Source: Paenibacillus oceani (lineage in GTDB: Bacteria; Bacillota; Bacilli; Paenibacillales; NBRC-103111). From it: a DNA stretch of 64,000 nt. Where the stretch lies: the NCBI RefSeq assembly GCF_014705615.1, contig NZ_JACXJA010000001.1, positions 248,001 to 312,000 of the forward strand, written 5' to 3'. The notes beneath the pieces are model-generated. The model ran no database searches. It had not been told where the DNA came from and was given only the letters and a program-made list of their open reading frames with translations. Shown in pieces: positions 1-64,000 of this stretch. Positions within the stretch are counted from its first letter, which is position 1. Each line of letters begins with the position of its first letter. The position numbers were made by a program, and so were the translations under genes.

Positions 1-87
1 ATTATCGCTTCACCTCCTTCGTTGCACAAAACTGACCTGCGGAGCGAAACTGCGTGCAACAAAAAAAGCCTGAAGTACCCAGGCTCT

Positions 88-570
88 CTACTTGGCGCCG
101 GCGCGCCCGCGATTCAGTTCTTCTCTCCACTGGCTGGGACTGCACCCGAACTTCTGTTTGAACAGTCGGGAAAAGTAATGCAGGCTGTTGAACCCCGTCG
201 ATTCCGCAATTTGCTGGATGCCCATCTCGGTATTCGCCAAATAACTGACAGCGGCGCTCAGCCGCAGCTTGTTCAAATAATGCATCGGCGTAACGCCCGC
301 CTCGTTCTTGAACGCCCGGACGAGATAGGACGGATTGAAGTGCACCCGTTTGGCCAGCAGCGTCAAGTCGAGCGGGTCGTAGTAGTTCGTCTCCATATAC
401 CGGATCAGCCATTGAATCGACTGCCGCGTGGCCGGGTCCTGCTCACCGCCTGCGTCCAACCCCTCGCGGAAATAGCGGCGGATCAAAAGCAGCGTTTTGC
501 GGATGTCGAGCAGCGCGATTTCTTCGTCGAAGGGTACGTCCTTTTTATGACGCAGCGTTTGGACGGTCAA
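88..570 (-). CDS. Short AraC-type HTH protein (possibly truncated)
   Basis: 160-residue protein that is almost entirely an AraC/XylS DNA-binding domain: two helix-turn-helix units lie at about residues 55-155, with the family-typical stretch GFNSLHYFSRLFKQ near 126-139. AraC regulators usually carry an additional N-terminal effector (cupin) domain of about 120-150 residues, which is absent. The only start is TTG at 570; the frame stays open upstream only to a TGA at 652-654, and the desaturase gene ends at 683, so there is no room for the missing domain. It may be a remnant, or a stand-alone DNA-binding module. The desaturase lies upstream on the same strand. Family call is firm; functionality is uncertain. 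Confidence 0.6.
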   Translation of the reverse strand: MTVQTLRHKKDVPFDEEIALLDIRKTLLLIRRYFREGLDAGGEQDPATRQSIQWLIRYMETNYYDPLDLTLLAKRVHFNPSYLVRAFKNEAGVTPMHYLNKLRLSAAVSYLANTEMGIQQIAESTGFNSLHYFSRLFKQKFGCSPSQWREELNRGRAGAK

Positions 571-682
571 GCCGGAGCCAGAAGCCGGCCCCGCAACGGG
601 AAAAGACGGGCGTCCGCTGCAAGCAGCTCGCCCGTCTCCGTATCGATCCCTTCATCTCCAAGCGCCGGTGCGGCGGAGACCG

Positions 683-1720
683 TTATACCTTCTGCACCTT
701 CGTTGTCCGTCTTGGCTTGCGCTTCGCCAGAAGCGGCTTGATCTCTTGAAAGCTTAAAAATTGTTGGGTTTGCTCGTTCCATACCCGGTGGCGAAGCGAT
801 CGTAAGCTCGTCGTTAGCGTAATGGTCTGCACATCCTGCAAGCGCGGATTCAGATTATGCACTGATTCCAAGTGATAATTAGGCACGCGCGGACTGAGAT
901 GGTGGATGTGATGGAATCCGATGTTGCCGGTAATCCAGCGCAGCACGGTAGGCAGCTTGTAGTAGGAGCTTCCCTGCATCGCCGCTTTTACATAATCCCA
1001 GTTCTCATCCCGTTCGTAATAGGTGTCTTCAAACTGGTGCTGCACATAAAACAACCAGATGCCCGCCATGCCCGACAAAAAGAAAATCGGCCCCTGTACG
1101 AGCAAGTACGCCTGCCAGCCGACGAGCCAGATAAGCAGACCCGCGATTCCTACAATACTAGCATTGGTTATATACGTATTCATCCGCTCTTTGACCCCGG
1201 CGCGTTTCCGGTTAAAGCGGTAGTCGATCAGGAAAATATAGATAGGTCCGATGACAAACATAATAAACGGATTGCGATACAGCCTATAAAACAGTCGGAC
1301 CGGCCACGAGGATTCTACATATTCTTCGACCGTCATCGTCCAGATATCCCCGACTCCCCGCTTGCTCAGATTTCCGCTGGAAGCATGATGGACGGAGTGG
1401 GTATGACGCCATTGATGGAACGGACAGAAGGTCATAATGCCTGTGATCGTCCCGACGATTTCGTTCGCCATCTTGTTTTTGAAAAACGATTTATGACAGC
1501 AATCATGAAAAATGATAAACACCCGGACCAGAAAGCCGCCTGCGGGGATCACCAGGGCAAGGGTAAGCCAATACGAAACCGATAAACTCAGATAAGCCAA
1601 TATCCATAGAAGAACGAACGGCCCAATCGTATTAATAATCTGCCGCACACTAACGTTGATTTGCGGTCTTTCATAGGGCGCAATTTCTTTGCGCCAGCCG
1701 TACTGTTCCTCTTGCTGCAT
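683..1720 (-). CDS. des: Membrane acyl-lipid desaturase (Des-like)
   Basis: Fatty acid desaturase of the membrane di-iron family, 345 residues, close to the length of Bacillus Des, which puts a double bond into phospholipid acyl chains when the membrane stiffens in the cold. Three histidine clusters that bind the irons are intact: HDCCH at 72-76, HTHSVHH at 106-112 and HHIHH at 270-274; the stretch VQHQFEDTY near 226-234 is also typical. Hydrophobic segments lie at about 31-70 and 183-225. The ATG at 1720 is preceded by GAGAGGAAG at a good distance; the open frame continues upstream but without a ribosome site. No DesK/DesR pair is seen next to it. Confidence 0.9.
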   Translation of the reverse strand: MQQEEQYGWRKEIAPYERPQINVSVRQIINTIGPFVLLWILAYLSLSVSYWLTLALVIPAGGFLVRVFIIFHDCCHKSFFKNKMANEIVGTITGIMTFCPFHQWRHTHSVHHASSGNLSKRGVGDIWTMTVEEYVESSWPVRLFYRLYRNPFIMFVIGPIYIFLIDYRFNRKRAGVKERMNTYITNASIVGIAGLLIWLVGWQAYLLVQGPIFFLSGMAGIWLFYVQHQFEDTYYERDENWDYVKAAMQGSSYYKLPTVLRWITGNIGFHHIHHLSPRVPNYHLESVHNLNPRLQDVQTITLTTSLRSLRHRVWNEQTQQFLSFQEIKPLLAKRKPRRTTKVQKV

Positions 1721-1918
1721 GTGTAATAACTTCCTCTCCTCGACCCCGGTATACCCGAACTTATTTTGTCCTAATCCTATTATTACGCTCAGATGGGTCA
1801 TAAGTTTCAGTTTTTTAGAAATAAACCCGCAGATTCTTCTTCCTTTAATGTAAAAATCCCCCATTTTCGCATTGACGCGTGTCCGGAGGATTGCATTTGG
1901 GTTGAACGATGCTCATTA

Positions 1919-2413
1919 TCAAGCAGGACGAACGGCAATATACAAATGAACGACTGCGTGTTGAGGATCGAACTGCCGGGTGTCGTACAGCTCGAAGTCT
2001 CCCGTATACGCCCGTTGAACCGGAGAATCCTGGAAATAAGCCCACACTTCCTGCCATGCTTCCAGCACGACCTCAAAGACGGGGCCTCTACGCGATTCGA
2101 AGACGAGATAGTCGGCTTCCGGCACTACGACTCGCTCCATACCGGGATCGGACGCAGGCGCTTCCTCGCTCCCGCCGCATGGATGGCCGATCACAACCGT
2201 GTATGCACCGTTAACGTCGCTTTCGTAGTCGGTGTAGACGGCATAGAGCAAGTGCGGATTGTCTCCTCCCGGGAGAACCGGACCGGGGTTCTGAAAGTAA
2301 CGGTTCCATAGCTGAGGCAGCAGGCCGTCCGGCCCCTTCTCGCGGGCATTGGTCGTACGTGCGGCAATTCCTGTGATCGTAATCGACGGTTTATGCTGGG
2401 CTTGTTTGTTCAT
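1919..2413 (-). CDS. GyrI-like / effector-binding domain protein
   Basis: 164-residue stand-alone effector-binding protein of the GyrI-like (AraC/BmrR C-terminal domain, integron Cass2) fold. These small cytoplasmic proteins bind hydrophobic or cationic small molecules. Seen here: an N-terminal ITITGIAARTTN strand pair, LLYAVYTDYESDVNGAYTVVIG in the middle (tyrosine-rich pocket segment), a VPEADYLVFESRRG strand, and the closing DFELYDTRQFD segment typical of the family. The ATG at 2413 is chosen because AAAAAGGATGAG precedes it at normal spacing; an ATG 12 bp upstream sits directly on that ribosome site. No DNA-binding domain is present. A second family member is encoded at 23998-24435. Confidence 0.75.
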   Translation of the reverse strand: MNKQAQHKPSITITGIAARTTNAREKGPDGLLPQLWNRYFQNPGPVLPGGDNPHLLYAVYTDYESDVNGAYTVVIGHPCGGSEEAPASDPGMERVVVPEADYLVFESRRGPVFEVVLEAWQEVWAYFQDSPVQRAYTGDFELYDTRQFDPQHAVVHLYIAVRPA

Positions 2414-2813
2414 CCGTATACTCATCCTTTTTCTTAGGCGTATCCCTAGTAGTAAGTCTGGCTAAAGTATTCCAATAAAAGTATCGGCTTTACCTTTTAG
2501 GCAGCCCCTTTGCGATTACGGGATACAGAATCAGCTCTGACTTGGTACCAGAATACAACAGGAACTATGACAACAGCCTGTCAAGATTTATACAAGCTGG
2601 ACGGGGAAGTGCGGCCCGAACCTCGTTCGATAGCCTCCCCTGCCCTTCTCCTATAGGCCAGGCGCAAGCCGGATTCACTACGGGATCGCGTTACAGAGAT
2701 CAGACTAGTTTCCGCTTTCGGGGCTTGGCTGTTATTTACATCCTGGCTTCCCTATTTTATTATTTATCCAATTACGTAATTACGTAGTTAAATAATTATT
2801 AGGCGGTGGTTGT
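2414..2813. other. 400-bp intergenic region, divergent promoters
   Basis: Non-coding region between two divergently transcribed genes. A short open frame on the plus strand (2542-2787) has no ribosome site and no recognisable product. The distal end is AT-rich and holds the overlapping palindromes described at 2770-2785. Nothing else recognised. Confidence 0.5.
2770..2785. promoter_or_regulatory. Overlapping ACGT palindromes, candidate operator
   Basis: AATTACGTAATT (2770-2781) and ACGTAATTACGT (2774-2785) are both perfect palindromes and overlap. They end 28 bp before the ATG of the ArsR-type gene at 2814. ArsR-family repressors commonly bind AT-rich dyads in their own promoters, so autoregulation is inferred; no binding evidence is available. 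Confidence 0.35.
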
Positions 2814-3944
2814 ATGTCACGAGATTATGGAGCCGAATTGGATGCCGTAAAAGCCGGGCTGAGCGAGCTTCAGCAGCTCGTCAGGCAATGGGTCCAGGCA
2901 AACCCCGGCAAGGCGTCCCCACAAACAGACGTTGCGGAGACCGGCATGACGGTTTCGGCGCAGTTGCAAGAACGGCCGGGCGAAGCGGGAGGCATCTTTT
3001 ATTCCGGCCAATACCGCGGGGAGAAATGGGGATACCGCTGGGAACCCCGGGAGAGACGGGTCAGCGAGCTGCTCGGCCTGGACGGCGACAAAGTGGCCAA
3101 GGTGCTGTCCGCACTCGGGCATAAGCAGCGCCTGGACATTCTCCGGTCCGTGCTGACCGAGCCGCTTACGGGCGCCGAGCTTGTCGAGCGGTTGAACATG
3201 GGCACGACAGGTCAGTTGTACCATCACATCAAAGCACTGCTCGGCGCAAATCTGCTTGTGCAGGAAGAACGCGGAGGACGTTATTCGCTCCCCGGTCATC
3301 GGGCTCTGCCGCTCCTCTTGCTGCTCTCCGCCGCTTCCGACCTGCTCGATACGAGCGATTACATGGAACTGGCCGAGGCGCGGAGCAACGCCGGCGCGTA
3401 TCTAGGCGCAGCTTCCGAGGAATACGATCCTCACCTCCTGCTCCTGGCCGTGGTGGACAATACGATTCTGGAGCATAAGGCCGGATCTTGCACGGAAGCG
3501 AACATCTTCCTGCATGGCGACGGCAGCATCACCGTAGCCGACGACGGCCGGGGCATCCCGGTTCAGGCGCTTCCGGGCACCGACACGCCGGGTGTCCAGG
3601 CTGTTCTGACCCGGATTGTCCAGCGCAGCGACGGAGCTTCCTTTTTTGCGCCGGGCGGGGAGAAAGGCATTAGCATCTCGGTCGTCAACGCGCTCTCCGA
3701 GAAGCTCACCGTCGGGATTCGCCGGGAAGGCAAGTCGTTCCGCCAGGACTACAAGCACGGCATCCCTCAGACCGGCCTCATAACCATAGGAACGACGAAG
3801 GAGACCGGAACCAGCGTCACGTTTCTGCCCGATCCGGACATTTTCCGCGCCTCCTTCTCTCCGGCAAGGCTGAGCGGCCTGGCAGACGAAATATCGGCTG
3901 CATACCCGGGGCTGGCCGTCCGGTTTTATAACGAGGCGGAGTAA
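2814..3944 (+). CDS. ArsR-type winged-helix protein fused to a GyrB-like GHKL ATPase domain
   Basis: 376-residue protein with two recognisable modules. Residues 85-160 form an ArsR-type winged helix (LSALGHKQRLDILRSVL, then LYHHIKALLGANLLV as recognition helix and wing). Residues 205-375 align by eye with the ATPase domain of DNA gyrase B: VVDN at 213-216, DDGRGIP at 243-249, SVVNALS at 289-295, EGKSFRQDYKHGIPQ at 305-319 and TGTSVTF at 331-337. The GyrB catalytic glutamate, four residues before the Mg-binding asparagine, is alanine here (A212), and the ATP-lid GLHGVG motif reads GGEKGIS (281-287). This suggests nucleotide binding without gyrase-type hydrolysis. No gyrase or topoisomerase genes are adjacent, and it is monocistronic. 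A nucleotide-sensing transcription factor is inferred. Confidence 0.8.
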   Translation: MSRDYGAELDAVKAGLSELQQLVRQWVQANPGKASPQTDVAETGMTVSAQLQERPGEAGGIFYSGQYRGEKWGYRWEPRERRVSELLGLDGDKVAKVLSALGHKQRLDILRSVLTEPLTGAELVERLNMGTTGQLYHHIKALLGANLLVQEERGGRYSLPGHRALPLLLLLSAASDLLDTSDYMELAEARSNAGAYLGAASEEYDPHLLLLAVVDNTILEHKAGSCTEANIFLHGDGSITVADDGRGIPVQALPGTDTPGVQAVLTRIVQRSDGASFFAPGGEKGISISVVNALSEKLTVGIRREGKSFRQDYKHGIPQTGLITIGTTKETGTSVTFLPDPDIFRASFSPARLSGLADEISAAYPGLAVRFYNEAE

Positions 3945-4022
3945 CCCGGACGACCGTTCCGCCTCCGTTCTCCGCTGCAACCCCGCCGGGTCCGTACCCG
4001 GGGCTTGCCGCTTTTACTAAAT

Positions 4023-4067
4023 AGGCTTTCCCGCAGGCCGCAGCGCAAACCTCGGGAAAGCCTTTTC
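4023..4067 (+). terminator. Intrinsic terminator after the ArsR/GyrB gene
   Basis: Inverted repeat AGGCTTTCCCG (4023-4033) and CGGGAAAGCCT (4053-4063), followed by TTTCC on the plus strand. It lies 80 bp after the 2814-3944 stop. The rest of the 329-bp gap up to 4273 shows no recognisable signal. Confidence 0.8.
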
Positions 4068-4273
4068 CTGTCGAACAGGCAGGCGTTTTATTCCCTTCGC
4101 GCTGCGCCTCCTCCCGCATTTATGCATCCGGACTGCAACGACTAGGTCTATGGTTGCGTATTTCATCAGGAATGGTATTATTTTCACATGCCCTTATACC
4201 TAGTAACGATGTCAGATCCTACTTTACAAGACGCACCATGAGCTCTGGCTTCGTACGAATAGTCGGAAGGTGG

Positions 4274-5749
4274 ATGTCGGTGAATCATAAGGAAACTCTG
4301 CACCGCAGAAACAAACTGTTAGTGGCGATTCTTTGGGGGATGCTCGTTCTGGGGATTGCCGTCGACGTCTTAACGGGCGCGCCCGCAAGCTCCGTCATCG
4401 TGCTGATCATCGTCGGTTCGGTGACCTGCGGGGCCGCGACGATTCTGACCTTTAAACGGTGGCTGGCCGATTACGTGATGTATTTTATAGCCGCGATCGT
4501 AACCGTCTTGACGCTGCTTCTCATCTGGACCGGGCCGATTATTACGACGTACTTCCTCGTATTCGTCAACCTGGCCATTATGACGCTGTATACGAACTTC
4601 CGGGCGATCGCGTTTTCCGCCCTGCTGGGCTTCGGGCTGACGATCTATTTATTCGTGAGTCCCTATAAGGACGAGATGTTCGGGATCAACGATCCGGTTA
4701 CGATTACGATGTACTTGGCCTTAATCGTCATCCCGCTGCTCGTATCCGCCAAATTCGGCGAACGGCTGCAGGCCGAGGCCGCCGCCCAGCAGCAGAAGGC
4801 GATCGACGAGCAGGCGCATTCGCAGGCGCTGATCGATCAGTTGTCCGCTTCCCTGACTTTATTGAACGACTTCAGCTCGAAGCTCAAGCTGAACGTGACG
4901 TCGACCAGCACCATATCCAATCAGGTAACCGCCGCGTTCTCGGAAATTACGGCCAGCACGGACACGCAGACGAACAGCATCTCCGCCATCAGCGAATCCG
5001 TCCAGATTATCGAGCAGGCGGTCGCCTCCCTCGCCGGCCGGTCCACAGAGATGCGGGAGCTGTCCGCAAGTTCCGTCACGCTGACGGCAAGCGGCGCCGC
5101 CGAAGCTCAATCGCTGGAACAAAAGATGGATCAAGTCCACGAGACATTCAACCGGGCCGTCTCCCTGATGCACGAGCTGAACGAGCAAAACAGCCGGATC
5201 AGCGATATCGTCACGACGATTCATCAAATCTCGGCGCAGACGAATCTGCTCGCGCTGAACGCCGCTATCGAGGCCGCCCGGGCGGGAGAGCACGGCAAAG
5301 GCTTCGCGGTCGTATCGGGTGAAATCCGGAAGCTGGCGGATACATCCAGACAGTCGACCGAGCAGATCGTAGACATCCTGGAGACGATCCGGACGAAGAC
5401 CGATCAGGCTTCGGGGCAAATTATGCTCGGTCAGCGGACCGTCATCGAAAGCGCCGATGCCGCCAAGCAGGTCGCCGAAGCGATGCGGCGGCTGTCCGGC
5501 AACTCGAACAAGGTGGAAGAGCAATCCGCTCAGGTGGAGCAGTCGGCCGACGATCTGCATCACCAATATGTCAAAATAACCGGGGAAATCGTAACGATTG
5601 CGGGGCTGACCGAAGAACATACAGCCTCGATCAAGGAGATGGCGGCCAGTATGAATACGCAGGACAGCCGGATTCAGGAGATCGTCGAGAGCTTCCTGCA
5701 ACTGGATCAGTTGGCTACGGAACTGAACAAAATGACGGAGCGGCGCTGA
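4274..5749 (+). CDS. Methyl-accepting chemotaxis protein, multi-pass type
   Basis: 491-residue chemoreceptor. Residues 10-160 contain about six closely spaced hydrophobic segments with no large extracellular ligand domain, so it is likely to sense through the membrane or from the cytoplasm. A coiled coil follows, then the highly conserved signalling hairpin with [18 protein letters not shown] near 345-362 and [16 protein letters not shown], which contacts CheA and CheW. The ATG at 4274 (after GGAAGG) and the in-frame GTG at 4280 are both possible starts; open reading extends further upstream without support. It is convergent with the TVP38 gene, 13 bp apart. The cue is unknown. Confidence 0.88.
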
Positions 5750-5762
5750 CGGAACGATTCCC

Positions 5763-6395
5763 TTACAGCTGCTCGCCCACCTGCTCCTTCCGCTTGTGCC
5801 ACAGACGATACAGACCTAACGTAACCGCAAGAAAGACGGCGTATACTCCGATCGCTGCCGCGATATTGCCGGGATCGGACATCAGGCTGTCGCCCACCAG
5901 GGCGAACAGCAGCATCGCCGGAATTTTGCCGACCGAGGAGGCCGTAACGTACACCGCAACCGATACCCGGCTTAGTGCCGAGTAGATGTTAATAGCGAAG
6001 GACGGAACGAAAGGAAGGAGCCGGGCGAACAGGATCGCGAGAAACGCATTCCGTTCAAAAAGCAGCGTCACTTTCTCGATCCCGCTGTACCGGCGGAGCA
6101 TCCGCATCCCCCACTCCTGGTAGCCGTACCGGACAAAAACGAACATCAGGACGGAGGCCGTGGCCGAGCCGACCCAAGTAATCCCGGCTCCTGTAATCGG
6201 GCCGAAGGCGGCCCCGATCACGCCTCCGACGATCGGGTACGGAATAACCGGAAATAAAGCCATCACCGTCGCCATAATCATTACGAGCACGACCTGATCC
6301 GACTGACGGAACCAATCCATGATGTTCTCCCCGTACCGGTATATCCCGAATGCGGCTCCTATGTAGACGATCGCCAAGATCAGCTTCTTGACCAT
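5763..6395 (-). CDS. TVP38/TMEM64 (VTT/DedA-like) membrane protein
   Basis: 210-residue polytopic membrane protein of the TVP38/TMEM64 (SNARE-associated, VTT) family. Family signatures seen are FPVIPYPIVGGVIGAAFGP around residues 48-66, and the re-entrant segment FARLLPFVPSFAINIYSALSRV around 123-144. Bacterial VTT proteins include DedA relatives linked to lipid carrier flipping and membrane homeostasis; the substrate here is unknown. It is preceded by the alkyltransferase-like gene with a 9-bp gap and by the small gene at 6762-7040, so the three probably form one transcript. Confidence 0.85.
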   Translation of the reverse strand: MVKKLILAIVYIGAAFGIYRYGENIMDWFRQSDQVVLVMIMATVMALFPVIPYPIVGGVIGAAFGPITGAGITWVGSATASVLMFVFVRYGYQEWGMRMLRRYSGIEKVTLLFERNAFLAILFARLLPFVPSFAINIYSALSRVSVAVYVTASSVGKIPAMLLFALVGDSLMSDPGNIAAAIGVYAVFLAVTLGLYRLWHKRKEQVGEQL

Positions 6396-6404
6396 ACCTG
6401 ACTC

Positions 6405-6716
6405 CTATACCGGGTCCGGCTCGTACCGGAAGCGGGTAAGATCGATCCGCCCCTGGTCGTCGATGTCCACGCCTTCGCTTTCCAGATGGAGCGTCTGAAC
6501 CAGGCGCCCTTCATCCGGAAGCGCAATTTCCCCCTTGGCGTTTACGACCCGGTGCCATGGCAGCCGGTGGGACTTGCTGAGCGAATGCAGAATGCGCACC
6601 ACTTGCCTTGCGCTTCTAGGGCTTCCGGCGAGCCCGGCGATTTGCCCGTAAGTCATGACGCGCCCTTCCGGGATGCTTTTAATAATGTCCACGACCCGCT
6701 GTGTGTAAGGTTCCAT
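6405..6716 (-). CDS. Alkyltransferase-like (ATL) DNA damage-binding protein
   Basis: 103-residue protein matching the C-terminal DNA-binding domain of O6-alkylguanine-DNA alkyltransferase, with PWHRVV at 53-58 where true methyltransferases have PCHRVV. Tryptophan in place of the acceptor cysteine is the hallmark of ATL proteins, which bind O6-alkylguanine, flip the base and hand the lesion to nucleotide excision repair instead of removing the alkyl group. The helix-turn-helix with MTYGQIAGLAG (21-31) and the GSPRSARQV arginine-finger segment (31-39) are intact. Length is typical for ATL. The start has ordinary ribosome-site spacing and the gene is probably co-transcribed with its neighbours. 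Confidence 0.88.
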   Translation of the reverse strand: MEPYTQRVVDIIKSIPEGRVMTYGQIAGLAGSPRSARQVVRILHSLSKSHRLPWHRVVNAKGEIALPDEGRLVQTLHLESEGVDIDDQGRIDLTRFRYEPDPV

Positions 6717-6761
6717 CCGTTTCCCCCCAAGAAAAGAGCAGACCTGGCGGTCCTCCTCCTC

Positions 6762-7040
6762 TTAATCGTCGTAATCGGCAAGCCCCTGCTCGATCAGATA
6801 GTCCATCTCCGCATCGAGGATTGCCTCTACTTTCAACTCGTCCAGCTTCACATCGGGCCGGCTCAGCACATAATCGACCAGCTCGTCGCCGTCGATATCG
6901 ACCTCGCCCTTCGCATTCGCCTTGGCCCCGCTCATGAACGCCTGTTCGTGCTTCAGGACGAGCTGAATCCGCTTCGGGTCGAGCTTCGTGCGGTTCGCGA
7001 TGTATTGCACCAATTCTTGTTGATTTACTTCTGCAGTCAA
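6762..7040 (-). CDS. Small acidic conserved-looking protein, unknown function
   Basis: 92 residues, strongly acidic at the C-terminus, predicted mostly helical, with no signal peptide or membrane segment. I do not recognise a family. Support for reality: a TTG start with GGAGC nine bases upstream, no better frame across the region, and a 45-bp gap to the alkyltransferase-like gene that suggests an operon. The residue pattern QELVQYIANRTKLDPKRIQLVLKHE resembles a short nucleoid- or HU-like N-terminal helix-turn motif, but this is weak and not used for the call. Confidence 0.6.
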   Translation of the reverse strand: MTAEVNQQELVQYIANRTKLDPKRIQLVLKHEQAFMSGAKANAKGEVDIDGDELVDYVLSRPDVKLDELKVEAILDAEMDYLIEQGLADYDD

Positions 7041-7199
7041 TGGGTTCAGCTCCTAATTCGACAAGTTACTGCCATTGTACCATACTGCCGCCATCTGCCG
7101 CTCCTTGGTGCGAAGCTGCTTACGGCAGTTCCGCCGCTTTGCTTTTCCGGGTCGATCGGAGTATGGTGAAGATACTCTATAGTAAAGGTCGGTCGTCCC

Positions 7200-8150
7200 T
7201 TGCATACCCCGCTGTTTGTATATACGTTTGCTTGTCACGAAGATGAATTCCCCTTGTGCGCTTTGGAGAAACGGACCGTATTCGGCGCAGATGCCTCCGC
7301 CGGCTCGCATCTCTTATGCAGCCCTGTGGCGTTCGAGCCGAGCCGAAGCCCGTTCGTCAAAGAACGGATCGACGTGCTGTATCAGGGGGACAGCGTCTCC
7401 GCGATTGCCCGGCAGCTGCCCGGCCTGCAACTGAGCGGATCTACGTTCAAAGTGATCTTCGTCAAGAAGAACGACCTCGAACCGCCGCACAACATCGAAT
7501 ATGCCGGACAACGCGCTATCGAGCGGGAGCTGGGTGCCTCGATCGCCGGTACAGCCGACGTCCATAAGCCGGACCACACATTCGGGGTGGTGACGGTGGG
7601 CGGCAGATGGTACTTCGGCCGTTATCGGAAGGCGGAGCCCGTCTGGCTGCACCATATGAAAAAACCTCATAGCTACTCCATCGCCCTCCCGACCCGAATC
7701 GCCAGAGCGATCGTCAATATCGCCGTCCCGGACCCCCAGGCCGCTATCCGAGCGATCGATCCGTGCTGCGGGATCGGAACCGTACTGGTCGAAGCGCTCT
7801 CGATGGGCATCGCCATCACCGGTCGCGACATCAACCCGCTCGCTGTCCGCGGCGCCAGGGCGAACATCGCTTCCTTCGGCCTGACCGGAGAGGTCGCCCT
7901 GGGCTCAATCGCCGATATCGAGGCAAGCTACGATGCCGCGATTGTCGATATGCCTTACAACCGGGTGACGAGGATTTCGCCGGAGGAGCAGCTGTCCATC
8001 CTGCATCATACCCGCCGCATCGCGAATAAAGCGGTGATCGTAACCACCGGCGACATCGACGAGCAGGTGACCGGCGCCGGGTTCGCAATCCGGGATCGCT
8101 GCGCCGTGCGGAAAGGAGCCTTTTCCAGGCACATCCTGATCTGCACATGA
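7200..8150 (+). CDS. TRM11/THUMP-like RNA methyltransferase
   Basis: 316-residue SAM-dependent methyltransferase of the TRM11/RlmL-like group that methylates RNA bases, usually N2-guanine in tRNA. The Rossmann SAM loop is DPCCGIGT at 187-194, preceded by the short SLPTRIARA-type lead-in (IALPTRIARAIVNIA). The catalytic loop, usually N/D-PPY, reads DMPYN at 250-254. The N-terminal 170 residues would hold the RNA-binding part. TTG at 7200 is the only in-frame start with an upstream AAAGG (12 bases away); no ATG is available before the conserved region. Neighbours give no functional clue. Confidence 0.7.
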   Translation: MHTPLFVYTFACHEDEFPLCALEKRTVFGADASAGSHLLCSPVAFEPSRSPFVKERIDVLYQGDSVSAIARQLPGLQLSGSTFKVIFVKKNDLEPPHNIEYAGQRAIERELGASIAGTADVHKPDHTFGVVTVGGRWYFGRYRKAEPVWLHHMKKPHSYSIALPTRIARAIVNIAVPDPQAAIRAIDPCCGIGTVLVEALSMGIAITGRDINPLAVRGARANIASFGLTGEVALGSIADIEASYDAAIVDMPYNRVTRISPEEQLSILHHTRRIANKAVIVTTGDIDEQVTGAGFAIRDRCAVRKGAFSRHILICT

Positions 8151-8245
8151 ACGCCTCGTTCGACGGCGGGACGGATGACTCCCGGAGCATCTTGCTTCTA
8201 CATCCGCTGTTTTGCATAATGGAAATAGAATGGAGTTGAGGATAC

Positions 8246-9289
8246 ATGAACGACGAACCAATCGCTCTGGAAGAATGGCGGCAGCTGTTCGAAGCGGCTA
8301 TACAGTTCAAGAAACAAGCAAGCTGGGAATGGATGGAGGACAAAGATTACTTTGCCGTCACGGACCCGTATACGGGGGAGATCGGGTACTGCGTCACTTT
8401 AGGCGCGGGAGGAATGGATTACGGTCTGAATGTGTATCTGGGCCAGACCGCACCTTTGTTTCTTCAGGAAATTCGCAGCGACTTCGATACATTTAAGGGA
8501 GACAGCAAGGAAGTCATGTTCAGCGCGAGAGCGATCTATGTCAATTTCGAGGATCGAACCAAACTGGACAAGAAGGATCTGAGTCTGATCCGCGAGCTCG
8601 GCTATAAATTCCGTGGCTCTAACGAGTGGCCGCAATTCCGCAACTATTCGCCGGGCTTCGTCCCTTGGAGCTTGACTCGGGAAGAGGTCCGCTTCTTGAC
8701 TGTCGCACTGGAACAAGCGTATGAGGTGGCGGACCGGTTCCGGCAAAATGACAAGCTTTACTTCGGGCACGACGAAGCGGATGAAGGCATAGGGGAGAAA
8801 CGTCTGCACCGGGTTCCTCGTCAAACCCCAGAAGGCATCTTCTGGCAGGACGAATGGCTTCCTTGGCGTGCCGAAGGAAGCCTGATCGGGCCTTACACGT
8901 TTCCGGACGAGCTGGCTCTCCGACAGTGCAATAAAATAAAACAGTCCCGCGAAGTCTGGCAAACCGACTTCGATTATGCGAAGGTAACGATCGGCGGGCG
9001 GGGAGAACGCCCATTCTATCCGCGCTTATGTATATGGGTGGACGGGAAAACGTCGATGATTATCAGCGCCCAGCTTGCGGAGCAGGCAGACTGCCGGGAG
9101 GAATATGTGAGACAGCTGATCGAGCTGTTGAAGACGATGAACCGCAAACCCGCCCGAATCGAGGTCGGTTCCGTCAAAGCCTATTATGCCTTAAAAATCA
9201 GCGCGGAGCAGCTTAGCATCCCGCTTCGGTTCCATTCGCGACTGGACGCTCTGCTGGACGCCAAGGAAGCGATTAACGAAAGCTTCTAA
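8246..9289 (+). CDS. Conserved hypothetical protein, two-part cytoplasmic
   Basis: 347 residues, no signal peptide or membrane helices. The N-terminal half (about 20-140) has alternating strand-like and helical segments around GYCVTLGAGGMDYGLNVYLG, and the C-terminal half (230-347) contains a PRLCIWVDGKTSMIISAQL strand segment and a helix RQLIELLKTMNRKPARIEVG. This pattern recalls the DUF7309/DUF6930-type proteins of Firmicutes, but the assignment is from memory and not firm. The ATG is preceded by GGAGTTGAGG. It stands alone and ends in front of a bidirectional terminator. Confidence 0.6.
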   Translation: MNDEPIALEEWRQLFEAAIQFKKQASWEWMEDKDYFAVTDPYTGEIGYCVTLGAGGMDYGLNVYLGQTAPLFLQEIRSDFDTFKGDSKEVMFSARAIYVNFEDRTKLDKKDLSLIRELGYKFRGSNEWPQFRNYSPGFVPWSLTREEVRFLTVALEQAYEVADRFRQNDKLYFGHDEADEGIGEKRLHRVPRQTPEGIFWQDEWLPWRAEGSLIGPYTFPDELALRQCNKIKQSREVWQTDFDYAKVTIGGRGERPFYPRLCIWVDGKTSMIISAQLAEQADCREEYVRQLIELLKTMNRKPARIEVGSVKAYYALKISAEQLSIPLRFHSRLDALLDAKEAINESF

Positions 9290-9313
9290 GCCGCCCGCTG
9301 GCAGACACACGAC

Positions 9314-9356
9314 AAAAAAACGTTCCCGCACTTACGTGATCAGGAACGTTTTTTAT
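9314..9356. terminator. Bidirectional terminator between 8246-9289 and pbuX
   Basis: Stem AACGTTCC (9319-9326) with GGAACGTT (9343-9350), flanked by seven A on the left and six T on the right, so it works for transcripts from both sides. Confidence 0.85.
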
Positions 9357-9360
9357 TGGT

Positions 9361-10650
9361 TCAGGGATGACTTTCGGCGACAGCCGGCTCCTCATTAGGC
9401 TTCGTAATAAACAGATTTAGGCCGATCGCCGTCAGTGAGCCGGTGACGATCCCGTTTTGCAGCAGCATTTTAGCGAAATCCGGCAGTTGATCGAACATTT
9501 GCGGCAGCACCGCGGACCCTAGACCGACGGCAATGCTGCATGCGGCGATCAGCAGGTTCCTCTCTTGGCGGAGATCGACCTCCGACAAGATCGAGATGCC
9601 GGAAGCGGCCACCGAGCCGAACATGACGATCATCGCGCCGCCAAGCACGGCGTTCGGGATCACCGTCGTCAGTGCGGCCAGCTTCGGCAGCAGCCCGAGC
9701 AGCACCATAATGCCGCCCGCGGCGAAGATGACGTCCCGGGATTTGACGCGGGTGAGCGCGATCAAGCCGACATTTTGCGAGAACGCCGTATAAGGAAAAG
9801 CATTAAAGAAACCGCCGAGCATGATGGCGAGACCTTCGGACCGAAGACCGTTCACGATCTGCTTCTGCTCGACTTTCTGGTCCGTCGCCTTCCCGACTGC
9901 CAAATAAACGCCGGTCGACTCGACCATGCTGACAATATTAACGAGTATCATCGTGAAGATCGCCGTTAGGCTGATCTCCGGCATGCCGAAGTAAAAAGGC
10001 TGGGCGATGCTGACCCACGAAGCGTCCGTCACTGACGAGAATTGGACGATGCCCATAAAATAACCGGCCACCGTTCCGACCGCCAGTCCAACGAGTACCG
10101 AGATGGCCCGGATAAACCCTTTGGCAAACCGGTTCACGAGCAGGATCACGATTAACGTAACGAGCGCAAGCAGCAGATTGCGCGGCATACCGAAGTCCGG
10201 GCTCCCTTGGCCGCCCGCCGCATTGTTCATTGCAACCGGAATAAGCGATAACCCGATAATCGTGACGACCGATCCGGTCACAACCGTCGGGAAAAACCGC
10301 AGCAGCTTCCCATACAGAGGCGCGGCCAGCACGACGAACAAGCCTGACAAAATAATCGCCCCGTACGCGGTGGCCAAATTCGAGGTAGAGGCGATCGCGA
10401 TGATCGGACCTACGGCGGTGAAGGTGCAGCCGAGCACAACCGGCAGGCGGCTGCCGAAATATTTGGAGCCCATCACCTGCAAAATCGTGGCGATTCCGCA
10501 CGTAAACAAATCAGCCGCGATCAAATAAGCCATCTGCTCGCTGCTCAGCTTCAGCGCTCCCCCTACAATAAGCGGAACGATAACCGCGCCCGCGTACATG
10601 GCGAGCACGTGCTGAAACCCTAGTGTAATCACTCGCTGCTTGCTTAGCAT
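9361..10650 (-). CDS. pbuX: Xanthine permease (NCS2 family)
   Basis: 429-residue nucleobase:cation symporter-2 with about 12-14 hydrophobic segments. Family signatures are QHVLAMYAGAVIVPL near 13-27 and the NCS2 segment FNAFPYTAFSQNVGLIALT near 283-301 (Q-N in the NxGxxxxT-type motif). It imports xanthine for salvage by the phosphoribosyltransferase encoded immediately upstream: the xpt stop (10651-10653) abuts the pbuX ATG (10648-10650), so translation is probably coupled. The operon is preceded by a guanine-class riboswitch, in agreement with the Bacillus xpt-pbuX arrangement. Confidence 0.93.
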   Translation of the reverse strand: MLSKQRVITLGFQHVLAMYAGAVIVPLIVGGALKLSSEQMAYLIAADLFTCGIATILQVMGSKYFGSRLPVVLGCTFTAVGPIIAIASTSNLATAYGAIILSGLFVVLAAPLYGKLLRFFPTVVTGSVVTIIGLSLIPVAMNNAAGGQGSPDFGMPRNLLLALVTLIVILLVNRFAKGFIRAISVLVGLAVGTVAGYFMGIVQFSSVTDASWVSIAQPFYFGMPEISLTAIFTMILVNIVSMVESTGVYLAVGKATDQKVEQKQIVNGLRSEGLAIMLGGFFNAFPYTAFSQNVGLIALTRVKSRDVIFAAGGIMVLLGLLPKLAALTTVIPNAVLGGAMIVMFGSVAASGISILSEVDLRQERNLLIAACSIAVGLGSAVLPQMFDQLPDFAKMLLQNGIVTGSLTAIGLNLFITKPNEEPAVAESHP

Positions 10651-11259
10651 CTACACCTTCTCCTTGATCCGGGACACGGAAGGCTCGTCTTCTATGAAGT
10701 TAATTTCACCCGGCGACATCGACGATATGCGGGCCAGCGAATGAACGCGCACGCCTCTTTGCTCCAGCAAGCCGCGGCCTTCCTGGAAGCTCTTCTCAAT
10801 GACGCAGCCTACTCCCACAAGTTCCGCTCCGGCCTGCTCCACGATATCGACCAGCCCCAGTAGGGCGGCTCCCGTCGCGAGAAAATCGTCTACAATGATG
10901 ACTTTATCGCCCGGGCCCAAATATTTTTGCGAGAGACTGACCTGGTAAGTCTCCTGACGGGTGAATGAATGAACGGGCGCCGAATACACCTGCTCGGAGA
11001 GCGTCACCGCCTTTTTCTTTTTCGCGTATAAAAAAGGAACGCCCAGCGCGATGCCGGCCGCCATCGCAAACTGAATGCCGCTCGCCTCGATGGTGAGCAC
11101 CTTGGTCACAGGCCGGCCGGCGAAGATGCGCGCGAACTCCTGCCCGATCTCCAGCGCGAGCTGCGTGTCTACCTGATGGTTCAGAAAGGAATCGACCTTA
11201 AGCACCGTGTCGGACAAGATGAGCCCGTCTTGGCGTATTCGTTCTTGAAGTACTTTCAT
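10651..11259 (-). CDS. xpt: Xanthine phosphoribosyltransferase
   Basis: 202-residue type I phosphoribosyltransferase that converts xanthine and PRPP to XMP. The PRPP-binding loop VIIVDDFLATGAAL is at 120-133 and the hood-region SGIQFAMAAGIALGVPF at 60-76. Length and sequence style match Bacillus Xpt (194 residues). AAAGGAG stands ahead of the ATG. It is first in a two-gene purine salvage operon with pbuX; the transcript carries a 330-nt leader with riboswitch and terminator. Confidence 0.95.
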   Translation of the reverse strand: MKVLQERIRQDGLILSDTVLKVDSFLNHQVDTQLALEIGQEFARIFAGRPVTKVLTIEASGIQFAMAAGIALGVPFLYAKKKKAVTLSEQVYSAPVHSFTRQETYQVSLSQKYLGPGDKVIIVDDFLATGAALLGLVDIVEQAGAELVGVGCVIEKSFQEGRGLLEQRGVRVHSLARISSMSPGEINFIEDEPSVSRIKEKV

Positions 11260-11275
11260 TTCGCAACCGACGCTC

Positions 11276-11357
11276 CTTTAAGAGGTTGTTCAAAAAGTCC
11301 ACTTTGATCACGAAACCGATCAGGAAGCCTGCTCGACATCGAACCGGACTTTTGGAA
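11276..11357 (-). repeat. Imperfect hairpin element just before the xpt ribosome site
   Basis: On the minus strand GTTCCAAAAGTCC (about 11345-11357) can pair with GGACTTTTTGAAC (about 11286-11298) around a 45-base loop. It lies after the attenuator terminator and ends at the xpt Shine-Dalgarno. The terminal sequence resembles ends of small transposon-derived repeats, so a MITE-like insertion is possible, but no second copy is seen in this window. Confidence 0.4.
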
Positions 11358-11381
11358 CACGTACTTGAATGGTTTAACGAT

Positions 11382-11430
11382 AAAAAGGGACAAACTTCTT
11401 GAGCGGTTCCTCAAGCGAAGCTTGTCCCTA
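11382..11430 (-). terminator. Riboswitch-controlled intrinsic terminator of xpt-pbuX
   Basis: Minus-strand stem AGGGACAAGCTTC with GAAGTTTGTCCCT, extended inside by CTTGAG/CTCAAG, followed by TTTTT at 11386-11382. It lies about 75 nt after the purine aptamer, as expected for an expression platform that stops transcription when ligand is bound. Confidence 0.85.
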
Positions 11431-11501
11431 CGGGTTGATTCCCTTATGGTGTACGCGAACAGGGCCTGTACCGCCGAATGAACGGTTACGGGCGCACTCG
11501 C

Positions 11502-11580
11502 TCTCCACTCATAGTCGGACAATTACGATGGTTATCCGGTAGAAACTTATTGGGCCATATTCCCAACATTATAGGAGTCA
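11502..11580 (-). ncRNA. Purine riboswitch aptamer, guanine class
   Basis: Read on the minus strand, the three-helix purine aptamer is complete. P1 is ACTC/GAGT. P2 is TTGGG/CCCAA around loop AATATGG. The core is GTTTCTACCGG. P3 is CGGATA/TGTCCG around AACCATCGTAA. The closing core is GACTATG. The discriminating pyrimidine in GACTAT is C, the guanine/hypoxanthine type (adenine switches have GATTAT). It precedes xpt-pbuX and a strong terminator, so high guanine should switch the operon off. This reading is by eye against the known Bacillus xpt aptamer. Confidence 0.95.
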
Positions 11581-11597
11581 TTTCAATTCTATGTTGT

Positions 11598-11626
11598 ATC
11601 ATACACACTCCACTTCTCCGATTCAA
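11598..11626 (-). promoter_or_regulatory. Sigma-A promoter of xpt-pbuX
   Basis: Minus strand TTGAAT (11621-11626), 17-bp spacer, TATGAT (11598-11603). Predicted transcription start near 11591, 11 nt ahead of the aptamer. Confidence 0.75.
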
Positions 11627-11690
11627 GAGGGAAATATTGATTTTTCGACAATATTCGAGAATTTCCGGCATGTAGCCGTTCACAAGCAGC

Positions 11691-11731
11691 AAAGACCCCC
11701 GCAACCCGCCAGCAGCGGGAGCGAAGGTCTT
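11691..11731 (-). terminator. Likely terminator after the nitroreductase gene
   Basis: Minus strand AAGACC ... GGTCTTT with inner CCCGC/GCGGG pairing, 23 bp after the nitroreductase stop. The U-tract is short, so efficiency is uncertain. Confidence 0.55.
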
Positions 11732-11753
11732 CGTATCGGAAGGAGGCTGGCGG

Positions 11754-12416
11754 TTATTCCGCTGGCATCTCGTTGTAGAACGCGACTTCCTGGAGCGGCA
11801 GACGGGTGGTCGGGTGGCCGGGGCTCGCCGCCTTCCCGATCGCTACCAGCATAACCGGAGCGTATCGATCAGCGATGGCGAACGCCTCGACCAGCTTCGC
11901 CTTGTCATAACCGCCCATCGGTACCGTATCGTAGCCTTTGGCCCGGGCGACAAGCATAAGCTGCATCGCGACCAACCCTCCGTCCGTATAGACGATTTGG
12001 CGGGCGACTTCCGGGGGAAGCTTCGAGTACATGCCGACCGTGCGTTCGATAAACGATTTGGCGGTGTCAGCCGGCATATAACCTGCTTCTACGGCCTGGG
12101 TGTAAATGGTTTCGGCTTTCTTATAGCTCTCGACATCGCCCAATATGGCGATCACCGCCGAAGCGTCTACGACCTGCTGCTGATTGTAAGCGATCGGCAG
12201 CAGCTTCTGCTTGAGCTCCGGCGTATCGATCACCAGAAACCGCCATGGCTGCAGGTTCGACGAAGATGGTGCGAGGACGGCTTGCCCCAGAATCTCGTTC
12301 ATCTCCTCGCGGGAAATCCGTACCGACGGGTCATACGCACGTACCGAACGACGCTCCCGGATTACGTTAATAAAAGGCTGCTGCTCCGTCGCTTGAATCG
12401 TTTGAGCCTGTGTCAT
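11754..12416 (-). CDS. Nitroreductase family flavoprotein
   Basis: 220-residue FMN-dependent nitroreductase-like oxidoreductase. The FMN phosphate loop RERRSVRAYDP (20-30), the APSSSNLQPWRFLVI segment (49-63) and the C-terminal GYDTVPMGGYD (160-170) are characteristic. These NAD(P)H-dependent dimers reduce nitro groups, quinones or flavins; the physiological substrate cannot be read from sequence. The gene lies downstream of, and in the same direction as, an Rrf2-type regulator, with a 275-bp gap carrying three ACTGTGC repeats that could be the operator. The ATG has AAGGAGG upstream. Confidence 0.88.
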   Translation of the reverse strand: MTQAQTIQATEQQPFINVIRERRSVRAYDPSVRISREEMNEILGQAVLAPSSSNLQPWRFLVIDTPELKQKLLPIAYNQQQVVDASAVIAILGDVESYKKAETIYTQAVEAGYMPADTAKSFIERTVGMYSKLPPEVARQIVYTDGGLVAMQLMLVARAKGYDTVPMGGYDKAKLVEAFAIADRYAPVMLVAIGKAASPGHPTTRLPLQEVAFYNEMPAE

Positions 12417-12534
12417 TATAATTCCTCCTTAGTTGATAGGGATTTCTGTACCAAGAAAAGCTACCTCTTACGCAGCGTCATTCATCGTGGTAAGTGCTTC
12501 GTTTAGAAGCTTTTCTTATACTGAGTATAATTAG

Positions 12535-12646
12535 GCACAGTTAAAAGCAAAGAAAGGAGCTTGCCGCACCGGAACCGCTTTTGTTCTGTGTTCATTCTCG
12601 CACAGTATCACTCGAAAAAGATCAACTGTTACTGATATTGCACAGT
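12535..12646. promoter_or_regulatory. Three GCACAGT repeats, candidate Rrf2 operators
   Basis: GCACAGT occurs at 12535-12541, 12600-12606 and 12640-12646 (ACTGTGC on the minus strand). Two copies sit in dyads: CTGTG N10 CACAG around 12586-12605 and ACTG N8 CAGT around 12631-12646. The first copy lies just upstream of a minus-strand TATACT, a possible -10 for the nitroreductase gene. Binding by the adjacent Rrf2 protein is inferred. Confidence 0.45.
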
Positions 12647-12691
12647 ATAGTACCAGACAGCCGGTTCTGTCAACTCCTGATCTTTCCTTGC

Positions 12692-13144
12692 TCATACGGA
12701 TGTGTCTGCGTTCAGTCTTTTCGCCAGATCGGCAATGGTGTACCGGCCCAACACTTCGCGCATGCTCCGGTCCATCTCGCCCGTAATCTCGTTGTAGATC
12801 GCCTTCATCTCTACCCCGAACGGATGCGTTCCGGCCGACTCCTTGATCCCATAGCACAGCGGACTGCTGACTTGAAATGCTTGGTATACTTCCTCAAGCG
12901 TAATCGACTCCGGCTCCTTCTTCAGCCGGTAACCGCCGTCCCGGCCTTCCCGCGTATCGAGAAATCCTTCCTTCGCGAGAACGGCCAAAATTTTGCGCAG
13001 CAAAGTCGCTTCCGACTTCAGGTACTGGGCGATTTCTACGCTTGGACACGTCTGGATGTTTTCTTTGGACAAAATGATCAGAGCTTGAACCGCAAGACCA
13101 AACCATTTGGGATGATAATTGCCCGTACATTTCTCCAATTCCAT
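12692..13144 (-). CDS. Rrf2 family transcriptional regulator
   Basis: 150-residue Rrf2-type dimeric winged-helix regulator. The HTH covers about residues 28-58 (SVEIAQYLKSEATLLRKILAVLAKEGFL), followed by the wing DTREGRDGGYRLKK and the family-typical ITLEEVYQAFQ helix. Cysteines occur at 6 and near 33 and 97, but not in the spacing of IscR/NsrR iron-sulfur ligands, so redox sensing through an Fe-S cluster is not supported. The ATG at 13144 follows GGGGAGAGGATAAG; longer open reading upstream lacks a ribosome site. It probably regulates the downstream nitroreductase and itself. Confidence 0.85.
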   Translation of the reverse strand: MELEKCTGNYHPKWFGLAVQALIILSKENIQTCPSVEIAQYLKSEATLLRKILAVLAKEGFLDTREGRDGGYRLKKEPESITLEEVYQAFQVSSPLCYGIKESAGTHPFGVEMKAIYNEITGEMDRSMREVLGRYTIADLAKRLNADTSV

Positions 13145-13329
13145 CTTATCCTCTCCCCTCGTGTCCCATTGTATGCGCCAGCCATACTTTCCTGCATTGT
13201 ACCGTGATCCGGCGGTATGGGCAAGAGGCAAACCTTGCTGCGTCCCGCAAACCGGATTCCGCCAAAGGTGGACGGCAGGCCGCCGCCACCCGTGCGACGC
13301 CCCTACTTGCTGTCCTCTTCCTCGGCTCA

Positions 13330-13896
13330 TTACTCTTCACGGTAGTCCTGCACGATCACTTCCACTTCTCCCGTCTCGGGATGCATCACAAATCCGTGAA
13401 CCGGGATCGCTTTCGGAAAAAGCGGATGTCTCCGGATCATCTTTACGCTGTGCATGACGCCATCCTCGGCCCGGTCGAAGCCCCGCAAAAACTTCTCCAT
13501 CCGGATGCCGGATTTCTCAAGCGTATCGAGCACCAAGGGATCGATACCTTGCTCGACGAATTTGGAAACCATCCGTCCTGTGTCGATCTCTGTCATCCCG
13601 CAGCCATGATGACCGATGACGAGCACTTCGCGGGCTTCCAGTTCATAGACGGCGACCAGCAGGCTGCGCATGGCGCTGCCGAACGGCTGGGTCAGAATCG
13701 CTCCGGCATTTTTGATAAATTTCGCATCCCCGTTTTTGAAGCCGAGCGCTTTCGGGAGCAGCTCGCTAAGGCGCGTATCCATACAGGTCAGCACCGCTAC
13801 TTTTTTATCCGGGTATTTGTCGGTCAAGTAGTCTTCGTAACCTTTCTCTTCTACGAATTTCTTATTGTATTCCAATAGGCTTGTAACGATCGACAT
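13330..13896 (-). CDS. Beta-class carbonic anhydrase
   Basis: 188-residue zinc enzyme interconverting CO2 and bicarbonate. The metal and catalytic residues of the beta class are in place: C38, D40 and R42 in CMDTR, and H96 with C99 in the GHHGCG segment. The ATG at 13896 follows GTGAGGAGGATACGG; the extra in-frame codons upstream have no ribosome site. The size fits the short YtiB-like beta enzymes of Firmicutes. Monocistronic; neighbours give no pathway link. Confidence 0.93.
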   Translation of the reverse strand: MSIVTSLLEYNKKFVEEKGYEDYLTDKYPDKKVAVLTCMDTRLSELLPKALGFKNGDAKFIKNAGAILTQPFGSAMRSLLVAVYELEAREVLVIGHHGCGMTEIDTGRMVSKFVEQGIDPLVLDTLEKSGIRMEKFLRGFDRAEDGVMHSVKMIRRHPLFPKAIPVHGFVMHPETGEVEVIVQDYREE

Positions 13897-14080
13897 CCGT
13901 ATCCTCCTCACATGCTGCTTGCGGCATCCCGTCCGGACAGGCAGACCCGTTCGGCCTGCCGCATCCCCTCCGAACCGGAACACCTTCATTGCAATCTAGC
14001 ATTTATTCTATATGCACCTAGCAAAATCTACAACACCCCTCGCTGCAAATGCATGCCACACTACCGGTTAGATCGACGGC

Positions 14081-14122
14081 AAAAAAGAGCTGTCCGGAGC
14101 TTGCCGCTCCCGATGACAGCTC
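14081..14122 (-). terminator. Intrinsic terminator of the MFS gene
   Basis: Minus-strand stem GAGCTGTC (14114-14121) with GACAGCTC (14087-14094), then TTTTTT (14086-14081). It lies 18 bp past the MFS stop. Confidence 0.85.
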
Positions 14123-14139
14123 CTTGCGAGACGGACCGT

Positions 14140-15318
14140 CTACTCGACGACCTTCCTCGATGCCGATACGAAATAAACGAAAAACAAGCTGCACACCACC
14201 GCAATAAAGCCGTATCCGCCGAAAATATCGAACTTGGACGACAAATAGCCAAAGCCCAAGCCGATCCCCACATGGACCACATTCTCTCCAAGCGACTGGA
14301 ACGAGCCGATCGTCGCCCTCATGGACGAATCCGTCCGGTGGTGCAAATATCCCGCAGCGAGCGGCTCCATCACGCCGGCAAACAAACAGATGACGGACAT
14401 CGCCGCCAAGCTCCCCCAGTCCTTATACAGCGATAAGTACGCGAAACCGGCGGCAAGCACGGCGGTCACAGCCGACATCAGCACTCTGTGGCTGAACCGG
14501 CGTGTCAGCCTATAGGCCAGAACGTTGCCCGGCAGCCTCAGCAGAAACATCCCCGCCGAGAACAAGCCGAAGTAGACAACCGGAACATGCAGCCGCTCCA
14601 AATATATTTGCCAAAATTCGTCGAGATAGCCGATCGCAGCCCCCGTCACCATACCGGACAGCAAAACCAGGCGCACCCCCGGACGATGCCGGAAAAACTG
14701 AAGCGAAGCGGTCACATAAACGCGCACCGGAATCGGCTCTTCTCCCGTTTCTTCGCCGCTCCTTGCAGGTTCTTGCAGCAGCAGCGATATCGCGAGAGCG
14801 CCGCACATCGCCGTGAAGGAGATCCAGTAATTGAGCTCAAACCCGAATCGGCTCGCCAACACGCTGCCGCATAATGCGGCAAGGATGGTAGCGGCGATAT
14901 CGAGCGCATTGAGCCGGCCGATGTACTTCTCAAATTCGCGCTCCTTGCCCTCGTGCAGCAACGAGTCGTAGAGCATGGCGTGCTCCGCCCCGCTGCCGGC
15001 CGATCTTGCAAGGGCCGCAAGGAATACGACAAGCACAAAGTGCCAGAACGCCGTCGCATACACCAGCAGCAAAAACTCAACGCATCCCAGAAGAGCGCCC
15101 AGCACAAGCATCGGCTTGCGGCCCCGCCGGTCGGCGATAATGCCTGTCGGAACCTCGGTCAGGACGACGGTAACGGCAAACAAAATCTCGGTATAGACGA
15201 CCATCTGGATGGTCATGCCTCTCTCTTCCCAGAACAATCTCTCGATCACATAAGCAGGGATGAGGCTGGAACAGAAGCGGATGACGTACAATTTCCACAC
15301 ATTGGACCGATCGTCCAT
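14140..15318 (-). CDS. Major facilitator superfamily transporter
   Basis: 392-residue 12-helix MFS protein. The loop 2-3 signature is TGIIADRRGRKPML (about 58-71), and a central cytoplasmic loop of about 25 charged residues (EPARSGEETGEE) separates the two six-helix bundles. The pattern fits drug/proton antiport families; the substrate cannot be assigned. The ATG follows AGAGAGGAG. A strong terminator closes the unit and no regulator is adjacent. Confidence 0.85.
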   Translation of the reverse strand: MDDRSNVWKLYVIRFCSSLIPAYVIERLFWEERGMTIQMVVYTEILFAVTVVLTEVPTGIIADRRGRKPMLVLGALLGCVEFLLLVYATAFWHFVLVVFLAALARSAGSGAEHAMLYDSLLHEGKEREFEKYIGRLNALDIAATILAALCGSVLASRFGFELNYWISFTAMCGALAISLLLQEPARSGEETGEEPIPVRVYVTASLQFFRHRPGVRLVLLSGMVTGAAIGYLDEFWQIYLERLHVPVVYFGLFSAGMFLLRLPGNVLAYRLTRRFSHRVLMSAVTAVLAAGFAYLSLYKDWGSLAAMSVICLFAGVMEPLAAGYLHHRTDSSMRATIGSFQSLGENVVHVGIGLGFGYLSSKFDIFGGYGFIAVVCSLFFVYFVSASRKVVE

Positions 15319-15465
15319 ACAGCGGGCTCCTCTCTAATAACCGGTTTGGGTCCATCCTCAATCCGGTTTAGGGAGGCGCTCGCGGGCAACAGGTTCCTAA
15401 CGATTAGCAGGGAGGTCGGGCATAGGTCATCGTTGCGATCTCCTTTCAAAAAGTATCCTCATCCA

Positions 15466-16143
15466 TTAATTCGGGTGGTCTTTGCGGTACAGCTCGCGGC
15501 TTTTGTAGCCGGCCCCCATGATCATCTTCATCTCGTCCCGCCGCTTCGCGATCGTCTCCTCTTGCTTGGCGCTGTACACGTAACGGGCCCAGTCTTTGCG
15601 GTACCCCGGGGTCAGCGACGAATAAAACGTAAGCAGCTCGGGGGAATCGCTTAAATCTTGTTCGATATTCGGGATGAGCGCGATATAATCGTCCACCTTC
15701 TGACTCGGCTTCGCAGCAGTCTGCGCCTTGCCCTGGGCTTCCTCCTTGAATCCGACGACTGTAAACACATCGTCCAAACCGACCATTCGCGCAAATTTGA
15801 CCGAGCTTGTCCCGATATAGCCGTCCTCGTCGCTGCCCAGCCCTTCAAGCAGGTCGTCGCGGTGGATGAAGGTCGGATACACTTTGTTCCCTTTTTTCGG
15901 ATACGCAGCGAACAGATAACCGCCTTTGCGAAGATTCGCCTGCCGGATTACGCGGTTTACCAGTTCCTTCAGAGATTCCATATCCAGCACGAAAGCGAAA
16001 ATAAGGTCATACGCCCGATCCTCGGGAAGCTCCGTATCGTAACCGGTCAGCTCCGCAAAGTAGTCCGATCCTTCCGGCTGATTCAAGATGACGGCGTACT
16101 CGTATTTATGAAGGTTTAGCTTGTCTACGATCGATTTGGTCAT
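15466..16143 (-). CDS. YdeI/OmdA domain protein with DUF3052-like N-terminus
   Basis: 225-residue cytoplasmic protein in two parts. Residues 1-120 resemble the DUF3052-type fold (DLIFAFVLDMESLKELVNRV, then KGGYLFAAYPKKGNK). Residues 150-225 contain the YdeI/OmpD-associated (OmdA) signature LTPGYRKDWARYVYSAKQEETIAKR followed by a helical end. OmdA proteins are linked to cell-envelope stress and bacteriocin protection in other bacteria, but the mechanism is not defined. The start has GGGAG upstream. Monocistronic. Confidence 0.75.
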   Translation of the reverse strand: MTKSIVDKLNLHKYEYAVILNQPEGSDYFAELTGYDTELPEDRAYDLIFAFVLDMESLKELVNRVIRQANLRKGGYLFAAYPKKGNKVYPTFIHRDDLLEGLGSDEDGYIGTSSVKFARMVGLDDVFTVVGFKEEAQGKAQTAAKPSQKVDDYIALIPNIEQDLSDSPELLTFYSSLTPGYRKDWARYVYSAKQEETIAKRRDEMKMIMGAGYKSRELYRKDHPN

Positions 16144-16233
16144 GATGGTTCTCCCGTTTCCTTTTGTGGTTGGATACTACACCAAGTATAGCAGGCCCCT
16201 TGTCCAATTTCTAAATAAATGCGGCTCCCGCGC

Positions 16234-16272
16234 AAGAAAGCCCCGATCCCGCCTGAGACGGAACCGGGGCTC
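16234..16272 (-). terminator. Intrinsic terminator of the 22163-16283 operon
   Basis: Minus-strand AGCCCCG (16265-16271) with CGGGGCT (16239-16245), followed by TTCTTGCG. It lies 12 bp after the AraC-type gene. Confidence 0.75.
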
Positions 16273-16282
16273 GTGTGGAGTT

Positions 16283-18517
16283 TCATAAGCAAAGCAGCAT
16301 ATATTCATCCGGCTTGATGCCCTCGTAACGGACGAACGCCCGCTTGAAGGAGTAGACATTCTCGTAACCAACGAGTTGGGCGACATGCCCGACCTCGCTT
16401 TTTTTCTCCCGCAGCAGCTCCTTGGCAAGCTCCATTCGGAGCCGGCACAAGTAATCGTAGAAATTAATGCCGGTCACTTCCTTGAACATCTTCGACACGC
16501 CGGAAACCGACAGATGGAACTCTTCCGCCAGCCTCTTCAGTGACATGTCGGCGCTCGTATAGTGCCGGTTGACGTATTGCAGCAGATCGTTGCCCCGCTC
16601 CATCGCCGAAGGCGTGTTCGAATACCGAATCCGTTCGCATATCAGGGTGCCGACCTCGTACACGTAACCCCACAGCGCATCGGGGTTATGCTCCCTAAGC
16701 TTGCTGGCGAACTGCCGCGCAACCAGCTCGGCATCGATATTCAGCTCGTTCAGCACCCGGAGCATCGTCTCCATCAGCGACGAGATCAGCTTGGCGATGC
16801 ACGCTTCCGACAGCTGCCGGCTCTCGTTCTCTTCCCGGATCTCGTCTACAATTTGCATCCACGTATCCAGATTGCCAATCTTCAGATTGTTGATCAGCTG
16901 CACTTCCCAGTCCGTCGGATAGTAATATTCGATCGCGGGCAAGGAGCTGACACCGCCACTCTCATTTCCTTTGGAGAACAGCAGGTAATGCAGCTTCTCG
17001 CTGGCTACATAGTACGACTTGCTGATCCCGAGCAGCCCTTGCTCGACCGTCCCCCACAGCACCTCGGGCTTGCTGCCGCAATTCGCCCGAATGTCTTCCA
17101 TCACCTCGGCCGCGATTTCGCGGATGGCGCTCTCATCGCTGAACGGCGACTCCGCGGAGACGATGATCGCTTTCTCTGCATTCGTGACCTCGAACAGCTG
17201 ATAGTCGATCCGGCGGGCGCTCATGCTTTTTTCTACGGCCATGAAGGCGATGATTTCAATCTTGCGGATCGTCTCCATATCGAAACTCTCGTATATCGGA
17301 CGGAAATCGATCAGCATCGTGCAGAAGTACGTCCGCTCTGTATAGCGAAGCCCAATCTGCATCAGCCGGTCCGCCTGCTGCTCCTCCTTGAAGTATCCCT
17401 TCAGCAGCCGGAGCAGCATGTTGGACCTGGCGGCGCTTTTGTAATCCTGCACCGCTTGCTGCAGCGATTCGTTCTCGTTCAGCAGCCGGTCGATGGACGT
17501 CTCGATCAGGTTATACTCCGATACCAGGCCGCCTCCTTGCCGGATCGGATCGATCCCCGCCCGATTCGACAGCTTGTGGAGCAGGATGCCCAGCGGCCGG
17601 TAGCTGAGCTTCGCGAGTAGATACGCCGACATCGTGCCGATGACGATCGAGACGACAGCCGCCATCAGCGAAGCGAGCATATTGTCGATTCCGATCATCC
17701 GCTCGCGGGGATAAGTGATTTTGTATTCCCACTCGCTCACCTGCGACGAGAGCGTAAACGTATCGAACGACTCTCCGCGCCGGTCGGCTCTTCCGATCCC
17801 GCCGCCATATTCGAATACCGGCGTTCCGTTTGCCGTTACCGACAAGCCGGTCGGCCCCGTCCCCCCGATGTATTCGCGGAAAAAGGACGCCATGTACGAG
17901 CTGTCGATAAACAGCACCAGCACGGCCCTCGGCTCGTTGACCACTTCCAGGCTTTGCAGCACGGGAACTACCGTCCTCATCTCCCCCCACAGCTTCATCT
18001 CCGTTTGGGGCAGCAGCTTGAAGATGTGATACTGCGAAGCAGCGTTCCACAACAAGCGGCGTCCATCGCCTTCGAACGAAGCCACCTTGGTGAAAAAATA
18101 ATCCGAATCGTAAAATCCCCAAGGAGAGACCACGATCCGCTTCGCGGGATACACGACAGAGGCGAAAGACAAAACGCCCGATCCGTAAGCGGCGTTCTGG
18201 AGATCTTTGCGGATCTCCAGATCTTTCAGCAGATCGATCTCGTTGTCGTAAACGTCAGCGTCCAGCATGAGCTTCTTCGCCCATTCCTCACCGGCATATA
18301 CTTCGCCGAGCCCTTTGAGCAGCTTCAGCTTGCTGTCCGCGCCGTCCGCGATCCGCTTCGCGTCCTCCTGGTACTTGTCGTGCATCCGGCGTTGTTCCTC
18401 CGTCGAGCCTTTGTACACATTGATCGCGCAAAAAATAAGGATCGGAATAATCAAGATCGCGGTGTAGGATAAAAACGTTTTGCGAAACGTGCCGCCGCCG
18501 AGCCGAATGCGGGCCAT
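16283..18517 (-). CDS. Membrane-bound AraC-type regulator with extracellular sensor half
   Basis: 744-residue one-component regulator common in Paenibacillus. A membrane helix at about 15-37 and a second near 283-306 bracket an extracellular Cache-like domain that should detect sugars or a binding protein. A HAMP-like linker (YRPLGILLHKL) and a long cytoplasmic region follow. The C-terminal AraC DNA-binding domain (about 645-744) contains LKRLAEEFHLSVSGVSKMFKEV and the second HTH near VGYENVYSFKRAF. It is the last gene of an operon with two permeases and a binding lipoprotein (about 105 bp gap), so it most likely controls that uptake system. Confidence 0.88.
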   Translation of the reverse strand: MARIRLGGGTFRKTFLSYTAILIIPILIFCAINVYKGSTEEQRRMHDKYQEDAKRIADGADSKLKLLKGLGEVYAGEEWAKKLMLDADVYDNEIDLLKDLEIRKDLQNAAYGSGVLSFASVVYPAKRIVVSPWGFYDSDYFFTKVASFEGDGRRLLWNAASQYHIFKLLPQTEMKLWGEMRTVVPVLQSLEVVNEPRAVLVLFIDSSYMASFFREYIGGTGPTGLSVTANGTPVFEYGGGIGRADRRGESFDTFTLSSQVSEWEYKITYPRERMIGIDNMLASLMAAVVSIVIGTMSAYLLAKLSYRPLGILLHKLSNRAGIDPIRQGGGLVSEYNLIETSIDRLLNENESLQQAVQDYKSAARSNMLLRLLKGYFKEEQQADRLMQIGLRYTERTYFCTMLIDFRPIYESFDMETIRKIEIIAFMAVEKSMSARRIDYQLFEVTNAEKAIIVSAESPFSDESAIREIAAEVMEDIRANCGSKPEVLWGTVEQGLLGISKSYYVASEKLHYLLFSKGNESGGVSSLPAIEYYYPTDWEVQLINNLKIGNLDTWMQIVDEIREENESRQLSEACIAKLISSLMETMLRVLNELNIDAELVARQFASKLREHNPDALWGYVYEVGTLICERIRYSNTPSAMERGNDLLQYVNRHYTSADMSLKRLAEEFHLSVSGVSKMFKEVTGINFYDYLCRLRMELAKELLREKKSEVGHVAQLVGYENVYSFKRAFVRYEGIKPDEYMLLCL

Positions 18518-18622
18518 AGCTTCTCACCTGCCTTGGGATCGGTTGTAGTCAGTGCTGTTTAGGACGAATCGGTTCCCCGAACGGGGACTGGCCGCAGACT
18601 ATACTCAGAAGGCCGGACCGGA

Positions 18623-20254
18623 TCAGTTGAAACTGTTGTACCGGTTATGCAGTTGCTGGTCGATTTCGATCAGCCGGTCGAGGCCGAGCTTTTTCAGTTC
18701 CGCCATATACGTGTCCCATTGGTCCAGCGATTTCTGACCAAGCGCCAGCTTTGTCGCCAGCTCGCTCGAATAAGTCGTCAGGTTGGTCAATATTTTCGTC
18801 TTCTCCTCGAGCTGCTTGTCGTCGGGGATCGCCAAATAATTTTGGTTCATATTCACGAAATAAGGCTTATACTTCAACATTTTCAACTGGTAGTCCGCTT
18901 TGTAAGACGGTATTTGTTTCAGCTCGAATTCAAGATTGGCAAATTGCACCCGAGGGAAGACCGTATCTCCGAACAGCGAACTCCCGTTCACTTTTAAGAC
19001 TTTGGCCTTTTCTTCGTCCGAGCCGGTGTTGATATACATCTTCGAGCCGTCGGTATCCTTTTTGTACGTTTCTCCTTCAATGCCCCAATACAACAAGTCG
19101 GCATACTTCTCGGAGTAGATCATATCGAAAAATCGGATGGCCGCCTCCGGGTTTTTCGCGTCTTTTGTGATCGCGTATTTTTGCCAGACGAGATGCGGCG
19201 GTTCCAGTACAGCGGCCGGAGTTATGCCGTCCATCGCCTTAAGCGGCATAAGAGGTAAATATTCGCTGCCTTTTGCCTGCTGCTCTCTTGACATAATCAT
19301 GCCGTATTCGTGCGAGGAAGCCACTTTGTTTTCCGTGACCTTTTGCAAGATCTGCTCGCCCTTCGCGCCGATCAGGCTCGTATCCAGAATGCCCGCCTTC
19401 ACCAGCTGCTGAATGTATGCGAAATACTCTTTGATCCCCGGCTGGTACCAAGGGGAGACGACCTTTTTGTTCTCGACGTCCACAGCCGTAATGTCGGTAC
19501 CAAGGCCGAACCATTGGGCGATCGCTCCCGAGAACGTGGATGGATCGTAGACGAGCACCTCGTCCGCCTGCCCGTTGCCGTTGGCATCCCGGTCGCGGAA
19601 CGCCTTCAGCGTGTCCATATACTCCTTCGCGGTCGTCGGCGCCTTAAGGTTCAGCTTATCCAGCCAGTCTTTGCGGACCGTCATCGTCAGCGCAACCGGC
19701 GCGAGCTCCTTTTCCTTATACGTCTTGATATGCAAGTTGCTGAACCAGTACATTTTGCCGTCAGGGGACGTCGTCGTTTTTTTCGCAAACGGAAACAGCT
19801 TCGTGTACATATTCTTGATATTACCGGTGCTGTATTTGTCGATCAGCTCATTCAGATCGACGATGATGCCCTGCTTCGCCAAATTGAGCAGGGTCGTATT
19901 ATCAAGCGCGGATACGTTTACAATATCGGGCAGCTTGCTTCCGGACGCCATCCTGGTCTTGATCACAACGTTGTACTGCTCGTTCGGAACGAGCTCGTAT
20001 TCCGGCTGCAGGTTCGCTTCATCCAGTATCTTCTGCACTTCTTTCCACACCGGATACTTCTCCCGGTCTTCGAAGCGGATATATTTATTCGAACCGGACG
20101 GCCCGAGCATGCGCAGCTTCACCGGTTCATTTGCGTTTGCGCCGCTGCCGGCTTCGCCGGAATTGGCGTCCTTGTCGTTGCAGGCGGCCAGCGGGATCAT
20201 CGTTAATGCGGCGGCTACCGTCATGGCGATCCATTTTCTTTTGGTCGGAATCAT
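18623..20254 (-). CDS. Extracellular solute-binding lipoprotein (LplA-like)
   Basis: 543-residue family 1-type substrate-binding lipoprotein. The N-terminus has a positively charged start, a hydrophobic stretch and a lipobox LAAC with the lipidated cysteine at 25, then a Ser/Gly/Asn linker. Length above 500 and the sequence style match LplA/YtcQ proteins, which deliver oligosaccharides or uronate-type substrates to LplB/LplC-like permeases, both encoded directly upstream. The ATG at 20254 is chosen because GGAGGA sits at correct spacing; the in-frame TTG at 20260 touches it. Substrate unknown. Confidence 0.9.
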   Translation of the reverse strand: MIPTKRKWIAMTVAAALTMIPLAACNDKDANSGEAGSGANANEPVKLRMLGPSGSNKYIRFEDREKYPVWKEVQKILDEANLQPEYELVPNEQYNVVIKTRMASGSKLPDIVNVSALDNTTLLNLAKQGIIVDLNELIDKYSTGNIKNMYTKLFPFAKKTTTSPDGKMYWFSNLHIKTYKEKELAPVALTMTVRKDWLDKLNLKAPTTAKEYMDTLKAFRDRDANGNGQADEVLVYDPSTFSGAIAQWFGLGTDITAVDVENKKVVSPWYQPGIKEYFAYIQQLVKAGILDTSLIGAKGEQILQKVTENKVASSHEYGMIMSREQQAKGSEYLPLMPLKAMDGITPAAVLEPPHLVWQKYAITKDAKNPEAAIRFFDMIYSEKYADLLYWGIEGETYKKDTDGSKMYINTGSDEEKAKVLKVNGSSLFGDTVFPRVQFANLEFELKQIPSYKADYQLKMLKYKPYFVNMNQNYLAIPDDKQLEEKTKILTNLTTYSSELATKLALGQKSLDQWDTYMAELKKLGLDRLIEIDQQLHNRYNSFN

Positions 20255-20290
20255 GGGCAATCCTCCATCGCTTGTTATCGTTTTTGAACC

Positions 20291-21211
20291 CTACTCCTTC
20301 AACGAGCCGAGCATGGCTCCCTTGACGAAATACTTCTGAAAGAACGGATAAGTAAATAAGACCGGAAGCGTCGTAAACACAATAATCGAATATTTCAGCT
20401 GCAGGTTCGTCAGCATGTTGTTGGCGGCGGTTTGCGCATCTTCCATCGAGAGCATCTTCAGGTCCACCGTCTGCTGGACGACGACACGGTACAAATACAT
20501 TTGCAGCGGATGCAGCTTTTCGTTCGGCAAATACACGAGGGCGTCAAACCAGTTATTCCAGATGCCCACGATCGTATAGATCGCAATAACGGCAATAATC
20601 GGTTTTGAAACCGGTATCATTATTTTGAAAAGCAATTGCAGATGGGAAGCTCCGTCGACAAACGCCGATTCCTTGAGCGATTCCGGGATCGTCTGGAAAT
20701 AAGTCCGGACGAGAATGATGTTCCAAATGCTTACGGCCCCGGGGACGATAATCGCCCACATCGTGTTGTACAAGCCGAGCTTGCTGACCAGCAAGTAGGC
20801 GGGAATCAGACCTCCGCCGAAATACATCGGGATAATCAAAAACCGGACGACCCACTTCCGCCCCGCCAGGTTGCGCACCGTCAGCGGATAAGCGCCCAGC
20901 ACAGCCATCAGACAGTTCAATACGGTACCGCAAGAGACATACACGAACGTGTTGAAATAGGCGCGCCACATTTTCGCATCGCTGACAATCAGCTCGTAGG
21001 ACCCGAGGAAAAATCCTTTCGGATACCAAAAGACGTTCATAGCCGCCACTTCCGACGGAGAGCTGATCGACATGATCACGACGAAGTAGAACGGATACAA
21101 CGTCGCCAGACAAACAAGCAAGGCCATGATATAAAACAGCACGTCTACCGCCCGCGAGCCTTGCCGTATGGCATTTCCGGTTTGCCGGTAACGCGCTAGT
21201 GCAGGAATCAT
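20291..21211 (-). CDS. ABC sugar transporter permease (LplC/YtcP-like)
   Basis: 306-residue inner-membrane permease with six hydrophobic segments. The cytoplasmic EAA loop that contacts the ATPase reads ESAFVDGASHLQLLFKIMIPVSKP (about 180-203). The C-terminal VKGAMLGSLKE ending is typical of LplC/YtcP. ATG at 21211 follows AAGGGGG; an upstream ATG at 21241 would overlap the previous gene by 14 bp and lacks a clear ribosome site. It works with the permease upstream and the lipoprotein downstream; no ATPase gene is present, so a shared MsmX-type ATPase encoded elsewhere is inferred. Confidence 0.9.
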   Translation of the reverse strand: MIPALARYRQTGNAIRQGSRAVDVLFYIMALLVCLATLYPFYFVVIMSISSPSEVAAMNVFWYPKGFFLGSYELIVSDAKMWRAYFNTFVYVSCGTVLNCLMAVLGAYPLTVRNLAGRKWVVRFLIIPMYFGGGLIPAYLLVSKLGLYNTMWAIIVPGAVSIWNIILVRTYFQTIPESLKESAFVDGASHLQLLFKIMIPVSKPIIAVIAIYTIVGIWNNWFDALVYLPNEKLHPLQMYLYRVVVQQTVDLKMLSMEDAQTAANNMLTNLQLKYSIIVFTTLPVLFTYPFFQKYFVKGAMLGSLKE

Positions 21212-21227
21212 CTTGTTTGCGGCCCCC

Positions 21228-22163
21228 TTACCATAAGGCATAATCGCTATACTTGCGACTTAAAGCGTTTGCAGAATAAAGCAGCGTGAAATTCAGGATG
21301 CCTGTAAACAAACCGATGGCCGCCCCCGAGCTGAAATTGCCGCCCAGCAAACCATCACGATACAAAAAAGTGCCGATCACGTCCGCCGTTTCATATAAGG
21401 ACGGGTTGTAGATTAACATTATAAATTCGGTGTTGGCGGAGAACAAGCTCCCGATCGCGAAAATCAGCAGGATAAAGATGGTCGGGCGGATCGACGGAAG
21501 CGTAATCCGGATCATCTGCTGGAACCGGTTCGCCCCGTCCAGCTTGGCGGCTTCGTACAGATGCGGATCGATGGACGACATCGCGGCCAAGTACAGAATG
21601 CTGCTCCAGCCGAACGATTTCCAGATCGTCGAGATCGTATAGATCGCGGCAAAATATCTCGGTTCGGTATTAAACGCGATCGCCGTTCCGCCAAACCATT
21701 GAATGAACGAGTTCACGATCCCCGCCGGGTCGATAAACGATAACACCATCCCCGCCACGACGACATTCGAGATAAAGTGCGGCAAGTAGCTGGACGTCTG
21801 GACGAACTTTTTGAACAGGCCGTTCCGCAGCTCGTTAAGCAGCAAAGCGAACAGGATCGGCACCCAAAACCCGAAAATAAAGTAAAAAAAGCTGAGAATA
21901 AACGTGTTGCGCATCAGTCGCGTGAAATAAGGACCGGTAAAAAAATCGATAAAATGTTTGAACCCGACCCAATCGACGCTCCCGTCAAACGACAAAAACG
22001 GGCGGCCGGGAAAATAATTTTGAAACGCGATAATAATCCCGTACATCGGAATGTAGGAGAAAATAAAAATATGAAGCAAAACGGGCAGCATGATCAAATA
22101 CAAATGTACATTGTCTCGCCTTCGTACGCGCTTCAGCATTAACGGCTCATCTCTGGCGTTCAT
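21228..22163 (-). CDS. ABC sugar transporter permease (LplB/YteP-like)
   Basis: 311-residue permease, first gene of the operon. It has six membrane segments, the early LLHIFIFSYIPMYGIIIAFQNY helix and the EAA loop YEAAKLDGANRFQQMIRITLPSI near 205-227. The C-terminal YSDYALW is characteristic of LplB-like proteins. ATG at 22163 follows AAAGGGGAGACCA. Together with the LplC-like permease it forms the membrane channel of a family 1-type importer. A cre-like box lies about 120 bp upstream. Confidence 0.9.
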   Translation of the reverse strand: MNARDEPLMLKRVRRRDNVHLYLIMLPVLLHIFIFSYIPMYGIIIAFQNYFPGRPFLSFDGSVDWVGFKHFIDFFTGPYFTRLMRNTFILSFFYFIFGFWVPILFALLLNELRNGLFKKFVQTSSYLPHFISNVVVAGMVLSFIDPAGIVNSFIQWFGGTAIAFNTEPRYFAAIYTISTIWKSFGWSSILYLAAMSSIDPHLYEAAKLDGANRFQQMIRITLPSIRPTIFILLIFAIGSLFSANTEFIMLIYNPSLYETADVIGTFLYRDGLLGGNFSSGAAIGLFTGILNFTLLYSANALSRKYSDYALW

Positions 22164-22281
22164 TGGTCTCCCCTTTGCTTGTCGGATTTGCGACGGCCGT
22201 TCGCATGCCATCATCATAATGTCCGCCTCCGGCCCGGGACAACAAACAAAATTTGATGGGCCTCGCAATATTTGTGAGGCG

Positions 22282-22296
22282 TTGAAAACGCTTGCG
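22282..22296. promoter_or_regulatory. Catabolite-responsive element (cre)-like box
   Basis: TTGAAAACGCTTGCG matches the CcpA consensus WTGNAANCGNWNNCW at every position except the last. It lies upstream of the 22163 permease operon, consistent with glucose repression. Inferred from the consensus only. Confidence 0.6.
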
Positions 22297-22371
22297 GGAA
22301 GCGGGATTCCGGAGAAATGCAAAACTCCGCCGGCTTGTCTGCCGAGCGGAGCTTATGCGTCGTATCGGGTC

Positions 22372-22959
22372 TCAAATGCGATTTCCTTCCGATTCATTCT
22401 CTTGCCCTTCTGCCTTCATCAATTCGTCCCGCACCTCGGTCAATACAAAGCCGAGCAGGTTTTGGCCCCGCCATTTCATCGGATTGTCCGCATCCGGGTT
22501 TGATTGTCCCATCCCGATCCCCCAGATCCGGTCGCGCGGACTCGCTTCCACCAAGATGCGTTTGTTCGATTCTTTCAAATACGCGGCCAGCTCCGGGTTT
22601 TGCGAGAACTTGGCCAGGTTGCCGCGCTTGACGATCTCGTATCGCCCGTTCTCCCAAACGTCCTTATCGAAGCTTTTTACGGCGCGGCCGTACGCTTTCA
22701 TTTCTTTGGGATGCTTGGCTTGCAGAATGGCGGCCAGCATCTCTTCGTCCCCGAACATGCGTGCTTTCTCCGCCATCATGTACTGCTCGGAGCAGGAATA
22801 CTCCGTCCCTTCCACCACGAACGGACACATCCACCACTGGCTGAAGCAGCTCTGGTTCACGCTCCCGTCTGCCAGCGGCGTGTGGCCCCAAAAAAACAAA
22901 AATTTGAACTTCCGGCCCGCCTGCCAGGCGTTCCGCAAGCTCTCTATATCGTATATCAC
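22372..22959 (-). CDS. NADAR family protein (YbiA-like)
   Basis: 195-residue NADAR-domain protein. The fold is recognised from LFFWGHTP near 21-28, FSQWWMCPFVVEGTEYSCSEQYMMAEKA around 39-66 and the late segment LVEASPRDRIWGIGMG. YbiA-like members hydrolyse N-glycosidic bonds of reactive riboflavin intermediates, and other NADAR enzymes remove ADP-ribose from guanine in nucleic acid; which applies here cannot be decided. Its GTG start overlaps the stop of the Nudix gene upstream by four bases (GTGA), so the two are translationally coupled, pointing to a shared NAD/ADP-ribose function. Confidence 0.88.
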   Translation of the reverse strand: MIYDIESLRNAWQAGRKFKFLFFWGHTPLADGSVNQSCFSQWWMCPFVVEGTEYSCSEQYMMAEKARMFGDEEMLAAILQAKHPKEMKAYGRAVKSFDKDVWENGRYEIVKRGNLAKFSQNPELAAYLKESNKRILVEASPRDRIWGIGMGQSNPDADNPMKWRGQNLLGFVLTEVRDELMKAEGQENESEGNRI

Positions 22960-23849
22960 TGGAAACCCTCCCGATTTCTCCGGTACAACCGCGATGGGCG
23001 GTGCCCGGCGTTCTCCGTATAATGATCCGTCTCTTCGACGAGGTGTGCGATTTTGCGGCGAAATGCAGCCTTCAGCAGCTCCTTGCCCAGGATCACCTCG
23101 TATACTTGCTGCAGCTCCGTCAAGGTGAACAGCTTGGGCATCAGATGCAGCGCGAGATCCGTGTATGAAATCTTGCCACGCAGACGTTCGATCGCATAGA
23201 CCAAAATCTTCGCATGGTCGAAGGCCAGCCCGTCGTTGGAAATGACGGTAAACGAACTCGCCGGCGACATCTCTATGTTCGTCGAGGTGCGCTCCACTAC
23301 AGCGGTCAGCTCCCCGTGCCGGGAAGTCAGCTTCAGCTCATGCTGCACCGTTCGGACATATCCGGCTTCGGTCAGCTCCTTCTGCTCCCGCAGAAGCCGG
23401 TAGGACACCTTGAACCATGCCGCGTTATCGGCGTCATCCCCCGCTTCCACTTGGACTTGGCCGCTGTCGATCAGCGCCATATAGGAGCAGCTCATCACCC
23501 ATGTCCGCGGATCGCGTCCGAGGTCGCTGAACGTATACAGCTGCTCCAGGTACACGTTGTCCACGCCGGTCTCCTCGCGCAGCTCCCGCTGAGCCGTCTG
23601 CTCTGTGGTCTCATTAGGCCGCACGAACCCGCCCGGCAGCGCCCATTTGCCTAGGAACGGATGTCCTCCCCGCTGGATGAGCAGCACTCTCAGCTCTTTC
23701 TCCGGCAGCTTCCGGTAATTGTCCTCGTCCGTATCCGTAACAGTGAAGATCGTCATGTCGGCGGCCACGGACGGGCGCTCGTAATCCCCGGCCCGATACT
23801 GCTCCAAAAACTGCTTCTCCGTTAACCCGTCACGGTCCAGCGAGTCCAC
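22956..23849 (-). CDS. Nudix hydrolase with NrtR-like C-terminal winged helix
   Basis: 297-residue protein with an intact Nudix box at 74-96 (G74, E80, R88 E89 x x E92 E93 x G95), so hydrolysis of an ADP-ribose-type substrate is possible. The C-terminal 90 residues (about 195-285) look like the winged helix of NrtR, the Nudix-derived NAD-biosynthesis regulator: ILVYAIERLRGKISYTDLALHLMP, then FTLTELQQVYEVILG and FRRKI. Regulatory NrtR proteins often have a broken Nudix box, but this one does not, leaving enzyme and regulator both possible. GTG start after GGTGGAGGAAC. Coupled to the NADAR gene. Confidence 0.85.
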   Translation of the reverse strand: MDSLDRDGLTEKQFLEQYRAGDYERPSVAADMTIFTVTDTDEDNYRKLPEKELRVLLIQRGGHPFLGKWALPGGFVRPNETTEQTAQRELREETGVDNVYLEQLYTFSDLGRDPRTWVMSCSYMALIDSGQVQVEAGDDADNAAWFKVSYRLLREQKELTEAGYVRTVQHELKLTSRHGELTAVVERTSTNIEMSPASSFTVISNDGLAFDHAKILVYAIERLRGKISYTDLALHLMPKLFTLTELQQVYEVILGKELLKAAFRRKIAHLVEETDHYTENAGHRPSRLYRRNREGFQ

Positions 23850-23997
23850 GTTCCTCCACCCCGATCGTATCCAATTGATAATATCTAATTGTTACTAACA
23901 AAATATAGCACTTGAGGAGCTTTGTCAAGCGGCATGCATTTACAACGACATGCGATTAGGATTATATTGGAAGAAAAGCGGCGTTAGGAGGTTTTGT

Positions 23998-24435
23998 ATG
24001 GCTGCCTTCAGCGAATTTGTAGATTCCCGGACATGCAAGGTGGGAAAAATTACAATGGTTGGATTTCAAGGAGAAAGTATGGATGACGAGAAGCAATTGT
24101 TCGCCCGGCTTCACGCCCGAATGAATGAACTTCCGGCACGAATAAAGGATCACCCTTATCTGGTCGTATCGGGGAAATTCCCGGTTCCGCTAGTTGCAGT
24201 TGAAGTCTCGGACTCCGCCCATGTGCCCGAAGGGATGACCGCTCTCACGCTTCCGGAAGGGGAGTATGTCGCCTTTGCCTTCCCAAGGCAGCAGGTCGGC
24301 GATTTTTGGTCTAACGTATGCACAAGCGAAAACCAGGCCAAGTACAAGATCGACCTTTCCAAGCCCAGATTCGAGATGTTCACTTCGGCTCTGCAGGATG
24401 CGGGACGAGTGGAATGGTACATTCCGACCAAGTGA
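23998..24435 (+). CDS. GyrI-like / effector-binding domain protein
   Basis: 145-residue stand-alone effector-binding protein of the GyrI-like group, like the product of 1919-2413 but more divergent. Visible are KVGKITMVGFQ at the start, LPEGEYVAFAFPRQQVGDFW around 90-109, and FEMFTSALQ near the end, corresponding to the pocket strands of the family. It has no DNA-binding domain. ATG at 23998 follows GGAGG; 16 in-frame codons upstream lack a ribosome site. The ligand is unknown, and no adjacent regulator or transporter hints at one. Confidence 0.65.
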   Translation: MAAFSEFVDSRTCKVGKITMVGFQGESMDDEKQLFARLHARMNELPARIKDHPYLVVSGKFPVPLVAVEVSDSAHVPEGMTALTLPEGEYVAFAFPRQQVGDFWSNVCTSENQAKYKIDLSKPRFEMFTSALQDAGRVEWYIPTK

Positions 24436-25118
24436 TTGGCCGTTGCGAGAGGGAGGTTAGAGTCCGTGGGAGTAGGGTTGGCGCGATCGGCAGCATCTGA
24501 GTGGGTCATGGAGCACGCCAGCAAGGGAGCCGGGAACTCATTCATTCCGGTTACCATCGCGAAGCGGTGTTCTGGATCGTTGCAACCTTTGAGCGCTGTC
24601 ACAAAGTGTTGGCCGCAGACGCTCCGCCTGCCGCAGGACGCGCTCCTAACACATAATAAGAGTCTCTGGCCCCCTTTATTTTCGGCCTTTTCGAAAAACC
24701 GAAGCGAATAAGGCGGTTTGCACCCCTTATTTCAGCCAACTGATTGGGTCTGTACCCTTTTTGCCAATTTTAAAAGCTCCAAACCGCTCTTATTACGCTG
24801 TCCAAGCGGAAATCGGACAAAATAAAAGCTTTAAACCACTCTTATTCGGTTCCTACCTGTCTATAAGCAGGGCAAAGGCCGAACCGACACAATGAACGAC
24901 CTGCGGCACTTGCTGGCGCTAAAAGAAAAGCTACCAAACGACCAAACGAAGCCTTTTCCACGTCGAATGGACCTGCGTAAACGGAGCTTTTCTTAGCTCA
25001 TAATTTCCCGGTTCGTTTCGCTTTGACGCTTCAACGAACCTAACCACTCTAGATCATTCAAAAAAGCAGCGAGCCTGGCCCCCATGGCCGTGCCCGTTGC
25101 TTTGTCGTCGCCTGCCAT
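24436..25118. other. 683-bp gene-free region carrying a repeat
   Basis: No convincing gene. It holds repeat copy A (24651-24849) and a separate inverted pair, AAGAAAAGCT (24923-24932) and AGCTTTTCTT (24985-24994). Short open frames here lack ribosome sites and recognisable products. Confidence 0.6.
24651..24849 (+). repeat. Dispersed intergenic repeat, copy A
   Basis: 199 bp that align by eye over their full length with 33558-33757. Both begin ACATAATAAGAG and end just after an AAACC(A/G)CTCTTA(T/C)T unit. The element contains one inverted unit (AATAAGGCGGTTT, 24707-24719) and two direct units (24781-24794 and 24833-24846), plus a shared (T)GTACCCT block and CCAAGCGG. It has no coding capacity. 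Type unknown. Confidence 0.75.
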
Positions 25119-25475
25119 TCATCTGAAAAACACTTTATCTTCATTATACTTGGCCTTGAGCTCGTTAATGATATAGGTCTCGTAGATTTCCCGGTCTACC
25201 GGACTTTCCTGTACGCATACCTCGATTTTAGTGACTTCATTGCGATGGTCCTTGATGACGGACACCGTATCCTCGAAATGTTTTTTGATCCGCGGTCTCA
25301 GCTTGCGCGCCTTGCCGACGAACAGCAGCTCGTCCTTCTCGTTGTAAAACATAAAAATGCCGCCCTTATCCCTCGGAATCAGGTGGAAATCGGTAAAGCC
25401 GTAAATGTGACTAAGCTGGGGGTCCGTCTGCTTCAAAATGGTCACGTCCGGCGCCGGAATCGTTATTTGGATCAC
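25119..25475 (-). CDS. GIY-YIG domain protein (UvrC-like nuclease fold)
   Basis: 118-residue protein built around a GIY-YIG catalytic module. The two motif strands read GIFMFYN (39-45) and LLFVGKA (50-56), followed by the helix with R60-PRIKKHF as in UvrC N-terminal domains. The C-terminal half contains ETYIINELKAKYN, where the metal-binding glutamate of the family is expected. Such short proteins are annotated as excision-repair-like endonucleases, but activity is not established and the tyrosine positions are partly replaced (F and V). ATG with AAAGGAGAAG upstream. Confidence 0.75.
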   Translation of the reverse strand: MIQITIPAPDVTILKQTDPQLSHIYGFTDFHLIPRDKGGIFMFYNEKDELLFVGKARKLRPRIKKHFEDTVSVIKDHRNEVTKIEVCVQESPVDREIYETYIINELKAKYNEDKVFFR

Positions 25476-25632
25476 AATCGTTCACTTCTCCTTTCGTCTA
25501 AGTCTATATACTATCATAACGGTTCATGGAACACACATTGAATTTGTTGCTCCCCAGCGGCGCCATTCTGCTACCGAAAAGAAAAGCTCTCCGCACCCGC
25601 GAGAGATATGGCCGAGCTGCGCCAATCTGCGG

Positions 25633-25680
25633 TATAATTATGGATATGTAAGGTACCTGTACCAATCCAGTACCTGTAAG
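25633..25680 (+). promoter_or_regulatory. Promoter -10 and TGTACC operator of the GntR/SBP regulator
   Basis: TATAAT at 25633-25638 is a likely -10; no good -35 is seen. Immediately after it lie GGTAC CT GTACC (25652-25663) and the direct pair TGTACC (25658-25663) and AGTACC (25669-25674), 11 bp apart. The same pair and spacing occurs at 33437-33453 in front of the facing operon. Position on the transcription start suggests autorepression. Confidence 0.6.
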
Positions 25681-25711
25681 TCCAGGCCGAAAGGAGATAC
25701 ATCCCACAAGT

Positions 25712-27064
25712 ATGCGCAGAGCCAGCGATTTTCTATACGTCCGGTTGTATAAAACGTTAAAAGAACAAATTTTGACCGGGTTGATCAAACCGGGAGAGTA
25801 CCTATTGCCGGAAAACGAACTATGCAAATATTACGGGCTGAGCCGGAATTCGGTTCGAAAAGCGCTGGAGGAACTCCATAAGGAAGGGCTGGTCCTGAAA
25901 CGGGTCGGGCTAGGCACGATGGTGCCCCCCGATCTGTCCATTCAGCACGGCGACAGGAAAATTATCCGCATCGCCGCTCCCTTTCCGGCCTATTTCGTAG
26001 ATAACGGGCTGTATGTCTTATGCGACGCCTTCCGGCAGAAGTATCCCCATGTGGATATTCACGTGTTAAGCTTGCCCGCTGACACCTTCGCCGAGTCGCT
26101 GCTGCAATCCGACCGGATGGGCTTCTGTCCGGATATCGTGCTGATCGGGGAAAGCCAGCTCGGCATTGTCGAGAACCAGAGCCTATTCGCAGACCTGGGC
26201 TCCGTAGCCGGCGCTGCGCTGGAGGAGATGTATCCCAAGCTCCGCCAATCGTTATGCCCGGACAAAACCGTGCCGGCCGTTCCGATCACGTTCTCGCCAA
26301 CGTGTCTCGCTTACAATCCGGATTTGTTTACGGATGCGGGCATCCCCCTCCCGGGTCCCCATTGGAACGTCGACGATTTCACCAGCGCCGCCGAACGCGT
26401 CACCTCGATTACCGACGGCCGGATCGACCGCTTCGGATTTAGTTTGTTCCCGTCGCTCAGCCGATGGCTCGTCTTCGCCCTGCAGAACGGGATGCAGCCC
26501 AAGTCCGGGGACAACCGGCCCATCATCGCCCAAACGCTCGACAGCCTGCAGGATTGGCTGCACCGCAAACGGATTGCCACGGTGTATACGGACAGCAAAA
26601 ACCTGATTAACCCGTTCATCTACGGCAAATCGGGGATGACTTTAACGACCTTGTTCGAGATGTCCACCTGGACGGAGCGCGGAATCGGGTTCAAGCCGGA
26701 AATCGCCCCGCTGCCGTTCGGCAATACGAAATCGACGCTCTTGCAAGCCAACCTGCTGCTGGTGCCCCGTGCATGCGCCGATCCCGGCTTATCGCTGGAA
26801 TTTGTAAGTATGGCGCTGCAAGCCGATGTGCAGCGGACGATGTGCGAGAGCACCCCCTTCCTGTCCGTCTTGCAACCGGTTAATACGAGCGTCAAATCGG
26901 CAGCTTATTTGCATGCGATCAACGTTGGGGACCGCCTGATGGACAACAACTACTTCCTTCATGAGTTGCTCGATCAACAGATGGATCCGGCCGAACTCAT
27001 GGCGGAAATGAGCTTGTTCTGGCTCGGTCTGGAGGATGGCGGGACGATTGCCGAGCACTTCTGA
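25712..27064 (+). CDS. GntR-type HTH fused to a solute-binding-protein-like sensor
   Basis: 450-residue cytoplasmic regulator (no signal peptide). Residues 1-72 form a GntR winged helix (LYKTLKEQILTGLIKPGEYLLPENELCKYYGLSRNSVRKALEELHKEGLV). Residues about 83-430 resemble family 1 extracellular solute-binding proteins: KYPHVDIHVLSL, SPTCLAYNPDLFTDAGIPLP, the hinge W-VDDFTSAAERVT and the KSGMTLTTLFEM strand. Normal binding proteins with the same hallmark YN(KP)DLF-AGI segment are encoded at 31167-32507 and 52928-54247. It therefore looks like a surface-receptor fold recruited as an intracellular effector sensor. Its promoter shares operator-like repeats with the operon starting at 33310, the inferred target. 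Confidence 0.85.
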   Translation: MRRASDFLYVRLYKTLKEQILTGLIKPGEYLLPENELCKYYGLSRNSVRKALEELHKEGLVLKRVGLGTMVPPDLSIQHGDRKIIRIAAPFPAYFVDNGLYVLCDAFRQKYPHVDIHVLSLPADTFAESLLQSDRMGFCPDIVLIGESQLGIVENQSLFADLGSVAGAALEEMYPKLRQSLCPDKTVPAVPITFSPTCLAYNPDLFTDAGIPLPGPHWNVDDFTSAAERVTSITDGRIDRFGFSLFPSLSRWLVFALQNGMQPKSGDNRPIIAQTLDSLQDWLHRKRIATVYTDSKNLINPFIYGKSGMTLTTLFEMSTWTERGIGFKPEIAPLPFGNTKSTLLQANLLLVPRACADPGLSLEFVSMALQADVQRTMCESTPFLSVLQPVNTSVKSAAYLHAINVGDRLMDNNYFLHELLDQQMDPAELMAEMSLFWLGLEDGGTIAEHF

Positions 27065-27147
27065 CCGGCGAACGGTGCGGGGGCTCGAGAGGCGCTGCTG
27101 GCTTCCCGCTTCCCCAGCCTACGCCCGTCCGCGACTCTCGCATCAGC

Positions 27148-27187
27148 AAAGCCCCCTGTCGCAGCAATCGCGGCAGGGGGCTTCTCT
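27148..27187. terminator. Bidirectional terminator between regulator and operon end
   Basis: Stem GCCCCCTGTCGC (27151-27162) with GCGGCAGGGGGC (27170-27181); TTCTCT follows on the plus strand and TTTGC on the minus strand. It separates two convergent units. Confidence 0.8.
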
Positions 27188-27207
27188 AAGCTTACGCTGT
27201 AAAACGT

Positions 27208-28098
27208 TCACTGCCCGGCATCGTGGCCGAACAAGAGAGCGGCGGCGTTGCTCCGGCACAAAGCGGTGCGTTGATCCGCCCCGATGTCCGCTGCGGCCAG
27301 TTGCAGGGCGGTCGCCTCCGGTACCTGGACCGGAGCGCAGGAGCCGTAACCGAGACGACTCGCGAAGCCGCTGCGGCACAAGGAGGCGACTGCGCTAACA
27401 GGGCCGTTCGTAAACCACAGGTCGAGCATCACCCGATCCGTAGGGTGCCCCTCGTTCAGATGCTCGCTGACGCTGTCCCATTCCCGGGCCCGCAATCCGC
27501 TGAGGATAACCGGCAGATCTCCGGTCAGGCGGAGAAACTCCGCAATCTCGTGAAACTTCACCGGTACCAGAGGAATCCTCGGATGAACGAGCCGTTCGTC
27601 CTCCAGTCTCGCGCACAGATGGACCGGCAGGCCCTGCTCCTTCACCCGTTCCAGCAGCTCCAATGCCTGCGGCGACGTCAAGCTGTACCCGTGATAGCCG
27701 GGCACAAGCCGGATTCCCCGCGCGCCTTGCTTGACGGCCCATTCGAGCTCCTGGTCCCATCCCGGCTCTGCAGGGTTCAGGATGGCGACCGGCCAGATCC
27801 GCTCGTCCTTGGCTGCTTCCCGGAACAGCTCCTCATTGCCCGACCTCGTATCGAAGCCGAATATGGAAGCGATATGGCTGACACACATCCCGCTTAACCC
27901 GAGCCGGTCCGCCATCGCGCTCAAATCTTCGGCGGCCGCCCGAATCTGCAGCCGCGTCGGCCATTGACCCATAAATACGGTCAAATCGATGGCCTTCTCC
28001 TTTTGAAAAGGCGCGAGCAGGCGCATCGCCGGATGAACCGCCTCTTCACCGTGCGCCGCCTGATTTTTATCGAATGTTGATTCTGCACCAACTGCCAT
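27208..28098 (-). CDS. Amidohydrolase-fold protein lacking the HxH metal motif
   Basis: 296-residue TIM-barrel protein of the amidohydrolase-2 family, last gene of the operon. The barrel order is recognisable: a first strand IDLTVFMGQWPTR, MADRLGLSGMCVSHI, WPVAILNP, GARGIRLVPGYHGY, LPVHLCARLED and the closing RSNAAALLFG segment. The first strand, normally IDxHxHLG, has lost both histidines (DLTVFMG), so metal-dependent hydrolysis as in the sister gene at 32528-33310 is doubtful. The late RSNAAALLF resembles the family's GxNAxRLL. ATG at 28098 has GGAGGTAGGATC upstream. It may be a catalytically changed or regulatory partner. Confidence 0.75.
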   Translation of the reverse strand: MAVGAESTFDKNQAAHGEEAVHPAMRLLAPFQKEKAIDLTVFMGQWPTRLQIRAAAEDLSAMADRLGLSGMCVSHIASIFGFDTRSGNEELFREAAKDERIWPVAILNPAEPGWDQELEWAVKQGARGIRLVPGYHGYSLTSPQALELLERVKEQGLPVHLCARLEDERLVHPRIPLVPVKFHEIAEFLRLTGDLPVILSGLRAREWDSVSEHLNEGHPTDRVMLDLWFTNGPVSAVASLCRSGFASRLGYGSCAPVQVPEATALQLAAADIGADQRTALCRSNAAALLFGHDAGQ

Positions 28099-28179
28099 GA
28101 TCCTACCTCCGCTTGAAGTGAAGTTGTTGTATCGATGGATAGATTCGCCATCTGCCACCTGTTATCCGCCATCCCCCGG

Positions 28180-29430
28180 TTACCCGGCAGCCGTCTCGAT
28201 ATATTCGTCACAGGCGCGTTCCAGCCGGACCAGCGCTTCGGCGATATCTTCATCCCGATGACTGAAATTGACGTAGGAGACGTTATAGAGCGATATGCCA
28301 TGCTTGTAGGCGAGCCGGAAAAAAAGCGGCAGCACTTCACTTCCCGGCTTACCTCCGGTCGTGCCGAAGGCCGGGCACGGCCAAAAGCCGCGTACGGTCG
28401 CAGGAATGCCTTTGCGCTCGAACAGCCGGTTTAATGCGCCCCACACCGCCTCCCCCTGCTTCCACAAAAATCCGGGTACATCGCTGCGGCGATACGTGTC
28501 CATGCACGCTTTGGCAGCCGCGAGCGACAAGGTCTCGCCTCCGAATGTGGAGGAGATCACGACCTTCCCCGGAGCACAGCAGGCCATCACGTCTTTGCGC
28601 CCGGCATAGACGGACAGCGGCATTCCATTGGCGATCCCTTTGCTGAATACGGCCAGATCGGGCGTTACGCCGAAATATTGCTGCGCTCCGCCGATCGCAA
28701 TCCGGAAGCCCGTAACGATCTCGTCGAAAATAAGCAGCGTGCCGTGCTTGTCAGCAAGCGCACGGACAGCCGGATAATACGTATGGCCGGCTTCCATCGA
28801 GCTGTAGTCCGCGGCGATGACGATCGCGGCGATCTGGCCGCTGAACTCATCCATCAGCCGCTCCAAGACGGCTATATCGTTCCAGCCGCAGGCATGATGG
28901 AGACTGCTTACCGCCAAAGGTACGCCCGGCAGCACTTGAGCGGTCCGTCCGGGCAATGCCGCACCTCCAATCGCATTACTGTTCAGCCATCCGTTGTAGC
29001 CGATCTGCACGATATGATCACGGCCGGTGTACGCACGCGCGATTTTGATGCATGCCGCGATCGCTTCCCCGCCCGTCTTCAGAAACCGCGCCTGCTCCGC
29101 GCAAGGGATCAGCTCGCAAGCCATCTCGGCCACCTCGCATTCGAGCGTGTGGGGATGACCGTATATAATCCCGTTGTCGAGCTGCCGGCGTATCGCCTCA
29201 TCGACGGCCGGATAGCCGTATCCGAGCGTCACCGGCCCGAGTCCGTTACGGAAATCGATATAGTCGCGGCCGTCGGCATCCCATACCCGGCAGCCTTTCC
29301 CCCGCACGATAACGCCGGGCTCCTCCGGGGCGTATACCGGAGATTTTGAACCTGTGCTTGATCCCCAAGGGATCGATTGTTTCAGCCGTTCCGTCCAGCC
29401 TTGAGAAAGCGTAGTTTGTATATCCTGCAT
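28180..29430 (-). CDS. Class III PLP aminotransferase (glutamate-1-semialdehyde mutase-like)
   Basis: 416-residue fold type I PLP enzyme of the class III aminotransferase group, closest in pattern to glutamate-1-semialdehyde aminomutase relatives. Seen are VWDADGRDYIDFRNGLGPVTLGY (about 48-70), FLKTGGEAIAACIKIARAYTGR, the cofactor aspartate in LLIFDEIVTGFR and the Schiff-base lysine in VFSKGIANGMPLS. ATG at 29430 is chosen because GGAGGG precedes it by nine bases; longer starts overlap the decayed gene upstream. Within this operon it probably transaminates or rearranges a nitrogenous compound released by the hydrolases. No heme genes are nearby. Confidence 0.88.
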   Translation of the reverse strand: MQDIQTTLSQGWTERLKQSIPWGSSTGSKSPVYAPEEPGVIVRGKGCRVWDADGRDYIDFRNGLGPVTLGYGYPAVDEAIRRQLDNGIIYGHPHTLECEVAEMACELIPCAEQARFLKTGGEAIAACIKIARAYTGRDHIVQIGYNGWLNSNAIGGAALPGRTAQVLPGVPLAVSSLHHACGWNDIAVLERLMDEFSGQIAAIVIAADYSSMEAGHTYYPAVRALADKHGTLLIFDEIVTGFRIAIGGAQQYFGVTPDLAVFSKGIANGMPLSVYAGRKDVMACCAPGKVVISSTFGGETLSLAAAKACMDTYRRSDVPGFLWKQGEAVWGALNRLFERKGIPATVRGFWPCPAFGTTGGKPGSEVLPLFFRLAYKHGISLYNVSYVNFSHRDEDIAEALVRLERACDEYIETAAG

Positions 29431-29497
29431 CGTATGTTTCCCTCCATCCATTTCGCGGATAACCGCCCTTCGTCTCTTCTGTTGCTCCCGTACCGGC

Positions 29498-30260
29498 TCA
29501 AACCGGCAGGCCCGCACCATCCACCCAAGCCGCGCCGTTCCACCATATCGGTTTCCCGGTCGGACTCAGCGTCGTGTCCAGATACACATAACCCGTGTCG
29601 TTCGCCGACAACACCGGCCTGGCGGCTGTACTCCCTTTGCGGTGCCCGATCGTCCCGGTCCCGCTGTCCTGTATGCCGCCTCCCGCTTGCAGCAACTGAT
29701 GGAATCGGTTTCATAGTCGAAGAGACATGGATATGCGAATACAGACCGTCGATGAAAATATTTCTCTGCGGATTTTTCGGGTAAATCACGAACCCGATCC
29801 CGATCGTAGCCCCTTGCGCTACGGAACCGTGCTGTTGAATCGAGATATTGCGGAATACGGCGTTCGACACGCTTCCGGCGTTAATCCCGTATTGGGCAAA
29901 CGTTTTGCATGTAATATCCGAGCATATAAAGCCGTCGATCGCATCGGTCAGCGGATTTGACGCTATGGAAACTCCCCCGTTAGCCGTCACGGAAGGATCG
30001 CCGATCAGGATACCGTTCAGGATGCCGACGTTTTTTTGCGTCAGCGATCCTTTGAAGCTGAACACATACCCGTTCCCCTAGTCGGTTACACAGTAGCTGG
30101 CACAGGCAGCAGCAGCCGATCCCAGCCGATCTGACAGAAGCTCGGCCGATGCTTTCGTTCCGCAGCCCGCCGCAAGAGCGGCTCCTGTCATCCCGATGGC
30201 CGCGAGCATCGCTCTTCGACTAACCGTTTTATGGAGATGACCGTTTCGACTCTCTGTCAT
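29498..30260 (-). pseudogene. Decayed Tat-exported right-handed beta-helix protein gene
   Basis: Remnant of an exported beta-helix protein like the intact 619-residue product at 51044-52903. The start encodes a Tat-type leader (SRRAMLAAIGMTGAALAAG) that runs into an in-frame TAG at 30078-30080. The same frame then continues with beta-helix text (KNVGILNGILIGD, VFRNISIQQHGSV). Near 29695 the reading jumps frame to an end piece YVYLDTTLSPTGKPIWWNGAAW. About 250 residues remain, so most of the middle is deleted. Its ATG overlaps the stop of the nitrilase-type gene (30257-30260), showing it was once coupled in the operon. Confidence 0.75.
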
Positions 30261-31150
30261 GGCGCGCTCCCCTCCTCTCGTCGCATGACGATTCTTCCGT
30301 AAGCTTCCGGCTTTCGGTTATCGAACAACGCCTTCTGATAGTCCACGACATCGTTGTAGCAGAAGGAATGGGCTCTCCGCTTGTCGTCCAGATCGACGTC
30401 TGCGGTTGCAATCGACTCTTCCCGGCCAGCATCGGCCAGAATGATGCCATCGTCGCCCACAATATTGGAACGGCCGACAAATCGGCCCGGGGCCCAATGA
30501 TTCCGCTCCGACTTGTCGCTGTAGGAGGAAGAGACGAACAGGCAGCCGTTGTCGATCGCCCGCGATTTCAGCTGCACCTCCCACATCACCTCTCCCCATC
30601 CGCTCTGAAAATGCGGCCAGAAAAGAATCTCCGCGCCCATCAGAGCCGTACACCTCGCGCTTTCCACAAAGCTGTTGTCATGGCAAATGATCGCGCCCAC
30701 CGTTCCGATATCGAGCGTGAACACCCGGAACTCGGTCCCCGACTGCACGCCGTACGCCATCTCCGGATAAGTCGGGTGGACCTTGTGGTAGACTCCGGCG
30801 ACAAGACCTCCCCGATCGAGAAAGACACAGCTGTTGTATACAGCGCCGCGGTCGTTCAGATAAACCGAGGCGACCACATGCATGCCGTACCGGGCGCATA
30901 CGGCGGACAGCTCGCCAAACATCGCATTGTCCAGCGTTTCGGCGTGCCGCTCCAGCTTGCCTGCGTCCAGCGGAATGCCTGCATGGGTAAACGTCTCGGG
31001 AAGCAGCACGATATCGGAGCCCCGCTCGCCCGCCTGGTGCAGCAGCCCCAGCATCCGCTCGATGTTCTCCCGTCTGCCTGCCTCGATCAACTGATCGCGG
31101 TACACGGTCAATTTGGGCTGTATGGTGCTAATTCGCACGTTTCTACTCAT
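30257..31150 (-). CDS. Carbon-nitrogen hydrolase (nitrilase superfamily)
   Basis: 297-residue cytoplasmic hydrolase for amide or carbamoyl C-N bonds. The catalytic triad is intact: E52 in LLPETF, K123 in VYHKVHP and C156 in AIICHDN. The four-layer nitrilase fold is complete in length. Active-site neighbours resemble N-carbamoyl-amino acid or ureide amidohydrolases more than nitrilases (no CWEN motif), so an amide or N-carbamoyl substrate is the best guess. It follows the binding lipoprotein by 16 bp and precedes the decayed Tat gene and an aminotransferase, suggesting stepwise breakdown of an imported amide. Confidence 0.88.
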   Translation of the reverse strand: MSRNVRISTIQPKLTVYRDQLIEAGRRENIERMLGLLHQAGERGSDIVLLPETFTHAGIPLDAGKLERHAETLDNAMFGELSAVCARYGMHVVASVYLNDRGAVYNSCVFLDRGGLVAGVYHKVHPTYPEMAYGVQSGTEFRVFTLDIGTVGAIICHDNSFVESARCTALMGAEILFWPHFQSGWGEVMWEVQLKSRAIDNGCLFVSSSYSDKSERNHWAPGRFVGRSNIVGDDGIILADAGREESIATADVDLDDKRRAHSFCYNDVVDYQKALFDNRKPEAYGRIVMRREEGSAP

Positions 31151-31166
31151 CGATTTGCACCGCCTC

Positions 31167-32507
31167 TTATTTGCTCAACTGTGCCGCTATATCTTTATCG
31201 TGGGCTTCCGCAGCGTCGCGCAGCGCAGTATTGATGTCCTTGGCGCCGGTTACGATATCCGCGAAAAGCTGCTGCTGGTACTTCAAATCGAGCGATTGGA
31301 ATTTCGTCACCTCGGTCGGAGAGGCCAGCTTGGGCCAGATGATGTCTTTGTTTTTGCCTGCCAGCTCGGGAACGTCCGCGCCATACTGCTTTAGGAAATT
31401 GGAGTTGTTTTTCATGATGGGAAGGTAGCCTTGCTTAGCGTAGTAGGTTTGAAATTCCTCGGATGCGAGTGAAGCGATGACTTGGAAGGCGATGTCCTTG
31501 TTCTCGCTCATATTCGTGACGTACATGTAGTTCGGGTACGTCTGGGGACCGGTGCCGGGGGCGTCCTTGCGTTCGGGAAGCCGGATCATGTCCCAGTTCA
31601 GCTCTTTCGGAAATTTGTACAGCTGCCAGGTGTTATCCAACCCGACGTACATGGCGGACGTCCCTTTCACGAACGAGTCGACCATTTGCGCGATGCTGGG
31701 GGTGGTCGTCCAGTTGTTGCCCGGTATTTGAAAGAACCTGGTGAGGAATTCCGTCTCTTTCTTATAGGCATCATTCGTATATTGCGCCTTGAACGTCTTC
31801 GGGTCCTGCCCCGGCACCGATTTCTGATTCAGCAGCATCATATGCCAATAGGTGGCGGTTAATCCCCGGTAAGAGACGCCGGCTTCGGTGCGCGACAACT
31901 TCTTGACCGCTTCTTGCAGTTCGTCCCAGGTCGTGCTGCTTGTCGGAAGAGGCACGCCGAATCGGCTGAACAGATCTTTGTTGTAGAAGAGGACCAGCGT
32001 ATTGGCCGTAAAAGGAATGCCGTAAACGCCGCCGTCTGCGAACCGCCTCTGGATCTCGACGGCCGACGGCTCGATCGCGTTCAGGTCGAAGCCGTACTTC
32101 TTGATATACGGCGACAGCTCGAGCTGCAAGCCGTTCTCCAGCACCGAGCCCGGGGTTGATCCGCTGGGAGCGGTAATAATATCGAATTTCTCCCCGGCAG
32201 CCAGATAGGTGGCAGTCGTCCTCGCCGCTCCGGCTACGACCATGGTCGGCAAATACTTCAACTTGACGTGCGGGAACTTTTTCTCGATAAACGTCCCGAA
32301 ATGCGTCTTCATGAATTCTTCGGTAAATCCGCTCATCGTTCCGTGGAGCGTCAGCTCTACCGGCTCGCGGGGAGGCTCTGCAGGCTTACTTGTCCCGTTA
32401 TCGTCTTGTTGTCCGTTCGGTGCTCCTGTACCGCCGCCGGCGGAGCATCCTGCTGCAAACACGATCAGAGATGTCATGGCAACCAGCGTCCGTTTCCCCA
32501 TCTTCAT
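31167..32507 (-). CDS. Extracellular solute-binding lipoprotein, family 1
   Basis: 446-residue substrate-binding lipoprotein. The signal sequence ends in the lipobox FAAGC (Cys 21), followed by a Gly/Asn/Ser linker. The mature part shows family 1 hallmarks such as LVLFYNKDLFSRFGVPLP and WDELQEAVKKL. No permease or ATPase genes are in this operon, so it must pair with transport components elsewhere, or act in sensing together with the GntR/SBP regulator that shares its fold and promoter motif. ATG after GGGGAGG. Substrate unknown. Confidence 0.9.
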   Translation of the reverse strand: MKMGKRTLVAMTSLIVFAAGCSAGGGTGAPNGQQDDNGTSKPAEPPREPVELTLHGTMSGFTEEFMKTHFGTFIEKKFPHVKLKYLPTMVVAGAARTTATYLAAGEKFDIITAPSGSTPGSVLENGLQLELSPYIKKYGFDLNAIEPSAVEIQRRFADGGVYGIPFTANTLVLFYNKDLFSRFGVPLPTSSTTWDELQEAVKKLSRTEAGVSYRGLTATYWHMMLLNQKSVPGQDPKTFKAQYTNDAYKKETEFLTRFFQIPGNNWTTTPSIAQMVDSFVKGTSAMYVGLDNTWQLYKFPKELNWDMIRLPERKDAPGTGPQTYPNYMYVTNMSENKDIAFQVIASLASEEFQTYYAKQGYLPIMKNNSNFLKQYGADVPELAGKNKDIIWPKLASPTEVTKFQSLDLKYQQQLFADIVTGAKDINTALRDAAEAHDKDIAAQLSK

Positions 32508-32527
32508 TCGGTGTTCCTCCCCTTCGA

Positions 32528-33310
32528 TTAGGTACTGATCATCCTTGCCGAATAAAGCTCGCCATGGATCGATTCTCCGAGCAGCCTAGCCATATTGTGA
32601 CCCATGACCAAATCAAGCTCTTCCCGCGAGAGTCCCGCTCCCAGCACTTTGCCGATGTTGCTGGCCAGGCAGGCGCCGTACAAATCCGACCCGAAAATAA
32701 CCCGCTCCGCTCCCAGTCTGCGTACCGCGATATTCACTTCCGCTCCGCCGATCGGAGATCCCGAAGTGTCCGTGTAGACGTTCGGGTAAGGCGCGATCCG
32801 ATTGACGGCGCTCTCCACCTGCCCCGCCATATGAGCCATAAGAATCCGCGCCTCCGGATACCGGCGGGCCAAGTTCGCGACATGCTCAGCCGTAGATTCG
32901 TAAGGCAATTGACCGACCGTCTTGCGCCAGGCGTGGATGAGGATGGGCACCCGGTAGGCGATAGCCTGCTCGATGAACGGATACACCAGCGGATCGTCGC
33001 ACAGCGTAGCCACCCACAGCTTGAGGCCGATCATCCGCTGGTCCTCGATGCGGCGGCGGAAATCCTCCAGTGCTGGCCGGCCGTTCCGGGGATTGACATA
33101 ACAGTAGCCGGCCACCCGTTCCGGATAGCGCTGCATAACGGCATACAGCTCATCGTTGGATGTACTCACCTTGTCGAAGGACGGGTAGTATCCCATACCG
33201 ACGACCGTGGAGCAGACGAACAGCTTCACACCGAGCCGGTCTCCTTCCTCCAGCGTACCTGCGGCCAAGTTCGGTCCGTGCAGATGCACGTGCGCGTCAA
33301 TCATGTTCAA
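32528..33310 (-). CDS. Amidohydrolase (TIM-barrel metal-dependent hydrolase)
   Basis: 260-residue amidohydrolase-2 family enzyme, first gene of the operon. The N-terminal metal motif HxH is intact in IDAHVHLHGPN, followed by GLKLWVATLCDD, VPILIHAWRK, ILMAHMAG (metal histidine), VYTDTSGSP and the closing FGSDLYG with the catalytic aspartate and GHNMARLL. Such enzymes hydrolyse cyclic amides, lactones or decarboxylate related acids. The TTG at 33310 sits seven bases after GGAGGAG and fits better than the ATG at 33304; both give nearly the same protein. Probably acts on the compound sensed by the GntR/SBP protein. Confidence 0.85.
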   Translation of the reverse strand: MNMIDAHVHLHGPNLAAGTLEEGDRLGVKLFVCSTVVGMGYYPSFDKVSTSNDELYAVMQRYPERVAGYCYVNPRNGRPALEDFRRRIEDQRMIGLKLWVATLCDDPLVYPFIEQAIAYRVPILIHAWRKTVGQLPYESTAEHVANLARRYPEARILMAHMAGQVESAVNRIAPYPNVYTDTSGSPIGGAEVNIAVRRLGAERVIFGSDLYGACLASNIGKVLGAGLSREELDLVMGHNMARLLGESIHGELYSARMIST

Positions 33311-33436
33311 TGCGTGACTCCTCCTTTTTTCTCCTCGTTGCTTCTCGGACCGATAATGGTATAAGAACCGTACATGTTCCACCTTGGCTAATAATCAGCC
33401 GTACATGATGTATTGTATTCGAATAATTATGGTATA

Positions 33437-33453
33437 TGTACCTTTCCTGTACC
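33437..33453. promoter_or_regulatory. TGTACC direct repeat operator of the amidohydrolase operon
   Basis: TGTACC at 33437-33442 and 33448-33453, 11 bp apart, match the repeat in the promoter of the GntR/SBP gene (25658 and 25669). The block lies about 7-23 bp downstream of the predicted start of the operon transcript. Flanking ATTATGG and ATATGTA are also shared. Confidence 0.6.
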
Positions 33454-33466
33454 ATTATTTATGTTC

Positions 33467-33495
33467 AGTATAGCTGTTGCGGTAAGCGGTTTCAA
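33467..33495 (-). promoter_or_regulatory. Sigma-A promoter overlapped by a cre-like box
   Basis: Minus strand TTGAAA (33490-33495), 17-bp spacer, TATACT (33467-33472). A cre-like sequence (TTGAAACCGCTTACC, 33481-33495) covers the -35 and fits WTGNAANCGNWNNCW except for the last base. CcpA binding there would block the operon in glucose. Confidence 0.75.
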
Positions 33496-33557
33496 CCTTT
33501 ATTTTTTGAAAATATCGGAAGCTGCTTCGCCGAAAGCCGAATACGTACGTCTCTATA

Positions 33558-33757
33558 ACATAATAAGAGGCTTTGGCATGTTCTATTTACGGCATAGAGG
33601 GATGATCGAGAGGAATAAAGGCGGTTTGGGCCCCTTATTTCTGCCAAATGATGGAGGGTGTACCCTATTCGCGGATATTAACGGTTCCAAACCACCCTTA
33701 TTTCCCCATCCAAGCGGCTTCTCGGCAAAATAGAGGGTACAAACCGCTCTTACTCGG
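33558..33757 (+). repeat. Dispersed intergenic repeat, copy B
   Basis: 200-bp partner of copy A. It has the inverted unit AATAAAGGCGGTTT (33614-33627), direct units at 33689-33702 (AAACCACCCTTATT) and 33741-33754 (AAACCGCTCTTACT), a shared TGTACCCT block and CCAAGCGG. Conserved length and unit order between copies suggest an element or a structured RNA rather than chance. Confidence 0.75.
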
Positions 33758-33758
33758 C

Positions 33759-33797
33759 AAAAAGCCCCGAATCCACTCAAGTGGAGCCGGGACTTTC
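33759..33797 (-). terminator. Intrinsic terminator after the PhnA-like gene
   Basis: Minus-strand AGTCCCGGCTCCACT pairs with AGTGGATTCGGGGCT (one mismatch pair), followed by TTTTT. It lies 25 bp after the stop codon at 33822. Confidence 0.75.
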
Positions 33798-33821
33798 TTC
33801 GATTTTGTGCTCGATCGCGCC

Positions 33822-34163
33822 TTATATCTTTTTAACAAATTCCGATTTCAGCTTCATCGCGCCGAAACCGTCGATTTTGCAATCGATGTCGTGGTCTTCA
33901 TCAATCAGCCGGATATTTTTGACTCGCGTGCCTATTTTGATTACCGACGAGCTTCCTTTTACTTTCAGATCCTTGATGACGGTTACCGAATCCCCGTCGT
34001 TCAGGATGTTCCCGTTCGCATCTCTAACCACTTTCACTTCCTCGCTGTTTTCGCCCTCCGCTTCCAATGTCCACTCATGGCTGCATTCCGGGCAGATCAG
34101 CAACGTTCCGTCCTCATACGTGTATTGGGAATTGCATTTCGGGCAGTTCGGCAAAGCTGACAT
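33822..34163 (-). CDS. PhnA/YjdM family zinc-ribbon protein
   Basis: 113-residue PhnA (YjdM) family protein. The N-terminal zinc ribbon uses CPKC (7-10) and CPEC (24-27), and the C-terminal domain shows the family signature [28 protein letters not shown]. Despite its historical name, a role in alkylphosphonate uptake has not been established and no phn genes are nearby. Length is normal. ATG with GGGGG upstream; single-gene unit with its own terminator. Confidence 0.92.
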
Positions 34164-34505
34164 GGCTCATATCCCCCATTCTTCTAGTTATGCAGGCAAT
34201 CGTTAAGCCTACCGCGGATATACCCGCAGACTCCCTACCAATATACTTGATATTCGGCAGCGATTCTACTAAAAGCAGCTTTTCCGGAAAATATGGCCGC
34301 TCCTCCCAAAGATGACAAGGAGTAGTCAGCTCCGGTGCTTTATACTAACAACCTTGAACGATAAACTTAACGTAAAGAGCTGTTCCGTCATCGTTCATTT
34401 CGATCGGCTATGGTCTGCCAGGCCAAATGGAAACCGGCGAATCGGCACCGACCCGGACAACTTTGACTTTGAACGACAGTAAGTGTCACCTGGACGTTCC
34501 CGGGC
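34164..34505. other. 342-bp intergenic region, nothing recognised
   Basis: Lies between two minus-strand genes. No gene, strong hairpin, promoter-quality hexamer pair or repeat was recognised. It must contain the promoter of the PhnA-like gene. Confidence 0.4.
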
Positions 34506-35942
34506 TTACTCGTGCTGCTTGATCCATGCGTCACCCAGCCAGGTCCGGATCAGCAGCCAGTCGTTCCAGCGCTCCAGCGCATCCACCTCCTGCGGATCGA
34601 GCTGCGCCAGTATGGCCGACTCGTCCGATTGGGGGGACGGATACAACGGAGTTTGATCCGTCAGCTTAATACGTTCTTTGTACGTCTCGCTATGTCCTTG
34701 GAGATAAGAGCCCGCATCCAGCTGAATCCATTTCGGCCCGAGCCATGTGGGTACCCGATACCAGTTCCCCAGCCGTGCCTCTGCTGTCACTTTGGCTGGG
34801 CCCAGCTTCGCGCCGACCGGGTATCCTTCCTTCGGCCGACTGTACAGCTGTACTTCCTTGAGCAGTTGGAGCTTCTCCTCGACGTTCTCCACCGGGTATC
34901 GTTCGCGCCACAGCTTGTACCCTTCCGACGCCAGATACAGCCCTACGTTCTTATTGTCTTCCCATATGTCCGCGAACGTCCACAGAGGCAGCTCCGTCTC
35001 CGCATGATACGCACCGATCTCCGCCGTAAAGCCGGGACGCCCGAATCGCATAATAAACCAATCGGTGAATCCTCCGCCGGAAGGATTTTTCTCGGGCTTC
35101 ATCAAGCCGTATCCGGTCATCGCGCTGATCGTATCGGCCATGTTCGTGTCTCGTGCCAGATGTTCGGACAACGTATTGAAATGCCAGTACAACACTTCGC
35201 CGGACGAATGATACGACAGGGCGATTTCCGGGTCGGTCTCGCTGACGAATCGAATCATGGCCGCCGCCTCCGCCGTCTCGGCCGGGGCCGTCCCTTTATA
35301 GTTTTTGTAGCCGGGGTAGGCCGGAGAATTCCGAATGCCGTCCCACATCGCCGGATACTGCCTGTTCACATCGATTCCTTGGGCGTTAGCCTTCCAGCGT
35401 GCGAAGTTAACGCTATGGCCGTTCATGACCGCCAGACTGGCATGCCAGTAGTCGGGAAAAGCGTTCAGTCCTTCCTGCTGCAGCGCCACACCGTCCGGGT
35501 TCACCATCGGCACCAACCAGATCGAGCAGCGGTCGAGTATATCCCGTACGTCATAGCCGTCGTAGCTCACATGGTTCTCGTACGCATAAGCGTAACGGTC
35601 GATCAGATACAAGATGAGATTGGTCCCCATCCATTCCCTGGCATGCTGGGCTCCGTCGATCAGGACCTGTGCCTCTCCTTTGCCTAACCGGACCGCCCGG
35701 ATCTCACGTCCGAACAAAGTATGGCCGATCGTTCTCACTTCGATCAGATCCGGATAAGCTTCGGCCAGCCTATCGATATGTTGGATCGTCAAGGCATACG
35801 TGATCTTCTCATAAGGATTCACTATATTCTTGCTAGTCTTGTCCGATTCCGGGACGGCTGCGTGCACCGTTCCCAGCATCATAGCCGCGCCTAGAAGGAC
35901 TGCCAGCATCGCAGTCAACCTTCCGCTTCTTCTCGTTCTCAC
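34506..35942 (-). CDS. Secreted M14 zinc carboxypeptidase with C-terminal SH3-like region
   Basis: 478-residue exported metallopeptidase. A signal peptide (about 1-29, ending near VHA) precedes an M14 catalytic domain whose zinc ligands are H100 and E103 (AQHAREW) and H245 (SYHSSG); the general base glutamate is E308 (FTAEIGAY). R131-R133-type substrate arginine lies near DVRDILDR and VNRQYPA. After about residue 350 comes a repeat-like SH3 wall-binding region (VQLYSRPKEGYP, LGNWYRVPTWLGPKWI, TPLYPSPQ). This resembles enzymes that cleave gamma-D-glutamyl-diamino acid peptides in peptidoglycan. Monocistronic and divergent from the stalk-domain gene. Confidence 0.88.
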   Translation of the reverse strand: MRTRRSGRLTAMLAVLLGAAMMLGTVHAAVPESDKTSKNIVNPYEKITYALTIQHIDRLAEAYPDLIEVRTIGHTLFGREIRAVRLGKGEAQVLIDGAQHAREWMGTNLILYLIDRYAYAYENHVSYDGYDVRDILDRCSIWLVPMVNPDGVALQQEGLNAFPDYWHASLAVMNGHSVNFARWKANAQGIDVNRQYPAMWDGIRNSPAYPGYKNYKGTAPAETAEAAAMIRFVSETDPEIALSYHSSGEVLYWHFNTLSEHLARDTNMADTISAMTGYGLMKPEKNPSGGGFTDWFIMRFGRPGFTAEIGAYHAETELPLWTFADIWEDNKNVGLYLASEGYKLWRERYPVENVEEKLQLLKEVQLYSRPKEGYPVGAKLGPAKVTAEARLGNWYRVPTWLGPKWIQLDAGSYLQGHSETYKERIKLTDQTPLYPSPQSDESAILAQLDPQEVDALERWNDWLLIRTWLGDAWIKQHE

Positions 35943-36067
35943 CCGGCTGCTCTCTCCTATTTCATCGAATGTAGTTCTAGTATGATGAGAAAAATTACCT
36001 AATGGGTTTATTTATTTTAATAGATTATCGACAAAATTACTATATACCTGTCATAAACTTAGGTATA

Positions 36068-36096
36068 TTGTCATATTTTGATAGATCATGTAGAAT
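36068..36096 (+). promoter_or_regulatory. Sigma-A promoter of the stalk-domain gene
   Basis: TTGTCA (36068-36073), 17-bp spacer, TAGAAT (36091-36096), about 45 bp before the ATG at 36142. Confidence 0.7.
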
Positions 36097-36141
36097 GGTT
36101 CGATAGCACCATATACCGATACATAGAGGAGAGATTACAGG

Positions 36142-37032
36142 ATGGCAGGAACGTGGAAACGAATAACCGTAATGGCATCACTAGTTTTGATCGTATCGCT
36201 TATCGCGTCGCTGACGGCGTTTGCAGCAGCCGATAAACGGTTCGATGCAAAAAACGGCAACTATGTCACGATATCCAGCTATGTAGAGACACAGAAAATA
36301 AAAGACGTCGGTTACGGCGAGACGATGTATGTCGTATCCGCACCTGTGACGATCACCTTTCACGGCGAGCTGTCCGACGAAGCGTCCATCGCCAAGTGGG
36401 TTGATGACGAAAGCCTGGAATACGTAGAGATCAAAGACAACAAAGCCGTGCTGACGGAAGCTGTCGATTACGGCGTGTTCCCTGTATTCAAGGGAGAAGC
36501 CCGGGGAGACAATGACGCTATTATTTTGAAAGTGGTAGCCGGCACGGAGGAAGCGAGCAAGCCTGAGCCGGCGCCGGCACCGGAAACCGCTGCGCAGTCG
36601 GCAACCGCGAACCCGACAGCCTCCAAAGTGCTGGTGAACGGCAAGGAAGTATCTTTCGAAGCTTACAACATCAACGACAACAACTACTTCAAGCTGCGGG
36701 ACTTGGCAATGGCCGTTAACGGTACCGAGAAAAACTTCGAAGTGAGCTGGGATGCCGTCCAGAACGCGATCGCGCTCACCACCCAGAAAGGCTACACGCC
36801 GGACGGAAGCGAGTTAGCTGCTTCCGGCGAGAAAGCAAGCAAGCAAGTAACGCAAACGACCGCAAAGGTGACGCTCGACGGCAAAGGCGTCCAAATTACC
36901 GCGTACCACATCGACGGCAACAATTACTTCAAGCTGAGAGACGTCGCCAAATTGATGAATATCGGCATCACTTGGGACGCCGCAGCCGGGTCGATCGGCA
37001 TCGATACGAAAGCGGCTTACGCGGATGAGTAA
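36142..37032 (+). CDS. Secreted protein with two copper-amine-oxidase-N (stalk) repeats
   Basis: 296-residue exported protein. The signal peptide covers 1-29. Residues 30-135 form a domain I do not recognise (GNYVTISSYVETQKI, VVSAPVTITFHGEL). A proline/alanine linker (KPEPAPAPETAAQ) follows, then two copies of the stalk or copper amine oxidase N-terminal repeat: KVLVNGKEVSFEAYNINDN-NYFKLRDLAM and KVTLDGKGVQITAYHIDGN-NYFKLRDVAK. This repeat is widespread in Paenibacillus surface and secreted proteins. No catalytic motif is visible; a wall-associated adhesive or scaffold role is plausible. It ends in a strong terminator. Confidence 0.85.
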   Translation: MAGTWKRITVMASLVLIVSLIASLTAFAAADKRFDAKNGNYVTISSYVETQKIKDVGYGETMYVVSAPVTITFHGELSDEASIAKWVDDESLEYVEIKDNKAVLTEAVDYGVFPVFKGEARGDNDAIILKVVAGTEEASKPEPAPAPETAAQSATANPTASKVLVNGKEVSFEAYNINDNNYFKLRDLAMAVNGTEKNFEVSWDAVQNAIALTTQKGYTPDGSELAASGEKASKQVTQTTAKVTLDGKGVQITAYHIDGNNYFKLRDVAKLMNIGITWDAAAGSIGIDTKAAYADE

Positions 37033-37097
37033 TCGTGACGGTTAGGCGGCTTACCGCCCGCTAATCGCCCGGCGCGGCAGCTTCACCCGGACATCCG

Positions 37098-37142
37098 ACA
37101 AGCTCCGTCCAGCGGTCTGCTGAGCGGAGCTTGTGCTTTTTG
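37098..37142 (+). terminator. Intrinsic terminator of the stalk-domain gene
   Basis: Stem ACAAGCTCCG (37098-37107) with CGGAGCTTGT (37125-37134), then GCTTTTT. Confidence 0.88.
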
Positions 37143-37157
37143 CCGGCGCCTATCGGG

Positions 37158-38726
37158 TCATACCTGAAAGGCCGATACCGAACGATTCAGTTCTTCAGCC
37201 AGACCGGCCAACGACTGAGCTGACCCGGCCGTCTCCTGGGATGCTGCGGCCGACTGCTCGCAGGAGGCGGCGATCATCTCCACCGATTCCCGGATCGTGG
37301 CCGACTGGGCCGTCTGCTCCTCGGTAGCGGCCGCAATCTCCATGATCCGGGAAGACGTCTGCTTGACCATACCGACGATGCCGTCGAACGCCTCCCCGGT
37401 TTTGTCCGTGTCCTCCACCGCTTTACTCGTCGCTCTCACGCTGTCCTTCATATTGCTCTGCATCCCTTTAATAATCGCCGATATTTCCTTGGTAGCGTTG
37501 CCGCTGCGTTCCGCCAGCTTGCGCACCTCATCGGCTACGACGGCGAACCCTCGTCCCTGATCCCCCGCCCTGGCTGCTTCAATCGCTGCATTCAGAGCAA
37601 GCAGGTTCGTCTGCTCGGCGATCTCATCGATGACGGCGACGATCTCCCCTACCTTCTCGGAATCTTTCTCCAGCACCTCGATTTGCTCGTTCAACCGGGT
37701 AATGCCCCTAATGGTGTTGCCGATAATCGTTCCGCCCTCTTGGGCCATGGTGGACATTTTCTCGGAAAAATCTGCGGCATCCACCGCGTTTTTGGATATC
37801 GATTCCATGCTGAGATTCAGTTCCCGGAACAGCTCGTTAATTTGCTGGGCGAACTGCGCCTGGCTCTGCGTGCCGCTCGCCACCTCTTCCGTAGTCGCGG
37901 ATATTTGCACGGCGGCCGCGCCGACATGCTGGGCGGACGAGATAATATTGCGGACAAATTCCTGATAGCTGTCCAGCATCTTGTTGAACGAGCGCGACAG
38001 CTCCCCGATCTCATCCTTGCTCGCATCCGGCAGTCTGGAGGTGAGATCTCCTTCATTGTTAGCCAGCTCCTGCAATTTACTGACGATCGTCTGCAGCGGC
38101 TTAAGCTTCACAAACAGTAGTCCGATCGAGGTCATCATCGCGGCGACGGCCAATACGATGGCTGCTATCGTTATGTACAGAAACGTATGGAATCCGTCCT
38201 CGGCAGCCTGGAGCTCCTGCTCGGCACGGGTGTTCATCAAAGTCTGGAACCTGGAGATCGGTTCGGCGATGATCTGCTTATTCCGCTCGTACGCGTCGTC
38301 GAACATGAGCTGCCGGGCCTGGTCGAAGTTTCCGGCTTCCACAGCCCGGAAGGCGGCCTCCTCGGTCTGAACCAGCGCGTCCGACTTCATCTTCGCCTGC
38401 GTAAGAAGATCCAGCTCCTGCGGAGGCGCATTCATTGCTTTCAAGCGTTCGACGACGCGGTCTCTCGACTTCGTCTCGTTCACTTCGCGCCAGTAGTTGT
38501 TGTAGAATGTTTTATTGCCGAACTGTACATACTTTCGCGCCTCGTCCGTCAAATAATTGGAGGCCCGCTCCAGGTCGAAGCCGAGCTGTTTGAATTCCGC
38601 CTGGCGGGAGACGGCCTTCTGAACGTCAAGGTAATGGCTGCGGAGCATAAGAACCGAGAAGATCAAGACGATTGCCAGCCCGGCAAAAACAACACCGAGC
38701 ACCTTCAGAAGAACAGAAATTCTCAT
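37158..38726 (-). CDS. Methyl-accepting chemotaxis protein, classical HAMP type
   Basis: 522-residue chemoreceptor. A transmembrane helix (about 8-28), an extracellular helical bundle of about 160 residues (four-helix-bundle type), a second helix (about 183-207) and a HAMP segment (about 208-262) lead into the signalling domain with [37 protein letters not shown] near 370-405. The ATG follows GGGAGG. Its mRNA has an unusual leader with a closed multi-stem region and a terminator (38807-38940), suggesting control by a small molecule. The ligand of the receptor is unknown. Confidence 0.9.
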
Positions 38727-38806
38727 AGAATGTACCTCCCGTTAGTTGTATTGCACTTGATGATCAAACAAGCTCCCTTAAGCGAGACCGCATCCCCTCC
38801 CGGTAC

Positions 38807-38835
38807 AAAAAGAACCCTTCTCCATAGAAGGGTTC
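38807..38835 (-). terminator. Leader terminator ahead of the chemoreceptor gene
   Basis: Minus-strand stem GAACCCTTCT / AGAAGGGTTC with a four-base loop, followed by TTTTT (38811-38807). It lies 80 bp before the ATG with no gene upstream on that strand, so it acts as an attenuator of the chemoreceptor transcript. Confidence 0.8.
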
Positions 38836-38850
38836 TCCGGCATACAACAT

Positions 38851-38940
38851 TCTACTGGGAACCCGGCTGTTTTTGCAGCATTGCGTTGCACCGATGGATG
38901 TACGTTCCTGCCAGCTTGGCAAGCTTCCATTCTCAGTAGA
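38851..38940 (-). ncRNA. Candidate riboswitch aptamer upstream of a chemoreceptor
   Basis: On the minus strand the region is closed by TCTACTG (38934-38940) and CAGTAGA (38851-38857). Inside are hairpin TGCCA-AGC-TGGCA, a GGAAC/GTTCC pairing, and CTG-CAAAAA-CAG. GGGTTC at the aptamer end can alternatively pair with GAACCC of the following terminator, giving two exclusive states. The fragments CAACGCAATGC and AGCCGGGTT loosely recall the c-di-GMP-I (GEMM) consensus, a class that often controls chemoreceptors, but the match is incomplete. Confidence 0.45.
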
Positions 38941-39098
38941 ATAAGGTCAGTATAAGTTGAAATATGTCGTTTCATGTCTAATTATAGATCGATATACCTA
39001 GAGTGTAAATAAGTACATCAAAGATTTATAAAGACCCCGCCGATTGACGCAGCGTGCAAGCTTCAATCACAATCCTGCAGCTCCTTCATTTCGCTCTA

Positions 39099-39148
39099 TT
39101 GACTTCATCATCCCATCTGTGTATTCTGTGTATGTAATAGATACACAG
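39099..39148 (+). promoter_or_regulatory. Sigma-A promoter with dyad operator for the YtrA-like operon
   Basis: TTGACT (39099-39104), 17-bp spacer, TATTCT (39122-39127). The dyad CTGTGTAT N7 ATACACAG (39126-39148) covers the -10 end and start site, a typical place for GntR autorepression. Confidence 0.75.
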
Positions 39149-39168
39149 TTGAGAGCGGGTGAACCGTT

Positions 39169-39555
39169 ACGAAAATTATTATTTCCAACGTATCCGATCC
39201 TCCCATTTATCAGCAGATCAAGGGGCAAATTAAGGATGCCATCCTTCGCGGGGAATTAAGCGAAGGCGAGCTGCTGCCGTCGATTCGGGCGCTGGCGAAC
39301 GATCTGCATGTAAGCGTCTTGACAACCCGAAGGGTGTACGATGAGCTGGAGGCCGAAGGCTTCGTAACGACGCGGGCCGGCAAGGGCTCTTACGTCTCCC
39401 AGGGCAACCTGGAGCTGCTGCGCGAATCCAAGCGGCATATGGTGGAAGTGAAGCTGACGGAAGCGTGGCAGCTGGCGCGTTCTTTGGGAATCCGCAGAAG
39501 CGAAATGTACCGGATGATGGATTTATTATTTGAGGAGGAAGAGGGCGAGGCGTGA
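39169..39555 (+). CDS. GntR family regulator, YtrA subfamily, apparent ACG start
   Basis: 128-residue GntR regulator of the short YtrA type. The winged helix covers about 8-75: DPPIYQQIKGQIKDAILRGEL, then LPSIRALANDLHVSVLTTRRVYDELEAEGF and the wing TTRAGKGSYVS. The frame is open from a TGA at 39160-39162 and has no ATG, GTG or TTG before the conserved region. Relatives start MKIIISN, and here that position is ACG AAA ATT at 39169, six bases after GCGGGTGA. A TTG at 39319 would cut the HTH. So either ACG initiation or a point mutation of ATG applies. It heads an ABC transporter operon, as in Bacillus ytr. Confidence 0.75.
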   Translation, partial: TKIIISNVSDPPIYQQIKGQIKDAILRGELSEGELLPSIRALANDLHVSVLTTRRVYDELEAEGFVTTRAGKGSYVSQGNLELLRESKRHMVEVKLTEAWQLARSLGIRRSEMYRMMDLLFEEEEGEA

Positions 39556-39556
39556 G

Positions 39557-40408
39557 ATGAACCCTGTCATGGAAGTAGAAGGGCTGAACAAAAACTTAGG
39601 CGGATTCGAACTGCGGGATGTCAGCTTCTCGCTGCCGGAGGGCTGCATTACCGGGTTTATCGGCGTGAACGGGGCCGGGAAAACGACGACCATCAAATCG
39701 ATTCTGGGGCTGATCCCGAACGATTCCGGCGAAGTCCGGATGTTCGGCAAAACGATGGAGAAGCACGCGCGGGAGCTGAAAAACCGGATCGGAATCGTAT
39801 TTGATGAAGGGTACTTTTATGAGGATCTGACGATGGCGGAGATGAAAAGCGTCCTCGCTCCCGCTTACTCCACCTGGGATAACGCCGCCTTTAGCCGGCA
39901 CATGGAACGCTTCGGGCTGCACCCTGCCCATAAAATATCGACGCTGTCCAAAGGGAATCGCATGAAGTTCGCGATCGCCCTCGCGCTGTCGCACCACGCC
40001 GATCTGCTCATCATGGACGAGCCGACGAGCGGTCTTGATCCTCTGGTCCGCAGCGAGATTATGGAGATTATGCTGGAATACATGAAGGAAGACGGCAAAA
40101 GCGTGTTTTTCTCGACCCACATCACGTCCGACCTCGACAAAATCGCGGATATGCTGATCCTGATCGATAAGGGCCGCCTTATTTTCAACGAGGACAAAGA
40201 CCTGCTGCTGGATACGCACGGCTTCGTGAAAGGGGACCGGGCGGACCTGAGCGAGCATACCCGGAAGCTGTTTCTGACGCTGCGCGAGACCCGTTACGGA
40301 TTTGAAGGGCTCACCGCTCATAAGCAAGCGGTTAAGGAGCAAATGAACAAGGCGCTTATCGAGAAGCCTACAATTGAAGATATTATGCTCGGCTATGTCA
40401 GGAGGTAA
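39557..40408 (+). CDS. ABC transporter ATP-binding protein (YtrB-like)
   Basis: 283-residue ABC ATPase. Walker A is GVNGAGKT (36-43), the signature is LSKGN (130-134, altered from LSGGQ), and Walker B is LIMDEP (151-156), followed by TSGLDP and the switch histidine in FFSTHITSD. The C-terminal 60 residues form the extension seen in YtrB-type exporters. The ATG overlaps the end of the regulator gene by context (TGAG-ATG), and the permease follows after 6 bp. Such three-gene units respond to cell-wall antibiotics in Bacillus; the same is inferred here. Confidence 0.92.
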   Translation: MNPVMEVEGLNKNLGGFELRDVSFSLPEGCITGFIGVNGAGKTTTIKSILGLIPNDSGEVRMFGKTMEKHARELKNRIGIVFDEGYFYEDLTMAEMKSVLAPAYSTWDNAAFSRHMERFGLHPAHKISTLSKGNRMKFAIALALSHHADLLIMDEPTSGLDPLVRSEIMEIMLEYMKEDGKSVFFSTHITSDLDKIADMLILIDKGRLIFNEDKDLLLDTHGFVKGDRADLSEHTRKLFLTLRETRYGFEGLTAHKQAVKEQMNKALIEKPTIEDIMLGYVRR

Positions 40409-40414
40409 CAGGCC

Positions 40415-41065
40415 ATGCTGCTCCATCTCGTGAAGAAAGACTCTCTGCTGGTCAAAAAGTATTTGATTCTGATGTTTATCGCCGCGATCGCGCTTCCCGT
40501 GTTTATCCAAATAAAAACCGCCTCTCTTGGCGGCGGCGGGTTTCTGGCTTTTTTTATAAGCACGCTGTTCATTCAGTTCATCATCTTTAATTCCGTATCG
40601 CTGCTCGAGTACAAATTCAAAGGCTCGGCTATGTTATGCGCGACTCCCTACGGCAGAAATGCGCTCGTTCAATCGAAGTATCTGTTTCTGTTGCTGCTGT
40701 TTGCCGGCTGCTGCGTTCTGTACACGTTGACGGCTTTGCTGATCCCGGGTCAGCTGGACCTGCTGAGCCTGTCCGACTTCGGCAATACCTTTTTAATCCT
40801 ATCGGTCGTTTTCTCGATTATGATCCCGGTGCAGTACCGTTTCGGATTCGAGAAATCCAAATATATATTCTTTTTCAGTATCTTTATTACGCCGTTCCTA
40901 GCCCCTGTCGTTATGCAATATGCGCAAGCCCGCAACTTCAGCTTCCCTGCGGCGTTCCCGGGCCCGCAGATCGTTCAGGACCTGGCGCCGATTGGGCTGG
41001 CACTGGCTGTCGGCGTTGCGTCGATGCTGGTTTCCATGCGTATTTTCGGCAAACAAAACTTGTAG
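40415..41065 (+). CDS. ABC-2 type transporter permease
   Basis: 216-residue membrane protein with six hydrophobic segments (about 17-32, 43-65, 88-110, 123-141, 149-168 and 188-207). The charged N-terminal LVKKDSLLVKKY and EYKFKGSAMLCATPYGRNALVQSKY loop are typical of ABC-2 permeases in GntR/ATPase operons. It pairs with the YtrB-like ATPase. No separate second permease follows, so a homodimer is likely. Confidence 0.88.
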   Translation: MLLHLVKKDSLLVKKYLILMFIAAIALPVFIQIKTASLGGGGFLAFFISTLFIQFIIFNSVSLLEYKFKGSAMLCATPYGRNALVQSKYLFLLLLFAGCCVLYTLTALLIPGQLDLLSLSDFGNTFLILSVVFSIMIPVQYRFGFEKSKYIFFFSIFITPFLAPVVMQYAQARNFSFPAAFPGPQIVQDLAPIGLALAVGVASMLVSMRIFGKQNL

Positions 41066-41094
41066 CTCTTCCCATGCAGAATATCGCGGGCCTG

Positions 41095-41229
41095 TCATTG
41101 AAGCTTAGCTGAAATCGACTTTAGAAAGCCAACGCCGGACATTTTCAGAACATTCAGCGTTTTGACAGTCAGTTGGCCGCCTTTGCCCTGAATCCATTGC
41201 TTGGCTGGTTGATCGAATTCCACATTCAT
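41095..41229 (-). CDS. Small protein resembling a truncated CC/Se-motif (HesB-like) protein
   Basis: 44 residues beginning MNVEFDQPAKQWIQGKGGQLTVKTLNV, which resembles the N-terminus of the HesB-like CC/Se-motif family. That family normally continues with a cysteine pair and about 50 more residues; here it stops after 44 residues without any cysteine. ATG at 41229 follows AAAGGGG. It ends 29 bp from the convergent permease gene. A 3'-truncated gene is likely; a genuine short protein cannot be excluded. Confidence 0.45.
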   Translation of the reverse strand: MNVEFDQPAKQWIQGKGGQLTVKTLNVLKMSGVGFLKSISAKLQ

Positions 41230-41344
41230 CGAAATCGCCCCTTTTTCGCACGAGTCGTTACTTATCAGTATAGGGCGGGGGGACCCCCTACTCAACGCGC
41301 GGCGCCTTTGTAAATGTTTCCATAGTGGCAGGCTGCCGGCGGGA

Positions 41345-41800
41345 TCACTGCCATTTCATCTCGCTCTTGCCTTTCCGGCTTAGAACCCCGAACCCTTCGG
41401 AGTACGCTTTGTCCAGAAACATCGGCAGCCGTTCCTTAAATCCTTCCGCAAGCGGGAGTGAAGGCAGCTCGTCTCGATGCACCCAGCTCAGCTTGCCTTC
41501 CCCCGTCTCTTCCAGCAGCTCCCCTGAGTAGGAACTCGTTCTATAGCTAAACACCATATATTTATCCTGTGTCTCTTCATGGAACCAGTACACAATCCCG
41601 CACAGTTCGAGACCTGATACCGTCAGCCCGGTCTCCTCTCTCACTTCTCGGATCGTTGAATCGATGATGCTTTCCCCTTCTTCGATATGTCCTCCCGGAA
41701 AAGCAAGCCCTTTCCACGACTTGATCCGGTCCTGCACCAAGACCCGGTCCGTCGCCGGATCATAGATCATGCACATATTGGTCAATTTGACATTTGGCAA
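41345..41800 (-). CDS. Nudix hydrolase (8-oxo-dGTP pyrophosphatase-like)
   Basis: 151-residue Nudix enzyme. The Nudix box at 37-59 is intact (G37, E43, R51 E52 x x E55 E56 x G58). The style (LTNMCMIYDPATDRVLVQDRIKSWKGLAFPGGH) matches MutT/YtkD-like enzymes that hydrolyse oxidised nucleoside triphosphates in the cytoplasm. The start is TTG at 41800 with GGAG about nine bases upstream; there is no ATG before the conserved first strand. Single gene. Confidence 0.85.
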   Translation of the reverse strand: MPNVKLTNMCMIYDPATDRVLVQDRIKSWKGLAFPGGHIEEGESIIDSTIREVREETGLTVSGLELCGIVYWFHEETQDKYMVFSYRTSSYSGELLEETGEGKLSWVHRDELPSLPLAEGFKERLPMFLDKAYSEGFGVLSRKGKSEMKWQ

Positions 41801-42065
41801 CCTTCAACACTCCAACCCAGACGTATAGTAATTTCTTCAACCGGTGACAATCCCGATTACAAATCCATCATACCCTGTACAGCCGCGCATGAATAGTCGT
41901 TACGTTGCCGTAATTCCGGGTTCTTCCGCCGGATAAATTGAGTTTAGCCATAGTGGGAACGTATTCTGTAAAACTTAAATGGTATAATACCAGCATCCTT
42001 CTATAGTTTTTTCTAATGCTTGTGTTACCCATCCCCCTATTAATAAAAACTTTAAGGTGATTCCA

Positions 42066-42113
42066 ATGCTCGCATTTACCCGATTGACCAAATGCAAACC
42101 CCCGATCCCGTAA
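42066..42113 (+). CDS. 15-residue leader peptide of the MFS exporter
   Basis: ATG at 42066, five bases after an excellent TAAGGTGA, encodes MLAFTRLTKCKPPIP and stops at TAA (42111-42113). The codons for C-K-P-P (42091-42103 region) form one arm of the stem that hides the exporter's ribosome site. The PPIP ending is the kind of sequence that slows ribosomes. This arrangement resembles leaders of drug-inducible erm, cat and efflux genes. Function is inferred from layout. Confidence 0.6.
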   Translation: MLAFTRLTKCKPPIP

Positions 42114-42160
42114 TCGCCTTGAAAGCGAATTGAGATTTTCAATGTTATAGGGGGATTTGC
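42094..42160 (+). promoter_or_regulatory. Shine-Dalgarno-sequestering stem (translational attenuator)
   Basis: GCAAACCCCC (42094-42103), inside the leader ORF, pairs with GGGGGATTTGC (42150-42160; one bulged A), which contains the AGGGGGA ribosome site of the exporter GTG at 42163. A ribosome stalled on the leader peptide would cover the first arm and free the site. Confidence 0.6.
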
Positions 42161-42162
42161 CA

Positions 42163-43349
42163 GTGGAAAGAAAAATCTACAACACCGTCTTTATGGCTGC
42201 TTATTGTTCTTGTCGGTTTTCCGCAAATCAGCGAAACGATATATACGCCTTCCTTGCCGGACATAGCCCGTACGTTGCAGGCAAGCGGCAACACGATTCA
42301 ACTGACGCTCAGCATTTACTTTCTCGGCTTCGCCCTCGGCGTATTTTGCTGGGGAAGGCTGTCCGATTCGATCGGACGGCGTCCCGCCTTGCTTTGGGGA
42401 ATTTTCGTGTACGGAGCGGGAAGCCTGGGATGTTACTTGTCGAATTCGGCGGAATGGCTGCTCGTAAGCCGATTCATTCAGGCTTTTGGCGCCAGCAGCG
42501 GTTCGGTCGTGACCCAGACCATACTCCGCGAAAGTATCGATGGAGCCCGGCGTCATGCCGTATTTGCCCAAATATCGGCCGCTCTCGCCTTTACTCCGGC
42601 CGTCGGGCCGTTAATCGGAGGATGGGTCGATCAGTCGCTCGGGTTCAGGGCGGTATTTTTCACCCTGGTGGCGATGAGCGTCGCTGTGTTCGCGTACACC
42701 TGGACGTCTCTTCCCGAGACCAGAGTGTCCCCGCCCTCGAACATCCGGGTTGCGACTGTAGCGAGGCGGCTCGCTTCCGATAAGAAGGTATGGGCGTTCG
42801 GTTTTCTTATAGGCGCCGCCAACGGGATTTTGTTCAGTTATTATGCGGAGGCTCCCTTTATTTTTATTGAGTTTTTTCAGATGACGCCCGGCGTGTTCGG
42901 ATTCCTCGGCATTTTTGTCGCGCTGTCTTCCATCCTCGGGGCGATGTTATCCAAGAAGCTGCTAACCCGGCTGTCTGCGGAGAACATCATCGTGCTTGGC
43001 ACCGCGGTAACGACTGCAGGAGCCGGATGTCTCACAGGGCTCGCTCTGTACGGGATCGGCCCGACCGTTCTGTTCCTCGCGCTGATGGTAGCCTGTCTCT
43101 TCATTCTTCTGCTGGGGATCGGCATGGCGATTCCGGGCTGCCTGAGTTTGGCGCTTGTCCGTTATGGCGATGTGCTTGGGACAGCCGGCGCCATTTTCGG
43201 ACTGGGTTACTATATAGTCGTCAGCCTGATTACAAGCGGCATGAGCTACCTGCACAACGGCTCGTTGGTGACGATGCCTGTCTATTTCCTCGCAGTGGGT
43301 CCTTATGGTCTTGGTTAGCCGGTCGATTGCCGGTCGCACAGCCCGGTAA
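42163..43349 (+). pseudogene. Bcr/CflA-type MFS drug exporter gene with two +1 frameshifts
   Basis: 12-helix drug:proton antiporter of the Bcr/CflA type. Recognisable text includes LLIVLVGFPQISETIYTPSLPDIA, the loop 2-3 motif WGRLSDSIGRRPAL, and RFIQAFGASSGSVVTQTILRE. The GTG at 42163 has the only ribosome site but enters the main frame only if one A is dropped from AAAAA at 42171-42175. At the end, dropping one G from GGG at 43297-43299 restores a normal last helix LMVLVSRSIAGRTAR and a stop at 43347-43349. Two single-base insertions in homopolymers could be real mutations or sequencing errors. Main frame is 42254-43318 if read without correction. Confidence 0.7.
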
Positions 43350-43404
43350 TCTTCTCCGGAACCCTGCCCTATGCGGGTTGTACGATTATTCGTCTAAGCA
43401 TGTG

Positions 43405-43452
43405 AAAGAAGCTGCCCCTAAGTCTGAAGAGACTTCAGGGACAGCTTCTTTG
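43405..43452. terminator. Bidirectional terminator between MFS gene and thiM
   Basis: Long stem AGAAGCTGCCCCTAAGTCT with AGACTTCAGGGACAGCTTCT (minor mismatches), then TTTG on the plus strand and TTTC on the minus strand. It serves both convergent units. Confidence 0.75.
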
Positions 43453-43513
43453 TTGACGATACGGATGTGTAAGCTTTCCCATCCTGCTTTTCGAGCGTCA
43501 TGCCAGGCTCCGT

Positions 43514-44323
43514 TCACACTCGGGCCACATTCAGAAGTTCGCCCCATGCTCTCCCGTCCATCTGATAGAGCTGGTTCAACAATTCGATCTGAAACGTCCC
43601 CGGGTGTCCGGGACCGGCGACCCGCTCCGCCGTCTCCGCGGCGGCTCCGTAAAAGGATAATGCGGCAACGGAAGCGAGCACCGGGTCCTGAACCGCTGCA
43701 AGAAAGGCGCCGATCACGGAAGTTAGCAGGCAGCCGGTACCCGTAACCCGCGTCAAGAGCGGTGTACCGCCGCTGATCCGGCAAGTGACCGACCCGTCGC
43801 TTACATAATCCTCCGGCCCCGTCACGACGACGACACAGCCGAGCGCCTGTGCCGCTTGCCGGGCCAAGCCGCTTACGTCCTTCGCTGCTCCCCCTGCTGC
43901 GTCTACGCCTTTAATCGCCCACGCTTCGCCGATGACATTGGCCACCTCCGGGGCATTCCCCCTTAAGACCGCGATCCGAAGCTCCTTCATGAGGCGCCGG
44001 GCGGTCTCGGTCCGGTACGGAGTCGCCCCGGCCCCCACCGGATCGAAGATGACCGGCACCTGGTGCTCGTTAGCCGACTTGCCGGCCAGAAGCATGGATT
44101 CCACGACGCTTGCATCCAGCGTCCCCATATTCAGTACGAGAGCCCCCGAGATCCGGGCCATATCGGCCGCTTCTTCCTTCGCGTAAGCCATCACCGGCGA
44201 GGCGCCTAAGGCCAGCAGACCGTTCGCGGTAAAATTGGTGACCACCACATTCGTAATATGATGCACTAGCGGATGCGCCTCTCTTACTTGATCCAGCGAC
44301 GCAATGATCGCAGATTTGTCCAT
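43514..44323 (-). CDS. thiM: Hydroxyethylthiazole kinase
   Basis: 269-residue ribokinase-fold enzyme that phosphorylates 4-methyl-5-(2-hydroxyethyl)thiazole for thiamin salvage. Diagnostic segments are [28 protein letters not shown] (about 18-45), [14 protein letters not shown] (about 90-103) and the anion-hole TGTGCLLTS (about 192-200). ATG at 44323 sits after GGTGAAGAAC; the GTG at 44332 is next to the previous stop. Oddly, it follows the YbjN-domain and injection-cargo-like genes on the same strand, with no other thiamin gene or TPP riboswitch visible. Confidence 0.93.
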
Positions 44324-44332
44324 GTTCTTCAC

Positions 44333-45277
44333 CTACTCCATCTCTTCCTGCGCCGCAGCATCGTGAAGGACATGGAAATAATGGTCCATGATCACGACAT
44401 TGGTCGTGAACAGTCGGCCGAACAGCTCCCGGGTTAGACGGTCATGCTCCACATCGATGCTCGTCCGGTATCGAAGTTCGCCATCTGCTGTATCCAGCTC
44501 GAAGCTGCCGACCTCCAAGTCGTAGTTCTCCCCGGTCAGGAATACGGCCATCCCGGCCCGGTGCTCTTCGGGTACGAGCTCCGGATAGACGGAGTAGACG
44601 ATGCAGATCCGCTTCTCTTCATCCGTACGGACCAGGACGATCCAGGAGCCGTTCATTCCGGTAAACGTGATACGAAGGAGCCCGTCCGCTACCCGTTCAT
44701 ACGGGATTTCCTTGCCGCTCAAGTAACCTTCGACAATCTCGTTCATCGCCGGTCGGGGGTTACCAGATGCCGCTTGAACGGCGGCGGGCTCCGCCCAAAA
44801 CGTGCGGTACCCTTTTTTAAGCGAACCGGTCCCGAACTCTTCGGGAAGTTTCACTTGCTGCTTCACTTCTAGGATGAGCCAGCTTTCGCTTTGCCGGAGC
44901 GCGCGCCCCGCCTCGGAGTCCTGCAGCAACGTTTGCAGCACTTGTTCCGCTTCCGTGCCGTGATGCAAGGCAGCTTTCATCAGACTATGCCGCAATACGG
45001 CCCGCAGCTCGATCGGCTGATCGGCTTCGAAGGCCATACCGGCTCCGTCGCTTCTGGCCGCGGCGTGCAGCCCCATCCATTCTCCAGCCATCAATTGGCG
45101 GTATACGTCCTGCTGCACCTCGAAGGAGAGCGTACAGGCGAGACGCTCCTCCGCATCGGTCAGCTCCAGCCGCTTGACGGAAGCCGTAAGGCTGTCCCCC
45201 GTCAGAGTGCGGAACACGAGTTCATGATCGAAATCCAACCGGGACTGCGCCTTGCTGCCATTTCCTGAACCGGCCAT
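44333..45277 (-). CDS. YbjN-domain protein, partner of the LQRTMGNRAV protein
   Basis: 314-residue cytoplasmic protein. Residues 1-165 are not recognised. Residues about 175-310 match the YbjN fold, a relative of type III secretion chaperones (VEGYLSGKEIPYERVADGLLRITF, RICIVYSVYPELVPEEHRAGMAVFL, FELDTADGELRYRTSIDVEHDRL, FTTNVVIMDHYFHVLHD). ATG at 45277 follows GAGGAGG. It lies 107 bp downstream of the 1000-residue cargo-like gene on the same strand and touches thiM. By analogy and position it could be a chaperone or immunity partner of that protein; this is inference. Confidence 0.75.
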   Translation of the reverse strand: MAGSGNGSKAQSRLDFDHELVFRTLTGDSLTASVKRLELTDAEERLACTLSFEVQQDVYRQLMAGEWMGLHAAARSDGAGMAFEADQPIELRAVLRHSLMKAALHHGTEAEQVLQTLLQDSEAGRALRQSESWLILEVKQQVKLPEEFGTGSLKKGYRTFWAEPAAVQAASGNPRPAMNEIVEGYLSGKEIPYERVADGLLRITFTGMNGSWIVLVRTDEEKRICIVYSVYPELVPEEHRAGMAVFLTGENYDLEVGSFELDTADGELRYRTSIDVEHDRLTRELFGRLFTTNVVIMDHYFHVLHDAAAQEEME

Positions 45278-45384
45278 ATGCAAGCCTCCTCTACATGATG
45301 ATGAAAAACGATGGATGATGTGCTTTATGGGTTCGTTGTTGTAGTTGGGATTGGTGTTGTTCCTGGTGTTGCCGTTGGCGTCGT

Positions 45385-48300
45385 TCACGGCGTTGCCGCA
45401 GCTTGATTGCCAAGAGCGGCCAGCGGCGTTTCTTTGCCTCCCCCGCTGAAACCAAGGAACTCATATTTGGCTGTTTTTCCTTTGGAGAGCTCCAATTTGC
45501 CCAGCCGCTTCGATTTCTCTACCGCCACCTTAACAACTTCCGCGTCGACTTCCAGAGATTTGCCCTGGCTGGCCTCGATCTCGATTTCCCAATCGGTCCC
45601 TACGCCGGCTTCATTGTACTCCCGCTCGAATGATACGGCCAGCTTCAAGGAATTCGACAAAGCGATTTTGCCCACTTGCTCAATCGCAGAGGCACCGGCC
45701 TCTTGTCCGGGAAGCCAGGAACGCATCGTGTCGTTTACGGTTTCGTCGCCCATAATCTTTTCGGCGAAGCTGGCTCCGATGCTGTCGAAGTAATTGCCCG
45801 TGAAGAGGGCGTCACTGCCCGTATCCAACACGGAGCCGCCTGCCCGGGCTTTCCGATCCGGCTCGTCCGCAATCGCCTTTTGGAATAGCGCGGATATATT
45901 TTTGCCCCCGCCTACCGCCGCGGTGACGATTTTGGCCACGTATTGGGTGAAATCTCCGCCTTCCTCCCCGAATTGCGACGGAATGCTGGCCGAAAGTCCC
46001 AAGCTCAACTCGCGGAGTTTCCCTCCGATCCGGGTCATTGATCCTTCCGCGCCAAAAGCCACTTTGTCTTTGCCAAACCCGATCTCGATCTCCGCCGCGG
46101 CTTCGTAAATATTCCGGATTTCGCCTTTCCCTATACTATTGTTCGCGACCCTTTCCGCTGCCGACAGGACGTTCCCTTGATCGTCCTTGCCCTTCTTTTC
46201 GATAATATCTTTGTTGTAAGCGCTGAGCCGTTTATAGGCAAGCTCTCCGGAAAACTCCGCCACGCCGACGTTCGCTTCCATCGCCAGCTTGGTCAGCAAG
46301 CCCACATTCACTTTGGCGTCCTCATCCATGCTCTGCTCTTCGATCATCATGGCCCACTTCTCGGCTTCAACGAGCTTCGACTCGCCCGACTTCCCGCCCT
46401 GTCCCCAGAAAAAGGCCGCTGCCGGAGGAGCTATGTTGAGTATCTCCCGGTATAGACCGTAGGAGAGCAGATTCATGACCTGATTCGTATCTTTCCCTTC
46501 TCCTTCCAAGTATAGCCCGAACCGGAAGTTAGCGTCGAAGCCAAACGTGGTGAAGCCGAGCCCGAACGTAATCTGCGTGCTCACCGTCAGATCGTCCGCT
46601 TCCCGCTCCGCCTCGCCTCCGAAGCCGAACAGGAAATAAGCTTGCCCGCCGCCCGAAGCGGATACGAACGGGATCTTCAGCTCAATATCCATCGAACTGG
46701 AATCGCCGGGATTCGGCGTGGAAATATCAATGAGCTTGCCTACTTTGCTAAAGCCGCTCTGCAAATCGCCCGCTTCAACCGTATCGACTACCTTTTTGGC
46801 GAGCGTTCCCGCTTTCGTGTCATCTTTGATAGCCTCTGTGATTTCTGCGGCTTTTGCAGCGTCCGGAGCTTGCGCAGTTTGCGTATCCGTCGCTTTCGTC
46901 CCCTTGGTCAGCTTCCTCGCTTCCAGTTCCGCCGCTTCTTTCTTGTCTTTCGCCATCTTTTCCGCGTGCGCAGTGGCTGCCCGGATCCCTGCTTCCCGGA
47001 TATCGTCCGGCAGGGCATTCGCTTTCCGGGCTACCGCGTAAGCCCCGCTTTTCCCTACTACCGTCAATGCATCGATCGTAGACGCCTTAGGGATCAGACG
47101 CTCCAGAATCGTATCCGCCTCATCGGCCATAACATCGTTTACGAGCTTTTTGGCTTCCTTATGCGCCAGCGCCTTGGCCGCTTCCTTGCGTGCTGCGAGC
47201 TGTTCTGCATCCCGATTCGGATTGACTCTAGACATCATGCTCTGGTATTCGGCCATCATCGGGGAGCTAACGGTAGTCGGGGATTGGCTTTGGCGGTCTG
47301 CGAATACGTCATCGACCTTCGCGTTAAGCTTGTCCCGGGCCGCTTGTTTATGAGCCTCGCGCAGCTGGTTCAGTTCTTTGGACCTTCTGAAGCCGCTCCG
47401 GCCTACGCCCAGCTTCGATAAAACGACCTTTTTCAACGGTTCAAAAAGCGCCAGGTTATAGACATTCTCCATGTCTTTAATATCACTGGTAACGCCGCCG
47501 GCTTCTTCTTGTCTAACGACAACCTGATCAACCAGCGTACCGTCCAGATTGATCCGCTTCTCCAGCTCGTCGACTCCGACTGTCCCTACATCAATGGAAT
47601 CAAAACCGGAAGACGCTCCGGGCGCGGCAGGAGTGAATTTGGCGGCAATGACTAATTTGGAGCTTTTGATTGCTTCCGCAATCGCCGTCTTCGCAAAGGT
47701 GTTCAGCTTCTTTTGCGCTTCGTCGGCGGCTTTCGTCTTTTGCTTCTCGAAGGCGGCGTCTTTCAGGCTCGGAGTAACCGAGTCGTAGGCTTTATTCGCT
47801 TCGGCCACCATCGCAGGCTTCTTCGTATCGTCATACTGGGCTTGGGCGACTTCTTCGGCATACTCTTTCAATTTGCCGGTTGCAAGGCTTTCGGCACTCT
47901 CCTCGGCGTGCTTCAAAGCATCGCTTTTCTGCTCGGCGGAACCTTGGGTCATACTGGCCGATATCTCCGATATGACCTTGGCCTTGACGTTCTCGCGGAT
48001 CGGCTTCGCCTTCGAATCGGCAGTCAGGTAGGTGTCGAGATCCTTCGTAACTTTCGTTCTTATATCCTGAAATGACGTATCGACAAGTGACGGAACTTTG
48101 GCGTCGCGCTCGGCGTCCATTTCCGCTTTGCGCTGCTGCTCCGGGGTTACTACGGGAGCCGGACCGGCTCCTCCCGCCCTTTGCACGGTCGGCTGCCCGG
48201 CGCTCATCCTCTGAAGCATCCCCTGGACAGCCCGGTTCCCCATCGTTCGCTGAAGCTGCATGATTTTGGCGCTTGACATCGGGCGTCCATCCCATATACC

Positions 48301-48387
48301 CGCAGATTCCGTCTCGGCCATACCCGGCTGGGATTGAGATGAGGTCTGGCTATTGGTTGTCCGGTGTACGGATGCATGTTCACTCAC
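45385..48387 (-). CDS. 1000-residue LQRTxGNRAV-motif protein (eCIS cargo-like)
   Basis: Large protein without signal peptide. A Ser/Gln-rich disordered head leads to the motif LQRTMGNRAVQGMLQR at 45-60, the hallmark found near the N-terminus of proteins associated with extracellular contractile injection systems (often DUF4157 proteins). Residues 80-520 are highly charged, Ala/Lys/Glu-rich and probably coiled coil. Residues about 560-640 change character to alternating aromatic/glycine strands (STQITFGLGFTTFGF, NFRFGLYLEGEG) that resemble amphipathic beta strands; the rest is mixed. GTG at 48387 follows CAGGGGGGCC; 41 upstream codons lack a ribosome site. No tail, sheath or baseplate genes occur in the window. 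Co-oriented with a YbjN-domain gene. Confidence 0.8.
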   Translation of the reverse strand: MSEHASVHRTTNSQTSSQSQPGMAETESAGIWDGRPMSSAKIMQLQRTMGNRAVQGMLQRMSAGQPTVQRAGGAGPAPVVTPEQQRKAEMDAERDAKVPSLVDTSFQDIRTKVTKDLDTYLTADSKAKPIRENVKAKVISEISASMTQGSAEQKSDALKHAEESAESLATGKLKEYAEEVAQAQYDDTKKPAMVAEANKAYDSVTPSLKDAAFEKQKTKAADEAQKKLNTFAKTAIAEAIKSSKLVIAAKFTPAAPGASSGFDSIDVGTVGVDELEKRINLDGTLVDQVVVRQEEAGGVTSDIKDMENVYNLALFEPLKKVVLSKLGVGRSGFRRSKELNQLREAHKQAARDKLNAKVDDVFADRQSQSPTTVSSPMMAEYQSMMSRVNPNRDAEQLAARKEAAKALAHKEAKKLVNDVMADEADTILERLIPKASTIDALTVVGKSGAYAVARKANALPDDIREAGIRAATAHAEKMAKDKKEAAELEARKLTKGTKATDTQTAQAPDAAKAAEITEAIKDDTKAGTLAKKVVDTVEAGDLQSGFSKVGKLIDISTPNPGDSSSMDIELKIPFVSASGGGQAYFLFGFGGEAEREADDLTVSTQITFGLGFTTFGFDANFRFGLYLEGEGKDTNQVMNLLSYGLYREILNIAPPAAAFFWGQGGKSGESKLVEAEKWAMMIEEQSMDEDAKVNVGLLTKLAMEANVGVAEFSGELAYKRLSAYNKDIIEKKGKDDQGNVLSAAERVANNSIGKGEIRNIYEAAAEIEIGFGKDKVAFGAEGSMTRIGGKLRELSLGLSASIPSQFGEEGGDFTQYVAKIVTAAVGGGKNISALFQKAIADEPDRKARAGGSVLDTGSDALFTGNYFDSIGASFAEKIMGDETVNDTMRSWLPGQEAGASAIEQVGKIALSNSLKLAVSFEREYNEAGVGTDWEIEIEASQGKSLEVDAEVVKVAVEKSKRLGKLELSKGKTAKYEFLGFSGGGKETPLAALGNQAAATP

Positions 48388-48584
48388 AACGAGGCCCCCC
48401 TGTAGCTGCTTTGAAACGGCAACTCTATCTATCATTTTCCAATTAACTCTATTGTAACATCTTCCCGGATCACCCACACATACATAAAACGTTCTGACAA
48501 TATCCGGCATATCGGGCTACACCAAGAAAAAAGGGCGTCGTGCGGCGACTTCGTTTCATCTCGACGGCGAGTGGCAGTTATATC

Positions 48585-48866
48585 CTAACCGGCTGCTAAC
48601 CAGCGAAGAGATCGGGGCCGAGGAGAGCCTCGCCCGGGCGATTCAAGTACCCGCTGCGTCAATTCGTAACCGGACATGTGCGGCATCATCACGTCGGCAA
48701 TCAACAGATCCCATTGCCGGGTGCCCAGCAGCTCCAACACCTCGCGGGGAGAGTAGGCCTCAGCGTTATCGGCCAGCTTGCCGATCCAGGAAGTGAGAAC
48801 TCCGTTGATCTCGACCTCCGAGGACGCTTGAATGCCTTGCAGCCAGAACGTGACGGGCTGCTGCAA
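48585..48866 (-). pseudogene. Response-regulator receiver fragment
   Basis: A 93-codon open frame with recognisable receiver-domain text (SPREVLELLGTRQWDLLIADVMMPHMSGYELTQRV), including the phosphorylatable aspartate in LLIADVMMP. The N-terminal third and the rest of the receiver are missing, and the beginning reads like part of a sensor region. Probably debris of a hybrid histidine kinase, together with the fragment at 48961-49269 on the other strand. Confidence 0.55.
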
Positions 48867-48960
48867 CGGGTCGGTTAAAATGCGCAGCCGGTACGTCCCG
48901 TATCCGTAAGAGAAAGCGGAGCTTTCATCCAGCGCTTTTCCCCAGTCCCCCGCTCAGCTA

Positions 48961-49269
48961 TATCGACCCGGACAAGATGCGAAGGTTGGGCGAAGCCTTT
49001 GCCTCCTTTTTGCGGATCAGCTTCGATTTTCTGAATACCGGCGAACTGGTCGAGCTTTCTCATGACGACGACGGGAAGGGAATGGAGCAAGAGAGGGTTG
49101 ATCAGCTGCTTCATCCCACGTTGAAAGGAAAGGGCGGGATGGGCGTCTCGAATACGAACCGCCGCCTGATCCAGCTGTACGGCCGGGGCTTGTCCATTCG
49201 CAGCAAGCCGTGGGAAGGAACAACGTGTCGTTTGTGATTCCGGATCGCGGGCAGAAGCGGGGCAACTGA
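48961..49269 (+). pseudogene. Histidine kinase ATPase-domain fragment
   Basis: C-terminal piece of a LytS/YesM-like kinase: DDDGKGMEQERVDQLL, then KGGMGVSNTNRRLIQLYGRGLSIRS. A frameshift near 49225 is needed to read the normal end SFVIPDRGQ. There is no start, no dimerisation domain and no ribosome site. It is a remnant next to, but opposite in strand to, the receiver fragment. Confidence 0.6.
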
Positions 49270-49377
49270 ACATAGCCGGAACCTTCCCGGGGGGAGCCCA
49301 GGAAGTCCGGGAAGAGGAAGCAGCGAGGCGAACTAGCGGCCGTTCGTTTCTTTTGCCTTCGGACTGTATCGGCTCCG

Positions 49378-50088
49378 TTACAATGGGGATTCGGATGAAT
49401 GGATATTCAGTCCTGCATTCGAGACAGACAGATCGGCCAGACGCAGATGGGATACATCGCCAAGCCCAACACAACGCGGAACAGCCAACTCCGCGCTGCG
49501 CTGCTCCATGACTATCGTCGTCACGGAGCTGGGCGGCAAGAAAAACCCGCTCCACACAAGCGGAAGCGGCAGTTCCAGCAGGACCGAAAGCAATGTCATG
49601 CCGAAGCCCAAGTGACAAAAGAGAAGATTACATTCTTGATTCGGTTCCACGATACGGTAAACACCACCTTCGCGCTTATAGCCATGACGCAGAAAAAAAG
49701 CGTCCGAATCGGTGCGTACTTGCTCGATCCGAGGAGAAAATGCGCTGTATGGCGGCTGAGCCATATAGGCTGCGTGGTCCAAAACCGGGTAATTGCTGCG
49801 TACGGTTTCGCCGGGTACATCCCAACCGGCAAGCAGTGCCCCATTCGCATCGGTTGCCGGACAACTCAGCTCGGCGGCCCAAGGCTGGAGAATGACGGAA
49901 CTCTGCATCGCATCCGCTGTATATTGTGCGGTGTGCACCGCGCGATTGATCGGCGAGCTGTAAATACGATCATAGCGGCCGCGCTGCTTCAATGCTTGAG
50001 CCAGCGCCTGCGCTTCCCGGTGTCCTTGTGCAGTGATCGTATCATTCGGATAATCCGGATCGGCATGGCGAATCATCAATAGTTTCAT
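49378..50088 (-). CDS. Histidine phosphatase family protein
   Basis: 236-residue phosphoglycerate-mutase-like phosphatase. The catalytic histidine is H8 in IRHADP (RHA instead of the usual RHG), the second arginine lies in IYSSPINRAVHTAQ (about 43-56), and the second histidine is in LLFCHLGFG. Substrate cannot be inferred; relatives range from cobalamin phosphatases to general ones. It is the last gene of a minus-strand group with a metallophosphoesterase, a Tat beta-helix protein and a binding lipoprotein, suggesting dephosphorylation of an imported or released compound. Confidence 0.83.
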   Translation of the reverse strand: MKLLMIRHADPDYPNDTITAQGHREAQALAQALKQRGRYDRIYSSPINRAVHTAQYTADAMQSSVILQPWAAELSCPATDANGALLAGWDVPGETVRSNYPVLDHAAYMAQPPYSAFSPRIEQVRTDSDAFFLRHGYKREGGVYRIVEPNQECNLLFCHLGFGMTLLSVLLELPLPLVWSGFFLPPSSVTTIVMEQRSAELAVPRCVGLGDVSHLRLADLSVSNAGLNIHSSESPL

Positions 50089-50130
50089 AATTAGAGCTCC
50101 TTGCTTGGAAGTTGATGTGTACAGGTACTG

Positions 50131-50994
50131 TCAAACCTTGCGGTACGAGAGTGTCCAGGTATGGTCTGAAGCAATCGACACCACGTGTATTGCAGACTGT
50201 GCCTCACTAATCATAGCGACGCCATTGACAAACGTTTCGTAGCGGGTGAGTTCCCGAATCTCTGCATGGGGATGAACGTGATGATGCCCCGCGCAGTGAA
50301 CCAGTTGAAAATCCGGTCGTGCCAAAGCGATGCGTTGGATCATCGCATTGTATCGGGCGACATCCTGCCGGTTGAAATAATGAGCGGGTCCAGCCATCCC
50401 ATGATGGGAGAACAAGAACACAAGCGATTCCGGGCAGGTGGACATTTCGTGCTCAAGCCATGCGATCGCATCGTCTTGCAAAGCCCCTTCACTCGTCTCA
50501 ACCAAATGTTGGCCATCCACTCCGATGTTGGTGTCGAGCAGCAGCAGCCGCACACGCACCTTTCCTTTTTGAAGCGCGACGGAACGATTGAATACGCTCC
50601 TGGCAATCACGGCGCGCTCTGCGTAGCCCAATTGCTCCACGAGAGAAACGTATCCGTTGTCGAGGTCGTGATTGCCTATAACGACTTCTTTTGGAACCGT
50701 AATGCGCTCCCAATCTTCCAAAAACGAAGCAAGTGACTGTTTGTGATCGGTAATATCTCCGGTGCAAATTACAACGTCCGGCTGTTCTTTTTGAATCGTA
50801 TCCACGGCTTTGCGCAGCTTCTGTTTGGCGGCATAATAGTGCCGATTGCCCCGGATCGCGCCTTCTGCATCAGGCTGGTCTGTGACTGCGTCGACAAGAT
50901 GCAAATCAGTTAACCAGTAAAGATGAAGCTCATCTGAAGAAAGCACAAGGGCTGCGGCTTCGGGTACTACCAAGGGTGGACGAGACGCAGTCAT
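50131..50994 (-). CDS. Calcineurin-like metallophosphoesterase
   Basis: 287-residue phosphoesterase with a complete set of metal ligands: D30 and H32 (TDLH), D80 (TGDITDH), N108-H109-D110 (GNHD), H197 (SHHG) and H237-H239 (GHHH). No signal peptide, so cytoplasmic. ATG at 50994 is chosen because GGAAAGGA sits at correct spacing; the ATG at 51003 overlaps it. Located between the Tat beta-helix gene and the histidine phosphatase, it probably acts on a phosphorylated product of the same pathway. Confidence 0.88.
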   Translation of the reverse strand: MTASRPPLVVPEAAALVLSSDELHLYWLTDLHLVDAVTDQPDAEGAIRGNRHYYAAKQKLRKAVDTIQKEQPDVVICTGDITDHKQSLASFLEDWERITVPKEVVIGNHDLDNGYVSLVEQLGYAERAVIARSVFNRSVALQKGKVRVRLLLLDTNIGVDGQHLVETSEGALQDDAIAWLEHEMSTCPESLVFLFSHHGMAGPAHYFNRQDVARYNAMIQRIALARPDFQLVHCAGHHHVHPHAEIRELTRYETFVNGVAMISEAQSAIHVVSIASDHTWTLSYRKV

Positions 50995-51043
50995 ATAGAT
51001 CATTCCTTTCCGATCATTTGGATGTGACGTATTCTGTTGAAAT

Positions 51044-52903
51044 TTACGTCAGGATGCTTGTCGCACGCCACTGCCCCGGTGTTCCCGCCTCCGTACAAAT
51101 CCAGCCAAGAGGTTGTCCCGCTGCAGGTTGTGCATGCGTCAAGGTATCGCCGATCTCGTAGTTCGCGTATTGATGCGCGGCTTGAGGCGGCTCCACGGCC
51201 GTACCCTGCAAGGTACGCGGAAGGTGGTCATGAATCAAGCGCAGTGCCGTTGTCTGTCCGCAGCTGTCCTCCTGTTCTATCCATGGATGTAAGGAGACAG
51301 CCGCAATATCCAATGATGCTGTTGACGTCGTGGATGTATTCATCAAGATGACATCGACCGCCACAGTACCAGCGGGAGGAAACAGAAACGCGAGTTCCGT
51401 GTTGAGCGCCGTAAATCGTCCCGGCTTGCTTCTGTTGAGTGAGACCGCTTGCTCTCCGAGCTTCTGACCCGCTGCATCCCAGTACCGGGCCCTTCCTTGC
51501 ACAGAAATAAAGTTGACGTTTTGTGCCGGATAATGTGCGCGGCTCGTTATCGCAAGAACAAAACCATTCGTGGTTCCCGTTGCAATTCGACGGCTTGTAC
51601 GAACCATGACTACACCGTTTGCCTGCGACGGGTTAAGCCGCAGCATCCGAAACCCGTTCTCGGTGATTCGTGTAAAATAGTCGCTGCTCAGCGTGGAGTA
51701 ATGCAAAATCCAGTGTGATTGTCCGGTAGAGCTCACGCTCGTCACATACGGATCCGGCAACAGGTTATGTCCGAGCGACAAGCTTGTGCCGAACCGGGCC
51801 GATCCGGCAAATACCGTTGCCAGTTTCCAGTTCGTAACGGTTTCAATGCGACAATTACGGAAAGTGACATCCGCGCCATCATAGTTCAGTTCCTGAATAT
51901 GTGTGTTCGTAAAGCTGCTGCGTGTAATAGAGTTTCCGGTATACGCATTTTCCTTCATCGTGACAAGAGAGAAGCGCCCGCCTTCGACATGTACATGCTC
52001 GATCGGAACAGAAGCGTTGTTCGGCTCGAAATTAAGATGACATGTCTCTTGCAGCGAACGAGGCTGATAAATGGTAATATGCGAGCTCCCCTCCAAAATT
52101 GCGATATCCGCTTGGCTGTTATCACCAAATGTACATTGATCGATAACGATGTGACGAGCATGACTCATGTAAAGCCCCCACGCATTCGGCTTGTTTGAAG
52201 CGTGGCGAAACCCTTGGAAGGTACAGTTGCGAATAGTGACATATTCCCGGTTCGATAGTTCACCTCGGTTCCATTCCAGATCTTGTTCCAGGCAATTGAA
52301 ATGCAGATTTTCATAATAGGCATGGTTTGCAAATCCAAGTAGTACCACACTTGATCCAGTCAGGTGAAATAAGTCTATCCGGGGATGGCCGATCCCTGTG
52401 ACACGTTGTCCGGCAACACCTTGAAATTTTGACAACCGATAAGCGTGGGCAGTTGCAGGAATAACAATTGTCGAGCCCGCTGCAAAAGCGCGCTGGAATG
52501 CTTCTGTATCATCAGTGACACCATCTCCGGCAGCTCCAAACCATGTGACCAGCAAAGCGCCTGTGTGAACGCGTTTCAACCTTGCTCCTGTTGGAGTAAC
52601 CACAACGGTACCGGTATTGTCGAGCGAGGCGGTATCGGCTGGATCGTAATAAAACAGCCCTTCCTGTCCGCGACTATGGACCGGATAGATCACATCCGGA
52701 TCAGGTGAATGCAACTGCCGCAGTTCATCCACTGTCATGGACGCACAACAGTTGGCGGTCTGTGCACGGAAAGGAGGAGGGAGTTGCTTTTCTTCAGCTT
52801 CAACGGCTAGAGGAGACAAACTGCCAGCGACCAATCCTGCACCTGCTATGCTCATCGTACCAAGCAGTTTTCGTCTGCTCCAATTAAGGTGTTCGTTTGT
52901 CAT
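51044..52903 (-). CDS. Tat-exported right-handed parallel beta-helix protein
   Basis: 619-residue protein with a twin-arginine signal (SRRKLLGTMSIAGAG, 9-23), so it is exported folded. A pectate-lyase-3 type start of the beta-helix is seen at VTWFGAAGDGVTDDTEAFQRAF (about 117-138), followed by coils with short repeats such as YVTIRNCTFQGFRH and HIVIDQCTFGDNSQADI. The last 130 residues have a beta-sandwich feel and a final GQPLGWICTEAGTPGQWRA segment. A polysaccharide lyase or hydrolase is likely, but catalytic residues were not identified. A decayed relative sits at 29498-30260. It follows a binding lipoprotein gene by 24 bp. Confidence 0.83.
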   Translation of the reverse strand: MTNEHLNWSRRKLLGTMSIAGAGLVAGSLSPLAVEAEEKQLPPPFRAQTANCCASMTVDELRQLHSPDPDVIYPVHSRGQEGLFYYDPADTASLDNTGTVVVTPTGARLKRVHTGALLVTWFGAAGDGVTDDTEAFQRAFAAGSTIVIPATAHAYRLSKFQGVAGQRVTGIGHPRIDLFHLTGSSVVLLGFANHAYYENLHFNCLEQDLEWNRGELSNREYVTIRNCTFQGFRHASNKPNAWGLYMSHARHIVIDQCTFGDNSQADIAILEGSSHITIYQPRSLQETCHLNFEPNNASVPIEHVHVEGGRFSLVTMKENAYTGNSITRSSFTNTHIQELNYDGADVTFRNCRIETVTNWKLATVFAGSARFGTSLSLGHNLLPDPYVTSVSSTGQSHWILHYSTLSSDYFTRITENGFRMLRLNPSQANGVVMVRTSRRIATGTTNGFVLAITSRAHYPAQNVNFISVQGRARYWDAAGQKLGEQAVSLNRSKPGRFTALNTELAFLFPPAGTVAVDVILMNTSTTSTASLDIAAVSLHPWIEQEDSCGQTTALRLIHDHLPRTLQGTAVEPPQAAHQYANYEIGDTLTHAQPAAGQPLGWICTEAGTPGQWRATSILT

Positions 52904-52927
52904 AAGAGCCTCCTATTTGAAAATGGT

Positions 52928-54247
52928 TTATTTGGCCGGTGGTTGTTGCTTGCTTAATTCGATATTTGCTTTCTCATTGGCGGTACGCAGTGCTGTATTG
53001 ATATCGATTTCCCCGCGCAGCACACTGCTTACAAGCGGATTTAGCTGTTTTTTGACAATAACATCATACGGGTGAACCTTGGGGTAGGGCGCAGGCTTCA
53101 TCTGCAGCGCTTGTACGATATTTGTTCCCTTGACTGTTGCAATATCGGCACCGTAATTTTGTCGCAAAGCCGGCGATGGGATCGCCGAGACGCGACCGCG
53201 CGAGATAACAGCCTGGTTCTCCTCGGATGCGAGGAATGTCACTGCCATCCCTGCTTCTTTCGGATGCGGGCTATTAAAGGGTACAAGCAGGCTGTGGAAA
53301 TCCAGCTGCATCCCGACTGGTTTGCTGTCCGTAAATACGGGAACCGTAACGACATCCCAATCCATGGGTACGCCATTGCGATGCAGTTCTTCCAAATTTT
53401 TGACCATGCCGTTTACCCAGTACAAGTACATACCTACGTCTCGTTTTTTTGTGAAGCTGGTGATTGTACCGGAATAATGTCCTTCCGGAGTTAAGTTGTC
53501 CGGTATACTGGTAATGAGGTTCATCGTATCAAAGACACGTTTCCAGGAAGGTGTTTCCAAGGTAGCCTTGTTCGTCGCTGCATCGTAGTATGTCGCAGAT
53601 ACCTGTCCAGCCAAATGCTCATAGCTGTTAATATCGATTCCCCGATATCGTTGACCTTCACTTACGCGTGCGATTTTTTTGCTGAGTGCAATGGCTTGTT
53701 CCCAAGTCATCTGGTCGGTTGGATAGGCCACGCCAAACTGATCGAAGATCGTCTTGTTGTAGAACAAGGCGAACGGGTTCAGGTATAGTGGCAGACCGTA
53801 TATGGATTGCCCGTCGCCAAATGCCTGAATCGCTTCTATTGTCGACGGTTCATACCTGGAGAGGTCCAGGGAAGCGGCCCGAATAGCCGGTGTCAGATCG
53901 GCAAGCAGCTGCAGCTCCTTCAGCTTCGGAAACTGCTCGATACCGGTAAACAGGATATCCGGTCGTGTACCGGTTGTAATTAACTCGTCGATCGTTGGTT
54001 TTCCGTCGGATGAATCGATGCGCTCTAATGTGATGTGCGGATATTTCTTTTTTAACGGTTCGACGATATAATTTGTGTAATCATGATCACTTAGCTGTGG
54101 TCCGTAGCGATAGAATGTTAATGTGACCGCTTCTACCTTGACTTCGCTATTGTCTGCATCCGGCGTCCTGAACGAACAAGCGGCTAACACGCTTACGCTT
54201 AAACTCACACTGAGGGATAGGGCACATAGACGTTTGAATGTGAACAT
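52928..54247 (-). CDS. Extracellular solute-binding lipoprotein, family 1
   Basis: 439-residue binding lipoprotein with lipobox LAAC (Cys 24). Family 1 features include PFALFYNKTIFDQFGVAYP and WEQAIALSKKIA. It starts the minus-strand cluster and is divergent from the AraC gene at 54379, which probably regulates it. As in the 27-33 kb operon, no permease or ATPase genes accompany it. The two lipoproteins resemble each other in layout, including the C-terminal INTALR segment (INTALRDAAEAHDKDI versus INTALRTANEKANIEL). Confidence 0.9.
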   Translation of the reverse strand: MFTFKRLCALSLSVSLSVSVLAACSFRTPDADNSEVKVEAVTLTFYRYGPQLSDHDYTNYIVEPLKKKYPHITLERIDSSDGKPTIDELITTGTRPDILFTGIEQFPKLKELQLLADLTPAIRAASLDLSRYEPSTIEAIQAFGDGQSIYGLPLYLNPFALFYNKTIFDQFGVAYPTDQMTWEQAIALSKKIARVSEGQRYRGIDINSYEHLAGQVSATYYDAATNKATLETPSWKRVFDTMNLITSIPDNLTPEGHYSGTITSFTKKRDVGMYLYWVNGMVKNLEELHRNGVPMDWDVVTVPVFTDSKPVGMQLDFHSLLVPFNSPHPKEAGMAVTFLASEENQAVISRGRVSAIPSPALRQNYGADIATVKGTNIVQALQMKPAPYPKVHPYDVIVKKQLNPLVSSVLRGEIDINTALRTANEKANIELSKQQPPAK

Positions 54248-54378
54248 GGGAAACCTCTCCTCTTTTCGACTTGACTAGTCGTAGCTACACCCTGATCATA
54301 GCGAATTCGACTCTTGAACTAAATGGCACTAGGTAGTCATTTTTTTAACAATTGGTAGACAGAAACAGGAGGGGTACA

Positions 54379-55221
54379 ATGCTGTGGACCGAGAACCCGA
54401 TTGAGTGGTATCATACGTGGCGGTATGTCCCGGATGCATTCGACAAGCTCGGCGGACTATGGCCGCTTCACTTGGGACATAACATCGCGAAATCCCATTA
54501 TACTAACGGTCCACGGCAAACGACATATGCAGATATCCATGTCGTGATGGAGGGGCGCGTTCGCTTTCAACATGGCGATCAAACGGTTGTATTGGATGCA
54601 GGCGATTTGTTTTGCAAATATCCCGATACACCGTACACCTACGCCGCAGAGCCGAGTGACGTCCCGCTGCGCATGATCTGGCTTGCCTTCGACGGTCCGC
54701 AAGTATGGCCGCTGCTCGGTATGATCGGGTTTGCTCCGGAACGTCCGTACCAGCGGCAGTCTGTCGATCAGGAATGCAGCATACTGCTGCAGCAGATGGT
54801 ACGCTGGAGTCACGGGGAAGCGACTGAGCGTATGATGATGTACAGTTGGATGTACCGATTGTTCCACAAGTTGATCCCAGTACGGCACAGCGGGTCGGTT
54901 GCGGATTGGGTACAGAGAGGGATCGACTACATGCAAGCAAATTTTATGGAATCGATAGGTGTTTCTGATGTAGCGGACTATATAGGGGTTCATCGTACAT
55001 ATTTGACTCGCTTGTTCACAAAAGCGATTGGCATGCCTCCTACTGCGTACTTGTGCAAGCTGCGGATGGAGCAGGCGATGTATTATTTGAGGGAAACGCA
55101 ATTGACGGTGACGGCCATTGCACATTCTGTCGGCTACCCGGACATTTATACGTTTACCCGTGCATTCTCACGGTATTACGGCATGTCTCCGCGCCATTTT
55201 AAGACTTATAATCATAATTAA
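54379..55221 (+). CDS. AraC family regulator with cupin sensor
   Basis: 280-residue regulator of normal AraC length. The N-terminal cupin (about 30-120) includes YADIHVVMEGRVRFQHGDQTVVLDAGDLFCKYPDTPYTY, typical of sugar-sensing members. The C-terminal double HTH (about 180-280) has VSDVADYIGVHRTYLTRLFTKAIG and VGYPDIYTFTRAFSRYYGMSPRHFK. ATG at 54379 follows ACAGGAGGGG. Divergent from the binding-lipoprotein cluster (about 130 bp between starts), so it most likely controls it. Confidence 0.9.
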   Translation: MLWTENPIEWYHTWRYVPDAFDKLGGLWPLHLGHNIAKSHYTNGPRQTTYADIHVVMEGRVRFQHGDQTVVLDAGDLFCKYPDTPYTYAAEPSDVPLRMIWLAFDGPQVWPLLGMIGFAPERPYQRQSVDQECSILLQQMVRWSHGEATERMMMYSWMYRLFHKLIPVRHSGSVADWVQRGIDYMQANFMESIGVSDVADYIGVHRTYLTRLFTKAIGMPPTAYLCKLRMEQAMYYLRETQLTVTAIAHSVGYPDIYTFTRAFSRYYGMSPRHFKTYNHN

Positions 55222-55414
55222 TTGTAGTCTGGAAGCAGCGAAGCCCCGAAAGGAAGGCACCCTTGTCGATTCTTGGGGAATAAGCATTCGCACACATCTC
55301 TGAGAAGCGCTGCTCTCAGGACCAAATAACAACTTTTGACTCTCTCTGCGAAACCCGGCAGCATTCTCAACGTATCAGGGATTGTGTCATTCAGAAAAGA
55401 GGAGGAATCCCGTC

Positions 55415-56194
55415 ATGTCCATGTTCAAACGAATGCTTGCGAGCGTCGGGATCGGAGCGGCCCAAGTCAATCTCATGCTCCATCAAGATGTGGTGAATGC
55501 GGGAGATACGATCAGCGGTGTCGTCCGGATTGAAGGGGGCCGCGTCGATCAGCAGGTGGATGACGTGTACGCCTTCGTCATGACGCGTTATCTAAACGAG
55601 ATGAACGACCGGAAGTCCGAGGTGGACGCGGAAGTAGGCAAATTTCTGCTTGCCGGGAAGTTTACTGTAGAAGCGGGACAAGTGTATGAGTTTCCCGTCT
55701 CGTTTCAGCTCCCGGTGATTACGCCGGCGACGATGGGCCGGACGCCCGTGTGGATTCAAACAGGGCTGGATATTAAGGAAGCGGTCGATCCGAAGGATCG
55801 GGACTCGCTGCAAGTAAGGCCGCACCCGTTCGCTGCGGTTGTTCTCGAGGCGGCCGGCCGGCTGGGCTTCCGGCTTCGGGAAGTCACGTGCGAATACGCG
55901 CCGTATTTCAGCCGGGCCAACGGATTGTCCTTTGTGCAGGAATTCGAATTCGTCCCTACGACACAGTTCCGGGGCCAGCTCGACGAGCTGGAAATCATAT
56001 TTTACCCGGACGAAGACGGAATCGACCTAATGCTGCAGATCGACCGCAAGGCGCGCGGGCTGGCCGGCTTGTTCGCCGAAGCGTTTGACGCCGACGAGCA
56101 GCTCGTCAAGGTACGGTTCGACCGGAATCAGCTTGCCTCCGGAGCAAGCTATATCGCCGAACAGTTGGCCGAGACGATCCGCAGGTATGTGTAA
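55415..56194 (+). CDS. spo0M: Sporulation-control protein Spo0M
   Basis: 259-residue arrestin-like Spo0M protein. The N-terminal beta-sandwich half (about 1-135) starts MFKRMLASVGIGAAQVNLMLHQDVVNAGDTISG and contains PATMGRTPVWIQTGLDIKEAVDPKDRD; the C-terminal half includes VQEFEFVPTTQFRGQLDELEIIFYP. In Bacillus it influences entry into sporulation and cell shape. ATG at 55415 follows GAGGAGGAATCC. Monocistronic with its own terminator. Supports an endospore-forming host. Confidence 0.92.
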   Translation: MSMFKRMLASVGIGAAQVNLMLHQDVVNAGDTISGVVRIEGGRVDQQVDDVYAFVMTRYLNEMNDRKSEVDAEVGKFLLAGKFTVEAGQVYEFPVSFQLPVITPATMGRTPVWIQTGLDIKEAVDPKDRDSLQVRPHPFAAVVLEAAGRLGFRLREVTCEYAPYFSRANGLSFVQEFEFVPTTQFRGQLDELEIIFYPDEDGIDLMLQIDRKARGLAGLFAEAFDADEQLVKVRFDRNQLASGASYIAEQLAETIRRYV

Positions 56195-56228
56195 TCGGAC
56201 GCCATCCTACAAGGCGGCCTGACACCAA

Positions 56229-56264
56229 GAAGCCTCTTCCGGTGCGGAAGGGCTTCTTTCCCGT
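56229..56264 (+). terminator. Intrinsic terminator of spo0M
   Basis: GAAGCCTCTTCCG pairs with CGGAAGGGCTTC (one mismatch), then TTTCCCGTTT. It may also serve the convergent response regulator gene. Confidence 0.7.
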
Positions 56265-56296
56265 TTCTACAAGTATCAACGGCGGTTGAATACCTG

Positions 56297-57970
56297 CTAG
56301 GGAGACGACGAACTGCGCGATACCCGAAACTCCTGCGGAGTCACCTCGTTTTGTTTTTTGAAAAACCGGATAAACGCAAGCGCCGAGCTGTATCCGAGCT
56401 GAGCCGCAATCTCGTTCACCTTCATCGGGGTGTTCAGAAGCATCTCTTTCGCGGTTACATTTTTATAATCGTTCACGTATTTCGACAGCCCGATCCCGGT
56501 CATCTGCTTGTACAGCCTGGACAAATACGACGGATTCAAGCCCACGTAATCGGCCAGAGCCGTCAGCGAGATGTCGGTCGAGATATGCTCCTCGATATAC
56601 CGGTGCACTTTATCGACAACTTCGGTCGGCAGCTGCGAGCCCCGCAGCGCATTCCATTCGAAGAAGCAATCGGCGATCTGCCAGTAGTATTCGATCAGCC
56701 CCAGCCAGGAAGCCGAGTCGTCATGACGGAACAACCGGTCGAGGTCCACCTGCAAATTGACGTAATCGCGGATGTCCCGGTATTTGTGCAAATAAAACAA
56801 AAATACGGACGAAAGCGAATGGTACAATTCCGTTTTCCGCTCATGGGGGACGTCCGGGTCGTTCCATATCGAGGTCAGCTCGACAAACAGCTTGTTGAAC
56901 TGCTCCCGGTGATTGTTCTCCAGACACGTCATGAGCAGTTGGACCCGGGCGTGATACACCCCGTCATGATACCCGTCCGCCTTATCCGGACCATCCGCCT
57001 TCTGAATGTCCTTGTCGGTCATTATGACCTCATGCAGCAAGCCGTGCCCTTGCATCAGACCGTATTTGAGCGAATGAAACCGGTTCGACAGACCGCTCCA
57101 GTCGATCGCCTCGCTTCCGAACAAAAACGATACCGACAGCCGCAGCAGCTTCCTGCATGTCGCCTGCACGTTCTCCAGAATTCCGCTCGTGTAGCGGTGG
57201 GCTCTTACCCAGTCCAGGCTGCCGGTCTGGCTGGACGACTCGCCCGATGCTTTCGGCTGGATGATCCACACGATCTTGGACAGCTCGAATACGACCGAGT
57301 AACTCCTCACTTGCGCCGACAAATACTCATCGCCAATATTTTGCAGCGCATAGGTGAGCAGCGCCTTGTCGGGCATCGTGAACATCTCTTTCCAGGCGTC
57401 AACCCTTCCGAGCAGCAAATAAACCGGCTGGGCGGCGTCAAGCGAAATGTCGATTTCCTTGAAAGCCTGCCTCAGCTCGCTCTCCGTCACCTGCTTGCCT
57501 TGGAAGAGTCCCCACATGTACTCCTTTTGCAGCGAAGGCAACGCCAACCGCATACGGGACTGCGCTCTCGTGACGATCTGCATCTGGTCCTGCTCTTCTT
57601 CGATTTTGGCAATCGCCCGCTCTACCGATCCGATAATTTTCTCGTCGCTTTCCACCTTGAGAATATAGTCAAACCCGCCGTAGGTTATGGCATTCCTCGC
57701 ATAATGGAACTCATTGTAGCCGGTCAGGAAGATCACCTTGCAGGCCGGCCACTGCGACTTGATTTCCTGCAGCAGCTCGATGCCTTCGATTCCCGGCATC
57801 TTGATATCCGACACGACGATATCGATCCGCCGCTCGGACAATATCTTCAAGGCTTCTTCGCCCGAATAAGCGCTCATCACCTCAAGCTGCAGGTGGTCGG
57901 TCTGTTCGAACAGCTCGAGCAGGCCCTCGACGATAATAGGAAGGTCATCCACGATTAGCAGTCGGTACAT
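56297..57970 (-). CDS. YesN-like response regulator with AraC output
   Basis: 557-residue response regulator. The receiver domain (1-120) has D8-D9, the phosphoacceptor D55 (IVVSDIKMPG) and K105-type lysine in YILKVES. A 330-residue middle region of unknown fold follows, as in YesN-type proteins. The AraC domain (about 455-557) contains LTALADYVGLNPSYLSRLYKQMTG and LGYSSALAFIRFFKKQ. It lies 14 bp downstream of its kinase and should control the transport operon that precedes them. Confidence 0.92.
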   Translation of the reverse strand: MYRLLIVDDLPIIVEGLLELFEQTDHLQLEVMSAYSGEEALKILSERRIDIVVSDIKMPGIEGIELLQEIKSQWPACKVIFLTGYNEFHYARNAITYGGFDYILKVESDEKIIGSVERAIAKIEEEQDQMQIVTRAQSRMRLALPSLQKEYMWGLFQGKQVTESELRQAFKEIDISLDAAQPVYLLLGRVDAWKEMFTMPDKALLTYALQNIGDEYLSAQVRSYSVVFELSKIVWIIQPKASGESSSQTGSLDWVRAHRYTSGILENVQATCRKLLRLSVSFLFGSEAIDWSGLSNRFHSLKYGLMQGHGLLHEVIMTDKDIQKADGPDKADGYHDGVYHARVQLLMTCLENNHREQFNKLFVELTSIWNDPDVPHERKTELYHSLSSVFLFYLHKYRDIRDYVNLQVDLDRLFRHDDSASWLGLIEYYWQIADCFFEWNALRGSQLPTEVVDKVHRYIEEHISTDISLTALADYVGLNPSYLSRLYKQMTGIGLSKYVNDYKNVTAKEMLLNTPMKVNEIAAQLGYSSALAFIRFFKKQNEVTPQEFRVSRSSSSP

Positions 57971-57983
57971 GCCGCTCCTCCCT

Positions 57984-59720
57984 CTAGCTTATTATGCTCA
58001 GTTTGATCCGGACCCGCAGCCCGCCCAGCTCGGATCGCGACACAGTGATGCCGTATTCCTCTCCGTAACGCAGCTGAATCCGGCGGTGCACATTCAGAAT
58101 TCCCGTCGTCTCCTCGATCTGCTTCGACGAATACCGCAGCTTTTTCTGAAGCTGGCCGATGTCCTCATCCGTGAGGCTCTGGCCGTTATCTTCCACGTAC
58201 AAGGCGAAATCGCCGTCCTCCCGTTCGCTGTGCACCCATAGTTCGCCCGGCCCGAGCATATTGCCGAGCGCATGCTTATACGCGTTCTCGATAATCGGCT
58301 GCAGGATGAGTCTCGGAACGGAGATCGCAGGAAATTCCCCGTCGAAGGCGACTTCGATCCGCTCCCCGTAGCAGATCGTCTGCATCTCGACATACGTCCG
58401 CGAATGCTCCACCTCAAGCTCCAACGGGATTTCGTCCTCATCGTTGCGGGTAATGAACTGAAAGTATTGTCCGATATATAAACAAAACTGGTACGCTTTC
58501 TCTTTCTGGTTGTCGGATTTGATCAGCCGGCAGAGCACAAAGAAACAGTTGTATAAAAAATGAGGATTGATCTGCGATTGCAGCCGTTTCAGCTCCGACC
58601 GCTGATTGCGGATCTGCTGCTCGTAGTTTTCCTCGATGAGCGTCTTCAAGGACCGCACCGTATCGTTAAACGCTTGATACAAATAGCCAAACTCATCCGC
58701 ACCGCGGTCGATGACGATCGGGTCGAGACGGTTCTGCTGAACGCGACGGAAGGAGTGCACCAGCTTCATAAGCGGCCGGTAAATCAACCGCAGCAGAAAA
58801 TAAGTGAAAAACAGCACGATACACACGGCAAGCGCGCAAGCCCACCAAAATAACGTCCGGTACACATCCAGAGATCCGAGCGCCATCTCTTCGGGGATGA
58901 CGGTGATTGCATACGCCTTCCAGAGGCTCGAATATTTGTACACGGCCAGATGCTTCTTATTGTCGTACACGATCGTCTCGTAGCCTTCGCCCGACTGCAG
59001 CTCCTGCTTCTCCATCGCGAACGATTTCATTTGTCCCAGCAGCTCCGGAGCCATCCCGGTCTCGATGTCCCAGCCCAGCTCCATATTCAGCAGCACGCTC
59101 TGCCCGCCGCGCGGGCGGCCGATTTGCGCCAGCGTATCCTTGATCTTGGCCGTGGACAGCTCGACCCCTACGATGTACATCGGGCTTTTGACCGCATTCG
59201 TCGGATACCGCATCGTGATGAACAGCCGGTTTTTCCAGAAAATAAACGGAGCCTCGTACAGATTCGCATTTTGCTGCATCGCTTTATATTCGTCCTCGTC
59301 CAGAAACGTCTCGTAGTCGTTGCTTAGGATGCTTCGTCTGATAAGCGGAATGTACGCCTTGGCTTCTTGAATAAAAGGACTGGAATGCTTCATCAGCTCC
59401 AGCCGCCGCTGAATGTCCAATATATTGCGCGACCGCTCGTATGAGCTCATCTCGTTGCCTGTAGCCGCCACTTCCATCAGATCGGTATCCATCACATAGT
59501 TCGGCAAATACCGGCTGATTCGATCCGCCTCCTGGTCCAGCGAATCCATATAAAACCGCGTCGTGTTCAGTACCGACTCCGTAATCTCGCTGCGGATATG
59601 CTCCGCGCCCTTCTCGTTGATCGTCCATGTGATCGCCATCAGCGGCAGCAAAGCCGCCAGGAAAGCAGCCATAATCTTTTTGAAAATCGAGGAATCGCGC
59701 AAAAAGAACAAGCTGTTCAT
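57984..59720 (-). CDS. YesM-like sensor histidine kinase
   Basis: 578-residue membrane kinase. Transmembrane helices at about 15-34 and 290-312 enclose an extracellular Cache-type sensor of about 250 residues. After a HAMP region comes the His_kinase dimerisation segment with the phosphorylated H387 in QINPHFLYN and a GHKL ATPase domain with PIIENAYKHALG (N box) and VEDNGQSL (D box); the glycine-rich end is ETTGILNVHRRI. It belongs to the LytS/YesM class that pairs with AraC-type response regulators. It is encoded between the LplC-like permease and YesN-like regulator in one operon. Confidence 0.93.
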   Translation of the reverse strand: MNSLFFLRDSSIFKKIMAAFLAALLPLMAITWTINEKGAEHIRSEITESVLNTTRFYMDSLDQEADRISRYLPNYVMDTDLMEVAATGNEMSSYERSRNILDIQRRLELMKHSSPFIQEAKAYIPLIRRSILSNDYETFLDEDEYKAMQQNANLYEAPFIFWKNRLFITMRYPTNAVKSPMYIVGVELSTAKIKDTLAQIGRPRGGQSVLLNMELGWDIETGMAPELLGQMKSFAMEKQELQSGEGYETIVYDNKKHLAVYKYSSLWKAYAITVIPEEMALGSLDVYRTLFWWACALAVCIVLFFTYFLLRLIYRPLMKLVHSFRRVQQNRLDPIVIDRGADEFGYLYQAFNDTVRSLKTLIEENYEQQIRNQRSELKRLQSQINPHFLYNCFFVLCRLIKSDNQKEKAYQFCLYIGQYFQFITRNDEDEIPLELEVEHSRTYVEMQTICYGERIEVAFDGEFPAISVPRLILQPIIENAYKHALGNMLGPGELWVHSEREDGDFALYVEDNGQSLTDEDIGQLQKKLRYSSKQIEETTGILNVHRRIQLRYGEEYGITVSRSELGGLRVRIKLSIIS

Positions 59721-59753
59721 CGTAAACTCTCCTGTCGCGGCCTGGTTGTCCGG

Positions 59754-60638
59754 TTACCCTTTGACGCTCCCCATCACGATCCCTTTAATGAAAAGCTTCT
59801 GCAGGAACGGATAAACGATCAGAATCGGGAAGGCCGCTACGAATATTTGGGCCGCCCGGCTCGTACGATCCGACAGCTTCAGCATCAGCTCGGCGTTCTC
59901 CGCCTTAATGAAGCGGAAATCCATCTGAATAATGACTGTCTGAAGGAACGTCTGGAGCGGGTAATTTTCAGTATGATTCATGTATAACATTCCGTCAAAC
60001 CAGCTGTTCCAATGCCCCACCATCGTAAACAGTCCCGTCGTGGCGAGCGCAGGCAGGGACAAGGGCACATAGATTTTCCACAGTGTCGTAAAATGCCCCG
60101 CTCCGTCGATCCGCGAAGACTCCTCCAGCTCCTTGGGCAGACTGCGGTAAAAGTTCAGCAGCAGAATGACGTTGAATACCGGAACCGCCGTCGGCAGAAT
60201 CAGCGCCCAGAGCGTATCGATCAGACCGAGCGATTTTACCGTTAAGTAAGTAGGAATCAATCCGCCGTTGAACAAGATCGTAAATACGAAAAACCAGGCG
60301 TACCAGGTTCTCAGCCGGAACTGATGAGACTCCTTGGACAGCGGATACGCCGTCAGGATGACCAGAAACATGCTGAGCGACGTGCCCAGCACGACCCGCT
60401 GGACCGATACCCAGAACGCGCGCAAATATTCGGGCTTGCCGAATACGTTGTTGTAAGCCGCCGTCGTGAATTCGACCGGCCACAGCGTCACTTTGCCGGC
60501 CGCGGCCGCGGCTCCGGAGCTGAACGAGATCGCCAAAATATGAATGATCGGCATCAGGCACAGGAAGGACAGGAGCGCCAGGAAGATGAAGTTGCACACG
60601 ACGAATACCCTTCTGCCTAGTGATGTCTTTATAGTCAC
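59754..60638 (-). CDS. ABC sugar transporter permease (LplC/YtcP-like)
   Basis: 294-residue permease with six membrane segments. The EAA loop reads LEESSRIDGAGHFTTLWKIYVPLSLP (about 170-195), and the C-terminus IKGIVMGSVKG is typical of the LplC group. It is paired with the permease upstream (31-bp gap) and with the lipoprotein at the head of the operon. No ATPase gene in the operon. Confidence 0.92.
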   Translation of the reverse strand: MTIKTSLGRRVFVVCNFIFLALLSFLCLMPIIHILAISFSSGAAAAAGKVTLWPVEFTTAAYNNVFGKPEYLRAFWVSVQRVVLGTSLSMFLVILTAYPLSKESHQFRLRTWYAWFFVFTILFNGGLIPTYLTVKSLGLIDTLWALILPTAVPVFNVILLLNFYRSLPKELEESSRIDGAGHFTTLWKIYVPLSLPALATTGLFTMVGHWNSWFDGMLYMNHTENYPLQTFLQTVIIQMDFRFIKAENAELMLKLSDRTSRAAQIFVAAFPILIVYPFLQKLFIKGIVMGSVKG

Positions 60639-60669
60639 GGTAAGTCTCCCTTCTGCAAGGCGAACGCTC

Positions 60670-61575
60670 TTAGAAGATGCGGTAATTCGCCACGCGATAG
60701 GCTAACAGGTAAGAAAACGCGATCAGGATGAACGAAACGATCGACTTCAGCAAACCGACGGCCGTAGCGAAACCGAACTGCGCCTGCTGCACCCCCATGC
60801 GATAGACGAACGTATCGATAATATCCGCGCTTTCGTACACCGGCGGGCTGTACAGGTTGAAGATTTGCTCGAATCCGGCATTCAGCACGTTCCCGATGTT
60901 CAGCGTCAGCATCAGGATAATGATCGGCAGCATGCCGGGCAGCGTAATGTGCAGCGTCTGCTTGATCCGCCCCGCGCCGTCGATCTCCGCCGCTTCGTAC
61001 AACGACGGGTTAATGCCGGTCAGCGCGGCCAAGTAGACGATCGTGCCGAATCCGAACTCCTTCCATACGTCCGACATGACCATCACATACGGAAACCAGT
61101 CGTTGCTGCCCAAGAAAAATACAGGCTCGATGCCGAATAAGCCCAGCAATTGATTAAAGATGCCGGAGGACGGCGACAGCACATCGACCAATATCCCGCT
61201 TAACAGTACCCAGGACAGGAAGTGGGGCAAGTAGACGAGCGTCTGGAACGTTCGCTTGATCCATTCTCTTCGCAGCTCGTTGAGCAGGACGGCCACCGTA
61301 ATCGGCACGATCAGACCGGCTATTATTTTCATCGATGCGATATATACGGTATTGAAAAAGATACGCCCGATATCGGGATAATCGATCAGCAGTTGAAAGT
61401 TTTTCATCCCGATAAAGGGAGAGCCGAACAGTCCTTTGTTCGGAACGTATTTCTGAAACGCCATCATGATGCCGGCCATCGGAACGTAGCTGAAAATGAC
61501 GACCAGTACGATTCCCGGAACCAGCATCAGATGAAGCGGCCACTCTCTCTTCCAGATCCGCGCTAGCGCATTCAT
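60670..61575 (-). CDS. ABC sugar transporter permease (LplB/YteP-like)
   Basis: 301-residue permease. Helix 1 region LMLVPGIVLVVIFSYVPMAGIMMAFQKY and EAA loop YEAAEIDGAGRIKQTLHITLPGM (about 195-217) are clear, and it ends YRVANYRIF like LplB proteins. ATG at 61575 lies at good distance from GAGGTG; the in-frame GTG at 61584 is part of that ribosome site. Works with the LplC-like permease and the binding lipoprotein of this locus. Confidence 0.92.
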   Translation of the reverse strand: MNALARIWKREWPLHLMLVPGIVLVVIFSYVPMAGIMMAFQKYVPNKGLFGSPFIGMKNFQLLIDYPDIGRIFFNTVYIASMKIIAGLIVPITVAVLLNELRREWIKRTFQTLVYLPHFLSWVLLSGILVDVLSPSSGIFNQLLGLFGIEPVFFLGSNDWFPYVMVMSDVWKEFGFGTIVYLAALTGINPSLYEAAEIDGAGRIKQTLHITLPGMLPIIILMLTLNIGNVLNAGFEQIFNLYSPPVYESADIIDTFVYRMGVQQAQFGFATAVGLLKSIVSFILIAFSYLLAYRVANYRIF

Positions 61576-61677
61576 ATCATTCACCTCGCTGTATCCCTTC
61601 GGATGCTACCCTTGGATCGAACGAAAAAAGAGGGAGGGACCGATTACGCCCATCCCCCGATAGCTTCGTGTGTTCGA

Positions 61678-63321
61678 TTACTTTTTGGATTTGTACCATT
61701 CGTTCACTTCTTTGGTCATCGCATCGCCGCCGAGCTTCTTCCATTCTTCTATGAATTTATCGAACTCGTCGACCGATACTTGATTCATTATAATTTTGAA
61801 GAACACTTCGTCCCGCTTCTTGAGCAGAATCTCCTGCCTGTCCGCCATCGTCGGGGTCGGCGCGCCGTAGAACTTGTTTTGCAAATACTGTTTGTTCTTC
61901 TGGATGGACGGCACCAGCGAATACGCCCCGTTCGGACCGGAGATCAAATATTCCCACCACATGGTCGTATCGCCGTTCACATACTTCATCGCACGCTCAT
62001 ACCGCGTTCTTTGATCCTTCGTCTCCAGAATGCCCGAGTCTTTGTTCGCGATCGCCTTCGGCAGCACTTCCCCGTTATTGTCCATCTGCTTGCCTACGCG
62101 AAGCGGGCTGAGCAGCCAGTAGTTGTTGCCCTTCTCTACGCGGTCTTTGCCGTACTCGTATACTTTCTGCTCCTCCGTCGGATGGTTGTCGACCGCAATC
62201 CAGTGGTTCAGCAGCTTGATAACGCCTTCCGGATGCTTCGCTTTTTTGGAGATCACGTAATATTCGTCCACACCGAGCCCGATTTGCGATAAAGCGGGGC
62301 TGCTGTCCACGGATGGGATCGGGAACGCGCCCCACTCCTGCACCACTTTGCCGTCCTTCACTGCGCCTTTGGCGAGCTGGGCCGGCGTCCAGGACGCCCC
62401 GTACACCATGCCGATGCTGTTGTTATAGACGAGCTCCGCTTCTTTCTCCACGTCTTTTACCGAAAATTCGGGATCGATCAAGCCTTTCTTGAACATCTCC
62501 TGCAGCGCGGCCAGCGCCTGCTTCACTTGCGGCTGGATATCGCTGTTCATCAGTCCGCCGCGGCCGTCGTCGATCCAAATATTTTCATAGGCATGGTAGC
62601 CGTTAAGGAACGCCCGCAGTCCGGTTACCCCCGTGTCGCTATTGAACGGATTTTTACTAACCGCTAATCCGTACGACTTGCCCGTGCCGCCCGGGTCTTG
62701 CGTTTTGAACGCTTCGGCGATCTTCATAAAATCCGCCATCGTCTTCGGCTCGGGCAGGTTCAGCTTTTTCAGCCAATCCGTGCGCACATACAGGAACTGG
62801 TAGTTATACGGATTATAAGAGCTCGGAATCCCCATCAGCTTGTTGCCGAACATGGCCGTCTTCATCTGAGTGCCGCCGTCCATCGTCAGAAACTTCTTCG
62901 TTTCCTCCGACGCATGCTTGTTGTACACTTCCGTCAGATCTAGGATCATATCCGCTTCGGTCAGCTCTTTTAATTGGGTCGCGTTCACCAGCAGAAAGTC
63001 CGGAAGATCGTCGGAGGCGATTGTGATTTTCACCTTTTCCTTGAACTGGCTCGTATCTGCGATCCATTTGTTCGTTATTTTGACGCCGATATCTTTCTCG
63101 TACGCATCGTACACGGCGTTTTTCTGAAAGCTCTCGCCCGGATCGAACTTCAAGTACGGATCGCTTGGCGACACCGTCGATACCTCGATCACTTTGCTAC
63201 CTTGTTCGGATGTAGCGTTATCCGGCTGGTTTTGCGTTTCTTTGGCGTCTTTGCTGCATGCGGTCATCGCCAGGCAAAGCGCCAAAGCGCCGAACGAAAG
63301 TGCCTTCGTTTTCTTGTTCAT
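61678..63321 (-). CDS. Extracellular solute-binding lipoprotein (LplA-like)
   Basis: 547-residue binding lipoprotein heading a five-gene operon (lipoprotein, two permeases, YesM-like kinase, YesN-like regulator). Signal sequence ends MTAC with the lipidated cysteine at 22. Length above 500 and features such as YNYQFLYVRTDWLKKLNLPEPKTMADFMKIAEAF and GKSYGLAVSKNPF match LplA/YtcQ-type proteins that bind oligosaccharides. About 94 bp separate it from the first permease gene. Substrate unknown. Confidence 0.92.
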   Translation of the reverse strand: MNKKTKALSFGALALCLAMTACSKDAKETQNQPDNATSEQGSKVIEVSTVSPSDPYLKFDPGESFQKNAVYDAYEKDIGVKITNKWIADTSQFKEKVKITIASDDLPDFLLVNATQLKELTEADMILDLTEVYNKHASEETKKFLTMDGGTQMKTAMFGNKLMGIPSSYNPYNYQFLYVRTDWLKKLNLPEPKTMADFMKIAEAFKTQDPGGTGKSYGLAVSKNPFNSDTGVTGLRAFLNGYHAYENIWIDDGRGGLMNSDIQPQVKQALAALQEMFKKGLIDPEFSVKDVEKEAELVYNNSIGMVYGASWTPAQLAKGAVKDGKVVQEWGAFPIPSVDSSPALSQIGLGVDEYYVISKKAKHPEGVIKLLNHWIAVDNHPTEEQKVYEYGKDRVEKGNNYWLLSPLRVGKQMDNNGEVLPKAIANKDSGILETKDQRTRYERAMKYVNGDTTMWWEYLISGPNGAYSLVPSIQKNKQYLQNKFYGAPTPTMADRQEILLKKRDEVFFKIIMNQVSVDEFDKFIEEWKKLGGDAMTKEVNEWYKSKK

Positions 63322-63794
63322 ACTACCCCTCCATTTTATCTAACAGCCGTCCGGACTGTTGTTCCTGCTGTCCGTTAACCGGTTCCGAAGCACCGCCGCT
63401 TTCGTGCAGCGTCTTCCTAATTCAAGTATAGGTAGAGGACTGACCTGCAACCATATACTAGTCTTTACTTCGATATACACCTCTTGACGTGGAGGCACTC
63501 CGTTTGGAAGCACGGCCCCTGTTCATGCCGGCCCGCCGGGAGCAGGTAAACAAATGTATACGAAAGTCATAACTTATCTCTTTTGAAAGAATGGCCGCTT
63601 TTTTTATTCTTACAGTAAGAAGATTCCTGGATGCTTCGATCCTTATAGGGAAGGAATCGTGCGGAAAGGAGGCATTTTCGGTTCGCAATAAGCTGGAGCT
63701 CAAAAGGACGTAACCCGCAACGCCTGAAAATGTAAGCGATTTACCCTTGTATGGCTAAGGCTGCACTCCCCAAATATGGAAAGGAGCTGGATTT
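63322..63794. other. 473-bp divergent intergenic region with a possible structured leader
   Basis: Contains the promoters of the LplA operon (minus) and of the secreted-protein gene (plus). On the plus strand CATTTTC (63673-63679) can pair with GAAAATG (63726-63732), with GGTT/AACC pairing inside, giving a hairpin about 60 nt before the ATG. No riboswitch class was recognised. Confidence 0.4.
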
Positions 63795-64000
63795 ATGAGA
63801 TGGAAGCAAAAATGGGCGGCGATCGTGATGACGGCAATTATGTTGTTCACGCTCGTTCCCGCCGTGCAAGCGGAAGAAGTGGCGGTGCCGCCCGGGGTAC
63901 GGAATCTTGCTTTAGGACTGGATTATACATGGTCGGAAGCGCCGGGAGCAACGTATCCGGACACCGGCCGCAAGCTGACGGACGGCCAGTACGGCCTGCT
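63795..64000 (+). CDS. Start of a secreted protein (cut by window end)
   Basis: The first 68 codons are visible. ATG at 63795 follows AAAGGAGCTGG. The protein begins with a signal peptide (MRWKQKWAAIVMTAIMLFT, cleavage likely after AVQA near residue 26). The mature text NLALGLDYTWSEAP, TYPDTGRKLTDGQYG is typical of secreted carbohydrate-active or wall-associated proteins of Paenibacillus that begin with an F5/8-type or similar binding domain. The family cannot be fixed without the rest. Confidence 0.7.
   Translation, partial: MRWKQKWAAIVMTAIMLFTLVPAVQAEEVAVPPGVRNLALGLDYTWSEAPGATYPDTGRKLTDGQYGL

Follow-up and report, generated by a model that had tools for sequence, protein, structure and literature searches.

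A family of winged-helix/GyrB fusion proteins in Paenibacillaceae is probably a self-controlled antibiotic sensor built from the antibiotic's own target

The regulator gene and its protein

The window analyzed here (the whole stretch of Paenibacillus oceani DNA under study, 64,000 nucleotides) carries a gene for a protein in which an ArsR-like winged helix precedes a domain of the GyrB24 type, the ATPase and aminocoumarin-binding domain of gyrase B. The features of the locus are listed below. GyrB residues, in three-letter code, follow the E. coli numbering, transferred through our alignments, and the counts refer to the family of 50 proteins described in the next section.

2735..2740, + strand, -35 element TTTACA (TTTACA-17-TATTAT scores 12/12)
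2758..2763, + strand, -10 element TATTAT (same promoter match, 17-base spacer)
2772..2787, + strand, putative operator TTACGTAATTACGTAG, starting 8 bases past the -10 element, with the ATG at 2814
2814..3944, + strand, ArsR-like/GyrB24 fusion regulator, 376 aa (open reading frame and domain matches)
2814..2903, + strand, N-terminal segment, residues 1-30, probably helical judging by its regular L/Q pattern, with E8 in 50/50
2988..3083, + strand, small conserved segment GGIFYSGQYRG..YRWEPRER, residues 59-90, with a counterpart in the GyrB-less relative L040
3090..3293, + strand, ArsR-like winged helix, residues 93-160, GTTGQLYHHIK nearly invariant (profiles and family alignment)
3294..3368, + strand, post-wing segment, residues 161-185; the GyrB-less relatives L040 and L072-L074 stop just beyond it
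3369..3929, + strand, GyrB24-like GHKL domain, residues 186-372, without N-terminal arm or transducer (profiles, solved GyrB match, alignment)
3447..3449, + strand, A212, at the position of the catalytic Glu42 (Ala 39, Ser 9, Thr 1, Glu 1)
3459..3461, + strand, N216, equivalent to Asn46 (kept in 48/50)
3540..3551, + strand, D243 (Asp73) through R246 (Arg76), each kept in 50/50
3654..3674, + strand, altered ATP lid GGEKGIS, residues 281-287 (His116 changed to Lys in 45/50, Gly119 in 2/50)
3723..3725, + strand, R304, equivalent to the aminocoumarin contact Arg136 (49/50, one Lys, versus 68/85 in GyrB)
3810..3812, + strand, T333, equivalent to Thr165 (kept in 48/50)

The initial annotation had described the ATPase motifs of GyrB behind a DNA-binding domain, and all of them are in place: VVDN at residues 213-216, DDGRGIP at 243-249, SVVNALS at 289-295, KHGIPQ at 314-319, and TGTSVTF at 331-337. 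The best solved match of the protein was a GyrB fragment (E = 6.7e-32), and the GyrB-like domain is 42% identical to the host's own GyrB. The GHKL signature is present, since the Pfam HATPase_c model matched above its cut-off (E = 1.8e-7) and recurred at E 0.001 in 46 of 48 family members. NCBIfam GyrB and ParE models matched with E values down to 3.7e-38 and stayed below their full-length cut-offs because the N-terminal part alone is present: the matches end by position 208 of models that are 639 to 803 residues long, so the protein is not a full-length gyrase subunit with GHKL, transducer, and TOPRIM parts.

The winged helix is ArsR-like. The ArsR label initially given to it is weaker than the GyrB assignment, as the scores of the window's protein lie below the curated cut-offs for HTH_5 (19.8 versus 22 bits), HTH_20 (22.4 versus 27), and HTH_metalloreg (30.9 versus 55), but the matches are consistent in the family: at E 0.001, HTH_20 matched 35 and HTH_5 20 of the 48 members. 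The sole cysteine, C226, lies inside the GHKL domain, and the winged helix has none. On the minus strand of the window, at 1919 to 2425, a free-standing Cass2/GyrI-like effector-binding protein is encoded, with transcription pointing away from the fusion gene; among the fetched loci it has a relative in L010 only (38%).

Distribution and origin of the family

Both the ArsR-like and the GyrB part were found in 50 distinct proteins (58 loci minus 8 exact duplicates), those with names belonging to Paenibacillus or Ammoniphilus. These relatives are 47 to 69% identical to the window's protein, and an architecture common to 50 distinct proteins rules out a chance junction or frame artifact. A scan of 84,980 species with one genome each, which reaches close relatives only, gave 39 two-part loci (38 named Paenibacillus and 1 Ammoniphilus), along with a protein from Saccharopolyspora in which the winged-helix part is present and the GyrB domain is missing. 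Among 59 related genomes the raw query matched in every one, gyrase itself matching, and the fusion was present in 19. In one locus, L059, the match to the fusion starts at residue 56. No published description of an ArsR-like/GyrB fusion was found among the matches listed in a literature search that covered titles and abstract openings and few subscription journals.

A profile of the N-terminal part gave 40 matches among 299 genomes of the phylum, a sample that is thin near the family (four of the window's order are listed besides its own). Eight loci of the 39 matches outside the window (L072-L078 and L089) encode proteins of about 200 to 300 residues without a GyrB domain, and the remaining ones are weaker, in open frames no longer than 230 residues. 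Four of these GyrB-less relatives (L075-L078) have a different, long N-terminal part. The existence of such GyrB-less winged-helix proteins makes the fusion look like an older regulator that gained a GyrB24 domain. In the tree, the GyrB-like domains of the regulators formed one group (support 0.845), which joined 14 GyrBs of Paenibacillales (support 1.0), apart from ParE and two truncated Streptomyces GyrBs, the only outgroups used. One misframed ParE sequence (ParE_L182) stands in the alignment tables and was excluded from the tree.

Identities among regulators were poorly correlated with those among the GyrBs of the same genomes (rho = 0.25, 48 genomes). Gene neighborhoods vary between genomes, and no general conserved neighborhood was found: in a crude comparison based on open reading frames, three neighbor clusters reached 5 of 50 loci. 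Varying neighbors and weak tracking of GyrB are as for a mobile accessory trait, suggesting that the gene behaves like one that moves or is often lost. Carriage by plasmids or phages was not detected, none of the 158 plasmid and 85 phage matching records covering 80% of the fusion protein. Twenty-six of the plasmid records are from Streptomyces. Two Streptomyces linear plasmids (L183:3312-4490 and L184:3432-4601) encode truncated GyrBs of 389 to 392 residues, too short for a TOPRIM domain and with a tyrosine at the Asn46 position; these are possible gyrase decoys.

Residues lost from and kept in the pocket

The pocket was compared over the 50 members, leaving out L060, which is a gyrase, and L040, which has no GyrB domain. 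In gyrase, Glu42, Lys103, Lys110, and the lid have roles in ATP use. The change of the catalytic glutamate to A212, noted at first in the window's protein alone, extends to the family, where only L059 keeps Glu42. Likewise, the lid GGEKGIS is where it was first described, and the lid is altered throughout: the His116 position is occupied by Lys in 45 proteins and by Arg in 3, and Gly119 is kept in 2, although Gly117 is kept in 48. Lys103 and Lys110 are kept in none (Lys103 falls in a gap in 45), and alignment with GyrB showed no N-terminal arm and no transducer.

Other residues are nearly invariant. Glu50, Asp73, and Arg76 are kept in all 50 proteins, Arg136 in 49, and Asn46 and Thr165 in 48; Gly77 is kept too. 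Asp73, Asn46, Gly77, and Thr165 also serve the adenine nucleotide. The important contacts of novobiocin are described as hydrogen bonds to Asp73, Asn46, Gly81, and Arg136 and a cation-pi interaction with Arg76, and a synthetic inhibitor is described as contacting Thr165 (PMC9884090). The aminocoumarin side-chain contacts Asn46, Asp73, Arg76, and Arg136 are thus found in 48, 50, 50, and 49 of the 50 regulators. A fragment of GyrB that lacks a flexible loop (residues 103-122), by our mapping the ATP lid, crystallizes with novobiocin (PMC7556816), and the regulator domain, with its altered lid and intact drug contacts, resembles it.

One explanation for the loss of catalytic residues is that the GyrB domain is a structural relic that merely dimerizes or stabilizes the repressor and binds nothing, as might also be expected from the occurrence of GyrB-less relatives as free proteins. 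We regard this as very improbable, given that the pocket side chains are near-invariant among proteins only 47 to 69% identical to the window's. Not all of the pocket is preserved, however. The novobiocin contact Gly81 is kept in 1/50, Asp49 is changed to Leu in 41/50, and the lid has acquired its lysine, as in a remodeled pocket that now serves some unrelated ligand, for example a metabolite acted on by the methyltransferase described below. Such a change of ligand appears rather unlikely, since the drug-contact side chains have hardly varied and Arg136 has done so less than in gyrase.

Arg136 in the regulator and in the host gyrase

The conservation of Arg136 was compared with that in host GyrBs from 85 of 90 genomes, five being left out (G026 and G364, with a regulator; G007, G057, and G058, without). 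In the single-contig genome G007 the gyrB match is broken across two frames (G007:C1:3220320-3220804), by a frameshift, an insertion, or an assembly error. Arg136 was present in 68 of the 85 GyrBs, the other 17 having Leu (7), Val (5), Thr (2), Asn (2), or Gln (1). Among the regulator-bearing genomes, 39 of 48 had Arg136 in GyrB and 9 were substituted. In the regulator, Arg was found in 49/50, and the lone Lys comes from a genome with Leu at this position of GyrB. The difference was significant against all hosts (Fisher test, P = 0.003) and against regulator-bearing hosts (P = 0.007), kinship being ignored in both. The natural substitutions occur in the window's order and its relatives (L170, L173, L175, L060, L185, L186, L189, and others), and Arg76 is substituted in one.

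This excess is not a general property of the domain, which is less conserved in the regulator than in GyrB (mean 0.66 versus 0.85 over 191 columns). Of 81 columns that share their consensus, Arg136 shows the fifth-largest excess of conservation in the regulator, behind residues L130, T160, L154, and L95, where GyrB varies mostly by conservative swaps. The drug contact thus seems to be guarded in the regulator while gyrase sheds it. The presence of a regulator was not associated with an unsubstituted GyrB (39/48 versus 28/37, P = 0.60).

The initial annotation had proposed a sensor either of the ATP/ADP level or of coumarin-type gyrase inhibitors. In the former case the GHKL domain would bind an adenine nucleotide such as ATP or ADP without hydrolysis, and the regulator would adjust its own transcription to the energy state. 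Nucleotide binding persists in E42A GyrB, Asp73, Asn46, Gly77, and Thr165 are kept, and the conserved new Lys or Arg of the lid (48/50) could hold a phosphate. We nevertheless consider nucleotide sensing unlikely, because the domain lacks Lys103, Lys110, N-terminal arm, and transducer, because there is little use in an energy sensor for which no general target but itself was found, and because Arg136, a drug contact (PMC9884090) whose mutation is reported to confer resistance (PMC7556816), is better kept than in gyrase. The residues that grip and hydrolyze the triphosphate have been lost while the inhibitor contacts remain, with Arg136 stricter than in gyrase itself, and an inhibitor sensor therefore fits the alignments better than an ATP/ADP sensor.

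A putative operator on the regulator's own promoter

The palindromes first noted at 2770 to 2785 correspond to TTACGTAATTACGTAG, placed at 2772 to 2787, with 3 matches within 3 mismatches at this site against 0.13 expected across the whole window. Upstream of the regulator gene, the best match to the motif TTACGTAATTACGTAA was within 2 mismatches in 46/50 promoters and within 4 in 50/50, whereas 1 of 2,500 shuffled sequences had a match within 3 mismatches; the motif was picked after inspecting the promoters, and the control was a simple single-base shuffle. The site lies 38 to 97 bases ahead of codon 3 across the family. A sigma-A-like promoter scoring at least 10/12 was found in 41/50, and in 40 of these 41 the start of the site falls in a range from 4 bases inside the -10 element to 17 bases past it, a place where an occupied operator should block transcription. 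Every member thus has an operator-like site on its own promoter, following TipA-like logic, to which the regulator itself would bind.

No other copy of the operator was found within 1 mismatch in the window's own genome. Two further places at 2 mismatches were discarded, being no more than in the control (3 versus 4, forward strand). The lack of close copies means that there is none at gyrA, gyrB, or parE, and regulation of these genes was rejected. This bears on the idea that the domain has the host's GyrB as its partner or monitors the supercoiling state, with no small molecule involved. GHKL domains do dimerize in gyrase, and an identity of 42% to host GyrB would suit such a link, but the N-terminal dimerization arm is missing, the identities of regulator and GyrB agree poorly (rho = 0.25), and no operator copy within 1 mismatch lies elsewhere in the own genome, so that we hold it to be quite improbable.

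Operator-like sequences were also seen in other contexts. At L124:1501-1600 an exact operator precedes what appears by eye to be the degraded beginning of another copy of the regulator gene, and a transposase-like open reading frame lies within the same 3 kb. In one regulator-bearing genome a tandem operator-like array (L162:1504-1525) lies between aldo/keto-reductase-like and hydrolase-like genes, a single case named by eye. The sequence TACGTATTTACGTA at L156:1501 and 1678 and at L121:1501 occurs within terminator-like hairpins near a transporter-like gene and is unrelated to the operator.

A methyltransferase that shares the operator or the operon

The exact 14-base core of the operator matched in 7 of 59 genomes, five times at the regulator's own promoter and twice at promoters of a single methyltransferase family. 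Two solo methyltransferase genes have the operator, at 0 and 1 mismatch. In four other loci (L033, L035, L036, and L037) the methyltransferase follows 17 to 20 bases 3' of the regulator gene, and of the three neighbor clusters it alone comes immediately after the regulator gene, in the same orientation, in each of its five loci, with a truncated copy in one of them. The methyltransferase promoters of 8 regulator-less genomes had no operator (0/8, best 6 to 7 mismatches). With a degenerate 14-base core, the methyltransferase was the only recurrent promoter target besides the regulator itself across the 50 regulator-bearing genomes. This wider core recovers the own promoter in 31/50, and targets with looser sites may therefore be missed. 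Its other exact matches were set aside, being mostly inside genes or terminator-like hairpins, with some intergenic ones in one genome each (L127 and L128 represent one coding stretch shared by two genomes).

The enzyme belongs to the class I SAM methyltransferases and matches many families, including TPMT and TehB. An intact gene was found in 6/50 regulator-bearing genomes, the methyltransferase also occurs in 8/40 genomes without a regulator, and no member of this family was found in the window's genome at E 1e-30. Decayed copies are present in G030 (internal deletion, beside the regulator) and G357, and in G033 the operator is still upstream (L120) of a weak, short match (E = 0.03). The substrate of the enzyme may be a drug.

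A proposed self-controlled sensor of GyrB-site antibiotics

The fusion family is probably a self-controlled antibiotic sensor built from the antibiotic's own target. In its more specific form, to which we give about an even chance, it is a one-component autorepressor in which a GyrB drug/ATP pocket, captured and incapable of hydrolysis, serves as the sensing domain and would sense GyrB-site antibiotics as a decoy of their target. A dimer of the regulator would bind the palindrome and block transcription. On entering the cell, a natural product that inhibits GyrB at its ATP pocket, whether aminocoumarin-like or of another kind, would bind the GHKL domain, upon which the repressor would leave the DNA. 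Derepression would yield more regulator, which would soak up the drug as a gyrase decoy, and in some genomes a SAM methyltransferase, made from the same operator or the same operon, may inactivate it. Several observations weigh against inhibitor sensing: the kept residues also serve the adenine nucleotide, the lid has gained a lysine, Gly81 is lost, Asp49 is changed to Leu, and L059 has Glu42. In addition, regulator presence shows no link to the GyrB type (P = 0.60), and the methyltransferase is intact in just 6/50 genomes.

Parts of this proposed logic are known from other systems. BlaR1 and MecR1 sense an antibiotic with a domain akin to its target or hydrolase, through a membrane receptor and a protease acting on a separate repressor; the fusion, proposed as another target-related sensor, joins both parts in one protein. 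SimR is a one-component repressor that senses the gyrase inhibitor simocyclinone, as is proposed for the fusion, with a TetR-type pocket that is not gyrase derived. ArsR/SmtB regulators have the winged helix in common with the fusion, which differs from them in scoring under the curated cut-offs, in its large C-terminal GHKL domain, and in having its only cysteine, C226, there. The likeness to GyrB24 lies in 42% identity and the drug-contact side chains, and unlike gyrase the fusion lacks the catalytic Glu, Lys103, Lys110, N-terminal arm, transducer, and TOPRIM and has a DNA-binding domain attached. TipA is described as a minimal, self-regulating system of multidrug resistance, and its class (TipA/AlbA), like the proposed regulator, has DNA-binding and drug-binding domains in one protein that controls its own gene and sequesters the drug (PMC7762955). 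The likeness is one of logic, TipA/AlbA being a MerR-type activator with a TipAS domain (PMC7762955) and the fusion an ArsR-like presumed repressor with a gyrase-derived domain. In CapK/CapS (an HTH-STAS-GHKL kinase and a STAS-winged-helix repressor), HTH and GHKL parts also occur in one protein, and CapK, whose GHKL domain is of the histidine kinase type, is described as using ATP to phosphorylate a separate repressor (PMC13373217), whereas the GHKL domain of the fusion is of gyrase type, lacks the catalytic Glu, and sits on the DNA-binding protein itself.

If this interpretation holds, the drug would be recognized by a copy of its own target, and the sensor would respond to whatever blocks the gyrase pocket, making the fusion a naturally occurring reporter of inhibitors that act at the GyrB ATP site. 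It would also be a possible inducible route of resistance to aminocoumarins, for which, to our knowledge, the established routes are chiefly target change and export. At a wider scale, and with slightly less than even confidence, the family can be seen as a mobile, self-contained resistance device among Paenibacillaceae against GyrB-site natural products, in which a repressor is combined with a dead copy of the target as sensor and decoy and sometimes has a drug-methylating enzyme in its regulon. Soil Paenibacillaceae would then live under steady exposure to GyrB-site compounds, with which the hosts substituted at Arg136 (17/85) would fit.
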